A DNA stretch of 64,000 nucleotides. It comes from Candidatus Binatia bacterium. GTDB lineage: Bacteria > Desulfobacterota > Binatia > UBA9968 > JAJDTQ01. A program made the position numbers and the translations under genes. The DNA lies in contig JAJEAI010000039.1 in the NCBI GenBank assembly GCA_022824205.1, positions 1 to 64,000 on the forward strand, given 5' to 3'. Below are positions 1 through 64,000 of this stretch, piece after piece. The notes under the pieces were generated by a model. That model saw only the letters and a program-made list of their open reading frames with translations. It made no database searches and was not told the origin of the DNA. Positions within the stretch are counted from its first letter, which is position 1; every line of letters starts with the position of its first letter.

Positions 1-135
1 TCGAACGTCGGCGCCACGTCCACGTCCGTAACGCCGTAACACACGTTGTCCGCGACCGCGGGCCGCGTATGACGAATGAGGATCAGGCGCATCCTGTCGC
101 AACCTCTTCTCACCCTGGATTCCAACCCCCGACAC

Positions 136-258
136 GTCATTCCCGCGGAAGCGGGAATCCAGGGGTGGGGGGTGTGGCGGCCTCATTGCCCGGCCCCACC
201 CCACCTGGATTCCCGCTTCCGCGGGAATGACTCATTGGGGTGTAGCGGGATTCCGTAA
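136..258 (+). repeat. Dispersed palindromic repeat, paired copy (inverted arms plus unique right tail)
   Basis: GTCATTCCCGCGGAAGCGGGAATCCAGG (136-163) and its inverse CCTGGATTCCCGCTTCCGCGGGAATGAC (204-231), followed by tail TCATTGGGGTGTAGCGGGATTCCGTAAC; near-identical to 12745-12868. Confidence 0.9.
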
Positions 259-328
259 CTACCAGAAAGCATTGAACACGTTTTTCATATCAATGACGTT
301 TCGTATGTTCACTGCCTCGCGAGTCTTG

Positions 329-1141
329 CTACTCACCGGCTCCCCCAGGACCGAACAACTCGCGTTGCCCCGGCGCCGCGGCAGCGCGCCGCCCGCGGCC
401 CGGGACCGCGCCCCCTGCCGTCTTGAAGAACATCAACAACACCTTGTTCAAACGGACATAGTCGCCGCGGTAGGCCTTGCCGCTCGCCGGATGCATGTAG
501 GCAAGCGGCCCATCGCTTCGTTGCGCCAACTGTCGCACGAACGGCAGGTCCCCATCAAGGACATGACCGGGTTCGAACGGAAGGTCGAAGCCGAAGGTGC
601 GCGGCGCGGCGGAGAGTTCCAGGCTGCCGTCGTCCTGCTGCCTCCAGACCAGCAACGCGCCCGTGACCTGTCCCAGGTTGAGCACGCGCCAGCCGGTGGC
701 CTCCAGCGAGCACTGGAACCGGGTCGCCAGGCGCCGGAAGCCCGCCACGTCCAGGTCCTCCGCCACCGCCGGGTTGATGAAACGCCCGGGCATCAGCAAC
801 TCCGCCGCCACCCGGTTGCACAGCTCCTCGGTGGGGCCGTCGCCGCAGCTCATGGAGCCGTTTTCGTGGGCGGCGACGAGAAGGTGGCCGATTTCGTGGG
901 CCAGGGTGAAGCGCCGGCGCGTGTGCGGGGCGTTGCGGCTGAGGATGACCTCGTAGGCACCGTCCCCGAGTTCCACGAGCTGGCCGTCGAGCCGTATGTC
1001 CAGCTCCCGTATGCGCCCGATGCCCACATGACGCGCCAAGCGCACGAGATCCACCGGCGCGCGCTCGATGGCGCAATCATCGAGGAGCCGGCGCGCCGCC
1101 TCCAGCACGCGGCGCGCCTGGCCTGTGGTCTCCGCGCTCAT
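329..1141 (-). CDS. ImmA/IrrE family metallo-endopeptidase
   Basis: Zinc-protease motif in RFTLAHEIGHLLVAAHE; family-typical N-terminal alpha region; ORF 270 aa. Confidence 0.85.
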   Translation of the reverse strand: MSAETTGQARRVLEAARRLLDDCAIERAPVDLVRLARHVGIGRIRELDIRLDGQLVELGDGAYEVILSRNAPHTRRRFTLAHEIGHLLVAAHENGSMSCGDGPTEELCNRVAAELLMPGRFINPAVAEDLDVAGFRRLATRFQCSLEATGWRVLNLGQVTGALLVWRQQDDGSLELSAAPRTFGFDLPFEPGHVLDGDLPFVRQLAQRSDGPLAYMHPASGKAYRGDYVRLNKVLLMFFKTAGGAVPGRGRRAAAAPGQRELFGPGGAGE

Positions 1142-1177
1142 GTCGGTGGGTGCGGGCGGGACGGCGCGCGGGGCCGG

Positions 1178-2287
1178 TCAGTAGCGTTCCCAGTCGCGCC
1201 CGGTAAGAGGGATGCGGGCGGCCTTGAGCTTCTTGGGCGCGTCGCCGAAGAGGTCCGGGTCGGAGCGGATGACCTCCAGGTCCTTGCGCAGGTTCACCAC
1301 CTTGGCGCGCACGTCGTCGTCGGCGAGCTTCTTGCGCTTCTTGAGGGAGGTCAGACCGTTGAAGCTGCGCTTCAGTTCGGCGGCGCCCACCTCCAGACCG
1401 GACTCGCCCACCGCCGTCCGGAACTCTTCGAAGGTGACCTCGACCCCGGCCGCCGGCGCCTCGGGCGTCCGCGCGGCCGTACGCGCCGGCTTGGCCTTGG
1501 GCTTGGCCGCGCCGTCGTGCTGCTCCAGGCTGGCCTTGAGAGCCTCCATCAGGTCCACCACCTGGCTCTGGCGCACCTGCGGCTCCAGCGCCGTGACCTC
1601 CTTCCCCTCCACCTTCTGCTCCACCAGCCGCAGCACGCGTTCCTTGTACTCGTCGTGGTAGTTCTCCGGGTGGAACTCCTTGCGCACCAACTCGTTGATG
1701 AGGCGCACCGCCAGACCCAGTTCGCCATCCTTGATCCGGACCGCCTGGCCCCGCTCGATTTCGTCGAAGTCACGGACCTCGTCCGCGTAGTACATGGTGT
1801 GCAGCATGAGCCCGCCCCGCACCGCGCGGATCAGCACCAGCCCTTCCTTTCCGCGCATCACATACTTGGCGAGCGCCACGTGGTTGGACTCGGTCATGGC
1901 GTCGGCCAGCAAGCGGTAGGCCTTGTCGCCGCCCTTGTCGGGCCCGAGGTAATAGGTCTTCTCGAAGTAGACCGGGTCTACTTTATCGAGCGGCACGAAC
2001 TCTTCCAGCTCGATCACCTTGGAGGTCTCCTCCTCGAGGGCCTTGAGTTCGTCGTTCTCGAAGCGGACGTACTGGTTCTTGGCGAACTCGTAGCCGCGCA
2101 CCAGGTCCGAACGCTGCACCACCTCATCGCACACCGGGCAGAGCTGCTGCTGCTTCATGCGCGAGCCGCACTTGTTGTGCAGGAAGTTGAACGCGATGCC
2201 GCCGGACGACGCCGCGGTGTAGAGCTTGATGGGGATGGATACCAAGCCGAAGGAAATGGTGCCGGAACTGATGGCGCGTGCTGCCAT
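1178..2287 (-). CDS. ku: Non-homologous end joining protein Ku
   Basis: MAARAISSGTISFGLVSIPIKLYTA...KCGSRMKQQQLCPVCDEVV...LVRGYEFAKNQYV, classic bacterial Ku. Confidence 0.97.
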   Translation of the reverse strand: MAARAISSGTISFGLVSIPIKLYTAASSGGIAFNFLHNKCGSRMKQQQLCPVCDEVVQRSDLVRGYEFAKNQYVRFENDELKALEEETSKVIELEEFVPLDKVDPVYFEKTYYLGPDKGGDKAYRLLADAMTESNHVALAKYVMRGKEGLVLIRAVRGGLMLHTMYYADEVRDFDEIERGQAVRIKDGELGLAVRLINELVRKEFHPENYHDEYKERVLRLVEQKVEGKEVTALEPQVRQSQVVDLMEALKASLEQHDGAAKPKAKPARTAARTPEAPAAGVEVTFEEFRTAVGESGLEVGAAELKRSFNGLTSLKKRKKLADDDVRAKVVNLRKDLEVIRSDPDLFGDAPKKLKAARIPLTGRDWERY

Positions 2288-2470
2288 GATAGGGCCTCCG
2301 TGATCGTGAACGTTTCCGTCCTTCGACTTCGCACCGTGAAGCCTGTCCCGACCTTGTCGCGGGGCTCAGGACGAACGGTGAAACGATGACCGGAACGCCA
2401 CGAGTTGGGATGCGTTGCAGTGTACCACGCAATACCCTTAGAATTCCATGTGTTATGAACAGTCTGGAGA

Positions 2471-5002
2471 ATGGCCATGGCCGGGCCGCTGGATGAGTAC
2501 CGGCGCAAGCGCGATCCCGAGCGCACCCCGGAGGCCTTCGGCGGCCAAGGCCCGTCGCGCGCCGGACTGTTCGTGGTGCAGCAGCACGCCGCCCGGGCGA
2601 TGCACTACGACCTGCGCCTGGAAATGGGCGGGGTACTCAAGAGCTGGGCCGTTCCCAAGGGTCCGTCGGTGCGTTCCCACGAAAAGCGCCTGGCGGTGCA
2701 CGTGGAAGACCATCCCGTCGAGTACGCCGACTTCGAGGGCGTCATCCCCAGGGACAACTACGGCGCCGGCGCGGTCATCCTGTGGGACCAGGGCCGCTAC
2801 CGCCTCCTGCACGCGTCCGATCCCCTCGAACAGCTCGCCCAGGGTACGCTGGAGTTCGAACTCCAGGGCTACAAGCTGCGCGGCGTGTGGATGCTCGTGC
2901 GCATGGGGCGCGGCGACAAGGAGTGGCTGCTCTTCAACAAGGACGGAGCCGAGACGGGCGCGGAGCCGGTGGAAGCGTTGCCCGCCTCCATTCTGTCCGG
3001 ACTTACCGTAGCGGAGCGGAAGGACCCGGGTTCGCGGCTGGCGCGCCTGGACCGGGAGCTGAAGCGCTCGGCGGCGCCCGCGGCGGGTAGCTCGCCCAAG
3101 CCGAGACCGATGCTGGCCTCCCCCGGCGCCGCCCCCTTCTCGGATCCCGGATGGCTCTTCGAGATCAAGTACGACGGCGTCCGCGTTCTGGCCCGGCGCC
3201 GTGACGCCGCGGTGACGCTCTTCGGCCGCAAGGGCGACGACGTGACGCGGCGCTACCCGGAGATCGCCCACGCGCTGGGCAAGGCCGCTCCCGCCGATTT
3301 CCTGATCGACGGCGAGATCGTCGCCACGGACGAGGACGGCCGGCCAAACTTCCAGCGCCTGCAACAACGCATGCACCTGAGCAACCGCTTCGACATCGAG
3401 CAGGCGGCGCGGACGGTGCCGGTGCGCGGCTTTTTCTTCGACTGCCTGGAGGCCGCCGGCAGGGACCTGCGCGCCCTGCCCCTGGCCCGTAGGAAGCACT
3501 GCCTCTCGATGTTCGTGCCGGAACGCGGCGTGGTCCAGTACACGGAGCATATCCCGGAGCGCGGCGAGGCCTTCTACCACGCCGCCTCGGCGAACCACCT
3601 GGAAGGGATCATCGCCAAGCGCGCCGACAGCCGCTACAGCGCCGGCCGCTCGCGCGATTGGCTGAAGTTCAAGTGCCGCAAACGCCAGGAGTTCGTCATC
3701 GGCGGCTATACCAGGCCCGGCGGCTCACGCCCGCACTTCGGCGCGCTGCACCTGGGGCTCTACCGCGACGGTGTGCTGGAGTACGTCTCCAAGGTGGGCA
3801 CGGGCTTCGACCAGGGAACCCTCGCCGTCGTGCACCAGCAGCTCCTGGAGCTGGAGCGCGAGGACTCCCCTTTTGCCGCGTCAGCGCCCGCGGGCACCGG
3901 GCACCGCTGGGTGGAACCTCGGCTCGTCTGCGAGGTGGAGTTCAGTGACTGGACGGAAGACGGCGGCCTGCGCCACCCGTCGTTCCTGGGCCTGCGCGAC
4001 GACAAGGCTCCGGAGGATTGCCGCCGGGAAGAGCCGCCGGAAGCACCGGCCGAGGCGTCCGCCGAGGGTGCGCCGGAAACAACCGCCCCGCGACACCGTC
4101 CGGCCTCCGCGAAGCTCGCCCTCACCAACCCGGACAAGGTGTTCTGGCCCGAGGACGGCTACACCAAGAACGCCCTCATCGACTACTACACGGCCGTCGC
4201 GCCGTTGCTGCTGCCCTACCTCCGGGACCGCCCGCTGGTCTTGACGCGTTTCCCGGACGGCATTCACGGCAAGTCGTTCTTCCAGAAGGACGCGCCCGAT
4301 TTCGTGCCCGACTGGGTCGCCACCCGGCGCATCTGCTCCAAGGACGCCGAACGGGACATCGACTACTTCATCGTCAACGACACGGACAGTCTGCGCTACG
4401 TGGCCAACCTCGGCACGATCCCGCTGCACATATGGGGAAGCCGGCTCGATTCACTGGAACGCCCCGACTGGCTGGTGCTGGACCTGGACCCCAAGGGAGC
4501 CCCGTTCACACACGTGGTGCGGGTGGCGCGCGAGATCAAGCGCATCCTGGACGGGCTGGACATCGCCTCCTACGTCAAGACGTCCGGCGCCACCGGACTC
4601 CACGTCCTGGTGCCCATGGGACGGCGGTACCTCTACGAGCAGTGCCGCACCTTCGCGCGCCTGCTGGCCATGGCCGGCGAGCAGGCGCTTCCCGACGTCG
4701 CCACCGTGCAAAGGCCGCTCCACGCCCGCGCGGGCAAGGTCTACATCGACTTCGGCCAGAACGGCTACGGCCGCACCATCGCCGCGCCGTTCTCCGTGCG
4801 CCCCCTGCCCGGCGCGCCCGTCTCCTGCCCGCTGCGCTGGTCCGAGGTCACCGCCAAGCTCGACCCCGGACGCTTCACGATGAAAACGGCGGTACGGCGA
4901 TTCGCGCGCAAGGCCGACCCGCTGCTGCCGGTGATGGACGCGCCCGGCATCGACATGACTGCGGCACTCGGGCGCATGGGAAGTCTGTTCGATTCGAAGT
5001 GA
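2471..5002 (+). CDS. ligD: Multifunctional NHEJ DNA ligase LigD (order phosphoesterase-ligase-polymerase)
   Basis: PE domain FVVQQHAARAMHYDLRLEMGGVLKSWAVPKGPS; ligase motif EIKYDGVRVLARR; primase-polymerase LTNPDKVFWPEDGYTKNALIDYY. Confidence 0.97.
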   Translation: MAMAGPLDEYRRKRDPERTPEAFGGQGPSRAGLFVVQQHAARAMHYDLRLEMGGVLKSWAVPKGPSVRSHEKRLAVHVEDHPVEYADFEGVIPRDNYGAGAVILWDQGRYRLLHASDPLEQLAQGTLEFELQGYKLRGVWMLVRMGRGDKEWLLFNKDGAETGAEPVEALPASILSGLTVAERKDPGSRLARLDRELKRSAAPAAGSSPKPRPMLASPGAAPFSDPGWLFEIKYDGVRVLARRRDAAVTLFGRKGDDVTRRYPEIAHALGKAAPADFLIDGEIVATDEDGRPNFQRLQQRMHLSNRFDIEQAARTVPVRGFFFDCLEAAGRDLRALPLARRKHCLSMFVPERGVVQYTEHIPERGEAFYHAASANHLEGIIAKRADSRYSAGRSRDWLKFKCRKRQEFVIGGYTRPGGSRPHFGALHLGLYRDGVLEYVSKVGTGFDQGTLAVVHQQLLELEREDSPFAASAPAGTGHRWVEPRLVCEVEFSDWTEDGGLRHPSFLGLRDDKAPEDCRREEPPEAPAEASAEGAPETTAPRHRPASAKLALTNPDKVFWPEDGYTKNALIDYYTAVAPLLLPYLRDRPLVLTRFPDGIHGKSFFQKDAPDFVPDWVATRRICSKDAERDIDYFIVNDTDSLRYVANLGTIPLHIWGSRLDSLERPDWLVLDLDPKGAPFTHVVRVAREIKRILDGLDIASYVKTSGATGLHVLVPMGRRYLYEQCRTFARLLAMAGEQALPDVATVQRPLHARAGKVYIDFGQNGYGRTIAAPFSVRPLPGAPVSCPLRWSEVTAKLDPGRFTMKTAVRRFARKADPLLPVMDAPGIDMTAALGRMGSLFDSK

Positions 5003-5109
5003 GAACGCGCAGCCGTCATCCCCGCCCCGCCAATCGTCGTGCCCACCCCCTCAGTCGTCATTCCGACCCCTCATTACGTCATTCCCCCTCCTCCTTGCGT
5101 GGTTTCCGT

Positions 5110-5227
5110 CCTCGATACGTCATTCCCGCGAAAGCGGGAATCCAGGGGCGCTGGCGGAACGTTACAAGGGCGTTTCCCCGCCTCACCACTCCTGGATTCC
5201 CGCTTTCGCGGGAATGACGTATCGAGG
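5110..5227. repeat. Long inverted repeat of the same palindromic family, between convergent genes
   Basis: 37-bp perfect arms CCTCGATACGTCATTCCCGCGAAAGCGGGAATCCAGG at 5110-5146 and inverse at 5191-5227. Confidence 0.92.
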
Positions 5228-5256
5228 GGTCGGAATGACAGAGGGAGCGGAAAGGA

Positions 5257-6108
5257 TCAGGGATAATACGCGTCCTGTCCGGGCATGTAGTTCCGCTGGG
5301 TCTGCGCGGCGTTGCGGTTCACCATGATGCGGCCGGCCATGGGGTGGTAGAGGCTCCGCACCTCGTGCTCCAGTTCGAAGGCCTTCTCGCCCGTCGTCGG
5401 GTCGACGATATCCTTGAAGCGGTACTGGTGCGCGTTGCTCTCCTCCATGATCAGGTCCCGGCTCAGCAGGAACTGATGGGCGCGAGAATGGTTCGCGATG
5501 TAGATGGCGATGTGGTGGCCGTCGAACCTGGGCACCCTCCCGTCGGTCTCGGTGAAGATCAGGCTCTGGTTGCGTCCCACCTTCACCCGCGCGCTGCCGG
5601 TCTTGTAGACCACCGGGGCCTGCAGCACGGTCTTGTAGAACTTGCCGATGGCGCGGGCCGTGCCCGGGCGGGTGAGGAACTCCACGTAAGGCATGCCGAT
5701 GGTCATGTCGCCGAACTCCGGTCCGGGCGCGTGGCAACGGAACCGGTTGCCCCAGGGGCCGGTCACCGCCACGTGGTCGCCGGCCTCGCGCCACTTGAAG
5801 CGGGTCCCCTTGAGGTCCGGCTCCACGGTGGCGAGCCGCCGCTTCAGCGCTTCCAGGTCGGAGAGAACCAGTCCGATGTAGCCGCGAACTTTCTGAATGC
5901 CACGGGTCGGCAGATGGAACTGCTGGGCGCCGACGTTGACCCACATGTTGTTCAAACCAACGTTCATGTAAGGGTCGCGGGTCAGACCGAGGCCCAGGAC
6001 ATAGAACGTCACGGCCGTGGACTGGTCGGCTATGGTAACGTTCACGTGTTCGAGGCCCACGATGTTGCCGAGGTCGTCCGCCTTGCGATCGTAACCGTTG
6101 CTCTTCAT
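5257..6108 (-). CDS. VOC (glyoxalase/dioxygenase-fold) family protein
   Basis: LEHVNVTIADQSTAVTFYVLGLGLTRDPYMNVGLNNMWVNVGAQQFHLPT, VOC beta-alpha-beta-beta-beta pattern. Confidence 0.8.
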   Translation of the reverse strand: MKSNGYDRKADDLGNIVGLEHVNVTIADQSTAVTFYVLGLGLTRDPYMNVGLNNMWVNVGAQQFHLPTRGIQKVRGYIGLVLSDLEALKRRLATVEPDLKGTRFKWREAGDHVAVTGPWGNRFRCHAPGPEFGDMTIGMPYVEFLTRPGTARAIGKFYKTVLQAPVVYKTGSARVKVGRNQSLIFTETDGRVPRFDGHHIAIYIANHSRAHQFLLSRDLIMEESNAHQYRFKDIVDPTTGEKAFELEHEVRSLYHPMAGRIMVNRNAAQTQRNYMPGQDAYYP

Positions 6109-6244
6109 CTTTACCTCCCTGCGAGTCGCTTCGGATCAATAAAACACTTGCGTTCGACGCCTGCAATGCCTCGACAGCCTGTCAAAGCCCGCGCGAGCGA
6201 GCCACGCGGGAGCCACCCGCAATACGCGTCCCTCCCCGTCCGGG

Positions 6245-7570
6245 CTACAGCGTCAACGCGAAATCGTTCACCACCGCGCCGGGCAGACGCAGGCTCCGGG
6301 TGGAGCGGCCGCCGTAGGAGTGGGCATCGGGAAGCAGCTCCACCTCACGGGTCAAGCCCACGAGATTGTCGCCCAGCATCCGGTAGAGCGTCTCGTCGAA
6401 GCGCATGACGTTGACCGGCGCACGCAGTTCCCCGTTCTCCACCCAGAACGCGGCGAAGCGGGTCATGCCGGTCATGCGGCAGGCGTCCCGATCGGAGTAG
6501 TTCAGGTACCAGAGGTTGTTGATGAAGATGCCGGTGCCCAGCGTGGCGAGCACGTCCTGCCGCGGGATCGTGCCGCCGGCCATGGACAGGGACTCCGGCG
6601 ACTCGCGCCGGCTCGCCCCGTTGGCAGGGACCCCGTATTCCTTCGCCGCCCGCGCCGACACCAGCGGGTCGCCCAGGCGTCCGCCGTCGATCAGGGTCAC
6701 CTGGTCCGGCTTGAGGAAGCCGGCCTCGTCGAACCCCGCGCTCAGTCCTCCGCGGGTGTCCTCCACCATGCGCACCGTTGGGTCGAGCCCGGCGCCGTCC
6801 GCGACCATGCGCAGCAGCGGAGTCCGGCGCGTGCGCCGGGCGCTGAGCCCGAACCCGCCCCAGCGCAGCAGGCCGACCACCTCCTCCAGCGCCTGCGGCG
6901 CCAGGTACACGCGGTAGCGTCCGGGCTCCAGGGTGCGCGGTGGCTGGCGCAAGGCTTGCAACTCGCCCTTGGCCCGGATCATCCTTTCCTCGAACTCCGC
7001 GGGGTTCCACACGAACCCGGCGTAGGCGCTCTTGACGGCCCTGTCGCCGTCCAGATGGAAGCTCCAGTCGAGGTGATGGCTGTAGGTGGAGAACCAGTTG
7101 CGCTGGCCCAGGGAGTTGGCGAAGCCCCGGTGAATCCCCCCGGCCATGTAGATGCCCACGAGGTCCCGCCCCTCTCCCGCCTTCACGATGGCGTCCACCA
7201 CCTGCCCCTCGTCCTCGGGCAGGCGGTTGGGCTGCACGCTTTCCGTGGAGCGGACCTCCGTCGCGTAATGCAGGTAGGGATCTTGCGGAACGACGGCCAG
7301 CCGCTCGCGCGCGTCGCCGAGCGCCTTGCCCATGCGTTCCCGGTCGAGCGCGGCGTCGCCGGACGCCGTGATCTGCGTGCTGACCCTCCGTCCGTCGCCG
7401 ATCAGATGGAGCGCCAACTGGCGCTGTTCCACCGCCCCGCCCTGGCGCACGGCGCTCCGGTTGAAGCGGACGAAGCTCGACTCCTCACCCGAGAATCCCA
7501 GCAGCACCACCTCCGGCGTTTTCAACAGTGTCTCGGCGAAATCCGCCAGCTCGTAGAAGTAGTCCTGCAT
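6245..7570 (-). CDS. TldE/PmbA-like metallopeptidase partner
   Basis: MQDYFYELADFAETLL...FVRFNRSAVRQ...QVTLIDGGRLGDPLVSARAAKEYGVPANGA; adjacent to TldD; start moved to internal Met. Confidence 0.8.
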   Translation of the reverse strand: MQDYFYELADFAETLLKTPEVVLLGFSGEESSFVRFNRSAVRQGGAVEQRQLALHLIGDGRRVSTQITASGDAALDRERMGKALGDARERLAVVPQDPYLHYATEVRSTESVQPNRLPEDEGQVVDAIVKAGEGRDLVGIYMAGGIHRGFANSLGQRNWFSTYSHHLDWSFHLDGDRAVKSAYAGFVWNPAEFEERMIRAKGELQALRQPPRTLEPGRYRVYLAPQALEEVVGLLRWGGFGLSARRTRRTPLLRMVADGAGLDPTVRMVEDTRGGLSAGFDEAGFLKPDQVTLIDGGRLGDPLVSARAAKEYGVPANGASRRESPESLSMAGGTIPRQDVLATLGTGIFINNLWYLNYSDRDACRMTGMTRFAAFWVENGELRAPVNVMRFDETLYRMLGDNLVGLTREVELLPDAHSYGGRSTRSLRLPGAVVNDFALTL

Positions 7571-7634
7571 CGCGTGTGAGGGCGCTCCGTCAGGGGAACG
7601 CGTTTCAAGCCCGCATGAACAGCCACGTCGCCAT

Positions 7635-9092
7635 TCAGTCTTCGACGACTTCGCCGCCGAACACCTGCACACCGGCGAACACGCACGCGGGCGCGGCGTG
7701 GCCCACCCGGATCACTTGGTTGGGCTCCCCCTTGCCGCAGAACGGCGTTCCCAGGACTTCGCGCGTCTCGGGCCGGCCCACGTGGGTGAGGTTGCGCCAG
7801 AACGTGGCCGAGATGCCGCGGTAGTTGGGCTTCTTCACCACCTCGCGCAACTCGCCGTCACGGATCAGGGTGCCGCGCTCGCAGCCGAACTGGAACTTGT
7901 TGCGCGAGTCGTCGATGGACCACGAGCAGTTGGTCTGCATGAAGACGCCGCGCTCGATGGAACGCACCATGCCGTCGAAGGTCGCGTCGCCAGACTCCAG
8001 GTTTAGGTTGGCCATGCGGTCGATGGGCGGGCGGTTCCAGCTCGTGGCGCGGGAGTTGGCCACGCCGGGCAGGCCCGTGCGCTGCTGGGACAGGTGACCG
8101 CCGAGGCCACGCATGAGAATCCCGTCCTTGATGATGTGCTCGCGCCGTGCCGCCAGCCCTTCGTCGTCGAAGCCGTAACTCGCGAACTCTCCCGGATCGT
8201 TGGGGTCGTGGGTGACGTTCAACAAATCCGAGCCGTAGCGGTAGCGCCCGAACATGTCCGGGGTGACGAAACTCGTGCCCGCGTAGTTGCGCTCGTCGCC
8301 CAGGATGCGGTCCAGCTCCAGGGGATGGCCGATGGACTCGTGGATCTGGAGGATGAGCTGGTCAGGCGCCAGCAAGAGGTCCATGGCGCCCGTGGGACAG
8401 TTGGGCGCCGCCAGCAATTCCAGGGCTTCCCGCGCCAGCACCGGCGCAGCCTCGGAGAAACCCGCCTGCTCCAGCACCTCCAGGCCGCCTTGACGGCAGA
8501 AACCCCGGCCGCCGAACGTGCGGCTCGCGGTCTCCGAGCCGTCGTTGGCCGTGCAGCCCAGACCGGGGACCAAGTGGCTCAGGACCTGCTGCACGCGTGT
8601 TCCGTCCGCGGTCAGGTAAAGGGTCTCGGTCTCCGTGTGCCACAGGGAAGCGTCCCAGTCGACGATGCGCGGGTCCGCGTGCAGCCGCTCGCTCTGTTCT
8701 CGCAGCAGACCGATCTTGTCGGGCAAAGGCATCGAGTCCCAGGGAGTCGCCACCGGCGTGCGGTACTCACCCCGGCGCACCTCCCCAAGCGTCGCGGCCG
8801 AGAAGTCCGTCACCGCGCATGCCTGGGTCCGACGTGCCCAGTCCCGGGCGCGTTCCAGAGCCCGCTGGAGCCCCGCGCGGCTCAGATCGCACGTGCCCGC
8901 GTAGCCCAGGCCCCGGCCGTCCGCCACCGTGACCATGACGCCGGCATCGTCCCCCGACGCGATGGGTTCCACCACGCCGCGGCGCACCGAGACGTTCTCG
9001 GAACGCTCGCTCACATAGCGCAGCGAGCAGAAACTCACCGCGGGCGCGGCTTCCCGGAACCATGCTTCAAGGCGCTCGATGGGTGTGGACAC
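7635..9092 (-). CDS. TldD/PmbA family metallopeptidase, TldD-like
   Basis: HESIGHPLELDRILGDERNYAGTSFVTPD zinc motif (HExxxH) and TldD-type C-terminus; GTG start (VSTPIERLEAW). Confidence 0.85.
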   Translation of the reverse strand: MSTPIERLEAWFREAAPAVSFCSLRYVSERSENVSVRRGVVEPIASGDDAGVMVTVADGRGLGYAGTCDLSRAGLQRALERARDWARRTQACAVTDFSAATLGEVRRGEYRTPVATPWDSMPLPDKIGLLREQSERLHADPRIVDWDASLWHTETETLYLTADGTRVQQVLSHLVPGLGCTANDGSETASRTFGGRGFCRQGGLEVLEQAGFSEAAPVLAREALELLAAPNCPTGAMDLLLAPDQLILQIHESIGHPLELDRILGDERNYAGTSFVTPDMFGRYRYGSDLLNVTHDPNDPGEFASYGFDDEGLAARREHIIKDGILMRGLGGHLSQQRTGLPGVANSRATSWNRPPIDRMANLNLESGDATFDGMVRSIERGVFMQTNCSWSIDDSRNKFQFGCERGTLIRDGELREVVKKPNYRGISATFWRNLTHVGRPETREVLGTPFCGKGEPNQVIRVGHAAPACVFAGVQVFGGEVVED

Positions 9093-9144
9093 GGCGTCTC
9101 CCCGTCGGACCGTGTATAGCACGAATGCGCGGCTGTGCCGAAGT

Positions 9145-9173
9145 TTGACCCTGCCGGGGTATGACCCTATAGT
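9145..9173 (+). promoter_or_regulatory. Predicted sigma70-like promoter for NUDIX-terB
   Basis: TTGACC-17 nt-TATAGT. Confidence 0.6.
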
Positions 9174-9242
9174 ATCCGGTGCCGGCGACCCGCGCGGCAG
9201 ACCGTGTTTGCAGTGCTTGCCGGCGAGCCGGCGAGAGGTTGA

Positions 9243-9830
9243 GTGATGAACTATTGCAGCGCCTGTGCCGCCCCCGTGGAGTTGCGCATCCCGGATGGGG
9301 ACAACCTCCCCCGCCACGTGTGCGGCTCCTGCAACACCATCCATTACACGAATCCGAAGGTCGTGGTGGGCTGCATCCCCGAGTGGGGCGATACCATCCT
9401 GCTCTGCCGGCGCGCCATCGAACCGCGCTACGGCTACTGGACCCTGCCCGCGGGTTTCCTGGAGGACTACGAGACCACCATCGAGGGCGCCGCCCGCGAA
9501 ACCCGCGAGGAGGCCCTGGCGGATGTCGACATCGCGGAACTCTACACCCTCATCAACCTGCCCCAGATCAACCAAGTCTACGTCATGTTCCGCGGCAGCC
9601 TGCGCGAGCGCAAGTACGGCGCCGGTGAAGAGAGCCTCGAAGCACGCCTGTGCCGCGAGGAGGACATTCCCTGGGACGAGATCGCGTTTCCGGTGGTCGA
9701 GCAGACCCTGAAGCTCTATTTCCGCGACCGCCGGCGCGGCCGCTTCGGCACCTACACCGGCGATATCACCCGGCCGGCGGACAAGTGGAGGGACTACCAG
9801 GTGCGGTTTCTCAACGGGAACGGCGACTGA
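9243..9830 (+). CDS. NUDIX hydrolase with N-terminal zinc ribbon
   Basis: NYCSACAAP...CGSCNTIHYTNPK and Nudix box GFLEDYETTIEGAARETREEA. Confidence 0.93.
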   Translation: MMNYCSACAAPVELRIPDGDNLPRHVCGSCNTIHYTNPKVVVGCIPEWGDTILLCRRAIEPRYGYWTLPAGFLEDYETTIEGAARETREEALADVDIAELYTLINLPQINQVYVMFRGSLRERKYGAGEESLEARLCREEDIPWDEIAFPVVEQTLKLYFRDRRRGRFGTYTGDITRPADKWRDYQVRFLNGNGD

Positions 9831-10294
9831 TGCTCGCGGCCATCCAGCGGTTCTTCACGAGCCGGATCGACCCCGGTCACCGCGACGTGCGGCAAACGGA
9901 TCAGCACCGGCTCCAGGTCGCCACCGGCGCCCTGCTCGTGGAGATGATGCGCACCGACGTCGAGTGCACGGAGGGCGAGCGCGCCGTCGTTCTCGGCGCG
10001 CTCCGCGACAAGTTCGATCTCACCGAAGACGAGACGCACCAATTGATGGACCTCGCCGAGGCCGAGGCCGACGACGCCATCGACCACTACCAGTTCACCT
10101 CGCTCATCAAGAGCGGTTTCTCCCAGGAACAGAAACGGAGAGTCGTGGAGTACCTGTGGGCCGTCGCCTACGCCGACGCCAACGTCGACAAGCACGAGGA
10201 GTACCTGGTGCGCAAGATCGCCAACCTCATCGGCGTCTCACACAAGGACTTCATCGAAGCGAAGCTGCGGGTGCGGGACGGCGCACTCCAGTAG
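9830..10294 (+). CDS. TerB family protein
   Basis: LLVEMMRTDVECTEGERAVVLGALRDKFDLTEDET...YADANVDKHEEYLVRKIANLIGV; ATGA overlap with NUDIX gene. Confidence 0.85.
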   Translation: MLAAIQRFFTSRIDPGHRDVRQTDQHRLQVATGALLVEMMRTDVECTEGERAVVLGALRDKFDLTEDETHQLMDLAEAEADDAIDHYQFTSLIKSGFSQEQKRRVVEYLWAVAYADANVDKHEEYLVRKIANLIGVSHKDFIEAKLRVRDGALQ

Positions 10295-10311
10295 TCACGT
10301 GTTCCCGTCGT

Positions 10312-10653
10312 TCAGGGCAGCTTCCCGAGCCTCAGCGGCAGCCGCGTTCCCAGCCATAGCGACCGGTCGCGGTGGTCGCCCACGTGCTCGCCCGTGCTGG
10401 GGTGGATCAGGATGTCGAGGCCTTGGCGGTTGAGCATGAGCCAGGGGACTACCCCGGCAAACTGGTCGGGGGCGAAGGCCACCTGGTACATGGCCTTGGG
10501 GTGGGGACCCACGGGGACGTCGTGCCAGCGGCCCAGGACGACGTCGAAACGGTCGCCGAGCCCTTCGCGGACACGCCCCGCGACTTCCCTTGTGTCACGG
10601 TCGTAATAGACGTGAGCGTGGTAGCCGGAGATTTCGGTTCCCTCTTGCGCCAT
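10312..10653 (-). CDS. DOPA 4,5-dioxygenase family protein
   Basis: ISGYHAHVYYDRDTREVA...VGPHPKAMYQVAF...WLMLNRQGLDILIHPSTGEHVGDHRDRSLWLG. Confidence 0.88.
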   Translation of the reverse strand: MAQEGTEISGYHAHVYYDRDTREVAGRVREGLGDRFDVVLGRWHDVPVGPHPKAMYQVAFAPDQFAGVVPWLMLNRQGLDILIHPSTGEHVGDHRDRSLWLGTRLPLRLGKLP

Positions 10654-10687
10654 GCTTCCACCTCGATCGGGTTTTCGACGCACGTCA

Positions 10688-10725
10688 TAAAGAAAAGCGG
10701 GCTCCCCTCCCGAGAAGAGCCCGCT
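10688..10725 (-). terminator. Rho-independent terminator
   Basis: AGCGGGCTC stem, 12-nt loop, GAGCCCGCT, then TTTTCTTTA on the minus strand. Confidence 0.85.
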
Positions 10726-10934
10726 CCCGGCGTTCATCCACGCCGGTCGATGCGTATCTTTCTTGTCCGGCTCCCCTGCCAGGGTTGCCGTCAACGAGCT
10801 TCCGGGATTGCTGTCCTTTGCTGCCTTTTCCCCTCACGTATAACGGCGTTAAAGCCGTGTTGTCCAACACCTGAGTCGGGACGGTCAGCCGGTAGCCGCC
10901 TTCGGCAAACCTGCGGGGAACCCCGCCAGCCCGC

Positions 10935-10976
10935 TTAGCGCGGGCATCCCGTGTCGGGCGGATTGTCTATAGTCAT
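10935..10976 (-). CDS. Candidate 13-aa leader peptide MTIDNPPDTGCPR
   Basis: AGGAGG 6 nt upstream of ATG; stop codon TAA lies in the loop of hairpin GCCCGC-gctaa-GCGGGC. Confidence 0.45.
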   Translation of the reverse strand: MTIDNPPDTGCPR

Positions 10977-11064
10977 CTGACACCTCCTGGCGGTTTGATG
11001 ACCGAGCCCGGAACCTGCGCGCCAAGTCTTCGGGCTCTTGTCCGTTCGCGAACGAGACAACACA

Positions 11065-11094
11065 AGTGTAGGTCCGCATCCAGCCGGTTGTCAA
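11065..11094 (-). promoter_or_regulatory. Predicted sigma70-like promoter for the leader RNA
   Basis: TTGACA (11094-11089), 18-nt spacer, TACACT (11070-11065). Confidence 0.65.
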
Positions 11095-11182
11095 GAAAAA
11101 AACGCACACCCCATGTTGTTGAATGGCAACCGCGGACTTGGTACGGGAAAGAGAACAACGGCGCGGAAGGGGAAAGGAAGCC

Positions 11183-12688
11183 ATGGCAAACGAATACGAT
11201 GTAATCCTGGTAGGCGGCGGCTCGGCCGGCTGTGCGGCGGCGGCGCGTCTTTCGGAGGACCCGAACCGCAACGTCCTGCTGCTGGAAGCCGGCCCCGATC
11301 CGCTGCCCATCCCCGAGTTGGTGGCGCAGGCTGCCGGCAGAGTGCGGCTGCTGCTGGAGACGCCGTACATCAACATGTACCCGACGGAGCGGAAGCTCGA
11401 CGGCAGCACGTTCTATTCCCTGGCGGGGAAGATCATGGGCGGCGGCTCTTCGGTCAACGTGATGTCGGTGATCCGTCCCATCAAGGCTGACATGGACGCG
11501 TGGGAGGCGGCCGGGAACCCGTCCTGGTCGTGGGAGCACGTCGTGCCCGTGCTCAAGCGCCTGGAGGACGACCAGGACAACCCCGACAGCACCGACCACG
11601 GCCACGGCGGGCCGCTTTATTTCGAGCGCCACTACCTCTTCGGCCAGGAAGTCCCCAGAGCCGTGCAGGTGTTCATGGACGCGGCCCGGGAACTCGGGCT
11701 GCCGCGCGGCGACGTGAACGACCCGAATCCGTGGGGTCTGTGCACGTCGCCCTACAACATCAAGGAGGGCATGCGGCAGTCCACCACGGTGGCCTACCTG
11801 AACGCCGCCCGGGGCCGTTCCAATCTCACCGTCATCGCCGAGGCCCCCGCGGTATCCCTCACCCTGTCGGGCAACCGCGTGACCGGGGTGAACTACGAGA
11901 AGGACGGCCAGCGGCACACCGCGACCGGCGCCGAGGTGGTGCTTACCGCCGGCGCGTTCCACAGCCCTCACATCATGATGCTCTCGGGCATCGGACCGGC
12001 GGCGGAGTTGGAGCGCCACGGCATCGAGGTGCGCCACGACCGTCCCGGCGTGGGCGAGAACTACCAGGACCACGCCATGCTGCACATGGGCTTCGAGGGA
12101 CGCGGCGGCTTCGACGTGGACTGGGTGGTGCCGCCCTTCCGGCTCATCACCAAGAGCGACCCGTCACGGCAAACCGGCGACTTCCACGTGTTCATGCGCC
12201 CGCCGACCGTACTGGAGGGCGTCGGCCGTACGCTGAACATCTCGGCGGCGCTCCTGGAACAGCGCAACCGCGGCCGCGTCTTTCTCCAGAGCGCCGATCC
12301 GCACGAACTGCCCGGAGTGGATGCGCGAATGCTGGAGCACCCCGGAGACATCGCGGCGATGGTCGCTACCATGGAGTTCCTGGAGAAACTGACCCAGACC
12401 GGCGACATGCCCGAGTACTACGGCCCGCCCATCCAGCCCAAACGCGGCGAGGACTGGGCGCGCTTCGCCCGCACCGCGTTCGACAGCTATCACCACGCCG
12501 CCGGCACCTGCCTCATGGGTCCCGCGTCCAACGACATGACGGTGGTGGACGAGCAGCTACGGGTCCACGGCATCGACAACCTGAGAGTAGCCGACGCCTC
12601 CATCATGCCCACGGTCACCCATGCCAACACCAACGTGACCTGCATGATGATCGGCGAACGGGTGGCGGACTTCATCAAGGGCGCTTAG
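11183..12688 (+). CDS. GMC family FAD-dependent oxidoreductase (choline dehydrogenase-like)
   Basis: YDVILVGGGSAGCAAAARLSEDP; YHHAAGTCLMGP; start moved to internal ATG. Confidence 0.95.
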   Translation: MANEYDVILVGGGSAGCAAAARLSEDPNRNVLLLEAGPDPLPIPELVAQAAGRVRLLLETPYINMYPTERKLDGSTFYSLAGKIMGGGSSVNVMSVIRPIKADMDAWEAAGNPSWSWEHVVPVLKRLEDDQDNPDSTDHGHGGPLYFERHYLFGQEVPRAVQVFMDAARELGLPRGDVNDPNPWGLCTSPYNIKEGMRQSTTVAYLNAARGRSNLTVIAEAPAVSLTLSGNRVTGVNYEKDGQRHTATGAEVVLTAGAFHSPHIMMLSGIGPAAELERHGIEVRHDRPGVGENYQDHAMLHMGFEGRGGFDVDWVVPPFRLITKSDPSRQTGDFHVFMRPPTVLEGVGRTLNISAALLEQRNRGRVFLQSADPHELPGVDARMLEHPGDIAAMVATMEFLEKLTQTGDMPEYYGPPIQPKRGEDWARFARTAFDSYHHAAGTCLMGPASNDMTVVDEQLRVHGIDNLRVADASIMPTVTHANTNVTCMMIGERVADFIKGA

Positions 12689-12690
12689 GG

Positions 12691-12868
12691 CTCAATGTTG
12701 CACAAGACTGTGTGAAGAACGATCCGAAGCACGCCCTACGGATCGTCATTCCCGCGGAAGCGGGAATCCAGGGGTTGGGGGTGTGGCGGCCTCATTGCCC
12801 GGTCCCACCCCGCCTGGATTCCCGCTTCCGCGGGAATGACTCGTTGGGGTGTAGCGGGATTCCGTAAC
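12691..12868 (+). repeat. Dispersed palindromic repeat, long copy with left flank and right tail
   Basis: Arms 12745-12772 and 12813-12840; tail to 12868 matches 231-258; left flank 12691-12744 matches the reverse complement of 24759-24814. Confidence 0.9.
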
Positions 12869-12913
12869 GCCGCCAACTCACTCAGTGACGCCGAACGGGC
12901 TGGTTCCACGGAC

Positions 12914-13171
12914 TCAGGACCGCAGCATCTCGTCGAGCTGCCCGCTGGCATCCAGGGCCCGCAACTCGTCGAAGCCGCCGATCAGCTCGCCATCGATGAA
13001 GATTTCCGGGACGGTCCAGCGGCCCTCGGAGCGCTCGAGCATCTCGTCGTACCTGGCGGGATCCAGCTCGATGTCGAACTCGATGAACTCCTGGCCCTTC
13101 TCATCGAGAAGGCGCTTGGCCATTAGGCAAAACGGGCACCAACTCTTGCTGTAGACTTCGACGGTAGCCAT
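12914..13171 (-). CDS. Glutaredoxin (GrxC-type)
   Basis: MATVEVYSKSWCPFCLMAKRLLDEKG...TVPEIFIDGELIGGFDEL; CPFC active site. Confidence 0.93.
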   Translation of the reverse strand: MATVEVYSKSWCPFCLMAKRLLDEKGQEFIEFDIELDPARYDEMLERSEGRWTVPEIFIDGELIGGFDELRALDASGQLDEMLRS

Positions 13172-13235
13172 GACGCGACGGACGGGCGCGCCGGGTGTAT
13201 CCGTTTCCACGAGACAATCCCGGCGCGGCTGTAAA

Positions 13236-13640
13236 TCAGGCCAGCTCGAACACCGGCAGCTTGATGTCGGGGTCCTCGGTTTCCATGAACGTGACGGTGA
13301 CGGGGGCGCCGAGGGTGACCTGGTCGCGGTCGTCGCCGACGATGCGCGTGACCATGCGCACGCCCTCGTCCAGCTCCACTTCGGCCACGTAGATGGGCAC
13401 TTCGTCCATGAAGGCACGGTTCCGCGGCACCCGGCAGAGGGAAAAGGTGTGCACCTTGCCCTTGCCGCTCACGGGCACCCACTCCAGGTCGCCGCTGAGG
13501 CAATCGGTGCAGGCGATGCGCGGAAAGAACTGCATCTTGCCGCAGGCGCGGCATCTCTGGAGCCGCAACTCGCCCTTGGCGGCCCCCTCCCAGAACTCGC
13601 GGTCGATCTCGTTCACGGCGGGAAGACTCTTGCCGGCCAT
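13236..13640 (-). CDS. Zn-ribbon/OB-fold (DUF35) acyl-CoA-associated protein
   Basis: EFWEGAAKGELRLQRCRACGKMQFFPRIACTDCLSGDLEWVPVSGKGKVHTF. Confidence 0.93.
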   Translation of the reverse strand: MAGKSLPAVNEIDREFWEGAAKGELRLQRCRACGKMQFFPRIACTDCLSGDLEWVPVSGKGKVHTFSLCRVPRNRAFMDEVPIYVAEVELDEGVRMVTRIVGDDRDQVTLGAPVTVTFMETEDPDIKLPVFELA

Positions 13641-14791
13641 CAGGACCTCCTCTCCAGGATCAGTGCCGCGGTGGTGTTGAGGTTGCGCGCGTAGGACAGC
13701 CAGCCGATGCCGGTGACCAGTGCGGTCTGGGCCGCGTTGACCTGCCGTTCGCCGGCCTCGCCGCGCAACTGCCGCAATGCTTCCACCACGTGCAGCATGC
13801 CGCCGGCCAGACCCGCCTGTCCCACCGAGATCTCGCCGCCGCCGGTGTTCACGGGGAAGTCGCCGGCGAAGGTCAGGTCGTGGTCGTCGACGAACGGCCC
13901 GCCCTGCCCTTTGGCGCAGTAGCCCAGGTCTTCGAGCTGCATCATGACCGCGATGGGGTAGTCGTCGTAGATGGCCAGAAGGTCGATGTTGTCCCGGCTC
14001 ATTTCCGAGAACAGGTGCTCGCCCACCACGCTCATGCCGGTGACGGTCTTGTCCGGCAGCATGTTGGAGGCTTGGAAGCCGATCTTCTCGGCGTCCGTCA
14101 CCAGGTAGATGGGCTTGTCGGTGATCTGTTTGGCGCGCTCTTCCGAGGCCACCACCACGCACTCGCCGCCGGAGCACGGCATGACGCAGTCGAACAGCCG
14201 GATGGGGTCGGAGATCAGGCGCGAGTTCAGGTAGTCCTCGATGGTCATGGGCGTGCGCAACAGCGCCTGGGGATTGGGGCCGGCGTTGAAGCGCTGGCTC
14301 ACGGCAATCTTGCCGATCTGCTCCAGGGTGGTGCCGTACTCCTCCATGTGGCGGCGCTGCACCAGTGCGAACAGGGTATTGGGTCCGCCGTAGCCGTACA
14401 CGTCCACGTAATTTGCCCGCTGGTACTCCAGCACCCGCTGGTGGGACACGTTCTTGTCGAAGGCGTTGCCGGCGACGATGAAGGCCACGTCCAGATAGCC
14501 CGCCTCGATGGCGTCCGCCGCGCGCCGGATGGCGCACACCGCGCCGGCACCGCCGCAGTCGCCGTTGAGCACCCAGTCAAGTTCCAGGCCCAACTGCTCG
14601 GCCACGTAGGGCGAGTAGTCGGGGCTCGCCTGGGTCACCATGGAGAACCCGTTGATCTCCTTCTTGGTGAGGCCGGTCTGCGCCATGGCGTTCTGCATCG
14701 CCTCGGCGTAGTACGACAGCAGCGGCCGGTCGGACTTGCGCGAGTATTCCGTCGAGCCGTAGCCGACGAGACACACCTTCTTTCTCAGCAT
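13640..14791 (-). CDS. Thiolase family protein (lipid-transfer/acetyl-CoA acetyltransferase-like)
   Basis: KVCLVGYGSTEYSRKSDRPLLSYYAEAMQNAMAQTGL...NGDCGGAGAVCAIRRAADAI; adjacent to its DUF35 partner. Confidence 0.9.
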   Translation of the reverse strand: MLRKKVCLVGYGSTEYSRKSDRPLLSYYAEAMQNAMAQTGLTKKEINGFSMVTQASPDYSPYVAEQLGLELDWVLNGDCGGAGAVCAIRRAADAIEAGYLDVAFIVAGNAFDKNVSHQRVLEYQRANYVDVYGYGGPNTLFALVQRRHMEEYGTTLEQIGKIAVSQRFNAGPNPQALLRTPMTIEDYLNSRLISDPIRLFDCVMPCSGGECVVVASEERAKQITDKPIYLVTDAEKIGFQASNMLPDKTVTGMSVVGEHLFSEMSRDNIDLLAIYDDYPIAVMMQLEDLGYCAKGQGGPFVDDHDLTFAGDFPVNTGGGEISVGQAGLAGGMLHVVEALRQLRGEAGERQVNAAQTALVTGIGWLSYARNLNTTAALILERRS

Positions 14792-14838
14792 AAGGTCTTC
14801 CCTTCCAAGTCAGGGGACTCCGGGCGCAGGTCCGGGGA

Positions 14839-15585
14839 TCAGATCATGAAGTCTCCGCCGTTGACGACCAGGGTCTGCCCGGTGATGTAGGCGGCCGCGT
14901 CGCTTGCGAGAAAGGCCACGGTGTTGGCGATGTCCTCCGGTTCCGCGATTCGGCCCAGCGGCGTTTGGGCGCCCCGTTGCCGCAGGGATTCCTCGGAGCG
15001 GTGCTGGCGCGGCATGGCGGTGTTGGCGGTCCCCGGCGCCACCGAGTTCACGGTGATCCCATGCGACGCCAGTTCACGGGCCAGCCCGCGCACGAAACCG
15101 AGCGTCGCGGCCTTGGAGGCGGCGTAGTGGGAGTGGCCGGCGGCGCCCTTGTAGGCGATGGACGACGCCGTGCAGATGATCCGCCCACTGCCCTGCTGTT
15201 TCATCCCCGGCGCGAACGCCCGTGCGCACAGGAACTGCCCGCCGACGTTCACGTCCAGCACCCGGTCCCACTCCTCCTCGGGCATGTCCACCACCATGGA
15301 ACGCGGATACAGGCCGGCGTTGGCCGCCAGGACGTCCACGCGTCCAAAGCGGGCCAGGGTGCGTTCCCGCAACGCGGCCACGGATGCCTCGTCGGCCACG
15401 TCCACCTGCAACGCCAGCGCCTCGCCGCCGGCGTCCGCGACCTCGGCGGCAACCGCCTGGGCGGTGTCCGGGTTCATGTCGGCCACGACCACCTTCGCGC
15501 CCGCGTGCGCCAGCGCCAGGGTAATGGCCCGGCCCAGCCCCTGTCCGCCGCCGGTAACGACGGCGACCTTGTCCTCAAGCGCCAT
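14839..15585 (-). CDS. SDR family oxidoreductase (FabG-like)
   Basis: VAVVTGGGQGLGRAI; NAGLYPRS; YAASKAATLGFVRGLA. Confidence 0.95.
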   Translation of the reverse strand: MALEDKVAVVTGGGQGLGRAITLALAHAGAKVVVADMNPDTAQAVAAEVADAGGEALALQVDVADEASVAALRERTLARFGRVDVLAANAGLYPRSMVVDMPEEEWDRVLDVNVGGQFLCARAFAPGMKQQGSGRIICTASSIAYKGAAGHSHYAASKAATLGFVRGLARELASHGITVNSVAPGTANTAMPRQHRSEESLRQRGAQTPLGRIAEPEDIANTVAFLASDAAAYITGQTLVVNGGDFMI

Positions 15586-15707
15586 GATCCGTTCCTCGGG
15601 TGTCCTGTTCGGGCACCGGATTCCTTGATTCATCCGATCTCGACTTGAAAAGCCAAGATATTCCGACTCGTCGGTGCGAGGCGTAGCTTTACTGGCTGTT
15701 CGCACCG

Positions 15708-15736
15708 TGATTAGCCCGCCCCGGAGGGCTTGTCAA
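15708..15736 (-). promoter_or_regulatory. Predicted promoter for the SDR-thiolase-DUF35-grx genes
   Basis: TTGACA-17 nt-TAATCA on the minus strand. Confidence 0.55.
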
Positions 15737-15834
15737 ACCGCATCGGCGCGTCGGCGCGCTTCGCTCGGGGACATCATCGCGCTGCGTTGACATGGGACGT
15801 TTCGGCTTTGGGCTAACACGGACGTGAATGGGGG

Positions 15835-15863
15835 TTGGCATCGGCGGCGCGATGGCCTATACC
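15835..15863 (+). promoter_or_regulatory. Predicted promoter for the E1 alpha gene (very short leader)
   Basis: TTGGCA-17 nt-TATACC, about 10 nt before the ATG at 15874. Confidence 0.4.
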
Positions 15864-15873
15864 GGTTGCCGAA

Positions 15874-16893
15874 ATGCTACCTGCCATCTCCAAGGAACCA
15901 TTGCTGGACCAGTGTCGGAGGATGCTGCTCATCCGGCACTTCGAGGAACGGCTCATCGGCCTGCACCACGAGGGGCGCTTCCGCGGCCACTACCACGTCT
16001 ACATCGGCCAGGAAGGCACCGGCGTGCCCGCGATCTCGCTGCTCCGTCCTGACGACCTCCTGTTCTCCACGCACCGGAACCACGGCCACATCCTGGCACG
16101 GGGCGGCGATCCCGGACGGCTCCTGGCGGAGATTCTGGGCCGGCGCGACGGCTACAACCGGGGCAAGGGCGGCTCCTTCCACACGAGCCCACGGGAGCTG
16201 GGGTTCCTCCAGTGCTCGGGCGTGGTGGGCGGCATCCTGCCGCTGGGGGCCGGCGCAGCCTACGCGGCCAAGAGCCGGGGCGCCGGACAGATCGCCGTGT
16301 GCCTGTTCGGCGACGGCGCGCTGGAGGAAGGCGCCATCCCGGAGACCTTCAACCTGGCGTCGCTGTGGAAGCTGCCGGTGCTGTTCCTGTGCGAGAACAA
16401 CGGCAAGTACGGCGCGGGCAACGCCGTGGGCGCGGCCCAGTCGTCCACCATGGCGGCCTACCCGCTCACCGATCTGCCCCAGGCCTACAAGATCCCCGCG
16501 GTGCAGGTGGACGGCACCGACGCCGGCGTGGTGCACGAGACGCTGCGCGAGAACATCGACGCGATTCGTTCGGGCGCCGGCCCACGCTTCATCGAGACCC
16601 TGACGGTACGCTGGCCGGGCAGCGAGACCAACTGGCCGGTGGTGAAGGCCCCCACCACGGTGGAGTTGGCCTGGGACGCGTCCGGCGCGCCCGAGGACGT
16701 ACGCGACTGGTATCGGAACAGCGATCCGTTGCTCCGGTTCATGCGCGAGCTGGTGGAGAACGGGCACGTGGACCGGGACGAACTGGAGGCCATCAACCGG
16801 TCGGTAACGGAGCAGATCTCGGCGGCCGTCGACTTCGCTTTCGACAGCCCCTATCCCGATCTCGCCGAAGCCGAAACCGACGTGTTCGTGTAG
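15874..16893 (+). CDS. Thiamine diphosphate-dependent dehydrogenase E1 component, alpha subunit
   Basis: HVYIGQEGTGVPAISLLRPDDLLFSTHRNHGHILARG...GKGGSFHTS...CLFGDGALEEGAIPETFNLASLW. Confidence 0.93.
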   Translation: MLPAISKEPLLDQCRRMLLIRHFEERLIGLHHEGRFRGHYHVYIGQEGTGVPAISLLRPDDLLFSTHRNHGHILARGGDPGRLLAEILGRRDGYNRGKGGSFHTSPRELGFLQCSGVVGGILPLGAGAAYAAKSRGAGQIAVCLFGDGALEEGAIPETFNLASLWKLPVLFLCENNGKYGAGNAVGAAQSSTMAAYPLTDLPQAYKIPAVQVDGTDAGVVHETLRENIDAIRSGAGPRFIETLTVRWPGSETNWPVVKAPTTVELAWDASGAPEDVRDWYRNSDPLLRFMRELVENGHVDRDELEAINRSVTEQISAAVDFAFDSPYPDLAEAETDVFV

Positions 16894-16919
16894 GGCCCGA
16901 CGATCCCCCTCCCCGCCCA

Positions 16920-16944
16920 TGGATTCCCGCTTCCGCGGGAATGA
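16920..16944 (+). repeat. Half-copy of the palindromic repeat family
   Basis: TGGATTCCCGCTTCCGCGGGAATGAC between E1 alpha and E1 beta genes. Confidence 0.85.
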
Positions 16945-16987
16945 CGATTCGGGGCGTTGGTGCCAGTTCTTGTCGGGGTGACCGAAA

Positions 16988-17956
16988 ATGCGCAACCTGA
17001 AGTACCACGAGGCGAAGCTTGAAGCCCTGCGCGAGCTCATGGAGGAGGACGAACGCGTCCACCTCATCGGCGGGACCTTCTTCAGCCTGAGTCCGCACCG
17101 GCTCAAGTTCGCGGCCATCGAGAAGGCCTGGCCCGATCGCGTGGCGGCGCCGCCCATTTCGGAGCTCGGCTTCTGCGGTCTGGCCACGGGCGCGGCCATG
17201 GCCGGGCTGCGGCCGGTGGTGGACGTGACCACGGGCAGCTTCCTGTTCGAGGCCTGGCCCCAGGTGGTGAACGAAGCGGCCAACGTTCTGTACATGTCCG
17301 GCGGCCAGGTGCGGGCGCCGGTGGTGTTCCACATGCTGCACGGCCTCCGGGGCGGCGGCGCGGCGCAACACTCCGGGAGTCCCCAGGCCATGTTGTGGAA
17401 CTGTCCGGGCCTGGAGATCGTGCTGCCGTCGTCGCCGCGCGACGTGAAGGGGCTGCTCAAGGCGGCCGTGGCGAGCGACAACCCCACGGTCTTCGTCGAT
17501 CACTCGAACCTCTTCGAGACCGAAGGGCCCGTTCCCGACGGTGACCGCATCCCCCTGGGGCAGGCCGACGTGAAACGACCCGGCGCCGACGTGACCCTGA
17601 TCGCCACTTCCTTCACGGTCCAACGCGCCCTCGCCGTGGCTGAAGCGCTCGCATCCGACGGCATCGACGTGGAGGTTGTGGACCCGCGCACCCTGGTGCC
17701 CTTCGACCTCGACACCATCATGGCCTCGGTGGAGAAGACCGGCCGGGTGGTGATCGCGGACGAGACCCACCAGAGCTGCGGCGTGGCCGCGGAGATCGCC
17801 GCGCGCATCGCCGAGAGCGGCTTCGACCACCTCAAGGGGCCGATCCGCCGGGTGGCCACGCTGGACGTGCCGGTCCCCTACAGCCAACCGCTCGAAGAGT
17901 ACATCGGCCCGTCGGAAGAGCGCATCGCCCGGGCCGTGCGGGAAGCCACGAGGTAA
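16988..17956 (+). CDS. Thiamine diphosphate-dependent dehydrogenase E1 component, beta subunit (transketolase C-terminal type)
   Basis: PPISELGFCGLATGAAMAGLRPVVDV...LPSSPRDVKGLLKAAVASDNPTVFVDH...VEVVDPRTLVPFDLDTI. Confidence 0.93.
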   Translation: MRNLKYHEAKLEALRELMEEDERVHLIGGTFFSLSPHRLKFAAIEKAWPDRVAAPPISELGFCGLATGAAMAGLRPVVDVTTGSFLFEAWPQVVNEAANVLYMSGGQVRAPVVFHMLHGLRGGGAAQHSGSPQAMLWNCPGLEIVLPSSPRDVKGLLKAAVASDNPTVFVDHSNLFETEGPVPDGDRIPLGQADVKRPGADVTLIATSFTVQRALAVAEALASDGIDVEVVDPRTLVPFDLDTIMASVEKTGRVVIADETHQSCGVAAEIAARIAESGFDHLKGPIRRVATLDVPVPYSQPLEEYIGPSEERIARAVREATR

Positions 17957-17961
17957 CGACA

Positions 17962-18903
17962 ATGGCAGACGGCCACATCCCCTGCGGCATCGAGATCCCC
18001 CAAGTGTTCATCGGCGGACCGGTGGACACCGGCCACATCAAGAAATTCGTGGCCCGGGCGGAGGAACTGGACTACGACAGCCTCTGGACCCAGGAGCGCA
18101 TCCTCAGCAACTTCTCCATGCTGGAACCGGTGACCCTGATGACCTACGTGGCCGCGGCCACCTCCCGCCTCAGGATCGGCGCCTCGGTGCTGCTCACCGT
18201 GCTGCGCAACCCGTTGCAGCTCGCCAAGAGCCTCGCCAGCCTGGACCAGTTGAGCGGCGGACGCATCATCCCCGGCATCGGCCTGGGAGGCGTCCGCGGG
18301 CGCATGTGGCCCGAGCCCGAGACCGTCTTCGGCTACCCTTCCGAGCACCGCGTCACCCGCTTCGTGGAAGGCGTCAAGGTCATGCAGGCGCTGTGGAGCG
18401 AGGAGCGCGTCAGCTTCGAGGGAAGGTTCTGGAACTTCACCGACGTGGCCATGGAGCCCAAGCCGCTGCAACGGCCCTTCCCCCTCTGGTTCGGCGGCCA
18501 CGCGGAGCCCGCGTTGCGCCGGGCCATCACCTACGGCGCCGGCTGGATGGGCGCGGGGTCCTCGGGCACCGACCGCTTCGTCAAGGAGCACGGGCGCATC
18601 GTGCGCCTGCTGGACGAAGCCAAGCGGGACCCGGCCACCTTCACCATCTCCAAGCGCGTCTACCTCGCGGTGGACGACGACCGCGACCGGGCGGAGCGGC
18701 GCCTGCGCGAGTTCTTCGCCGTGCGCTACCGCAACGCCGACATGGCTTCGCAGGTGTGCGTCTGGGGCGGACGCCAGGAGGTCATCGACAAGCTCAACCA
18801 GGTGGTAGGATACGGCGCCCGGCACCTGCTCCTCAATCCCGCCTTCGACGAGATGGAACACCTGGAGTTGCTCCACGAAGACATCGTGCCCCATCTGGGG
18901 TAG
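17962..18903 (+). CDS. LLM class flavin-dependent oxidoreductase
   Basis: YDSLWTQERI...AAATSRLRIGASVLLTVLRNPLQLAKSLASLDQLSGGRIIPGIGLG. Confidence 0.92.
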   Translation: MADGHIPCGIEIPQVFIGGPVDTGHIKKFVARAEELDYDSLWTQERILSNFSMLEPVTLMTYVAAATSRLRIGASVLLTVLRNPLQLAKSLASLDQLSGGRIIPGIGLGGVRGRMWPEPETVFGYPSEHRVTRFVEGVKVMQALWSEERVSFEGRFWNFTDVAMEPKPLQRPFPLWFGGHAEPALRRAITYGAGWMGAGSSGTDRFVKEHGRIVRLLDEAKRDPATFTISKRVYLAVDDDRDRAERRLREFFAVRYRNADMASQVCVWGGRQEVIDKLNQVVGYGARHLLLNPAFDEMEHLELLHEDIVPHLG

Positions 18904-18928
18904 CCGCCCCGACGCCTCGGGAGTTGGT

Positions 18929-20143
18929 TCAACGGTCCGGCAGCGCGTCCGGGCGCGGCAGTGCCTTTCCCAGCACCGTCCATAACCCGAAGGCCAACGG
19001 CGGTACCGCCAGGCTCATGAACACCGGGAAGAAGCCGAAGGCGTCCAGGCCCGCGGTGACGACCATGGGGCCCAGGAACAGTCCCACGTCTCCTATCGCG
19101 CGGTGCAGCGCCATGGCCTGCCCGCGCATGGACGACGGGAACAGCGACAGGATCCCCACCTGGCCCGCGAGGTTCACCATGCCGGCGCCGGCCCCCACGG
19201 CGGTGTGCACCACCAGGAGCGACCAGAAGTCGGTGGTCCACGGCACGAGCGCGTAGCCCGCCGCCGAGATGAAGAAACCCGCGGCGAGACAGGCGCCGAC
19301 ACCCGAGCGGTCGGTCCAGAGGCCGCCGAAGAAGCGGCCGTTCACGTTGCCGAGCTGGCTGATGCCGCGCATGATGCCGTAGGAACTGAGGGACAGGCCC
19401 AGGGACTCGGTGGCGTAGAAGGCCAGCGCCAGCGCCCGCGCCGGCTGGTAGAAGAGTGAGAAGAAACTCGCGGCGCACAGCAGGCCCGCGCCCGGCGTGC
19501 GCAGGATCTCGCGGATCACGTGCCCGTGCAGCGACCCTTTGCGGTCTTCCGTTTTCTTCTCGCGCGGCGTGAGCCGCACCAGCAGCAGCGGCAGCCACAG
19601 AACGAAGCCCGCCCCCACGGCGAACAGCGTGCGGTATCCCAGGTGCTCCGAAACAAAGCCCCCGAGGGCGATGCCCACCATGGGACCCGAGGCCAGGAAG
19701 AGACTCAGGATTCCCAGGGCGCGGCCCCGTCGACCGGCCTGTGCGCCCTCGAACACGATCTGCCGGAGCGCGATCTGCACCCACGCCATGCCGGCGCCGA
19801 TGAAGAAGAACGCCGCGGTGACGGGGTAGGCACTGGGGAACAGCGCGCAAGCCAGGAGCGCCAGACCCGTGGAGGTGACCCCCAGCGCAAGAATCATCTG
19901 CGGCCGAACTCCTCGCCCCGCCACGACGATGGCCGCCGCGTCGAAGGTGAACCGGCCGATGGCGCGCACTCCCAAGGGCAGCCCGCTGAGAAAGTACGAC
20001 GAACCCAGGCTCTTCATGTAGAGCGGCACGTAGGTGACCGCCGCGCTCATGGAACTGGAGACGCACGCGCCCGCCAGGTAGTTGAGCCGGCGCGCCCAAC
20101 GCTCACTGTTCCTGGAGTCGGTGGGTTCCGGATCGTGGGTCAT
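18929..20143 (-). CDS. MFS transporter
   Basis: Approx. 12 hydrophobic segments; GRFFGGLWTDRSGVGACLAAGFF; QAGRRGRALGILS. Confidence 0.85.
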   Translation of the reverse strand: MTHDPEPTDSRNSERWARRLNYLAGACVSSSMSAAVTYVPLYMKSLGSSYFLSGLPLGVRAIGRFTFDAAAIVVAGRGVRPQMILALGVTSTGLALLACALFPSAYPVTAAFFFIGAGMAWVQIALRQIVFEGAQAGRRGRALGILSLFLASGPMVGIALGGFVSEHLGYRTLFAVGAGFVLWLPLLLVRLTPREKKTEDRKGSLHGHVIREILRTPGAGLLCAASFFSLFYQPARALALAFYATESLGLSLSSYGIMRGISQLGNVNGRFFGGLWTDRSGVGACLAAGFFISAAGYALVPWTTDFWSLLVVHTAVGAGAGMVNLAGQVGILSLFPSSMRGQAMALHRAIGDVGLFLGPMVVTAGLDAFGFFPVFMSLAVPPLAFGLWTVLGKALPRPDALPDR

Positions 20144-20215
20144 GATTCAACGCGGCATCGTTCGATCTCGCGCCGCCGAGGATCACCCGGCAACGGCCGG
20201 GTGGTGGACTCGCGG

Positions 20216-20668
20216 CTACAGAAAAAGTTCCCGGACGGACTCGGGTATGGCCACCGCGCGCATGGACCGGGGCTGCGTCGCGGCCAGGGCCGCCCAGGCA
20301 CGCGTCTCGTAGCCCTCCACGGCCGGCTCGCCTTCGCACTCGATGCGGTGCTGCACCACGAACACCTTCTCGCGCCAGGAGTCCACCCAACTCTCCAGCC
20401 GAACCCGCTCACCGTGCCGGCACGGACGCAGGTACTTGGCCCCGGTTTCCAGGAGGGGCAGGCCGATGACGCCGTGGCGTTCCTCCATGGCGCGGTAGGT
20501 CAGTCCGACGGAGGCGAACAGCCGTTCCGTGGCACGGTCGAACCACGAGTAGAAGTTGGGATAGAACACGATCCGGGCGGAGTCGCAGTCCGCGAACTCC
20601 ACCCTGCGTTCGGATACAAAGCGCTTCAAGGCCGGCCTCCGTTCCGGCGCAACCACGTGGCATCGCAA
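20216..20668 (-). CDS. Acyl-CoA thioesterase, hotdog fold (4-hydroxybenzoyl-CoA thioesterase-like)
   Basis: RVEFADCDSARIVFYPNFYSWFDRATERLF motif; start uncertain. Confidence 0.85.
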   Translation of the reverse strand: MRCHVVAPERRPALKRFVSERRVEFADCDSARIVFYPNFYSWFDRATERLFASVGLTYRAMEERHGVIGLPLLETGAKYLRPCRHGERVRLESWVDSWREKVFVVQHRIECEGEPAVEGYETRAWAALAATQPRSMRAVAIPESVRELFL

Positions 20669-20752
20669 GCGTTCCGGCGGCGCGCCGAAAAACGTACCTT
20701 CAGTTCCGCGACGCGATGGTGTAGATTGTGCGTCCAGGAACCGGACGCCTTC

Positions 20753-22384
20753 ATGCGCAGTCTCCTCATCGCGTTGATGGTGCTTATTATAGTTGCCGCC
20801 GCATTGCTAGGTTGGGCGCTCTACAATATCGACACGATCATCGCCTGGAACAAGGACCGGATCATCACCGCGGTCGCCCGGCGCACCGGCCGCACCGTCG
20901 ACTTCGATCGTGTGCAGGTCAAGCTGAGCGGGGGCATCCGCATCCGAGTCCTCGGGCTCGGCGTTTCCGAAGACCCGGCCTTGGGCTCCGGACGCTTCTT
21001 CGAGGCTCCCGAAGTACAAGTCGGGCTGGATCTCCATCTTCTGCGCCGCGAGGTCACCGTCACCCGCGTCGAGGTCGCCGGCGCGGTGCTCCACTACCGG
21101 GACGGACGCCGGCACCTGGAACTGAAAGACATCAAGCTGAACGCCGAGTCCCACCGTGACGGCGCCAGTGTGCGCACGCTCGCCTTCCGTCTCGGCCGGA
21201 CGGAGTTGTCCGGGAACGGGGTCATCGAGAGCTTCAGCCCCGTGGTCCTCACCTACGACATGCACTCGCCGCTGTTGCGCCTGGCGGACCTCCAGGTCCA
21301 GCCGGCGGACGGGGTGCTGGAAGAAGTCCATGCCTCCGGGCGTCTCACCTGGACCGGCGATCTGGCCGGGGGCGGCACTCTGACCGCCGCACGGGGCAAG
21401 CTCCCGGGGATCGATTACACCGACCTCGCGGCCACCGTCGGCGTGGCAGAACCGTGGCTCGTGTTGGAGTCGCTTCGTCTCGAGACTCTCGACGGTACAC
21501 TGGAAGCCGACGGACGCATGCAACTCCGGGACGCCCCCTTCCCGTTCGAAGCGGCATTGCGTGTCCGCGGGATCGACATCGGCGCTTACCTTCAGGGTAC
21601 GGCCGGCCTCCCTCCGGTGGAGGGGACCCTGGAGGGTGACGTGCGCGTGGCCGGACAAGGTCACACCTGGCACGCCATCAAGCCCACCCTCGCAGGAAGC
21701 GGCAAGGCCGCGATCCTCGGAGGCCGGGTGCTGGAGTTCAACCTGGCCGAGCAGGCCCTCGAAGGAATTACCGGCATCCAGGGCTTGACCGGGCTCTTCA
21801 GCCGCGGCCTGAAAGAGCGTTATCCGCACATCTTCGATGGCGGCACCACCGTCCTGAAGCAACTGGACGGGGAGTTCGAAGCCAGGGACGGCAAAGTGCT
21901 GATCGAGCGTCTCACCCTCGAGACCGGGGACTACGGCGTGGCGGGCCGCGGCTCGGTGGACTTCGACGGCGTCACCGACGTCGACGCGGTATTGACCGTC
22001 TCGCGGGAACTGTCCGCCGACCTGGTGCCCTCTTCCCGGCTCGGCGCCCTGGCCAACAGCCGCGGCGAGGTCGAGTTGCCCTTTTCCATCCACGGCGCGC
22101 TGCCCGAGGTCCGCGTGAAACCCGCACGCGAACTGGTGGCGCGCCTGCTCCAGGGAGACGTGCGGGCGCGCCTGGAAAGGCTGCTGGAACTCTTCCCCGG
22201 GGCAAGGCCCACGGAATCGCCGAAGCAACGAACGGAAGGATCGCCAGGAACCCGGAAGCCGCCCCAGGACACCCGGGCGGCAGCGGAGGACAAGCGGGAG
22301 AATCCGCCGGCGCCTCAACAAGCCGGCGATCCGCTTCAGCAACTCATCGACCGGGGTCTCAGGATATTCCGCGGCGGCGACTGA
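20753..22384 (+). CDS. AsmA-like inner membrane-anchored protein
   Basis: N-terminal TM MRSLLIALMVLIIVAAALLGWALYNIDTII; AsmA-like C-terminal FNLAEQALEGITGIQGLTGLFSRGL...LDGEFEARDGKVLIERLTLETGDYGVAGRGSVDFDG. Confidence 0.75.
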   Translation: MRSLLIALMVLIIVAAALLGWALYNIDTIIAWNKDRIITAVARRTGRTVDFDRVQVKLSGGIRIRVLGLGVSEDPALGSGRFFEAPEVQVGLDLHLLRREVTVTRVEVAGAVLHYRDGRRHLELKDIKLNAESHRDGASVRTLAFRLGRTELSGNGVIESFSPVVLTYDMHSPLLRLADLQVQPADGVLEEVHASGRLTWTGDLAGGGTLTAARGKLPGIDYTDLAATVGVAEPWLVLESLRLETLDGTLEADGRMQLRDAPFPFEAALRVRGIDIGAYLQGTAGLPPVEGTLEGDVRVAGQGHTWHAIKPTLAGSGKAAILGGRVLEFNLAEQALEGITGIQGLTGLFSRGLKERYPHIFDGGTTVLKQLDGEFEARDGKVLIERLTLETGDYGVAGRGSVDFDGVTDVDAVLTVSRELSADLVPSSRLGALANSRGEVELPFSIHGALPEVRVKPARELVARLLQGDVRARLERLLELFPGARPTESPKQRTEGSPGTRKPPQDTRAAAEDKRENPPAPQQAGDPLQQLIDRGLRIFRGGD

Positions 22385-22437
22385 GTCCGCGAGGCGACGA
22401 GCACGCGGAACCGCCCGCGCGACCGGGAATCGACCCG

Positions 22438-24675
22438 ATGTGGGACAAGACAGCCAGGCAGCCCTCCACCGCCACCGAACAGCTCCAGGGGTTCGTCGAG
22501 CGCGTCACCTTCCATGGCGAGGACAGCGGCTTTTGCGTCTTGCAGGTGAAGGCCCGGGGGCAGCGGGACCTGGTGACGGTGGTGGGCAACGCGGGCGCGG
22601 TGAACGCGGGCGAGGAGATCGACTGCCAGGGGGGCTGGGTGAACGATGCCACCTACGGCCTCCAGTTCCGCGCGGCGACCCTGAGGGTCATCCCCCCCAC
22701 CACCCTCGAAGGGGTCGAGAAGTACCTGGGGTCGGGCCTGATCAAGGGCATCGGCGCGCACTTCGCGCACCAGCTCGTCAAGGCGTTCGGCGCCGAGGTG
22801 TTCGACGTCATCGAGCGGGAACCGGACCGGCTGCGCACTCTGGAGGGCATCGGCGCCAAACGCCAGGAGCGCGTCGTGGAGGCGTGGCGCGAGCAGAAGG
22901 CCATACGGGAAATCATGGTCTTCCTGCATTCCCACGGCATCGGCAACGCGCGCGCCGCGCGCATCTACCGGGTGTACGGCGACGCCGCCATCGAGCGCAT
23001 CCGCGAGAACCCCTTTCGCCTGGCCCTCGACATCCACGGCATCGGCTTCCTCACGGCGGACGTCATCGCGCGCAAGCTGGGCATACCGCCGGACTCGGTG
23101 ATGCGCATCCGGGCGGCCCTGCGCCACGTGCTCTGGGAACTGTCGGCCGAGGGCCATTGCGCGGCGGCACGGCCAAACCTCATGGAACGCACGGTAGAAC
23201 TCCTCGAAGTGACGCCCGCGCTGGTGGAGCAAGCCATCGCGCTGGAGGTGGCGGCGGAGAACCTCGTGGCCGAGCCCGTGGACGGCGAGCCGGCGGTGTT
23301 CCTGACGCCGCTCTACCGCGCCGAAACCGGAGTGGCCGGGCACCTGCGGCGGCTCATGCACGGCGCACCGCCCTGGGGCACGATAGACGGCACGCGGGCG
23401 ATTCCATGGGTGGAGCAGGCCACCGGCCTGAACCTGTCGGAATCACAGCGCCGGGCGGTGGAGACCGTGCTCGACGGCAAGGTCACGGTGCTCACCGGCG
23501 GCCCGGGGGTGGGCAAGACCACCATCGTCAACAGCATTCTCAAGCTGGTGGAGACACGGCGCGCCCGGGTGCTGCTGTGCGCCCCCACCGGGCGCGCGGC
23601 CAAGCGCCTGTCCGAGTCCGCGGGGGCCGAAGCGCGCACCATCCACCGCCTGCTGGAATTCGATCCCAGGCAGATGGGCTTTCGCAAGGATGAAACCGAC
23701 CCCCTGGACGTGGACCTGCTGGTGGTGGACGAGGCGTCCATGGTGGACGTGCTGCTGATGAACCAGCTTCTCAAGGCCGTGCCCGCCTGCGCCGCGGTGC
23801 TGTTCGTGGGGGACGTGGACCAGCTCCCCTCGGTGGGGCCGGGCGCGGTGCTGCAGGACATCATCGAGTCCGGGCAAGTACCCACGGTCCGGCTCACGGA
23901 GATATTCCGGCAGGCGGCGTCCTCGAGCATCGTGGTGAACGCCCACCGCATCAACGACGGCATGGCCGTCGAAACCCCGGACGGCAGCGGCGAGCTGCAG
24001 GACTTCTACTTCATCCCGGCCGAGTCCCCCGAGGAGATCCACGACAAGCTCTTCCAGGTGGTCACCGAGCGCATTCCCCAGCGCTTCGGCCTGAGTCCCA
24101 TCCGGGACATCCAGGTGCTGACCCCCATGAACCGCGGCAGCCTGGGCACGCGCTCGCTCAACGTGGAGCTGCAGAAACGCCTGAACGCCGGCGCCGAACC
24201 CCAGGTGAGCCGCTTCGGCTGGAGCTACGCACCGCGGGACAAGGTCATCCAGACCGTCAACAACTACGACAAGGACGTCTTCAACGGCGACATCGGACAG
24301 GTGTCGCGGGTGGACCTGGACGAGGGCCAGCTTCACGTCGTCTTCGACGACCGCACGGTGACCTACGACTTCACCGAGCTGGACGAGATCGCCCTGGCCT
24401 ACGCCACCTCGGTGCACAAGAGCCAGGGCTCCGAGTACCCGGCGGTGGTGATCCCGCTGGCCATGCAGCACTACCTGCTGCTGCAACGCAACCTGATCTA
24501 CACCGCGGTGACCCGCGGCAAGCGGCTGGTGGTCATCATCGGCCAGCCCCGCGCCCTGAGCATGGCCGTGCGCAACGCCCGCTCCACGCGCCGCCTCACG
24601 AACCTCTCGACCCGGCTCGCGGGAAGCGCCGCCACCCCTCCCGGTCCTTCCCTCTTCGGAGACGAGTGGAAATGA
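22438..24675 (+). CDS. recD2: RecD2-type ATP-dependent DNA helicase
   Basis: GGPGVGKTTIVNSILKL Walker A; VVDEASMVDVLLMNQLL; N-terminal OB/HhH regions; C-terminal YATSVHKSQGSEYPAVV. Confidence 0.95.
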   Translation: MWDKTARQPSTATEQLQGFVERVTFHGEDSGFCVLQVKARGQRDLVTVVGNAGAVNAGEEIDCQGGWVNDATYGLQFRAATLRVIPPTTLEGVEKYLGSGLIKGIGAHFAHQLVKAFGAEVFDVIEREPDRLRTLEGIGAKRQERVVEAWREQKAIREIMVFLHSHGIGNARAARIYRVYGDAAIERIRENPFRLALDIHGIGFLTADVIARKLGIPPDSVMRIRAALRHVLWELSAEGHCAAARPNLMERTVELLEVTPALVEQAIALEVAAENLVAEPVDGEPAVFLTPLYRAETGVAGHLRRLMHGAPPWGTIDGTRAIPWVEQATGLNLSESQRRAVETVLDGKVTVLTGGPGVGKTTIVNSILKLVETRRARVLLCAPTGRAAKRLSESAGAEARTIHRLLEFDPRQMGFRKDETDPLDVDLLVVDEASMVDVLLMNQLLKAVPACAAVLFVGDVDQLPSVGPGAVLQDIIESGQVPTVRLTEIFRQAASSSIVVNAHRINDGMAVETPDGSGELQDFYFIPAESPEEIHDKLFQVVTERIPQRFGLSPIRDIQVLTPMNRGSLGTRSLNVELQKRLNAGAEPQVSRFGWSYAPRDKVIQTVNNYDKDVFNGDIGQVSRVDLDEGQLHVVFDDRTVTYDFTELDEIALAYATSVHKSQGSEYPAVVIPLAMQHYLLLQRNLIYTAVTRGKRLVVIIGQPRALSMAVRNARSTRRLTNLSTRLAGSAATPPGPSLFGDEWK

Positions 24676-24709
24676 GACGGCGAGCGCCGGTTGGCTCCTC
24701 CCCACCCAA

Positions 24710-24758
24710 GGATTCCCGCCCCCGATCGGGATCGAGGGCAAGCTCTCGCGGGAATGAC
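24710..24758. repeat. Interrupted half-copy of the palindromic repeat family
   Basis: GGATTCCCGC...CGCGGGAATGAC with extra sequence in the loop; flank 24759-24814 homologous to 12691-12744 (inverted). Confidence 0.75.
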
Positions 24759-24882
24759 GATTCGCAGGGCGCTCTTCGGATTGCTCTTCACAATCCCTGT
24801 TTTGCAACATTGAGGTTGATTTGACAGTCCGCATGCGATTCGAGTACAGCACAGCGGGACGGCATCACGAGGTGAACCAACC

Positions 24883-26331
24883 ATGAAGACACTCATTCAG
24901 GGGGGCTGGGTGGTGGGCTACGACGGTCGCGGCCACGAGCTTCTGCCCGACGGCGTGGTGGTCTACGAGGACGATCGCATCGTGCACGTGGGCTACGGCT
25001 TCGATGGACCGGTGGACCGCACCATCGACGCGCGCGGCCGGCTGATCGGCCCGGGACTCATCAACTGCCACATCCACGCGGGCACCAACGCCCGCCACGT
25101 CATGCTGAACGACGCCAGCAAGGCCGACTACCTGGGGATGAACTTCCTGTCCTACGGAGCCATGCGCCGCGGCGCCAAGGGCATGGGGCCGCCGCCCAGG
25201 GCGGCGGTCGAGGGGAAGTTCGGCGTATGGGCCGCCATGCGCGGCGGCGCCACCACCATCCTGGACGTAGGCACCCGCGGGACCATGATCGAGGGCTTCA
25301 CGGAAATGATCGGCGACCTGGGTGCGCGCGCCTACCTCGGCGCCGGCTACCGCAGCGCCGCCTACGTGCTCGACGACCAGGGACGCATCCAGTGGGACTG
25401 GAACGAGGCCAACGGCGAACAGGGGCTGGCACAGGCCGTGGAATACGCACAGCGGCATGACGGCGCCCACAACGGCCGCATCCGCGCCATGCTGTACCCC
25501 GGACAACTGGACACCTGCACGCCGGAGCTGCTCCAGGCCACCAAGCGCGCGGCGGGAGAACTCGGCATCGGCATCCAGCTCCACACCGCCATGAACCCCC
25601 TGGAGTTCACGTCCACCGTGCGGCAGCGCGGGGTGACGCCGATCCAGTACCTGCACGACCTGGGCTTCCTGGGCGAGGAAGTGATCCTGGGCCACTGTGT
25701 GTTCCACAACCGCCACTCCTGGTGCCACTACCCCTACACCGACGACCTGGCGATGCTGGCGGACAGCGGCGCCTCGGTGGCCCACGCCCCTTACAAGTAC
25801 GCCAAGATGGGCATCGCGCTGGAGTCCTTCGACGCGTACCGCCAGCGCGGCATCAACGTGGTGCTGGGTACGGACACGTTCCCGCAGGACATGGTGCACG
25901 AGATGCGCCTGGCGGGTCTGGCCTGCCGCCTCGTGGAAGGGAGCTTCCGCGCCGGCAAGCCCTACGCCGTGTACAACGCCGCCACCCTGGGGGCCGCCGA
26001 GGCCCTGCGGCGCGACGACCTGGGACGGCTGGCGCCCGGCGCCAAGGCGGACATGATCCTCGTGGACCTGCGCCGCACCCACTTCGGCGCCGTGCGCGAC
26101 CCCATCAAGTCCCTGGTGGAGGGCGGCAGCGGCAGCGACGTCGAGACCATCATCGTGGACGGGGAGACGCTGCTGGAAGGCGGCCGTGCCACGCGTTTCG
26201 ACGAAGCCGAATTGCTGGCCCGCATCCAGGAGGACGCCCAGCCCCTGTGGGACTCCGTCCCCGAGTGGCGCGCCCTGGGCGAGACCATCGACGACGTGGC
26301 CCCCATGAGCTACCCGGTGCGAGCGCGTTGA
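24883..26331 (+). CDS. Amidohydrolase family protein (cytosine deaminase/TrzA-AtzA-like)
   Basis: LIGPGLINCHIHAG...VILGHCVFHNRHSWCHYPYTDDLAMLADSGASVAHAPYKYAKMG...NVVLGTDTFPQDM. Confidence 0.92.
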   Translation: MKTLIQGGWVVGYDGRGHELLPDGVVVYEDDRIVHVGYGFDGPVDRTIDARGRLIGPGLINCHIHAGTNARHVMLNDASKADYLGMNFLSYGAMRRGAKGMGPPPRAAVEGKFGVWAAMRGGATTILDVGTRGTMIEGFTEMIGDLGARAYLGAGYRSAAYVLDDQGRIQWDWNEANGEQGLAQAVEYAQRHDGAHNGRIRAMLYPGQLDTCTPELLQATKRAAGELGIGIQLHTAMNPLEFTSTVRQRGVTPIQYLHDLGFLGEEVILGHCVFHNRHSWCHYPYTDDLAMLADSGASVAHAPYKYAKMGIALESFDAYRQRGINVVLGTDTFPQDMVHEMRLAGLACRLVEGSFRAGKPYAVYNAATLGAAEALRRDDLGRLAPGAKADMILVDLRRTHFGAVRDPIKSLVEGGSGSDVETIIVDGETLLEGGRATRFDEAELLARIQEDAQPLWDSVPEWRALGETIDDVAPMSYPVRAR

Positions 26332-26335
26332 AACG

Positions 26336-26368
26336 CCGGTCGGATCGGTGCTGCGCCGATCCGACCGG
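26336..26368 (+). terminator. Perfect 13-bp hairpin after amidohydrolase, terminator-like (no strong T tract)
   Basis: CCGGTCGGATCGG-tgctgcg-CCGATCCGACCGG. Confidence 0.5.
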
Positions 26369-26384
26369 GAGACGTCACGATCCA

Positions 26385-26589
26385 GTGTCGCGTCCCGCAA
26401 ATAAGTGGGATAAGTTGCGCAGGATTTATTGTCGCCGGCAGGGCGCGATGACCCGTAGGGGCGACCCGCGGTCGCCCCATGTGGCGGGTACCACGCGAGG
26501 AAGACCCCGGGTCAAGCCCGGGGTGACGTGACACAGCCGACGGCGAAAAAGACCAGCAAACTATGCCACTTGTTTGCGGGACGCGACAC
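26385..26589. mobile_element. MITE-like non-autonomous element with 33-bp terminal inverted repeats
   Basis: Left GTGTCGCGTCCCGCAAATAAGTGGGATAAGTTG (26385-26417); right, reverse-complemented, GTGTCGCGTCCCGCAAACAAGTGGCATAGTTTG (26589-26557): 29/33 identity, first 17 nt identical. Confidence 0.7.
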
Positions 26590-26642
26590 CAGGGGGCATG
26601 CGCCCCCGACCGGCGGAGACCGGAACGTCCGAGGAGGCCCCC

Positions 26643-27446
26643 GTGCCGACCATCGAGAGACAAGGCATCACCCTCTACTACGAGACCCACGGCACGGGGC
26701 GCCCGTTCCTGTTCCTGAGCGAGACCGCGTGCCACTGCGACGTGTGGAAGCTCCACCAGGTGCCGGCGTTCTCACGCGACCATCAGGTGATCCTGTACGA
26801 TTACCGCGGCACGGGTCGTTCGACCTGGCCATCGGAGCCTTACAGCGTCAGGGATTTCGCCGACGACGCGGCGGCTGTCCTGGAGCATCTGGACGCCCGC
26901 GATGCGATCGTATGCGGCCATTCCATGGGTGGCTCGGTGGCCCAGGTCATGGCCCTGGACCACGCCGACCGGGTCTCCGCCCTGATCTGTGCCTCGGGCC
27001 GCGCCTCCAACCCGACGCCGGGCATCCCGCTGCGAATCGCCAAGGAGATGGTGGAGTGGGGCTACAAGCAGTACCTGCGCGACCACGGCATCGCCGTGGG
27101 TTTCACCGACGCGTTCGTCAAGAAGTATCCCCATCGCGTGGAGGGTTATCTGGCGGTACGGATGGCACACCTCAACCCGGTGGAACAGTATTTTCGCCAC
27201 GTCATCGCGCGCCAGGCACACGACGTGAAGGAACGCCTCGAAGAGATCCGCATGCCCACCCTGATACTGGTGGGGGCGGAGGAGCACAACGTCACCAGCG
27301 ACACGTCGTTGCGGCAGGCCGCGGACGTGCTCGCCGCCGGTATTCCGGGAGCCGGATTCGTCGAGCTCAAGGATGAGAGACACAGCTATTTCTTCGTGAA
27401 CCCCGACGCGGCCCACGTCGCGATCCGGAGGTTCCTGGCCGGTTGA
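26643..27446 (+). CDS. Alpha/beta fold hydrolase
   Basis: YYETHGTGRPFLFLSE; VCGHSMGGSVAQVMAL nucleophile elbow; GTG start. Confidence 0.93.
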   Translation: MPTIERQGITLYYETHGTGRPFLFLSETACHCDVWKLHQVPAFSRDHQVILYDYRGTGRSTWPSEPYSVRDFADDAAAVLEHLDARDAIVCGHSMGGSVAQVMALDHADRVSALICASGRASNPTPGIPLRIAKEMVEWGYKQYLRDHGIAVGFTDAFVKKYPHRVEGYLAVRMAHLNPVEQYFRHVIARQAHDVKERLEEIRMPTLILVGAEEHNVTSDTSLRQAADVLAAGIPGAGFVELKDERHSYFFVNPDAAHVAIRRFLAG

Positions 27447-27519
27447 CCCGGGCACCGGCCGGCGCGGCGGAACGCCGCCGCCTTGACGCCGCCATGGACG
27501 CGGCCCGCGGAGGACAGGG

Positions 27520-27954
27520 ATGAACGCGATCTTTCAAACGGAACCGAGCATGGCCTTCGTCATCCTGCGCCTGGGGCTGGCGGTGACCTTCTCCGCCCAC
27601 GTTTCAATGCATCTCTTCGGCTGGCTGGGAGGCCGGGGCATCAAGGGACAGACGGGCAACTGGCGCGACAAGTACCACATCCCCGTGTGGATCGGCGTCA
27701 TCGGCATCCTCACCGAGGCGCTCAGCGTGCCCGGCATGATCTTGGGTTTCTTCACCCGCCCGCTGGCACTGGGGTTGATGATCTTCCTCGCGGTGGCCAC
27801 CTGGAAGAGCCACGTGGAGTTCGGCTTCTTCCTGTCCGGCGGCGGACGCAAGGGCATGGGCATCGAGTACTGTCTCGCCCTCTTCCTGATGGCGTTTGCA
27901 CTGCTGATCGGCGGCGCGGGAGCGCTGTCCATCGACGGGATGCTCGGCCGGTAG
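27520..27954 (+). CDS. DoxX family membrane protein
   Basis: MNAIFQTEPSMAFVILRLGLAVTFSAHVSMHLFGWLGGRGIKG; four hydrophobic segments. Confidence 0.75.
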   Translation: MNAIFQTEPSMAFVILRLGLAVTFSAHVSMHLFGWLGGRGIKGQTGNWRDKYHIPVWIGVIGILTEALSVPGMILGFFTRPLALGLMIFLAVATWKSHVEFGFFLSGGGRKGMGIEYCLALFLMAFALLIGGAGALSIDGMLGR

Positions 27955-28021
27955 GATGCTCACGGGAAAGGACTGAAGGCCCTCGCGGTCAAGGCCCGTC
28001 AAAAGTCCTTGTCCACCTATC

Positions 28022-28116
28022 CGTCATTCCCGCGAAACAGGCTGTGTCAAAACCCCGCGGAAGAGGGAATGGCACAAACCCCCGAATCGTCATTCCCGCG
28101 GAAGCGGGAATCCAGG
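28022..28116 (+). repeat. Two decayed/half copies of the palindromic repeat family in tandem
   Basis: GTCATTCCCGCGAAA...GCGGAAGAGGGAAT (degenerate) then GTCATTCCCGCGGAAGCGGGAATCCAGG (28089-28116). Confidence 0.8.
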
Positions 28117-28151
28117 GGTTGGGGGCGAGGTTTCGCCGGCCGGACCGCCGG

Positions 28152-28451
28152 TCAGGATGTCCGTTTCCGGCGCTTGGGCGCGCTTGGGTGGGTGGTTCGA
28201 CGGGCGCCGGTTAGGGAGGAGGTCGCGGATGCGGCGCGCTTCCTCGGCGCGCGCTTGCCTGCCGTGCGCCGCCGTGCCACGAGAGCGCTCGCCGTCCTCC
28301 AGACGATCCAGCCGGCCGCGGCGGCGATCCACACCGGAGCGCTGGCCTGCAGGATCAGCTCGCGGTCCCGGTAGAGCAGGAAACAGAGCACGGTCCAGCC
28401 GAGGCTGAGCCACAGGAGCACGATGGCGGAACGCATGGGCTTGGACGGCAA
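28152..28451 (-). CDS. Possible small membrane protein, basic C-terminus
   Basis: SAIVLLWLSLGWTVLCFLLYRD...APVWIAAAAGWIVW, two hydrophobic segments; same strand as and just downstream of the Mo-hydroxylase; no family recognised. Confidence 0.4.
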   Translation of the reverse strand: MPSKPMRSAIVLLWLSLGWTVLCFLLYRDRELILQASAPVWIAAAAGWIVWRTASALVARRRTAGKRAPRKRAASATSSLTGARRTTHPSAPKRRKRTS

Positions 28452-28469
28452 GGGACGGGCGTTCGGGGC

Positions 28470-32827
<4,358 letters not shown>

Positions 32828-32959
32828 CGCCTAAGATTAGCCGGGCCAACCTGCCCTTTCAAGCGCTACGGGGCCGCCCGACCTCGACCGGCGCCGGCGA
32901 CGAAGAGAGCGCGCCCGGCCGGTTTCTCAAGGCCGTCGGGTACGTTACAATCCAGGGCC

Positions 32960-33667
32960 ATGGAATCCAGCGTCATGACTCCCAATCCGAAGAAGAGCGC
33001 CGGTGAACACGCCGCGAACTGCGTCACGCACGACATGATCGTGGGCCTGGGAACGGGCTCGACGGCGTACTTCGCCATCGTCCGGCTGGCCGAGAGGATA
33101 CGTGAAGAGGCCCTGCGCATCCGCTGCATCCCGACCTCGGAGCGTTCGGCGACCCTGGCCCGGGAACTGGGGATTCCCCTGACCGGCTTCGACGAGGTGC
33201 TTCACGTCGACGTCACCATTGACGGCGCCGATGAGGTGGACCCGGCGTTCAACCTCATCAAGGGCGGCGGCGGGGCACTCCTGCGTGAGAAGTTCGTCGC
33301 CTGCGCCAGCGAGACCGAGTTGATCATCGTCGACGAAAGCAAGCTGAAAGCCCGCCTCGGCGCCTTTCCCCTTCCCGTGGAGGTGGTGCCGTTCGGCTGG
33401 CAAGTGACCCGGAGACGCCTGCGGGACCTCGGCTGCGACGCGCGCTTTCGCGCGTCCGACAACGGCCCCTTCGTGACCGACAACGGCAACTACATCCTGG
33501 ACTGTTCGTTCAGGGTCATCCAGGACCCGCCCGCGCTGGAACGCGCCATCGCCGGCACGTGTGGCGTCGTGGAATGCGGGATCTTCAGCGGCCTCGCGAC
33601 GCGGATCCTCGTCGGCAGGTCCGACGGGACCGTGGAAGAGCGCGCCGAGCCGGAGAAGTCCGGCTGA
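32960..33667 (+). CDS. rpiA: Ribose-5-phosphate isomerase A
   Basis: MIVGLGTGSTAYFAI; VDVTIDGADEVDPAFNLIKGGGGALLREK. Confidence 0.97.
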   Translation: MESSVMTPNPKKSAGEHAANCVTHDMIVGLGTGSTAYFAIVRLAERIREEALRIRCIPTSERSATLARELGIPLTGFDEVLHVDVTIDGADEVDPAFNLIKGGGGALLREKFVACASETELIIVDESKLKARLGAFPLPVEVVPFGWQVTRRRLRDLGCDARFRASDNGPFVTDNGNYILDCSFRVIQDPPALERAIAGTCGVVECGIFSGLATRILVGRSDGTVEERAEPEKSG

Positions 33668-33677
33668 CGGGATACGC

Positions 33678-33980
33678 CTACCAGCGGTTCCGGTTTCCGC
33701 CGCCCCGGTTGTCCCCGAAACCTCCGCGGCGCTCCTGGGGGCGCGCCTCGCTGACCGTCAGCTTGCGTCCCCCCAACTCCGACTCGTGCAGGGCATCGAT
33801 GGCCCGCTGCGCCTCGTCCGACGACCCCATTTCCACGAAACCGAAACCTCGGGAGCGGCCGGTGAACTTGTCGGTGATGATCCTGGCGGACACCACGGTG
33901 CCGTGCTCGGCAAACACGTCCTGGAGCTGATCCTCCGTTGTCGCATACGGCAGACCGCCCACATACAGCTTCTCGTTCAT
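33678..33980 (-). CDS. RRM-domain RNA-binding protein
   Basis: KLYVGGLPYATTEDQLQDVFAEHGTVVSARIITDKFTGRSRGFGFVEM (RNP1/RNP2), Gly/Arg-rich tail. Confidence 0.97.
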   Translation of the reverse strand: MNEKLYVGGLPYATTEDQLQDVFAEHGTVVSARIITDKFTGRSRGFGFVEMGSSDEAQRAIDALHESELGGRKLTVSEARPQERRGGFGDNRGGGNRNRW

Positions 33981-34129
33981 GCTTTCCTCCGTCATTCTTT
34001 TCAACCCCGCGACAGGACACGGTGAAAGCCGAACGCAACTGGGACAATCGAGGCTCCCGCACCGGCTTGGATCTTACGCGATCTCTCACAAGGCGAAAAA
34101 GATATCAGTCATTTGTCTACCCGCTGTAC

Positions 34130-34159
34130 CTTATATTGACCCGCCACCCTTCTTGTCAA
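34130..34159 (-). promoter_or_regulatory. Predicted promoter for the RRM gene
   Basis: TTGACA-18 nt-TATAAG on the minus strand. Confidence 0.6.
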
Positions 34160-34198
34160 CTGGGGTCCAGGATATTTACGAATCGATAATCGGTAATG

Positions 34199-35362
34199 TC
34201 ATTGGCGCAAGAGCCGATACCAGAGAGGCGTCCCCAAGGCGACGAGCAGGAAAAAGAAGCCTGCGCCGGCGAACATCCACGCGAAACCCCACGAGTTGGC
34301 CGCCCAACCCAGGACCAGCGGAAGGGCCATGGGCGACATGTTCCAGCCGAGTCCCGTCGCCGCCATCACCGCCGAACGATCGCTGGCGCGGCTGAGATCC
34401 ACCGCCTGGACCTGGTTGAGCAGGTCCGCGATGGCCCCTGCCATGCCCAATCCGGCGATACAGAGACCCAGAGGCAACCATCCCTGGGTCCAGGTACTGG
34501 CGAGAATGCACAAGCCCAACCCTGCCATGCTGGCCGCGTAGAAGCCCTTCTCGCGATCAATGGTGATCTCCGAGCCCAACGCCAACCCGATGACCACCGG
34601 CCCGATGGAGCGCACCGCGATGATCACGCCGATCCATCCCTCGGCGAAAGCGAGATCGCTCATGTAGACCGGGTAGATGGACTGGGTGATGCCGAAGGGT
34701 ACGGCCGCCGCGCAGGAGCTGGAGATGAGCAGCCAGGTCCGTCCCCGCAGCAGACGGCGGCTCATCCCCACGGTGGTTTCCCACACGGTACGGCCACCGT
34801 GTACGCGGATGGGCGGGAGCACGAAGCCCAGCACCATGCCGGCGACCGAAGCGAGGGTCACCAGGGCGAAGGTGTAGCCGTATCCCAGCCAGCCCGCGAG
34901 AACGCCGCCCAAGGCGAGGCCCAACAGTTGACCGGTGTAGTTGGCCGCCGACAACTGCCCCAGCATCTTGCCCGCGCGGCGGTGAGAGAGCTGGCTCGCC
35001 ATGGACTGGGCCGGCACCCAGAACATGCTGCGGGAGAGGTTCGCCAGGGCGCTGGACAACATCAGCGAGAAGAACCCGCCGGCCAGGGCCAGCGTCACGG
35101 CGGCAAGCACGTTCAGGGAATAACAGGCCTGGAGCATGCGGTGTTCGCCGTAGCGGTCGGCGAGGGCGCCGCCGACGAAGCGCATCACGATGGTCACCAG
35201 ATAGGGAAGCCCCACCAGCGACCCGATGTCGAGCACGGAGAGCCCCAGGGTCACGCCGACGAGCGGCGTGAGCACGAACAACATGCCGTTGCACATGTTC
35301 CACAGGAGGGCGCCCGCGAAGAGGATTCCGCGAGCCGGTCGGATGCGGCCCGTATCGTTCAT
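34199..35362 (-). CDS. MFS transporter
   Basis: GILFAGALLWNMCNGMLFVLTPLVGVTLGLSVLDIGSLVGLPYLVTIVMRFVGGALADRYGEHRML. Confidence 0.88.
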   Translation of the reverse strand: MNDTGRIRPARGILFAGALLWNMCNGMLFVLTPLVGVTLGLSVLDIGSLVGLPYLVTIVMRFVGGALADRYGEHRMLQACYSLNVLAAVTLALAGGFFSLMLSSALANLSRSMFWVPAQSMASQLSHRRAGKMLGQLSAANYTGQLLGLALGGVLAGWLGYGYTFALVTLASVAGMVLGFVLPPIRVHGGRTVWETTVGMSRRLLRGRTWLLISSSCAAAVPFGITQSIYPVYMSDLAFAEGWIGVIIAVRSIGPVVIGLALGSEITIDREKGFYAASMAGLGLCILASTWTQGWLPLGLCIAGLGMAGAIADLLNQVQAVDLSRASDRSAVMAATGLGWNMSPMALPLVLGWAANSWGFAWMFAGAGFFFLLVALGTPLWYRLLRQ

Positions 35363-35467
35363 GTCCGGGTGAAGCGTGCGTGGGGGCGACGGGACGCAAC
35401 CGGCCGGGGCGCGGTCCGCCGGTTCATTCATTCAACGGTTCGGCCGTGGTGGGCGGCAGCCACCCCC

Positions 35468-36604
35468 TCATCCGTCCCGGTCCAAGGCATAGTAGGCCGC
35501 GCAGTTGTCCCACAGGATCTTGTGCTTGTCTTCCTCGCTGATGGTGGAGAGGTCGAGGAAGCTCTCCACCGCGTGGGGGAACTTGGAGTCGCCGTGGGGA
35601 TAGTCCGTGGAGAAGACGATGCGGTCGTTCCCGAGGTAGTCGATGACGTATTGCACCGGGGCCTCGTCAGGCTCCACCGACACGAAGCACTGCCGCTTGA
35701 AGTACTCGCTCGGCATCATCGACAGGTCCGGCGACCAGACGTCGGCCTCCCTCTCGCAGGCCTCGTCCATGCGCCAGAGCAGCCAGGGCAACCAACCGCA
35801 ATTGGCCTCCAGAAAGGCCACCCTCAAGTTCGGGTGCCGCGCCAGCACGCCACCCGCACACATGCTGCCCATGGCGAGCATCTGTTCCACGGGCTGGGCG
35901 AACACGCGCCGCAGCATGAAGTTGGGCTCGAACTGGTCGCCCACCTGAGGTGCGCCGGAAGAGGAGGACTCGTGCAGGCCCAGGGGCATGTGAAGCTCCT
36001 CCAGGGCACTCCACAGGGGCGCGTAACAGGGGTCGTGAAAGTTGCGGTGGTTGACGGGATTCGAGCGCATGAAGATGCCCCGAAACCCAAGCTCGCGCGC
36101 GCACCGGGTGGCCTCGGCCACGGCGGCGTCGACGTCGAAGGGCGACAGCATGCCCGCGCCCAGCAAGCGCCCGGGGTCGGCGCTGCAAAAGTCGTGGAGC
36201 CAGTTGTTGTAGGCCCGCGCCAGCGCGGCGGCGAAACGCGGCTCCATGTCCGCTTCGCTCAGGGCCTGCAGCCCGCGCGTGGGATAGAGCACCGCCACGT
36301 CGATGCCCTCGATGTCCATGGCTTCCAGTTGCACCTCCGGTGTCCAGCCCCGCTCCGCATGGGTGCCGTAGATACCCTGGTTCTTGTTGAAGTTGTGCCC
36401 TTGCGTCACGTTGCCGGCATGGACCGGGGGAAGCCCCCACAGCGTTCCGTCCGGATGCACCATGCGCAGGTCGCGCACGTTCTCGCTGGTGACCCCGCGC
36501 GGAGCATGCGGCCTGAACTCGGGCTCCAGGTACTTCTCCCACAAGTCCGGCGGCTCCATGATGTGCATGTCGCTGTCCAGGATTCGGTATCCGTTCTTGG
36601 CCAT
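35468..36604 (-). CDS. Amidohydrolase-2 (metal-dependent hydrolase/decarboxylase) family protein
   Basis: YRILDSDMHIMEPPDLWEKYL...NDRIVFSTDYPHGDSKFPHAVESFLDLS. Confidence 0.93.
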   Translation of the reverse strand: MAKNGYRILDSDMHIMEPPDLWEKYLEPEFRPHAPRGVTSENVRDLRMVHPDGTLWGLPPVHAGNVTQGHNFNKNQGIYGTHAERGWTPEVQLEAMDIEGIDVAVLYPTRGLQALSEADMEPRFAAALARAYNNWLHDFCSADPGRLLGAGMLSPFDVDAAVAEATRCARELGFRGIFMRSNPVNHRNFHDPCYAPLWSALEELHMPLGLHESSSSGAPQVGDQFEPNFMLRRVFAQPVEQMLAMGSMCAGGVLARHPNLRVAFLEANCGWLPWLLWRMDEACEREADVWSPDLSMMPSEYFKRQCFVSVEPDEAPVQYVIDYLGNDRIVFSTDYPHGDSKFPHAVESFLDLSTISEEDKHKILWDNCAAYYALDRDG

Positions 36605-36627
36605 CTTCTCCTCCCGTGGAATCCGCC

Positions 36628-37002
36628 CTATGCCCTCCAGGCGCCCCACGCCAGGCTGAGCCAGCCCAGGAGCAACGCCAGCCCACCGATGGGAGTGACC
36701 GCCCCCAGCCAGCGGATGCCCGACAGGCTCAGTACGTAAAGGCTGCCCGAGAACACCAGGGTGCCGGCGACGAACAGCCACCCCGCCACCAGGAACTCGG
36801 GACGCGGCCAGCGCCCGAACGCGAGCGCCACCGCCACCAGCGCCAGGGCGTGGTACATCTGATAGCGAACGCCGACCTCGAAGACATCGAGCATCTCGGC
36901 CGTTAGCTTGGCGCGCAGGCCGTGAGCGGCGAACGCGCCCAGGACGACTCCGGCGAAACCGGACAGGGAACCCAAGATCAGGAACAGGCGATCGGCACCC
37001 AC
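36628..37002 (-). CDS. DUF423 family membrane protein
   Basis: LILGSLSGFAGVVLGAFAAHGLRAKLTAEMLDVFEVGVRYQMYHALALV; GTG start. Confidence 0.9.
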   Translation of the reverse strand: MGADRLFLILGSLSGFAGVVLGAFAAHGLRAKLTAEMLDVFEVGVRYQMYHALALVAVALAFGRWPRPEFLVAGWLFVAGTLVFSGSLYVLSLSGIRWLGAVTPIGGLALLLGWLSLAWGAWRA

Positions 37003-37176
37003 GAGAACTCCGGCGCAACGTTCCGTTATCCGGAACACGATGCGAAACGAGACAGGGCGCCCACGACCCGCCCTCCGAAAGCCCTCGGTGGCGGTGCCCG
37101 GGCGACCCGCGTAGTGTTTCACAGGGTTTCCGTGATTGCAACGCGTCGTCGGGCCGCGCCGCCAGCGCGCCGGGGA

Positions 37177-37205
37177 TGGACAATTCGTCTCCCTTGGGCT
37201 ACTCT
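37177..37205 (+). promoter_or_regulatory. Predicted promoter for infA
   Basis: TGGACA-17 nt-TACTCT. Confidence 0.45.
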
Positions 37206-37271
37206 ATCGCAACATGAAACGGAGACTCAGGGCTCCGGGAAAGGGGGTTTGGTGCAACCGGCACACAATCC

Positions 37272-37493
37272 ATGAGCAAGCAGGACAATATCGAGGTTAC
37301 GGGCACGGTGAGGGAGAGCCTTCCCAACGCCATGTTCAAGGTCGAACTGGACAACAAGCATAACGTCCTTGCGTACACCGCGGGCAAGATGCGCAAGTTC
37401 TACATCAAGATTCTTCCCGGCGACCGGGTGACGCTCGAACTGTCGCCCTACGATCTGACCCGCGGCCGGATCACCTACCGGCATCGCAACTGA
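37272..37493 (+). CDS. infA: Translation initiation factor IF-1
   Basis: [67 protein letters not shown]. Confidence 0.98.
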
Positions 37494-37546
37494 CCCACAG
37501 GCGCACGCGCGACCCGTGGCCGGCGTTTCGCGTGCACACGAAAGCC

Positions 37547-38917
37547 CTACGCGGCGGGCATGCGCTCCATGAGATCGCGGCGCGCGGCCTGAGCGCGCCG
37601 TACGACCCCTTCCTCGTCGAGCCGGGTGCAGCGGCGTTCGCGCATCAGCACCTCGCCGTCGGCCACCACCGTGTCCACGTCGGTGGCCTTGGCGCAGTGT
37701 ACCAACTGGCTCACCAGGTCGTTGACGGGCTGGAAATGCGGCTTCTCCACGTCCAGCAGGATCAGGTCCGCGCGCTTGCCCGCCTCCACCGTGCCGCACA
37801 CCGACCCGAGCCCGAGGGCGGCGGCGCCGTCCACCGTGGCCATGCGCAGGACGCTGTAAGGGTCGATGACGCCGGCGTCCTGGTGCTTGACCTTTTGCAG
37901 CAGCGACGCCGCCTTCATGGTCTCGAAGAGGTCCTGACCGTGGTTGCTCGCCGCGCCGTCCGTGCCCAGGCCGACCCTGACACCCGCCGCCAGCATCTCC
38001 ACGACCGGCGCGATACCGTCGCCCAGCATCATGTTGCTCACCGGGTTGTGCGATACGGCGGTGCGGGTTTCCGCCAGATGGCGTACCTCGTCGGGGGAGA
38101 GATGGACGCTGTGGGCGAAGATGGCATCCTCGCCGGGAATGCCGCAGTCCTTCAAGTGCTCCACCACGCCGGCCCGGTCCAGCGTCCGGCGCGTCACCTC
38201 CACCACGGAGGCCGACTCCGCCACGTGGGCACTGATACCGATGGAGTGGTGGTCCGCGAACCGCCGGATCTCCCGCAGCAAGTCGGGCGAGGCGTTGATG
38301 GGCGGCGTGTTGGGTCCGGTGCGGAAGGTCAAACGCCGTGGCGCCTCGGGCGCGCCGTTGACGCGGTGACGCGCCATCAAGTCCTCGATCCGCGTAAACG
38401 CGGTCTGGGGAGTCTCCCTGGTGCACTCCGGGACGATCTCGCCCGTATCCATGATCGTGCGCGCGAACACGCCGCGCAGACCCGACTCGCCCATGGCGTC
38501 CACCGTGGCCACGGCGCATTCGGGGCCGGGGTTCAGGAAGTTGTGCTCGCAGACGGTGGTGACGCCGCCCTTGAGGTTCTCCAGACAGCCCAGCAGCGTG
38601 CCCGCCGCCGCGTGTTCCGGATTGAGCACCCGCGCCACGCCGTAGATGCGCTCGAGCCAATCGAGGAACGGCATGTCCTCCCAAACCGCCCGCAGGAGCA
38701 CCTGGTAGAGGTGCGTGTGAGCGTTGACCAGCCCCGGCATGAGCACCTTGCCGCGGCCGTCGATGCGCGTCTCCCCTTCCCTGGCCGGCGCCGCGCCCTT
38801 GTCCACCGCGACGATGGTGCCGTCCACGACGGTCACGTGCCCCGCCTCGATGACCTCCCCGCGGCCGGTCATGGGAAGGATCGTACAGCCCGTGATGGTG
38901 ATCGCTGCCGTATCCAT
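37547..38917 (-). CDS. Amidohydrolase family protein (TrzA/AtzA, S-adenosylhomocysteine deaminase-like)
   Basis: GKVLMPGLVNAHTHLYQVLLRAVWEDMPFLDWLERIY; HSVHLSPDEVRHLAETRTAVSHNPVSNMMLGDGIAPV; LGTDGAASNHGQDLF. Confidence 0.94.
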   Translation of the reverse strand: MDTAAITITGCTILPMTGRGEVIEAGHVTVVDGTIVAVDKGAAPAREGETRIDGRGKVLMPGLVNAHTHLYQVLLRAVWEDMPFLDWLERIYGVARVLNPEHAAAGTLLGCLENLKGGVTTVCEHNFLNPGPECAVATVDAMGESGLRGVFARTIMDTGEIVPECTRETPQTAFTRIEDLMARHRVNGAPEAPRRLTFRTGPNTPPINASPDLLREIRRFADHHSIGISAHVAESASVVEVTRRTLDRAGVVEHLKDCGIPGEDAIFAHSVHLSPDEVRHLAETRTAVSHNPVSNMMLGDGIAPVVEMLAAGVRVGLGTDGAASNHGQDLFETMKAASLLQKVKHQDAGVIDPYSVLRMATVDGAAALGLGSVCGTVEAGKRADLILLDVEKPHFQPVNDLVSQLVHCAKATDVDTVVADGEVLMRERRCTRLDEEGVVRRAQAARRDLMERMPAA

Positions 38918-38931
38918 GCCTGCTCCAAAAC

Positions 38932-38959
38932 GAAGGGGCGGCGCATCCGCCGCCCCTTC
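38932..38959 (-). terminator. Rho-independent terminator of the second RRM gene
   Basis: GAAGGGGCGGCG-4 nt-CGCCGCCCCTTC (12 bp) followed on the minus strand by GTTTTGG. Confidence 0.75.
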
Positions 38960-38989
38960 GGGGTTGCTGTCCTCGCCGTCGAGAGCCGC

Positions 38990-39253
38990 TCAGGAGTCCC
39001 TGGTGCGCCGCTCGTGCGCCTCGTTCACCTTCAACACGCGGCCCTGAAGCTCCGTTCCGTTCAAAGCTTCCATGGCTGCCTGGGCCTCGGCGTCCGAGCC
39101 CATCTCGACAAATCCGAAACCGCGTGACCGTCCGGAGAAGCGGTCGGTCACGATCCTCGCCGACGCCACCGTGCCGTGTGCCGCGAAGATCTCGTGCAAC
39201 TGGGCTTCGGTCACGGCATAGGGCAATCCGCTCACATAAAGTCTGTCACCCAT
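38990..39253 (-). CDS. RRM-domain RNA-binding protein (paralogue of 33678-33980)
   Basis: MGDRLYVSGLPYAVTEAQLHEIFAAHGTVASARIVTDRFSGRSRGFGFVEM. Confidence 0.97.
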   Translation of the reverse strand: MGDRLYVSGLPYAVTEAQLHEIFAAHGTVASARIVTDRFSGRSRGFGFVEMGSDAEAQAAMEALNGTELQGRVLKVNEAHERRTRDS

Positions 39254-39365
39254 GGAACTCTCCCTGTTCGAGGTCCGAACCCGCCGTTCGAACGTGACAT
39301 CAGCACGGCAACCGGGCCGATCTTATCTCCATGTACCCTGCAATGCAAACATAGTTTGGGCCACG

Positions 39366-40181
39366 CTAGCAACGATCGTCAAACCCGCGGTCGTAGCCTT
39401 CCAGCAGGGAATTCCAGCCGGCAAGCGGCACGTGCACCCGTTCCGGGTCCAGCTTGTTGATGGAACGCAGCAGGCGCCGGAGGTTGGCATGGGCTCGGAC
39501 GGCCGAAACCGCGCCTGGCCAGAGGCGCGCCTTGTCGAAGTCGATGATGTAGACGCCGGGACGGACGCTCCCCTGGAGGATGAGGATGTTCCGCAGGTTC
39601 AGGTCCCCGTGCTCGACGCCGCGTCCGTGCATCAGGCGCAGCGCGCGCCCAACCCGCCGGAGCAACAGGCCTTTCGTCTCGTTCCCCGGCGGGTTTCCTC
39701 GAAGCGCGTCCCAGAGGTTGCACGCGCCGGCGATCTCGCGGGTCACCAGCCAGCCGCGATACCACGGACCGAAACCACGCGCCACCACGGCCGCAAGGAC
39801 CTCCGGCGTCGCTACGCCCCGTTCACGCGCCGACGCGGTGACGCTCAGCTCGACGAAGGGCCTTGGGGGCCGGCTCACGAACCAGCCTTGCGTCAGTGCG
39901 CGCAAGACCCCGCCATGGCGGTACGAACGGACCAGTGCAAAGCCCCCGTCGCCCAGGGGAAGGGCGTGCAATCCGGCACGCCCGAAATGCCGCACCACGG
40001 CGTCCGCGGGTGGATCGAGCACCCGAGCGGCAAGCGCGGCCGCGTCCACGTCCGGGACCACCAGCATGGCGACCCCGGGGGCCGGCGTTACCCTCTGGTA
40101 ACCGGCGGGAATCCCTTCACCACCACCGGCGGACGCCACCGTGTCACTCCGACGAGGCGCCATGCCGCACCGCGGCGACAA
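39366..40181 (-). CDS. 3-deoxy-D-manno-octulosonic acid kinase-like / lipopolysaccharide kinase family
   Basis: LMHGRGVEHGDLNLRNILI...VYIIDFDKARL kinase catalytic motifs; next to lpxK and waaA; start uncertain. Confidence 0.82.
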   Translation of the reverse strand: MSPRCGMAPRRSDTVASAGGGEGIPAGYQRVTPAPGVAMLVVPDVDAAALAARVLDPPADAVVRHFGRAGLHALPLGDGGFALVRSYRHGGVLRALTQGWFVSRPPRPFVELSVTASARERGVATPEVLAAVVARGFGPWYRGWLVTREIAGACNLWDALRGNPPGNETKGLLLRRVGRALRLMHGRGVEHGDLNLRNILILQGSVRPGVYIIDFDKARLWPGAVSAVRAHANLRRLLRSINKLDPERVHVPLAGWNSLLEGYDRGFDDRC

Positions 40182-41190
40182 CGCAGTCCAACAATTCTTC
40201 CGGCCGGTCCACCGTCATTTCCATGCGGAGGGCCAGCAAACGTCCCGTGGAAAAGGGAAACCGCGCCAACTTCACGTAGTCCTTCTCGGTCGTGATGATC
40301 TTCTCCACCGGGCGGCGGTTGATGTCGCGCCAGTCCTTTTCCGAGTAGGCGTGGTGATCGGGATACTCCATCGTCTCCACGATGGTCGCCTCGCACTCAC
40401 GCAACATCGCGTAGAACGGCGCCGGATCGGCGATGGCCGCCACCGCCAGGACCGGGGTGCCCGCGAGGGCCCCCAACGTCAGTTCCTGGTGTCCCTGGTC
40501 CGTGCGCACGAGCACGGCACGCGGCGCGCGGTTCCCGAAGAAGACCCTGGAGCGGTCGAAACGGCGCTCCAGCCACCTCCGCCAGTGTTCGTGCGCGCCG
40601 GTCACCAGGACGACGTCGGCGCGGCGCAACGCGCGGACCGGTTCACGGAACGGCCCCGCGGGCAGGAGAAAGCCCTCGCGGTCCAGAAGGACGACGTCGA
40701 GGTCCCGATGGAGCCGCCGGTGCTGGAAACCATCGTCGAGCACGAACAGGTTCATGCCGCCCGGTTCCCGGCTCAGCTCCAGACCCACCCGATGGCGATC
40801 GGTGCCGACGCCCACGCTCTGCCCGTAAAGGGCGCTCATCATGGCCGGTTCATCGCCGTAGAGCAGCAGCCGGCCCGGGTTCTCGTCAAGCCATCTCCTG
40901 GCGTCCTCCGGGTCGATGAGAGGCGCCAGCCCGGGTGTGCCGGCGCCGCCGTAGCCACGCGTCAGGATCGTCGTTTCGAGGCCACGGCGCCCAAGCGCCC
41001 GGGCCAGCCACAGGGCCGTCGGCGTCTTGCCGGCGCCACCCACCGTGAGGCTGCCCACGCTCACCACCGGAAGCGGGAGTTTCCGGCCGCGCAGCACCCG
41101 GACCCTGTACAAGAGATTGCGCAGCCCCATGAGCAGGCGATACACCAGACTCCAGGGCCACAACAGGGACCACAGGACACGAGCGGTCAC
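40144..41190 (-). CDS. lpxK: Tetraacyldisaccharide 4'-kinase
   Basis: VSVGSLTVGGAGKTPTALWLARALGRRGLETTILTRGYGG; alternative TTG start at 41241. Confidence 0.95.
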   Translation of the reverse strand: MTARVLWSLLWPWSLVYRLLMGLRNLLYRVRVLRGRKLPLPVVSVGSLTVGGAGKTPTALWLARALGRRGLETTILTRGYGGAGTPGLAPLIDPEDARRWLDENPGRLLLYGDEPAMMSALYGQSVGVGTDRHRVGLELSREPGGMNLFVLDDGFQHRRLHRDLDVVLLDREGFLLPAGPFREPVRALRRADVVLVTGAHEHWRRWLERRFDRSRVFFGNRAPRAVLVRTDQGHQELTLGALAGTPVLAVAAIADPAPFYAMLRECEATIVETMEYPDHHAYSEKDWRDINRRPVEKIITTEKDYVKLARFPFSTGRLLALRMEMTVDRPEELLDCVVAAVRHGASSE

Positions 41191-41233
41191 GCCGCGCCTT
41201 TCCCAGACGTGGACAACCCGCCGTGCCGCCGCG

Positions 41234-42523
41234 CTAGTCAAGAACGCCTCGGGCAGCCGAATGCCGCAGTTGGCGGCACACCAGCTTGATGCTGCGTGAA
41301 ACCACGTCCCCATCCGCGGCCGCGGCCAGCGCGGCGCGGCGGCCCACGGCCGCGGCCCGCGCGGGTTCCGCCAGCAGATCGCCGATGGCTGCCGGAAGGT
41401 CCTCGGCACCGCGCACCTCGACGCCCGCGCCCTGCTCCACAAGCGCCCGGGCGGTCCCGGCGACGTTGGCGTGGTGAGGACCGAACAGCACCGGCTTGGC
41501 CCAACGCGCGGGTTCCAGGAGATTGTGCCCTCCCGCCGGCACCAGGGTTCCACCCACGAACGCGACGTCCGCGCAGCCGTACACGCGCGGCAACTCGCCC
41601 AGGGTATCCAGCAGCAGCACGCCGCCTTCCCCGAACGGGGCGCCCTTCCGGTCGCTCCGCTTGCGGTAAGGCAGGCCGCGTTGCCGCAGCAGGCGTTCCA
41701 CCTCCACGAACCGCTCGGGATGCCTGGGAGCGAGGACCATCAACAGTCCCGGGAAACGGCGGCGCAATTCGGCGAAGACCTCCAGCAGCACTTCTTCCTC
41801 GCCGCGATGGGTGCTCCCCGCCACCACGACGGGCCCCGCGCCGAAGCCCGACAGGTCCAGGACCGCCTCCTGGGCCGCCGGCGCGTGTTTCAGGGAACCC
41901 GTGACCGTTACCTTGGCCGGTTCCACGCCCAGGCGCAACAACCGCGCGGCGTTCTCGTCGTCCTGCATGCCGAACGCGGATACGTGCTCCAGCACGGGCC
42001 GGAAGAGTCTGCGGAACCGCTTGAACAGATGCGCGCCGCGCGGCGACACGCGGCCGCTGAGCACCATCAGAGGGATGCGCAGCCGGCGCGCCGCGTGAAT
42101 GAAGTTGGGCCAGATCTCCGTTTCAAGCACGATGATCACTTCCGGCCGGAGGCGCCGCAGGCTGCGGGAGACCAGCCACGGCACGTCCAGGGGCAGGTAG
42201 GTGACGGCGTCCACGTCGGGCAGCGCGTCCCATCCGGTGCGCCGGCCGGTGGCCGTGACCGTGGACAGCAGCAGCTTTCGCTCCGGCCAGCGAGTCTTCA
42301 TGCACCGGAGCAGCGGGGCGGCCGAGCGCACCTCGCCCACCGAGGCGGCGTGGATCCAGATGGGGCGGGAACCGCCCAGGGAGTCGAGCAGTTCCGGGGG
42401 ATACGAGGCGAAGCGCTCACGCAGGCCTTGATACGGACGCCGCGGGAGCACGAAGAGCAAGGGCCATGCCGCGATGCCGATCATCAGGCCCACGTGCCAC
42501 AGCGTATTGTAGAGGCTCAACAC
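41234..42523 (-). CDS. waaA: 3-deoxy-D-manno-octulosonic acid transferase
   Basis: PIWIHAASVGEVRSAAPLL; TYLPLDVPWLVSRSLRRLRPEVIIVLETEIWPNF; GGHNLLEPARWAKPVLFGPH. Confidence 0.96.
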   Translation of the reverse strand: MLSLYNTLWHVGLMIGIAAWPLLFVLPRRPYQGLRERFASYPPELLDSLGGSRPIWIHAASVGEVRSAAPLLRCMKTRWPERKLLLSTVTATGRRTGWDALPDVDAVTYLPLDVPWLVSRSLRRLRPEVIIVLETEIWPNFIHAARRLRIPLMVLSGRVSPRGAHLFKRFRRLFRPVLEHVSAFGMQDDENAARLLRLGVEPAKVTVTGSLKHAPAAQEAVLDLSGFGAGPVVVAGSTHRGEEEVLLEVFAELRRRFPGLLMVLAPRHPERFVEVERLLRQRGLPYRKRSDRKGAPFGEGGVLLLDTLGELPRVYGCADVAFVGGTLVPAGGHNLLEPARWAKPVLFGPHHANVAGTARALVEQGAGVEVRGAEDLPAAIGDLLAEPARAAAVGRRAALAAAADGDVVSRSIKLVCRQLRHSAARGVLD

Positions 42524-42574
42524 CCTTTCCGGCTCCGTCCGTCGCCGCAGGCCCGCGCGGAAGGGCGGACCACG

Positions 42575-44326
42575 TCAGTGCAGGTACTTTCTCTCCGTGG
42601 TGCCGTCGCCCAGGGCCTGCAGATGATAGAGGCGGCTGTACTCCTTCCGCCGGGCCAGCAGGTCCTTGTGAGTGCCCTGCTCCACCACGGTGCCCTTGGC
42701 CAGGACCACGATGCGCGTGGCGTTGCGAATGGTCGACAGGCGGTGGGCGATCACCAGGCTGGTGCGGTTCTTCATGAGTTCGTCCAGAGCGCCCTGAACC
42801 AGCCGCTCCGACTCGGAGTCGAGCGCGGAAGTCGCTTCGTCCAGGATCAGGATGGGCGCGTTCTTCAGCACCGCCCGGGCGATGGCGATGCGCTGGCGCT
42901 GTCCCCCGGAAAGCTTGAGGCCCAGCTCGCCGATAACGGTGTCGTACCCGGCCGGCAACTCCATGATGAAGCCGTGGGCATGGGCCGCCTTGGCGGCGCG
43001 GATGACGTCGTCCATGCCCTTGGACGGATCGCCGTAGGAGATGTTGTTCCGCACGCTGTCGTTGAAGAGGAAGGTGTGCTGGGTGACGATGGCGATCTGG
43101 CGCCGCAGCGACGCGAGGGTCAGCTTGCGGACGTCCACCCCATCCAGGGTGATGCTCCCCGACGTGACGTCGTAAAAACGCGGCAGCAAGGCCGACAGGG
43201 TCGTCTTCCCCGCGCCGCTCATGCCCACCACCGCCACCGTCTCGCCGCGCCGTATCTCCAGATCGATGCCCGCCAGGACGGGCTCCTCGCGGTACCCGAA
43301 GGTTACTTCGCGAAATGCGATGCGGTCGGAAAAACGCCCCGCGAAAACCGCGTCCGGGTCATCGTCGATGTCCAGCGGCGCGTCCAGCACGTCGAAGATC
43401 CTCTCGCCTCCGGCAACCCCCTGGTAGATTTCCGGCAAGGTACGGCTCAGGTGCTTGAAGGGTTCGTAGACCAGCAGCATCGCGGTGATGAAGGCGAAGA
43501 ACTCCCCCGCGGTGCGCCCTCCGGCCATGACCGAGCTGCCGCCGTACCAGAGGACTCCGGCGAAGCCGAGGCCCGCCAGCACTTCCATGGCCGAGGGAAT
43601 GATGGCACGGGCGCGGCTCGCCTTCATGCTGTGGCGCAGGACCTCACGGTTCTCGCGGTTGAAGCGTTCCATCTCGTACCGCTCCATGCCGAAGGCCTTG
43701 ACGATGGGGCTCCCTTGAAGGCTCTCCTGAAGGATCGCGGCAAGGGTCCCGGTGCTCGCCTGGCTTTTGCGGGTGGCCGCCCGCACGCGTCCCGTGAGCC
43801 CCCGCACCGGAAGGACGGCACCGGGGAAGGCGACGAAGGCGATGGATGCCAGCACCCAGTCCATGTAGAAGGCCACCAGCGTCAACGCCGTCACCGAGGT
43901 GCTGTTGCGCGCCAGCGAGGCGGCGGAACTGGTGAGCGCCACTCGCACCAGGTTGACGTCGCTGGTGACACGGGAGAGAAGCGTGCCCGTGGGGTTGCGA
44001 TGAATGTACGCCAGCGAGAGCCATTGAAGTTTCTCGCACAGGGCGGAACGCAGGTCGCGGATGATCCGATGGCCGACGTAGTCCATCAGGTAGACCTGGC
44101 CGAAGTTGGACGTCCCGCGAACCGCGAAAACCAGCACCACCATGAAGGGGACGTAGAGCAGCATGGCGGGGTCCTTGTTCACGAACATCCGGTCCATCAT
44201 GTCCCGCACCACGAACGGGAGCGCGGCGGTGGAAGCGCTGAACAGCAGCATGCAGGCCACCGCGGCGCAGAAATGCGGCCATACGTAAGGTCGCAGGTAG
44301 TGCAGCAAACGCCGGTAGGCCGTCAT
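42575..44326 (-). CDS. msbA: Lipid A export ABC transporter permease/ATP-binding protein MsbA
   Basis: Walker A GMSGAGKTTLSALLPRF, LSGGQRQRIAIARAVL signature; position in lipid A cluster. Confidence 0.93.
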   Translation of the reverse strand: MTAYRRLLHYLRPYVWPHFCAAVACMLLFSASTAALPFVVRDMMDRMFVNKDPAMLLYVPFMVVLVFAVRGTSNFGQVYLMDYVGHRIIRDLRSALCEKLQWLSLAYIHRNPTGTLLSRVTSDVNLVRVALTSSAASLARNSTSVTALTLVAFYMDWVLASIAFVAFPGAVLPVRGLTGRVRAATRKSQASTGTLAAILQESLQGSPIVKAFGMERYEMERFNRENREVLRHSMKASRARAIIPSAMEVLAGLGFAGVLWYGGSSVMAGGRTAGEFFAFITAMLLVYEPFKHLSRTLPEIYQGVAGGERIFDVLDAPLDIDDDPDAVFAGRFSDRIAFREVTFGYREEPVLAGIDLEIRRGETVAVVGMSGAGKTTLSALLPRFYDVTSGSITLDGVDVRKLTLASLRRQIAIVTQHTFLFNDSVRNNISYGDPSKGMDDVIRAAKAAHAHGFIMELPAGYDTVIGELGLKLSGGQRQRIAIARAVLKNAPILILDEATSALDSESERLVQGALDELMKNRTSLVIAHRLSTIRNATRIVVLAKGTVVEQGTHKDLLARRKEYSRLYHLQALGDGTTERKYLH

Positions 44327-45507
44327 GAAGGCGCCCCCGTGCCGGCGCCGGCGAGCAACCGCACGGCCATGTCCGCGACGCGTCCGGGAGCGCCAGGGGG
44401 CCCGAGGCGGCGGCGCACGGCCTCCAGTTTCCGCACCACCGTCCGGTGGACCTCCGGCCGGAGCAGGCGCCGGGTTTCGACGAGAATCCGTTCGGCCGTG
44501 ACGTCGCTCTGGATCAACTCGGGCACCACGCGTTCGCCGGCGATGATGTTCACCATGCCGATGTGCTCCACGCGGATGAGCATGCGCCCCAGCCAATAGC
44601 TCAAGGGCGACAGGCGGTAGGCGATGACCATGGGCTTCTTGAGCAGACCCACCTCCAGGGTCGCGGTTCCCGAAGCCACCCACACGAGGTCCGCCGCCGC
44701 CAGCACGTTGTAGGCGTCGCCGTCGGCGATGCGCACGGCGAACGGGGCGTCGGACACGGCCCGCTCCAACTCGCCACGCTCGATGGTGCTGGCCCGTATC
44801 AGGACGAACTGGACCTCGCGCTCGCGTGCCAGGGCGCGCGCCGCCTCCAGCATGGGGCCGATGAGCGAGGCCACTTCCTTCTGGCGGCTGCCGGGCATGA
44901 TCGCCACGGTGAGCTTCGCGCTTTCCAGCCCCAATCCGCCCAGGCTGGCCCGGCGATCCCGGCTGGGGTTGACGGCGTCCACGAGCGGGTGTCCGACGAA
45001 GTTCACCATCCGCACGCCCGAAGACTGGTACAGTTCCGCCTCGAACGGGAACACCACGGCCATGGCGTCGACGCGGGCGGCGAGTTGGCGAATGCGGTAG
45101 CGGCGCCACGCCCACACCTGCGGACTGATGTAGTAGAGCACGGTGATGCCGTGGCGCCGGGCGAGGCGCGCCAGGCGCATGTTGAACTCCGGAAAGTCGA
45201 TGAGAATGAGCAGGGCCGGGCGCGTGCTCAGAAGTACGCGCCGCAAGAGCCGGTAGGCCAGCCAGACGTCGCGCAGGCTGCCCAACACCTCCCAGAACCC
45301 CACCCCCGACACCTTGGCGATGTCGTGCACCACCTTCATGCCCGCCTGGCGCAGGCCGGCTCCCCCCATGCCGAAGAAGTCCAGCGTCGGCATGCGCTGC
45401 CTGAGGGTCCGTACCAGCTCCGCCCCGCGGGCGTCGCCCGAGGCTTCGCCGCACACCAGCATCACTCCCGCCGGTCCCCCTCCCGACGACATCCGGTTCG
45501 TCATCAC
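44323..45507 (-). CDS. lpxB: Lipid-A-disaccharide synthase
   Basis: VMLVCGEASGDARGAELV; YYISPQVWAWRRYRIRQLAARVDAMAVVFPFEAELY; MPGSRQKEV. Confidence 0.96.
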   Translation of the reverse strand: MMTNRMSSGGGPAGVMLVCGEASGDARGAELVRTLRQRMPTLDFFGMGGAGLRQAGMKVVHDIAKVSGVGFWEVLGSLRDVWLAYRLLRRVLLSTRPALLILIDFPEFNMRLARLARRHGITVLYYISPQVWAWRRYRIRQLAARVDAMAVVFPFEAELYQSSGVRMVNFVGHPLVDAVNPSRDRRASLGGLGLESAKLTVAIMPGSRQKEVASLIGPMLEAARALAREREVQFVLIRASTIERGELERAVSDAPFAVRIADGDAYNVLAAADLVWVASGTATLEVGLLKKPMVIAYRLSPLSYWLGRMLIRVEHIGMVNIIAGERVVPELIQSDVTAERILVETRRLLRPEVHRTVVRKLEAVRRRLGPPGAPGRVADMAVRLLAGAGTGAPS

Positions 45508-46436
45508 AAGCGCTCACTGATCGCCGAGGCGATCCGCAGGGCGTGCAATCCGTCCTCCCCACTCACCACCGGATCGCCGCGGCCGGCCACCGATTCCAGG
45601 AACGACTCGATCTGGTCCTGGAGGGCATCGCCGTTCTCGGTCACGATGGTCTGCCCCGAAATGCCGTCCCAGCCCCGGCTCCGGTCCTCCATGCGGTAAA
45701 CCTGCGCCTTCTTGGCGTCGTAGTCGAGCGAAATGTAGGCGTCGTTCTGGAAGAAGCGAATCTTGCGCTCGCGCTTCATGGACACCCGGCTCGCGGTGAC
45801 GTTGGCGACGCAGCCGTCCTCGAAGCGGATGCGCGCGTTGGCGATGTCCGGCTTGTCCGTGAGCACGGTGACTCCGGTGGCGTCGATCTGGACGACCGGC
45901 GCAGGCACCAGGCTCGAGATCACGTCGATGTCGTGGATCATCAGGTCCAGCACCACGTCGACATCGGTGCCACGGGCGATGAACGGGGCCAGCCGATGAC
46001 ACTCCACGAACCGCGGCGCCGCGATGACCGAGGAAAGCGCGCGCACCACCGGGTTGAAACGCTCCAGGTGCCCCACCTGGAGGATGCGTCCGTGGCGCCG
46101 CGCGGTCTTCACCAACTCGCAGCCGTCGGCCACCGTGGCGGTGATGGGTTTCTCCACCAGCACGTCGACCCCCGCCTCCAGGCACGTGCGCGCCACCGGG
46201 TAGTGTTGCTGGGTCGGCACCGCGATGCTCACGCAGCGCACGTGCTCCAGCATGCGCCGGAAATCGGTGACCGCGGAGGCGTGGTACCGTGCCCCGGCCT
46301 CTTGCGCGCGCCCTTCGTCGATGTCGGCCACGGCCACGAGATCGGCCGCGGGCGAAGCCGCGTACTTGGCCGCATGCAGGCTCCCGGCGTAGCCCACACC
46401 GATCACTCCCACCGCGATGGGCTCCCGCTCGCTCAT
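45504..46436 (-). CDS. Gfo/Idh/MocA family oxidoreductase
   Basis: IAVGVIGVGYAGSLHAAKYAAS; DVLVEKPITATVADG (EKP motif); overlaps lpxB and lpxI. Confidence 0.93.
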   Translation of the reverse strand: MSEREPIAVGVIGVGYAGSLHAAKYAASPAADLVAVADIDEGRAQEAGARYHASAVTDFRRMLEHVRCVSIAVPTQQHYPVARTCLEAGVDVLVEKPITATVADGCELVKTARRHGRILQVGHLERFNPVVRALSSVIAAPRFVECHRLAPFIARGTDVDVVLDLMIHDIDVISSLVPAPVVQIDATGVTVLTDKPDIANARIRFEDGCVANVTASRVSMKRERKIRFFQNDAYISLDYDAKKAQVYRMEDRSRGWDGISGQTIVTENGDALQDQIESFLESVAGRGDPVVSGEDGLHALRIASAISERL

Positions 46437-47320
46437 TCCGGCTCCGGCGCCACCGCGACCACCGCGATGCCCGCATCGTCGGCGGCCGCCAGCAACTCTT
46501 CCTTGTCCAGCAAGATCGATCGCCCGCACTCCACGGCGAGAACGCCGCCGCCCGCTTCCCGCAGAACCTCGATGGTCCCGGGGCCGATGGCGGGGACGTC
46601 GAAGCGCAGATCCTGGTCCGGTTTGCTCATCTTCACCACCACGACGGAGCCCTCGACGATCTCGCCGCCGCGGCGGACGGCGGCATCCGTGCCCTCGATG
46701 GCTTCCACGGCCAGGATGACCCCCTCCTTCAGCACCAGCGTCTGGCCGATACCCATGCGCCCGAGTGCCTTCACCAGCGGAATACCCATCCGAACGTCCC
46801 GCCACTGCTGCGCGCTCGGTTCGGTGCGGGTCAACACCCCGGGGGCCGCGGGAACGATACGCTCGAGGAAAATCGTCGAAGGCACCACGCGGATGCCTTC
46901 GCCCTCGAGTTCCCCGGCGACGCCGCGCAAGAGGTAGTCGTCGTCCCGGCGGCGCATGCGCGCCAGCAACGCGAGGCCCCTGGGATCGGGCCTGAAGTTC
47001 GAGAACATGCGCACCTTGCGGATACCGCCCGCCATGACGGCGTGACGGACCTCGGCCTTGTGGAAAGTGCGGATGATCCTGCCCAACTGGCCCACCCGTA
47101 TCCAGGTCACCTCCGCCGCGAACCGTTCGATCTCCGGGTCCGTTTCGCCGCGATGGGCCACCGCGATCACACGCACCCCGGCCGCGCCCGCGTTGCGGGC
47201 GAATATCAATGGGAAGCGGCCGCTGCCGGCGATCAGCCCGACCCGGTCCGCCGGCATGTCCGGCATCCGGCTCGGCGGCGCCTCGCCCGCATCGAGCCTT
47301 CCACCCAGTGGATCATCCAT
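46433..47320 (-). CDS. lpxI: UDP-2,3-diacylglucosamine diphosphatase LpxI
   Basis: VGLIAGSGRFPLIFARNAGAAGVRVIAVAHRGETDPEIE; MAGGIRKVRMF; SKPDQDLRFDVPAIGPGTIEVLREAGGGVLAVE; start uncertain. Confidence 0.94.
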   Translation of the reverse strand: MDDPLGGRLDAGEAPPSRMPDMPADRVGLIAGSGRFPLIFARNAGAAGVRVIAVAHRGETDPEIERFAAEVTWIRVGQLGRIIRTFHKAEVRHAVMAGGIRKVRMFSNFRPDPRGLALLARMRRRDDDYLLRGVAGELEGEGIRVVPSTIFLERIVPAAPGVLTRTEPSAQQWRDVRMGIPLVKALGRMGIGQTLVLKEGVILAVEAIEGTDAAVRRGGEIVEGSVVVVKMSKPDQDLRFDVPAIGPGTIEVLREAGGGVLAVECGRSILLDKEELLAAADDAGIAVVAVAPEPE

Positions 47321-47352
47321 CCCCGACCGGACGACGCATCGACTTGCTCCCA

Positions 47353-47781
47353 TCAGACCGGCATCTCCATGGCGGACAACTCCGCCTCCGCCACGCGCTT
47401 GCCCGCCACCGTCACGTGCCCGGTGAGGCGCCAATAGTGCTTGCGCCGGCGCAGGATTTCCATCTCGATGCGCAACTGATCGCCCGGCTCCACGGGGTGC
47501 TTGAACTTGACCCGATCGAGACCGGTAAGGACGAAGACCTTCTCCGCCGGGAATTGGCTGCAGCGCGCGAAGATGGCGCCGACCTGCGCCATGGCTTCGC
47601 AGATCAACACGCCGGGCATGATGGGCTTGTCCGGGAAGTGGCCCTGAAAGAAGCTCTCGTTGATGCTGACGTTCTTGATGCCCACGATACGCCGGTTCGG
47701 TTCGAGCTCCACGATTCGATCCACCAGAAGGAACGGATAACGGTGCGGGATCAACTTGCGTATCTCGGTTACGTCCATCAT
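47353..47781 (-). CDS. fabZ: 3-hydroxyacyl-ACP dehydratase FabZ
   Basis: IRKLIPHRYPFLLVDRIVELEPNRRIVGIKNVSINESFFQGHFPDKPIMPGVLICEAMAQ. Confidence 0.98.
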   Translation of the reverse strand: MMDVTEIRKLIPHRYPFLLVDRIVELEPNRRIVGIKNVSINESFFQGHFPDKPIMPGVLICEAMAQVGAIFARCSQFPAEKVFVLTGLDRVKFKHPVEPGDQLRIEMEILRRRKHYWRLTGHVTVAGKRVAEAELSAMEMPV

Positions 47782-47785
47782 ATGG

Positions 47786-48841
47786 CTACGGGACCTCCTT
47801 GTCCTCCGTAGAGGCTTTCAAACGCAACGCTCGCTCGATTTCGGCGACCCGACGCCACAGCGCGGGCAGCTTGGGCAGGAGCCGCATAACCCTGAGCCAC
47901 TCCTTGTGCGGCGCGGCCATGATCAGCCCGGAGAGCACCGAACCGGGCGGCACCGATTGCAGAATGGCGCTCCTGGGTCCGATCACCGACCGGGAACCGA
48001 TCTCCACGTGGTCCTTGACACCCGCCTGCCCGGCCAGGATTACGTCGTCGCCCACCACCGCGCTCCCGGCAATGCCCGTCTGGGCGATGATCAGGCATCG
48101 TTCACCCACCACCACATTGTGCCCTATCTGCACGAGATTATCGATCTTCGTGCCCGCGCCGATGCGGGTGCTGCCGATGGTGGCCCGGTCGATGGTGGTG
48201 TTGGCGCCGACCTCCACGTGGTCTCCGATCTCCACGATCCCGGCCTGCGGCACCTTGAGACGCCCCGGACCGTGGCCCGCGTACCCGAATCCGTCGCTGC
48301 CGACGACGACACCCGCGTGCAGGATGACGCCGTCGCCAATCCGGCAACCCTCCGCCAGCGTCACGTTGGGATGGAGCACGCAACCCCGGCCGAGGCGAGC
48401 CTCCGCTCCGATGGACACGCCCGGCATCAATACCGTCTCCTCTCCCACACGGGCGTTCCTGCCCACGAAGCAGTGAGGATAGAGGCTGGCTCCCGGTTCG
48501 ATGACAGCGGTTGGATCGACCGCGGCCAAGGGACTCACGCCCGCCGCATGCGCCGTCGGAGGATTGAACAGTGCGTGGATTCGCGCGAAGGCGCGCAGGG
48601 GGTCGCCGGTCACAAGGAGGTTCCGCACGGCCTCCGCGCCGGGGTCATCGGCCACGATGACCGCGCTGGCCCGGCAGGAATCCAGATGCCGCCGGTAGCG
48701 CGGGTGGATGAGAAAGGTGATGTCTCCCGGACCCGCGTCCTCGATGGAGGACACACGCTCAATGGTCGCGTCCGCGTCGCCGATCACCCGTCCGCCGACA
48801 AGGTCGGCGAGGTCGGCGAGCGATTTGCGTGAGGTGGTCAC
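47786..48841 (-). CDS. lpxD: UDP-3-O-(3-hydroxyacyl)glucosamine N-acyltransferase
   Basis: Left-handed beta-helix hexapeptides; IGANTTIDRATIGSTRIGAGTKIDNLVQIGHNVVVGE. Confidence 0.97.
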   Translation of the reverse strand: MTTSRKSLADLADLVGGRVIGDADATIERVSSIEDAGPGDITFLIHPRYRRHLDSCRASAVIVADDPGAEAVRNLLVTGDPLRAFARIHALFNPPTAHAAGVSPLAAVDPTAVIEPGASLYPHCFVGRNARVGEETVLMPGVSIGAEARLGRGCVLHPNVTLAEGCRIGDGVILHAGVVVGSDGFGYAGHGPGRLKVPQAGIVEIGDHVEVGANTTIDRATIGSTRIGAGTKIDNLVQIGHNVVVGERCLIIAQTGIAGSAVVGDDVILAGQAGVKDHVEIGSRSVIGPRSAILQSVPPGSVLSGLIMAAPHKEWLRVMRLLPKLPALWRRVAEIERALRLKASTEDKEVP

Positions 48842-49362
48842 CTGTCCTTGTCGCCCGTATTCCGGAAGCGCTCGTCGTAGAGCTTGATCACGTCGTCGGT
48901 GATGTCGGTTCCCTTGTCCGTGTAGAGAAGCTGGCTCCGTTCCAGGATCATGGTGAACTTGCCCGTCTTGCCCACCTCCGAGATGATCTTCTGCAGATCC
49001 TTCAGGATGCCGTCGGTGATCTCGCGCTCCCGCAGAGCCAACTCCTCCTGCATGTCGCGCTTGTCGCGCTCATAGTCGCGCAGCCGGCGCTGGAAGCGAA
49101 GTTGCGCCTTGGCCCGTTCGCTCTCCTTCATCAGGACGCCCTGCTTCTGCAAGTCCCGCTGCTCCTTCTCGATGGCCTGCTGTTCCTTCAGAAGTGTCGC
49201 CTCCTTGTCCTTGACCGAGGCCTGGAACTGAGCGCGCGCGCTCTTGCCCCGCTCGGACTGGCTGATGGCCTTCTGGAGGTGGACGAAACCGACCTTGAGT
49301 TCCTGGCCCCACGCCGGGGCCGGCAGCAGCATCAACAAAAGAACCAACCAGACTCGGTTCAC
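48838..49362 (-). CDS. skp: OmpH/Skp family outer membrane chaperone
   Basis: ELKVGFVHLQKAISQSERGKSARAQF...IERSQLLYTDKGTDITDDVIKLYDE; signal peptide; GTG start. Confidence 0.92.
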   Translation of the reverse strand: MNRVWLVLLLMLLPAPAWGQELKVGFVHLQKAISQSERGKSARAQFQASVKDKEATLLKEQQAIEKEQRDLQKQGVLMKESERAKAQLRFQRRLRDYERDKRDMQEELALREREITDGILKDLQKIISEVGKTGKFTMILERSQLLYTDKGTDITDDVIKLYDERFRNTGDKDR

Positions 49363-49412
49363 CGTAACCTCCGGGAAATAGGACTCCAAATACGGCTTCG
49401 CAACCGGCGCCG

Positions 49413-51785
49413 TCACAGACCCCCCACCGCGCCGAACGCGAATCCGAGAACTTCCTTGCGGTCGGTGGGTTCCGCGTTGATCGGGAACGCCCAGCTCAGT
49501 TTGACGGGTCCGATGGGCGACTGCCACTGCATGGCCAACCCCACCGAACGCTTGAGATCCTCCAACCTGATGTTCTCCCTCGGCCCGAACGCCTGTCCCT
49601 GGTCGAAGAAAACCGAGCCTCGGAAACCCCACTGATTCGCGATGGGGAAGTGAAGCTCCGTCTTGAGGATGAGTTGCTTGTTGCCGCCCACGGCTTCGGG
49701 ATCGTCGCATTCGGGTTCGTCCTTGGGGCATTCCCGCGGACCCAGGGTCCGGTACTCGTAACCGCGCACCGAATTGATGCCGCCGGCGAAGTAGCGTTCG
49801 AACAGCGGCAATTCGCGGTCCGTCCAGGATTCTCCGTAGCCGATCCGGCCTCCGAGCATCAGAGCGAAGTTCCGACCCCATTCGAAGTTGGCCAGGATGG
49901 GATAGTACCACGCCACCGAGGCGTCGCTGCGGATGAAACGGTTGTCGCCCCCCAGTCCGGCCACCTTGACGGACAACGTGGAGCGGGTCCCCTCCGTGGG
50001 GGAGAAGAAATGATTGCGCGTATCGTAGGAGAGTCTCGGAGTGACCGCGCTGGTGGTGGAATCGCCGGGCTCGATGCTCAGCGGAGCGTCGTCTTCCACG
50101 TCGGTGATCTCGGAACGGAAGAACGTGTAGCCGATGCCGCCGTGCAGGTGGTCCAGAACGGAAAACTCCGGCTCCAGGCTCGGATCATCGCGGCGCCAGA
50201 CATCCGCGCGGCGTCCGAAGTACGGTAGCCGAACATAGCGCAAGGGCATACTCACACGGGTGGCGAAGCCGGTGCGTTGATTGGTCCAGGTGGCGTATTC
50301 GGCGGTGGTATGGAAAACGTCGAGACCCACGTCCGCGCGGCTGTCGAAGATGCGCGGCTCGACGAAACCCAGCACGAAGTCCTGGTCGGTGCTGCTCAGC
50401 GTGACGTCCGCGGACAGCCGCCGTCCGGTGCCGAAGAGATTGCGCTCCTCCAGGGAGGTGCGGAAGGAAAAACCGCTGGCGGTGCTGAAGCCCGCGCCGA
50501 CGCTGAAGGTGCCCGTGGGCGCCTCCTCGACCTTCACCAGCAGGTTGATCCGGTCCTCCCGATCCGCCTTCTCCGTGGACACGGTCACGTCCTTGAAGAA
50601 ACCCGTGCGCAGCAAGGCGTTGCGGCTCTCCCGGACCCTGGCGGAGGAGAACCGTCCCTCTTCCGCCACTTCCAGCTCTCGCCGGATCACCTTGTCCCGG
50701 GTCTTGACGTTGCCGGCGATCCTCACCTCGTCGAAGTAGACGAGCGGCCCCTGCGCGATCGCGTAGGTGACGTGGACCAGACGGTCTTGCGGGCTGAAAC
50801 GCGTCTTGGGGGAAACCTCGACAAAAGCGTAACCGCGTTCCGCGTAGCGTTGCTGCAACGCGGTCACGTCATTGAGCAGCCGGCTTCGACGGAAGATCTG
50901 GCCCGACGTGAGACTGACCCGTTCCAACAAACGTTCCGGAGTCGCGCCGATGTCGCCGGCGACCTTCACCTCCCCGACGCGATAGCGCTCGCCCTCCTGG
51001 ATGCGGATCACCACCTCCAGGCCTTCGCCCCGCGGCAGGACGATGGGTTCGTCGATCTTGTGGTCCACGAATCCGTGGTCGTAATAGAAGGACGACAACT
51101 GCGCGGTGTCGTTGGTAAGCACATCGGGATCCAGGCGTCCACGGCTGGTGAAGGGAATGAACCACCGCTCCTTGGTGTCCATGACGTCCTTCAACTCCTC
51201 CTCCGAGAAGGTCCGGTTCCCCTCGAAGGTGATCTTGTGGATCAGGAGCGTCTCTCCTTCGACGACGTTCAGGTTGACGATGGTCTGATTGTTCTCCGCC
51301 GGAGTCAGCGTGTAGTCGACGCGCGTGTTGACGTGGCCCGCCTCGCCGTACAGGCGCAGCACCCTCTGCAACCCCTCCTGCAGGCGCGCGGTGTCCAGGG
51401 CCGCCCGCGACTGTACACCCAGGGCCGCCTCGATATCTTCCGTCGACACCTTGTCGTTACCCAGGATTCGCACGTCCCGGACGTACGGGCGTTCCTTGAC
51501 CGTGTAGGTCAGCACCCCCGCCGCGGAAAAGTCGGCGCTCACGTCATCGAACAGGCCCATGCGGTAGATGGCCTTGACGTCCCGGTCTACCCGGTCGGCA
51601 TCGAACGGTTCGCCCGGCTGGGTCTGGATGCTCAACCGGACGGCGTCCTCCTCCACCCTCAGGTTGCCCTCGACCCGGACCTCGGTCACCAGGGACTGCG
51701 CCGCGGCCAAGCCCTGCCAAGCGACAATCCAGCACATCCCGGCCAGGAAGGCCGCGGCAATTCTTCGGCAAATCCGGATTCGCAT
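49413..51785 (-). CDS. bamA: Outer membrane protein assembly factor BamA
   Basis: POTRA repeats ([27 protein letters not shown]...) and C-terminal barrel with [12 protein letters not shown]...[13 protein letters not shown]. Confidence 0.97.
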
Positions 51786-51905
51786 GAGTCAATACGCCGA
51801 AAAGGCATGTATTGCTAACAAGTTCACAAGCCGTTGTAAAGCGAATTGGAGCACCCGAACGCGCTACGAGGAGCGCACCGGAGCCCGCGCGGATGACGCC
51901 GCCGG

Positions 51906-52595
51906 TCACTCCGCGAGCATGAACAAGCGCCCCTCGCGCAGTTCCATCCGGCGGCTCATGCGACCCGCGAGGTGGCGGTTGTGGGTGGTCACGATCAAAC
52001 CCAGGCCGCGTTCTTCGTTGAGGCCGCAGAGCAGGTCCTCGATCTCGCCCGCGGTCCCCGGATCCAGATTGCCGGTGGGCTCGTCCGCCAGCATGAGCCG
52101 TGGTCCCAGGATCAGCGCGCGCGCGATGGCCACCCGCTGCTGCTCGCCGCCGGAGAGCTCCCCGGGCCGGTGTGTCAGCCGGTGCGAGAGCCCCACGGTG
52201 TCCAGCAACTCCAAGGCGGAGTCCCGCGCCTTGACCCGGTCCCAGCGTGCGATCAGCGCCGGCATCATGACGTTCTCCAGGGCGTTGAAGTCGGGCAGCA
52301 GGTGATGGAACTGGAAGACGAAGCCGATGGCGCGGTTGCGCAGGGCCGATATCTCGTCGTCGCTCCAGGCGGTGACGTCCCACCCCTCGTAACGCAGCGT
52401 GCCACGGTCGGCCCGGTCGAGGGTGCCGATGATGTAGAGCAGCGTGCTCTTGCCCACGCCGGAGTCGCCGATGATGGCGAGTCGCTCGCCTTGTTCCAGC
52501 GACAGATCCAGATCCGCGAGCACGTCCACGCGCCGGTCGCCGCTCGTGTAGGACTTGGCGAGTCCGCGTATTTCGATCAGTTCCGCCACGTCCAC
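51906..52595 (-). CDS. lolD: Lipoprotein-releasing ABC transporter ATP-binding protein
   Basis: [46 protein letters not shown]; adjacent LolC/E. Confidence 0.94.
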
Positions 52596-53840
52596 TCACT
52601 CGTAACGGATGACGTCCACGGGATGAAGCCGCGCCGCCTGCCGCGCCGGGTAGATGCTCGCCACGCAACAGATGACCAGCGACGCCAGGGCCACCAGCGC
52701 GAAGTAGAGCGGCGAGATGCTCACCGGCACGGTGGAGACCTCGAAGACGTCCTCGGGTAGATCGATGAACTGGTAGCGCTCGATGAGCAGCGCGAGCACG
52801 TAGCCCACGACCACGCCGAGCGCCGTGCCCACGGCGCCGATGATCCAGCCCTTGAGCAGGAATATCCAGCGAATACTGCCCCGGGACGCCCCCATGGAAC
52901 GCAACACGGCGATGTCCTTGCGCTTCTCCATCACCACCATGATCAGCGTCGAGACGATGTTGAAGGCGGCGATGAGCACCATCAGCAGCAGCACGAGAAA
53001 GTACACGGTCTTCTCGAGACGCAGCGCCGCGAACAGGTTGGGCCACAGACGCGACCAGTCCTCCACCAGGTAACGCTCGCCGACGTCCTCCTGGATGCCG
53101 GCCGCGACGGCCTGGGCATTGTCCACGTCCGTCACGGTGATCTCGATGCTGGTGGCGACCTCCCCCACCCCGAAGAAATCCTGCGCGGACGGCAGGCTCA
53201 GGAACGCCAGGCCCCGGTCGTATTCGCGCATGCCGGAGTCGAAGATACCGGTCACCGCGAAACGGCGGATGCGTGGAATGATGCCCACGGCGGTGGGACT
53301 GCCGATGGGCGACACGGCCTGCAGCGCGTCGCCCCGCCCCACCCGGAGCTGCTCCGCCAGCCGATCGCCGATGATGATGCCGGGGAGTTCCAGGTCACGG
53401 CCGTCCACGGTCACCCGGGTGCGCGTCTCGAGATCCTCCACGCGTCCCTCCCGCAAATGTTCCTGGAGGCCCACGTGGGAACGGTCCGGGTCGATGCCGC
53501 GCACGACGACGCCGGAAACGCGGTTGCCGGAGGTGAGGATGATCTGCCCGGTGAGCAGGGGCGCGGCCGCCACCACGTCCTCGCGCTCGTCGACGCGCCG
53601 GGCCAAGTCGTCGTAACCCTTCAGATAGCTGGCCGGCTTGACCAGCAGCACATGGGCGTTGAGGCCCAGGAGCCGGTCGCGCAGCACTTCCTCGAATCCG
53701 GTCATCACCGCGATCACCACATTGAGCGTGACCACCGCGATCATCACTCCGAGCACGGAGATGACGGTGAGCAGGGAGATGAACCGTTCGCTGCGCCGGG
53801 CACGCAGATAGCGCAGTCCTACGAACAACTCGTACGGCAT
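52596..53840 (-). CDS. Lipoprotein-releasing ABC transporter permease LolC/LolE
   Basis: YELFVGLRYLRARRSERFISLLTVISVLGVMIAVVTLNVVIAVMTGFEEVLRDRLLGLNAHV. Confidence 0.95.
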   Translation of the reverse strand: MPYELFVGLRYLRARRSERFISLLTVISVLGVMIAVVTLNVVIAVMTGFEEVLRDRLLGLNAHVLLVKPASYLKGYDDLARRVDEREDVVAAAPLLTGQIILTSGNRVSGVVVRGIDPDRSHVGLQEHLREGRVEDLETRTRVTVDGRDLELPGIIIGDRLAEQLRVGRGDALQAVSPIGSPTAVGIIPRIRRFAVTGIFDSGMREYDRGLAFLSLPSAQDFFGVGEVATSIEITVTDVDNAQAVAAGIQEDVGERYLVEDWSRLWPNLFAALRLEKTVYFLVLLLMVLIAAFNIVSTLIMVVMEKRKDIAVLRSMGASRGSIRWIFLLKGWIIGAVGTALGVVVGYVLALLIERYQFIDLPEDVFEVSTVPVSISPLYFALVALASLVICCVASIYPARQAARLHPVDVIRYE

Positions 53841-53842
53841 GG

Positions 53843-55318
53843 TCAGGAGCGCAGCAGCGGAAAGAGGATGACGTCGCGGATCGAAGGGGAATCGGTGAGG
53901 AGCATCACCAGGCGATCGATGCCGATGCCCTCGCCCGCGGCCGGCGGCATGGCGTACTCCAGGGCGCGCACGTAGTCCTCGTCCACCTCGCAGGCGGTGT
54001 CGTCGCCGGCGCGGCGCGCCGCCGCCTGTTCCTCGAAACGGCGCCGCTGGTCGGCCGGATCGTTGAGCTCGGAAAAGGCGTTGGCCAGCTCCCTGCCGCC
54101 GATGAAGAGCTCGAAGCGGTCCACGAACTCCGGTTCCGCGTCGTTGCGGCGCGCCAGGGGCGAGACTTCCAGGGGATAGCCGGTGACGAACGTGGGCTGG
54201 ATCAAGCGTGGCTCCACCAAGTGCTCGAACAGCTCCACCAGGAGCTTGCCGTGGCCGAGCTTCGGGTCCACCTTGAGGGAATGCCGCTCCGCGAGCGTGC
54301 GCAGGGCCTCCACGCCCGCCAGCTCGGAGGCGTCCACGCCCGCATGACGCGCCACGCCCTCCACCAGGGAAAGCCGTTGCCAGGGCGGCTCCAGGTTCAC
54401 CTCGTGCTCGCCCCACGGCATGCGCAGGCTCCCGCGCACGGCCTGTGCCAACTCCACGAACAGCTCCTCCGTAAGCTCCATCATGTCGCGGTAGTCGGCG
54501 TACGCCTGGTAGAACTCCACCATGGTGAACTCGGGGTTGTGACGCGTGGACAGGCCCTCGTTGCGGAAGTTGCGGTTCAACTCGAAGACCCGTTCCAACC
54601 CTCCCACCAGCAGGCGCTTGAGGAACAGCTCCGGCGCCACCCGCAGGTAGAGGTCCAGGTCCAGGGCGTTGTGGTGCGTCACGAAGGGCTTGGCGGCGGC
54701 GCCCCCGGCCATGGGCTGCATCATCGGGGTCTCGACCTCGAGGAAGCCGCGCTGCTCCAGAAAACGGCGGATGAGCGAGATGATGCGCGAGCGGTTGCGG
54801 AAAACGTCGCGTACTCCCGGGTTCACCATCAGGTCCACGTAGCGCTGCCGGTAGCGGGTTTCCACGTCCTTCAAGCCATGCCACTTCTCCGGCAGCGGAC
54901 GGATGCACTTGCTCAGGAGGCGGACTTCCCGCGCCTCGATGGTCAGCTCATTGGTGCGGGTGCGGAACAGCCGGCCGGCCACGCCGACGATGTCGCCCAC
55001 GTCCGCCGCGCGCACGCGCGCGTAGGCCTCATCCCCGAGCTTGTCCTTGCGCGCGTAGACCTGGAGCCGTCCGGTACGGTCCTCCAACTCGAAAAAGGCC
55101 GCCTTGCCATGGGGACGGTGCGCGCGGATGCGGCCCGCCAACGCGAACTCCTCCGTCAACGCCTCCAGCCCTCCCTGGTCGAGGTCGCCGTGCCGCTCGC
55201 GGATGTCCCCGGCCGTGTAGCCGGGACGAAAGTCGTTGGGGTAGACGGAAAGATTCTGCGCCCGAAGCTGCGCCACCTTCTGGCGGCGCACCGCCATCTG
55301 CTCGTTGACTTCGTCCAT
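53843..55318 (-). CDS. lysS: Lysyl-tRNA synthetase (class II)
   Basis: QRYVDLMVNPGVRDVFRNRSRIISLIRRFLEQRGFLEVETPMM; RVFELNRNFRNEGLSTRHNPEFTMVEFYQAYADY. Confidence 0.98.
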   Translation of the reverse strand: MDEVNEQMAVRRQKVAQLRAQNLSVYPNDFRPGYTAGDIRERHGDLDQGGLEALTEEFALAGRIRAHRPHGKAAFFELEDRTGRLQVYARKDKLGDEAYARVRAADVGDIVGVAGRLFRTRTNELTIEAREVRLLSKCIRPLPEKWHGLKDVETRYRQRYVDLMVNPGVRDVFRNRSRIISLIRRFLEQRGFLEVETPMMQPMAGGAAAKPFVTHHNALDLDLYLRVAPELFLKRLLVGGLERVFELNRNFRNEGLSTRHNPEFTMVEFYQAYADYRDMMELTEELFVELAQAVRGSLRMPWGEHEVNLEPPWQRLSLVEGVARHAGVDASELAGVEALRTLAERHSLKVDPKLGHGKLLVELFEHLVEPRLIQPTFVTGYPLEVSPLARRNDAEPEFVDRFELFIGGRELANAFSELNDPADQRRRFEEQAAARRAGDDTACEVDEDYVRALEYAMPPAAGEGIGIDRLVMLLTDSPSIRDVILFPLLRS

Positions 55319-55357
55319 GTGGTGTCGGCTTGAGTCAGCGTTCGATGATCAGCGGCG

Positions 55358-55681
55358 TTACAGCATCCCGAGTTGCAGCTTGGCCGCGTCCGACATGCGA
55401 CCGGGGTCCCAGGGCGGCTCCCAGACGATTTCGACGTGCACGTCCGTCACGCCGTCCACCGCCCGGACCTTCTCTTCCACTTCCGCGGGAAGGGACTGGG
55501 CCGCCGGACAGTTGGGCGCGGTCAGGGTCATGGTCACGGTCACCTGACCGAGGGGGTCCACCTCCACGCCGTAAATCAGGCCCATCTCGTGGATGTTCAC
55601 CGGCACCTCGGGGTCGTAGCAGGTCTGTATCGCCTCGATGGCGCGCCGTTCGATGTCTTTCTGCTCCGCAACGCTTTCCAC
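55358..55681 (-). CDS. sufT: SUF-associated Fe-S maturation protein SufT (DUF59/MIP18)
   Basis: AIQTCYDPEVPVNIHEMGLIYGVEVDPLGQVTVTMTLTAPNCPAAQSLPAEV; GTG start. Confidence 0.92.
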   Translation of the reverse strand: MESVAEQKDIERRAIEAIQTCYDPEVPVNIHEMGLIYGVEVDPLGQVTVTMTLTAPNCPAAQSLPAEVEEKVRAVDGVTDVHVEIVWEPPWDPGRMSDAAKLQLGML

Positions 55682-55710
55682 GGAATGTCTCCCGGTCCGC
55701 CTCGCCCGCG

Positions 55711-56163
55711 CTACTCGGTGCTTACGGCCTTGTCCTCGCCGTCCAGGGCCGCGCGCAACGTGTGCCACGCCAGCGTAGCGCACTTCACGCGCGCCGGATA
55801 GTCGCGCACGCCCGCGAATGCCGCCAGCTTGCCCATGCCGGCCTCCGCCGAGCCCGCGCCGTCGTCGGCGGCCACCATCCGGTGAAACCGCTCGAACAGC
55901 TCCCGTGCGTCGTCACAGCTCCGCTCCTTCAGGCTCTCGGTCATGACCGAGGCGGAGGCGATGGAGATGGCGCAGCCCGTGCCCTCGAAGCTCACGCCCG
56001 TCACGCGGCCATCCTCCACGTGCAGGTGCACCGCGACCTTGTCGCCGCACAACGGATTGACGCCCCGGGCGCTGCGGTTGGCATCGGCCAGCGGCCCGAA
56101 GTTCCGCGGCTTGCGGTTATGGTCCAGGATCAGCTCCTGGTAGAGATCCCTCAGGTCAGACAC
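55711..56163 (-). CDS. sufU: SUF scaffold/sulfurtransferase SufU
   Basis: LYQELILDHNRKPRNFG...NPLCGDKV...FEGTGCAISIASASVMTE...RVKCATLAWHTL. Confidence 0.96.
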   Translation of the reverse strand: MSDLRDLYQELILDHNRKPRNFGPLADANRSARGVNPLCGDKVAVHLHVEDGRVTGVSFEGTGCAISIASASVMTESLKERSCDDARELFERFHRMVAADDGAGSAEAGMGKLAAFAGVRDYPARVKCATLAWHTLRAALDGEDKAVSTE

Positions 56164-57481
56164 CGTCGAACAGCCTCCTCACCTTCTCGAGTCCCTCGGC
56201 CAGCACGTCCACCTCGGCCTCGGTGTTGTAGCACGCGAACGAGGCGCGCACGGTGGCGGGCACGCCGAACCGGTCCATGACGGGCATGGCGCAGTGATGT
56301 CCCGTGCGCACGGCGATGCCCTCCTGGTCCAGGATGGTGCCGATGTCATGGGCGTGCACGTCGCCGAAGACGAATGACACCAGCGACGCCCGGCGCGCGG
56401 GGGTGCCGACGAACCTCAGACCGGAGACGCCCGCGAGCCGTTCCACCGCGTAGGCGAGCACCCGGTCCTCGTGGGCGGACACGGCCTCGATGCCGAGTCC
56501 CGTGAGGTACTCCACGGCCGCGCCCATGCCGATGACGCCGGCGATGTTGGGGGTGCCGGCCTCGAACTTGTATGGCAATGCGTTGTATTCCGTGGCCTCG
56601 AAGCTCACCGTGAGGATCATGTCGCCGCCCCCCTGGTAGGGCGGCATGGCCTCCAGCAGCGCGGCCTTTCCATAGAGCACACCGACGCCGGTGGGGCCGT
56701 ACATCTTGTGGCTGGAGAACGCGTAGAAGTCGCAGTCCAGGTCCCGCACGTCCACGGCCGCGTGGGGCGCCCCCTGGGCGCCGTCGACGAGCACCGGGAT
56801 GCCTTGCCGGTGCGCGTCCGCGATCATTTCCTTGACGGGGTTCACCGTGCCCAGGGCGTTGGACACGTGCGGCAACGCCACGATGCGGGTACGGGGGCCG
56901 AGCAGCCGGTGGTACCGCTCCATGACGACGTCGCCGCGGTCGTCGATAGGAATCACCCGCAGTATCGCACCCTTTTCCTGGCAGATGATCTGCCAGGGAA
57001 CAATGTTGGAGTGGTGCTCCATGGCGGAGATGACCACCTCGTCCCCCGCCTCCAGGTTGGCGCCGCCGTAGCATCGGGCCACGAGGTTGATGGCCTCGGT
57101 GGCGCCGCGCACGAACACGATCTCCCGGTCCTGCGCCGCGTTGACGAAGCGCCGCACCGCGCCGCGGGCGTCCTCGTAGGCGCGCGTGGCCTGCTCGCTC
57201 AAGCGGTGCACGCCTCGATGGATGTTCGAGTTCTCGGTCTCGTAGTAACGCGCCACGCGCTCGATCACCGACCGCGGCTTCTGCGCCGTGGCCGCGTTGT
57301 CCAGGTAGACCAAGGGCTTGCCGTGGACGCTCTCGCCGAGGATGGGGAAATCCTCGCGCACCCGCGCCACGTCCAGCGCCTCGCCCGGCCCGTTCCATGC
57401 TTCCGTCTTGACCTGTCCCATGCTCGTTCTCGATGAAGAGAGTGCCATCGATTGTGCCGGCGTCCGCTCCAGTGCCGTCAT
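56156..57481 (-). CDS. sufS: Cysteine desulfurase SufS
   Basis: VYLDNAATAQKPRSVIERVARYYETENSNIHRGVHRLSEQAT; YAFSSHKMYGPTGVGVLYGK; RTGHHCAMPVM. Confidence 0.97.
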   Translation of the reverse strand: MTALERTPAQSMALSSSRTSMGQVKTEAWNGPGEALDVARVREDFPILGESVHGKPLVYLDNAATAQKPRSVIERVARYYETENSNIHRGVHRLSEQATRAYEDARGAVRRFVNAAQDREIVFVRGATEAINLVARCYGGANLEAGDEVVISAMEHHSNIVPWQIICQEKGAILRVIPIDDRGDVVMERYHRLLGPRTRIVALPHVSNALGTVNPVKEMIADAHRQGIPVLVDGAQGAPHAAVDVRDLDCDFYAFSSHKMYGPTGVGVLYGKAALLEAMPPYQGGGDMILTVSFEATEYNALPYKFEAGTPNIAGVIGMGAAVEYLTGLGIEAVSAHEDRVLAYAVERLAGVSGLRFVGTPARRASLVSFVFGDVHAHDIGTILDQEGIAVRTGHHCAMPVMDRFGVPATVRASFACYNTEAEVDVLAEGLEKVRRLFDGV

Positions 57482-58857
57482 GCTCCCAACTCCGCCAGCA
57501 CCCGGCTCGTCAGCCCGTCGCGCAGCGGCTCGATGGCAACGCCGTCGAGGATCTCGCTGGCGAAGCCGTGCACCAGCAGCTTCCGGGCCAGCGCCGCGTC
57601 CAGCCCGCGGGAGCGCAGGTAGAACAGCTCGTCCTCTTCCAGTTGGCCGATGGTGGTGCCGTGGGCGCAGCGCACGTCGTCGGCCAGGATCTCCAACTGC
57701 GGCTTGCTGTCGATCTCCGCGTCCCGGGACAGGATCAGGTTCCGGTTCGACTGCCGCGCGTCGGTCTTCTGCGCTTCCTTGCGCACCACGATCTTGCCGT
57801 TGAACACGGCCCGCGCCCGGTCGTTGAGCACTCCCTTGTACAACTCGCGGCTGGTGCCGTGGGGCCTGGCGTGCTCGATGGCAGTGCGGCTGTCCACGTG
57901 CTGCGAGCCGCCCGCCACGTAGAGCCCCTGGAGCAGGCAGTCCGCGCCCTCGCCGTCGAGCAGCGCGTTCAGCTCCACGCGCGTGATGGCGCCGCCCGTG
58001 GTCACCGAATGCGAGCGGTAGCGGCTGTTGCGCGCCTGGTGCACCTGCACCGTGCCGATGTGGAACGTGCCGCCGCCCTCGCGCACCAGCCGATAGTGGT
58101 CCAGCTCGGCGTCGTCCTCCAGCACGATCTCGGTGACGGCGTTGGTGCAGTAGACCGCGTCGCCCGCGCCCGCGTAGGCCTCCACCAGCGTGAGGCGACT
58201 GCCCGCGCCCACCACCACCAGCGTGCGCGGATGCACGATGCGGTTGGGCGCCTGCCCGGGATCGGCGACGTACATCAAGTGGACGGGCCGGTCGAGGTCC
58301 ACTCCGCGCCCCAGCCGGACCGCGCCGCCGTCCTCCAGGAAGGCCGTGTTGAGCGCCCGCAACGCATGTCCGTCATGGTCGGCGTGACGCCCGAGGTGCG
58401 CTTCCGTCCAGGGGAGCCGCCGCTCCACGGCGTCCGCCAGGCGGCCGATGAAGAGGCTCTCGTCGCGCCCATCCGGGGTGTCCCGGCCCGACCCCTTGCC
58501 GGGCACCTTCGCGGTCGCACCGCCGCGCGCCCCGCCCGGCCCCGTACTGTCCTCCCTGCCGGTCCACGGGAACGCCAACTCGTAGCGCTCCCAGTCGCCT
58601 GACTCGAACGGGCCAGACCCGTCGACCGGGCGCGCCGCCGGGGCGTCCACGGTACGCAGACACGCCCGCCGCAGCGCGTCCAGGCTCGTGTACTTCCACT
58701 CCTCGTCGCGAGTGGTGGGGAATCCCAGGGAGCGGAAACGGTCCATGGCCCGGCGGCGCAGGTCGCCGACCCAGGCGCCGCCGTTGCGCGACGCCCGCGC
58801 CGCGAGCTTCTCGAAGTCTTCGAGATAGCCCTGTTGCTCGGCGGACGCCGCGGTCAT
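57478..58857 (-). CDS. sufD: Fe-S cluster assembly protein SufD
   Basis: GFPTTRDEEWKYTSL; CAHGTTIGQLEEDELFYLRSRGLDAALARKLLVHGFASEI. Confidence 0.96.
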   Translation of the reverse strand: MTAASAEQQGYLEDFEKLAARASRNGGAWVGDLRRRAMDRFRSLGFPTTRDEEWKYTSLDALRRACLRTVDAPAARPVDGSGPFESGDWERYELAFPWTGREDSTGPGGARGGATAKVPGKGSGRDTPDGRDESLFIGRLADAVERRLPWTEAHLGRHADHDGHALRALNTAFLEDGGAVRLGRGVDLDRPVHLMYVADPGQAPNRIVHPRTLVVVGAGSRLTLVEAYAGAGDAVYCTNAVTEIVLEDDAELDHYRLVREGGGTFHIGTVQVHQARNSRYRSHSVTTGGAITRVELNALLDGEGADCLLQGLYVAGGSQHVDSRTAIEHARPHGTSRELYKGVLNDRARAVFNGKIVVRKEAQKTDARQSNRNLILSRDAEIDSKPQLEILADDVRCAHGTTIGQLEEDELFYLRSRGLDAALARKLLVHGFASEILDGVAIEPLRDGLTSRVLAELGA

Positions 58858-59666
58858 GCTCCGCCCTCCCGGCCGGCCGCATGCCCGGTCGGTTGCTCCA
58901 TTGCGTCGTCCGTGCCCGTCCCTGCCGCGTCCTCCACCCAGGAATACCCCGTGTCCTCCAGCTCCCGCGCCAGCTCCTTGCCTCCGGACTTCACCAGGCG
59001 CCCGTTGTGGATCACGTGGACCATGTCCGGCACCACGTAGTTCAGCAGCCGCTGGTAGTGGGTCACCAGGATGATGGCGCGCTCGGGGCCGCGGAACAGG
59101 TTGATGCCCTGGGACACCACCTTCAAGGCGTCGATGTCGAGGCCGGAATCGGTCTCGTCCAGGATCGCCAGGGTGGGCTCCAGCATGGTCATCTGGAAGA
59201 TCTCGGCGCGCTTCTTCTCGCCGCCGGAGAAGCCCGCGTTGACCGGGCGCCGCAGCAGGTCCTCGCCCATCTCCACCGCCTTCATCCTCTCCTTGGCCAG
59301 GGCCATGAAGTCCACGGCGTCCAGCTCCTCCTCGCCGCGGTGGGCGCGCGCCGCGTTCACCGCGGCGCGCAGGAAGTAGAGGCTGTTGAGCCCGGGAATC
59401 TCCACCGGGTACTGGAAGCCCAGGAATACGCCCTCGACGGCCCGCAGCTCGGGCGCCATCTCCAGCAGGTCCTGGCCCTTGTAGAGCACTTCCCCCCCGG
59501 TGACTTCGTAGGTGTCCCGCCCCGCCAGCACCTGGGCCAGGGTGCTCTTGCCGGAGCCGTTGGGGCCCATGATGGCGTGCACCTCTCCCGCCTTCACGGT
59601 CAGGTCGATGCCGCGGAGGATCTCTTTCCCCTCCACGCGCGCATGCAGGTTGCGAACTTCAAGCAT
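58854..59666 (-). CDS. sufC: Fe-S cluster assembly ATPase SufC
   Basis: HAIMGPNGSGKSTLAQVLAGRDTYEVTGGEVLYKGQDLL; NAGFSGGEKKRAEIFQM. Confidence 0.98.
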   Translation of the reverse strand: MLEVRNLHARVEGKEILRGIDLTVKAGEVHAIMGPNGSGKSTLAQVLAGRDTYEVTGGEVLYKGQDLLEMAPELRAVEGVFLGFQYPVEIPGLNSLYFLRAAVNAARAHRGEEELDAVDFMALAKERMKAVEMGEDLLRRPVNAGFSGGEKKRAEIFQMTMLEPTLAILDETDSGLDIDALKVVSQGINLFRGPERAIILVTHYQRLLNYVVPDMVHVIHNGRLVKSGGKELARELEDTGYSWVEDAAGTGTDDAMEQPTGHAAGREGGA

Positions 59667-59710
59667 TCTCTAAATCCGAAATTCTACATCCGAGTTGTTG
59701 GACGTCGGCT

Positions 59711-61168
<1,458 letters not shown>

Positions 61169-61223
61169 TTCCTTCATCCGGTAGAAGATGGACCCGAAGG
61201 GTCCGTCCTCGACCTGCAAAAAT

Positions 61224-61712
61224 TCAACTGTGCAGCCCGTTCAAGCGGCCTTTGAGGCCCTCGCGATCCGCAAGGCTGCCGATGGAGACGCCAGCCAGAT
61301 ATTCCACCAACAGGTTCTGCGCCCGCTCCCACACGGAAATCTGCGTGCATACCAAGTCGTAGGGGCAGCAGTGGTGATCCAGACACTCCATCAGGCTCAG
61401 CGGCTTTTCGACGGCTTCGTACACTTCCTTGACGCTGATGGACTCCGGATGCCGCGCCAGGCTGAAGCCGCCCTTGCGCCCCACGTGTGACTCCACCAGC
61501 CCCGCCGCCGCGAGATCCTTCATGATCTTCGACATGTAATGGGTCGGAATGTCCTGCCGCGCGGCGATCTCCTTGCTGCCCACCACCCAAAGGTGCGGCT
61601 GGGCCGCAAGATACGAAAGCGCCCGTACCGCGTAGTCGACCTTCCTGCCGATGTTCATCAGCGAGCTTCGGTCGGTGGTGGCCCTGACGGAATTCACAGC
61701 GGCTTCTTGCAT
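61224..61712 (-). CDS. Rrf2 family transcriptional regulator, IscR-like Cys triad
   Basis: [21 protein letters not shown]...; C-X5-C-X5-C in [16 protein letters not shown]; start may be 61658. Confidence 0.93.
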
Positions 61713-61778
61713 ACCGGATCCCCTGACAGTTGGTTTCGAAGTCCCGCAATTCTCGCGTGGGTGGAACGTCGTGAGTCA

Positions 61779-61808
61779 AACATAGACCTAAAGCGTCTAT
61801 GTTGTCAA
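61779..61808 (-). promoter_or_regulatory. Predicted promoter overlapped by 25-bp operator palindrome (AACATAGAC-N7-GTCTATGTT)
   Basis: TTGACA (61808-61803), 18 nt, TATGTT (61784-61779); palindrome 61779-61803. Confidence 0.7.
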
Positions 61809-61917
61809 ACACCTATCCTGTCGCGCCATCGGATTCGGTTCCTGACTTCAACAACGCTTTGAGCCAAACAGGAAGGGCGGCTTGAAGGTCCGGAAATCTC
61901 CGTGCTACCAAGGCCGC

Positions 61918-62451
61918 ATGCCCATTCTCAAGGTCGCTCGCCTGGGCCACCCCGTGCTGCGCAGGCCGGCCCGCGCGGTTCCCACGGGAATCCTGGGACA
62001 GGCGGATTTCCAGCGTTTCATCGACGACATGGTCGTCACCATGCGCGAGTACCAGGGTGTTGGCCTAGCCGCGGTCCAGGTCCACGAACCCATACAGGTG
62101 GCGGTGTTGGAGGTGGCCGACAACCCCCGCTACCCAGGCAAGGAGGCCGTTCCCCTCTCCGTCCTCGTCAATCCCGAGATCGTACCGCTGGACGACGAAA
62201 CCGAAGACGATTGGGAGGGCTGCCTGAGCATCCCCGAGATCCGTGGCCGCGTGCCCCGCTACAAGCGGCTGCGGGTGACCGCGCTGGACCGCGACGGCAA
62301 CGCGCTGGACTTCGTCGCCGAGGGGTTCCACGCGCGCGTCATACAGCACGAGGTGGACCACCTGCGCGGCCACGTGTACGTGGACCGCATGCCCGATCTC
62401 ACGACGCTGACTTACCTCACTGAACTGGCCCGCTACTGGACGAAAAGATAA
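61918..62451 (+). CDS. def: Peptide deformylase
   Basis: GVGLAAVQVHEPIQVAV; EGCLSIPEIRGRVPR; QHEVDHLRGHVYVDRM. Confidence 0.97.
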   Translation: MPILKVARLGHPVLRRPARAVPTGILGQADFQRFIDDMVVTMREYQGVGLAAVQVHEPIQVAVLEVADNPRYPGKEAVPLSVLVNPEIVPLDDETEDDWEGCLSIPEIRGRVPRYKRLRVTALDRDGNALDFVAEGFHARVIQHEVDHLRGHVYVDRMPDLTTLTYLTELARYWTKR

Positions 62452-62567
62452 GGCTCTCTTCAGCAGCCTCTTGACATTTCGGCACTGACGGATGAAATTA
62501 AGACCGTCGGGTGCCCTTGATGGGCTCGATATGGTTCGCCCAGCCTGACATCACCTATTTCAGGTTC

Positions 62568-63413
62568 TCAAGGAGTGCCTTCTCCCTGTTCTATCTTGGT
62601 CGCCGCCCCAACCAGCGGGGAATTGTTTGGCCAGACTTTCATTCCGGCAAGCTCCTTTCCTTCCCGTCGGCGACAAAAGTTCGGCAATAGTCTCTTGAAG
62701 TAGGGGTAATCGAAGTCTTCGTACTTGAAAGCCCGATAGACATTATACGCCAGCAGATCAGCGAGCTGGACGCCGTTCGAGAGTTCGCTACGCGTGAAGA
62801 AAGGATACTCAACAACCGACGGGAACTTCATGTTTCTGTTGCCCGCCCGTTGAAATGAGGCGTGCTTCATCGCAACGGCACGGTTGAGTTCCTTGCTTGT
62901 ATCGTCCATCACAATCAACGCTCGGTGCTTCGAGTGATACTCTCTCATATAGTGCTGTATGCGCTCCAACAAGAACTCATAAGCCGTCTTGTGCAGTATT
63001 TCATGTGTTACGTGTTCATAGAGATGACGTTTGTCTATCACGGCGGCCATGATAACAGTCTTGCGCTTGGTCACCTGCTCGTAATACGCCTCGGTAAGAC
63101 GCTCCAGGTCTTTAGGAGTGAGTCCATCAAGGAAACGACTCCGCTTTTCGCGCTCGCTAGGTATACGCGCCCAAGTGGACTTGACCTCGCAATCCGATAG
63201 TTCAAAGCTGCCCTTGCCGTCGCGCCGCAGAAAATGGGCCAGTTCCAGCTTCAAGAGGGAGAGATCCGTGTCGAATGGTCGCCATTGCCCTTCCCACATC
63301 CCCACGGCCAGAAGCACATAAAGAAAATCCTTCGGGTGCGCCTTGGTCCCGATAGATGGGTCACGCGAACCCGATTCGTCGAAATAAAAGAAGTACACCA
63401 GATACCGCCCCAA
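62568..63413 (-). CDS. DUF3800 domain-containing protein
   Basis: VYFFYFDESGSRDPSIGTK; ALIVMDDTSKELNRAV; GVQLADLLAYNVYRAFK, DUF3800 signature; lower GC than neighbours. Confidence 0.9.
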   Translation of the reverse strand: MGRYLVYFFYFDESGSRDPSIGTKAHPKDFLYVLLAVGMWEGQWRPFDTDLSLLKLELAHFLRRDGKGSFELSDCEVKSTWARIPSEREKRSRFLDGLTPKDLERLTEAYYEQVTKRKTVIMAAVIDKRHLYEHVTHEILHKTAYEFLLERIQHYMREYHSKHRALIVMDDTSKELNRAVAMKHASFQRAGNRNMKFPSVVEYPFFTRSELSNGVQLADLLAYNVYRAFKYEDFDYPYFKRLLPNFCRRREGKELAGMKVWPNNSPLVGAATKIEQGEGTP

Positions 63414-63437
63414 AGCTCTCCGGTCCGAAACTGCGCG

Positions 63438-64000
63438 TCAGTCGCCCGCCCCTATTTTTCTTGTTATCGGAATCTCCAGAGTATGGATGCCAAGCTCTGA
63501 GAGTTGCCGAGCATCCACCGCCGTGGGCGCCTCCGTCAGCATGCACACCGCCCGCTGGCTCTTGGGAAACGCGATGACGTCGCGGATGGCCGGCGAGTCG
63601 CTCAGGAGCATGGCGAGGCGGTCGACGCCAAAGGCGATGCCGCCGTGGGGCGGGGCGCCAAGGTCCAGCGCTTCCAGCAGGAAGCCGAACTGGTCCTCCA
63701 CGGTTTCGGGGTTCACGTCGAGCAGCGACAGCACCTGCCGCTGCAACTCGGGGGAATGGATCCGGATGCTGCCGCCGCCCAGCTCCATGCCGTTGAGCAC
63801 CAGGTCGTAGGCCCGGGATTTCACCCGGGCGGGGTCGGATTCCAGCAGCGGCAGGTCTTCTTCCCGCGGGGCGGTGAACGGATGGTGCACGGCTGTGTAG
63901 CGGCCTTCGGCCTTCCTCCACTCCACCAGCGGGAAGTCGAGGACCCAGGTGAACGCCTGGACGGCCTCATCCACGAGGCCCAGCCGCCGGCCCATCTCCA
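63438..64000 (-). CDS. aspS: Aspartyl-tRNA synthetase, C-terminal part (5' end beyond window)
   Basis: [90 protein letters not shown]. Confidence 0.97.

Follow-up and report, generated by a model that had tools for sequence, protein, structure and literature searches.

Does the stretch of about 370 nt that separates a promoter from a terminator, immediately ahead of a dioxygenase gene, encode an RNA that controls that gene? The question arises on the minus strand of the window, the 64,000-nt stretch of DNA analysed here, which belongs to a 4.8-Mb genome. Binatota are reported from marine sponges (PMC9999580), and the genus bearing this locus consists largely of sponge-associated Binatia. A preliminary description had proposed a structured leader RNA or attenuator. 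We find a conserved, structured, terminator-ended leader containing a short open reading frame (ORF), which bears out the first part of that proposal; the second part, regulation of the dioxygenase, is still inference. On balance, the features described below favour a leader-peptide transcription attenuator acting in cis on the dioxygenase gene, and it is from sequence that we infer both cis-regulation and ribosome stalling.

The leader begins at a sigma70-type promoter (11065..11094, minus strand, as for all features below) in which TTGACA (11094-11089) and TACACT (11070-11065) flank an 18-nt spacer, with 10 of 12 consensus matches and an invariant T run before it. This promoter is where it had been reported and is kept in all nine species of the genus, most of which carry TAGACT as the -10 element. 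Promoter-like sites number two in 4 kb, against 0.4 expected; a comparison with the promoters of the genes for tmRNA, RNase P and SRP RNA was uninformative. At the other end, sequence, alignment and folds all place an intrinsic terminator (10688..10725) between leader and dioxygenase, again in 9/9 species. Its GC-rich stem and TTTTCTTTA had been described correctly, but the stem is predicted to have 12 bp rather than 9. A simple terminator scan omitted it; folds of all nine homologues include it.

The gene beyond the terminator (10312..10653), for a small enzyme of the ring-cleaving type, opens with an ATG at 10653 and has its own Shine-Dalgarno (SD) sequence. Its likeness to DOPA dioxygenase holds up in Pfam, where it matches the DOPA 4,5-dioxygenase family (PF08883, E 4.6e-33), and an orthologue lies directly 3' of the leader in each of the nine genomes, making it the putative regulated gene. 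Upstream of the leader, a GMC oxidoreductase gene is transcribed in the direction pointing away. From the end of the terminator stem to the dioxygenase ATG is 43 nt here and 28-47 nt across the nine species (for G005, 43 nt, measured to the homologous start and not to an internal ATG), and a promoter scan of the interval between terminator and dioxygenase start saw no promoter-like site. Because so short a spacing leaves no room for a promoter and none is visible, read-through is the simplest route to dioxygenase expression, and the gene most likely depends on it.

In searches to phylum level, the leader RNA appears to be restricted to one genus. The arrangement is present in every one of the nine genomes of that genus (the eight relatives at 69-89% identity), in each case immediately before the dioxygenase. 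Within the RNA, column identity reaches 0.89, similar to that of neighbouring coding regions; the stretch immediately 5' of the promoter cannot be aligned, nor can the dioxygenase-TerB intergenic DNA. Comparison among the species shows selection on the RNA and its fold, on the terminator, and on the short ORF together with its SD. BLAST located the leader in 9 of 60 relatives, and a covariance model matched 9 of 150 genomes of the class, all from this genus. Among 396 genomes sampled from the phylum, the model again matched this genus only, with the proviso that the stricter filters used in the covariance-model searches may miss very distant relatives. Scanning 85,462 species genomes for the core motif described below returned six records of the genus and two other matches, in a Haladaptatus plasmid and an alphaproteobacterial MAG; these extend over only ~25 nt and were taken as chance. 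The dioxygenase itself is widespread in the order, there without the leader RNA, and none of 21 other dioxygenase loci (20 in genomes of order- and class-level relatives, plus one more) has the RNA upstream.

The several hairpins noted earlier were found again, are conserved in relatives and fold beyond shuffled expectation. The 377-nt leader has a predicted folding energy of -181.5 kcal/mol, compared with -146.4 +/- 4.8 in dinucleotide shuffles (z -7.3, 0/100). Single-sequence z-scores across the homologues range from -2.9 to -6.9, with part of the signal coming from the terminator end in some species. The antisense strand scores too, an expected property of hairpins. Folding the alignment gave z -7.6 against shuffled columns, and standard pairs fill 97% of pair cells in the consensus fold, a share that falls to 37-48% once partners are displaced by 1-3 columns. 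Compensatory double changes occur at five pairs, where shuffles average 3.8; covariation is scarce because the homologous sequences are too similar.

Alignment and folds place the first hairpin, P1 (UGUCUCGUUCGCGAACGGACA, 11039..11059), at the putative 5' end of the transcript; one of its pairs shows a compensatory change from U-A to C-G, in an alternative register. The next three are supported by the alignment and consensus fold. P2 (11004..11037) has a 5' strand, GAGCCCG, that is also complementary to the 5' arm of the terminator. P3 (10972..11002) is an invariant GUCAUC/GAUGAC stem that holds the start codon of the short ORF in its 3' strand and the SD in its loop, and P4 (10929..10945; GCCCGC/GCGGGC) takes its 5' arm from the last codons of the ORF, with the stop codon in the loop. 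The consensus fold then predicts P5 (10757..10927), a large multi-helix domain, and, together with individual folds, a pre-terminator hairpin (CCGGCGT/ACGCCGG, 10727..10746). In G001 (L009), P2 is enlarged by about 45-60 nt and contains repeated GCRTGTCC / CGAGACC units.

The short ORF (10935..10976) lies where it had been reported, behind a strong SD, AGGAGGTG (10981..10988). It runs for 13 codons from an ATG at 10976 to a TAA stop at 10937-10935, encodes MTIDNPPDTGCPR and is conserved in relatives, with SD and start invariant across the nine species. The other peptides are MTKNNPPDTGRPL (n=2), MTTDNPPDTGRPL (+17 codons), MTKTVPPDSERP (n=2), MTKNSPPDHERP, MTKSSPPDSQRP and MTKSSPPDKERP, giving a family consensus of MTKxxPPDxxRP. 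In G005, the stop codon is lost and the frame extends to 30 codons. There is moderate evidence that the ORF encodes a translated peptide: 12 codons are free of indels in all nine species, amino-acid similarity exceeds that of column permutations (p 0.009) and pN/pS is 0.65. The codons for Thr2, Pro6 and Pro7 vary at the third base only, which is synonymous.

Under the attenuation model, transcription from the leader promoter would give the dioxygenase mRNA a leader of ~370 nt. The majority of transcripts would stop at the intrinsic terminator, yielding a short stable RNA, and a fraction would read through into the dioxygenase gene. Translation of the short ORF would bring a ribosome to a pause at the Pro-Pro-Asp motif, at the closing Pro-stop, or at both, and its position would decide whether P4 and the downstream domain fold, setting the frequency of termination. 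A ribosome footprint extends ~15 nt beyond the P site, so that a pause at PPD would be expected to place the ribosome over the 5' arm of P4. In E. coli without EF-P, PPD acts as a pause motif; among the PPX motifs of the efp ribosome-profiling data, it falls solely in the pausing group (PMC4140641). Relief of a polyproline stall by EF-P is also known to change termination where an intrinsic terminator lies downstream (PMC5021804).

A candidate antiterminator would form between GAGCCCG of P2 and the 5' arm of the terminator before the 3' arm is made. The pairing is predicted to be strong in ~6 of the nine species and is weak or lost in the others. Against shuffles, its complementarity gave p values of 0.01-0.83, and its length was unusual (p about 0.01-0.05) in 3/9 species only. 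The pairing is thus a weakly supported candidate and, because the complementarity is mostly ordinary and is lost in some species, a terminator/antiterminator switch is not established. Also counting against attenuation, relatives in the order control the same dioxygenase gene without the leader RNA.

Known leader-peptide attenuators offer the closest likeness. The ilvB-II motif of Corynebacterium, which is structured, restricted to its genus and equipped with a leader peptide, was shown to be an attenuator (PMC10272879), and our locus shares with it and with the trp/his type a conserved leader confined to one genus, a short ORF with a strong SD, hairpins and a terminator just before the gene. 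Unlike those systems, the peptide is not enriched in one pathway-linked amino acid, the downstream gene encodes a dioxygenase rather than a biosynthetic function, and a long invariant structured domain separates ORF and terminator. The EF-P- or proline-sensitive mgtCBR and mgtA leaders of Salmonella (PMC3641672, PMC6460261) also have a short ORF with proline codons inside a structured leader, which governs transcription beyond it; however, MTKxxPPDxxRP bears no sequence relation to their peptides and no Mg2+ transporter follows it.

The main rival, with a lesser though appreciable probability, is a stand-alone trans-acting sRNA, possibly dual-function through its 12-13 aa peptide, that lies upstream of the dioxygenase by happenstance. 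Its own strong promoter and terminator would suit such an RNA, as would the invariant core inside its large structured domain and the RNA's absence upstream of the same dioxygenase in relatives. Position alone is no proof of a functional link, given that all nine loci of the genus are syntenic on both sides of the leader and the neighbours are conserved as a block. The pairing of leader with dioxygenase is therefore not independent evidence, and the same synteny makes the attenuator and the stand-alone sRNA undecidable from sequence alone. What speaks against happenstance is the close placement of the dioxygenase start past the terminator in 9/9 species, equipped with an SD and lacking a visible promoter.

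Within P5 lies a near-invariant core, CCGGCTGACCGTCCCGACTCRGGTGTTGGAYAACAC (10857..10892), seen in the alignment. The longest invariant run, 20 nt from 10892 at the 5' end of the core, exceeds the 99.5th percentile of shuffled columns (17 nt). As it lies downstream of the short ORF and outside it, selection there must act on something other than the peptide, and the core probably binds a protein, a ribosome or a metabolite. Were it a metabolite, the RNA could be a riboswitch of a new class, with the core as aptamer, ligand binding controlling the terminator and the short ORF secondary. We give this reading a slim chance. It would account for an invariant run in a folded domain of ~170 nt and for the order promoter, leader, terminator and gene, both familiar from riboswitches with expression-platform terminators. 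However, a riboswitch needs neither a conserved SD nor the translated-looking ORF found here, the RNA is restricted to one genus and matches no Rfam class, no mutually exclusive terminator/antiterminator pair is conserved in 9/9 species, and the gene context suggests no ligand.

Weakest is the notion of a divergent housekeeping RNA or a decayed gene, a very improbable and largely refuted explanation despite the tmRNA-like combination of ~370 nt with a short ORF, and despite the failure of the Rfam model to find 6S RNA in any genome of the genus. An Rfam search of the segment, which the preliminary description had called for, covered 4227 families including riboswitches and returned nothing at the gathering threshold and only chance matches at E up to 10. 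It confirms the earlier impression that the leader resembles no tmRNA, RNase P RNA, 6S RNA, SRP RNA or riboswitch class. ARAGORN likewise found neither a tmRNA match nor a tRNA-like domain in the leader, and the genome's tmRNA is on contig C28; its RNase P and SRP RNAs are likewise encoded elsewhere. 6S RNA is a single hairpin of ~185 nt with a central bubble, unlike the many helices and translated-looking ORF of the leader. A decayed gene, named at the outset as a finding that would overturn the proposal, is contradicted by ORFs on both strands that lack Pfam matches and by length differences among homologues that are not divisible by three. The leader RNA is new to Rfam and uncatalogued.

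Three side observations were made in the course of these searches. The 6S model (RF00013) drew a blank in G000-G008 and found 6S RNA in two of four order-level relatives tested. A second RNase P RNA scored above the cut-off in two genomes of the genus (G006:C164:9474-9844 and G007:C118:1040-1417), possibly on contaminating contigs. Elsewhere in the window, a dispersed palindromic, REP-like repeat, TTCCCGCGRAAGCGGGAA, occurs at 140-227, 5123-5214, 12749-12836, 16924-16941 and 28093-28110, in eight copies versus 0.06 expected; in three places two copies lie inverted, separated by about 70-75 nt, and when translated it yields VIPAEAGIQ-like ends of spurious ORFs.

Returning to attenuation, a bolder and rather unlikely version can be envisaged. 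In it, whether transcription continues into a catechol-type dioxygenase gene would depend jointly on a ribosome paused on the PPD/RP-stop peptide and on an invariant domain, distinct from the peptide, that serves as a receptor. The RNA would thereby combine information on translation state (EF-P or proline supply) and on some other signal, and large regulatory RNAs would gain a new class. The reach of the finding is limited unless relatives appear, as the RNA belongs to a single genus of uncultured bacteria. Nonetheless, a phylum whose RNA biology is little known gains an uncatalogued RNA in which the short ORF is clear and the core strongly conserved. If the pausing reading is true, this attenuator would sense pausing related to proline and not the availability of a single pathway-linked amino acid.
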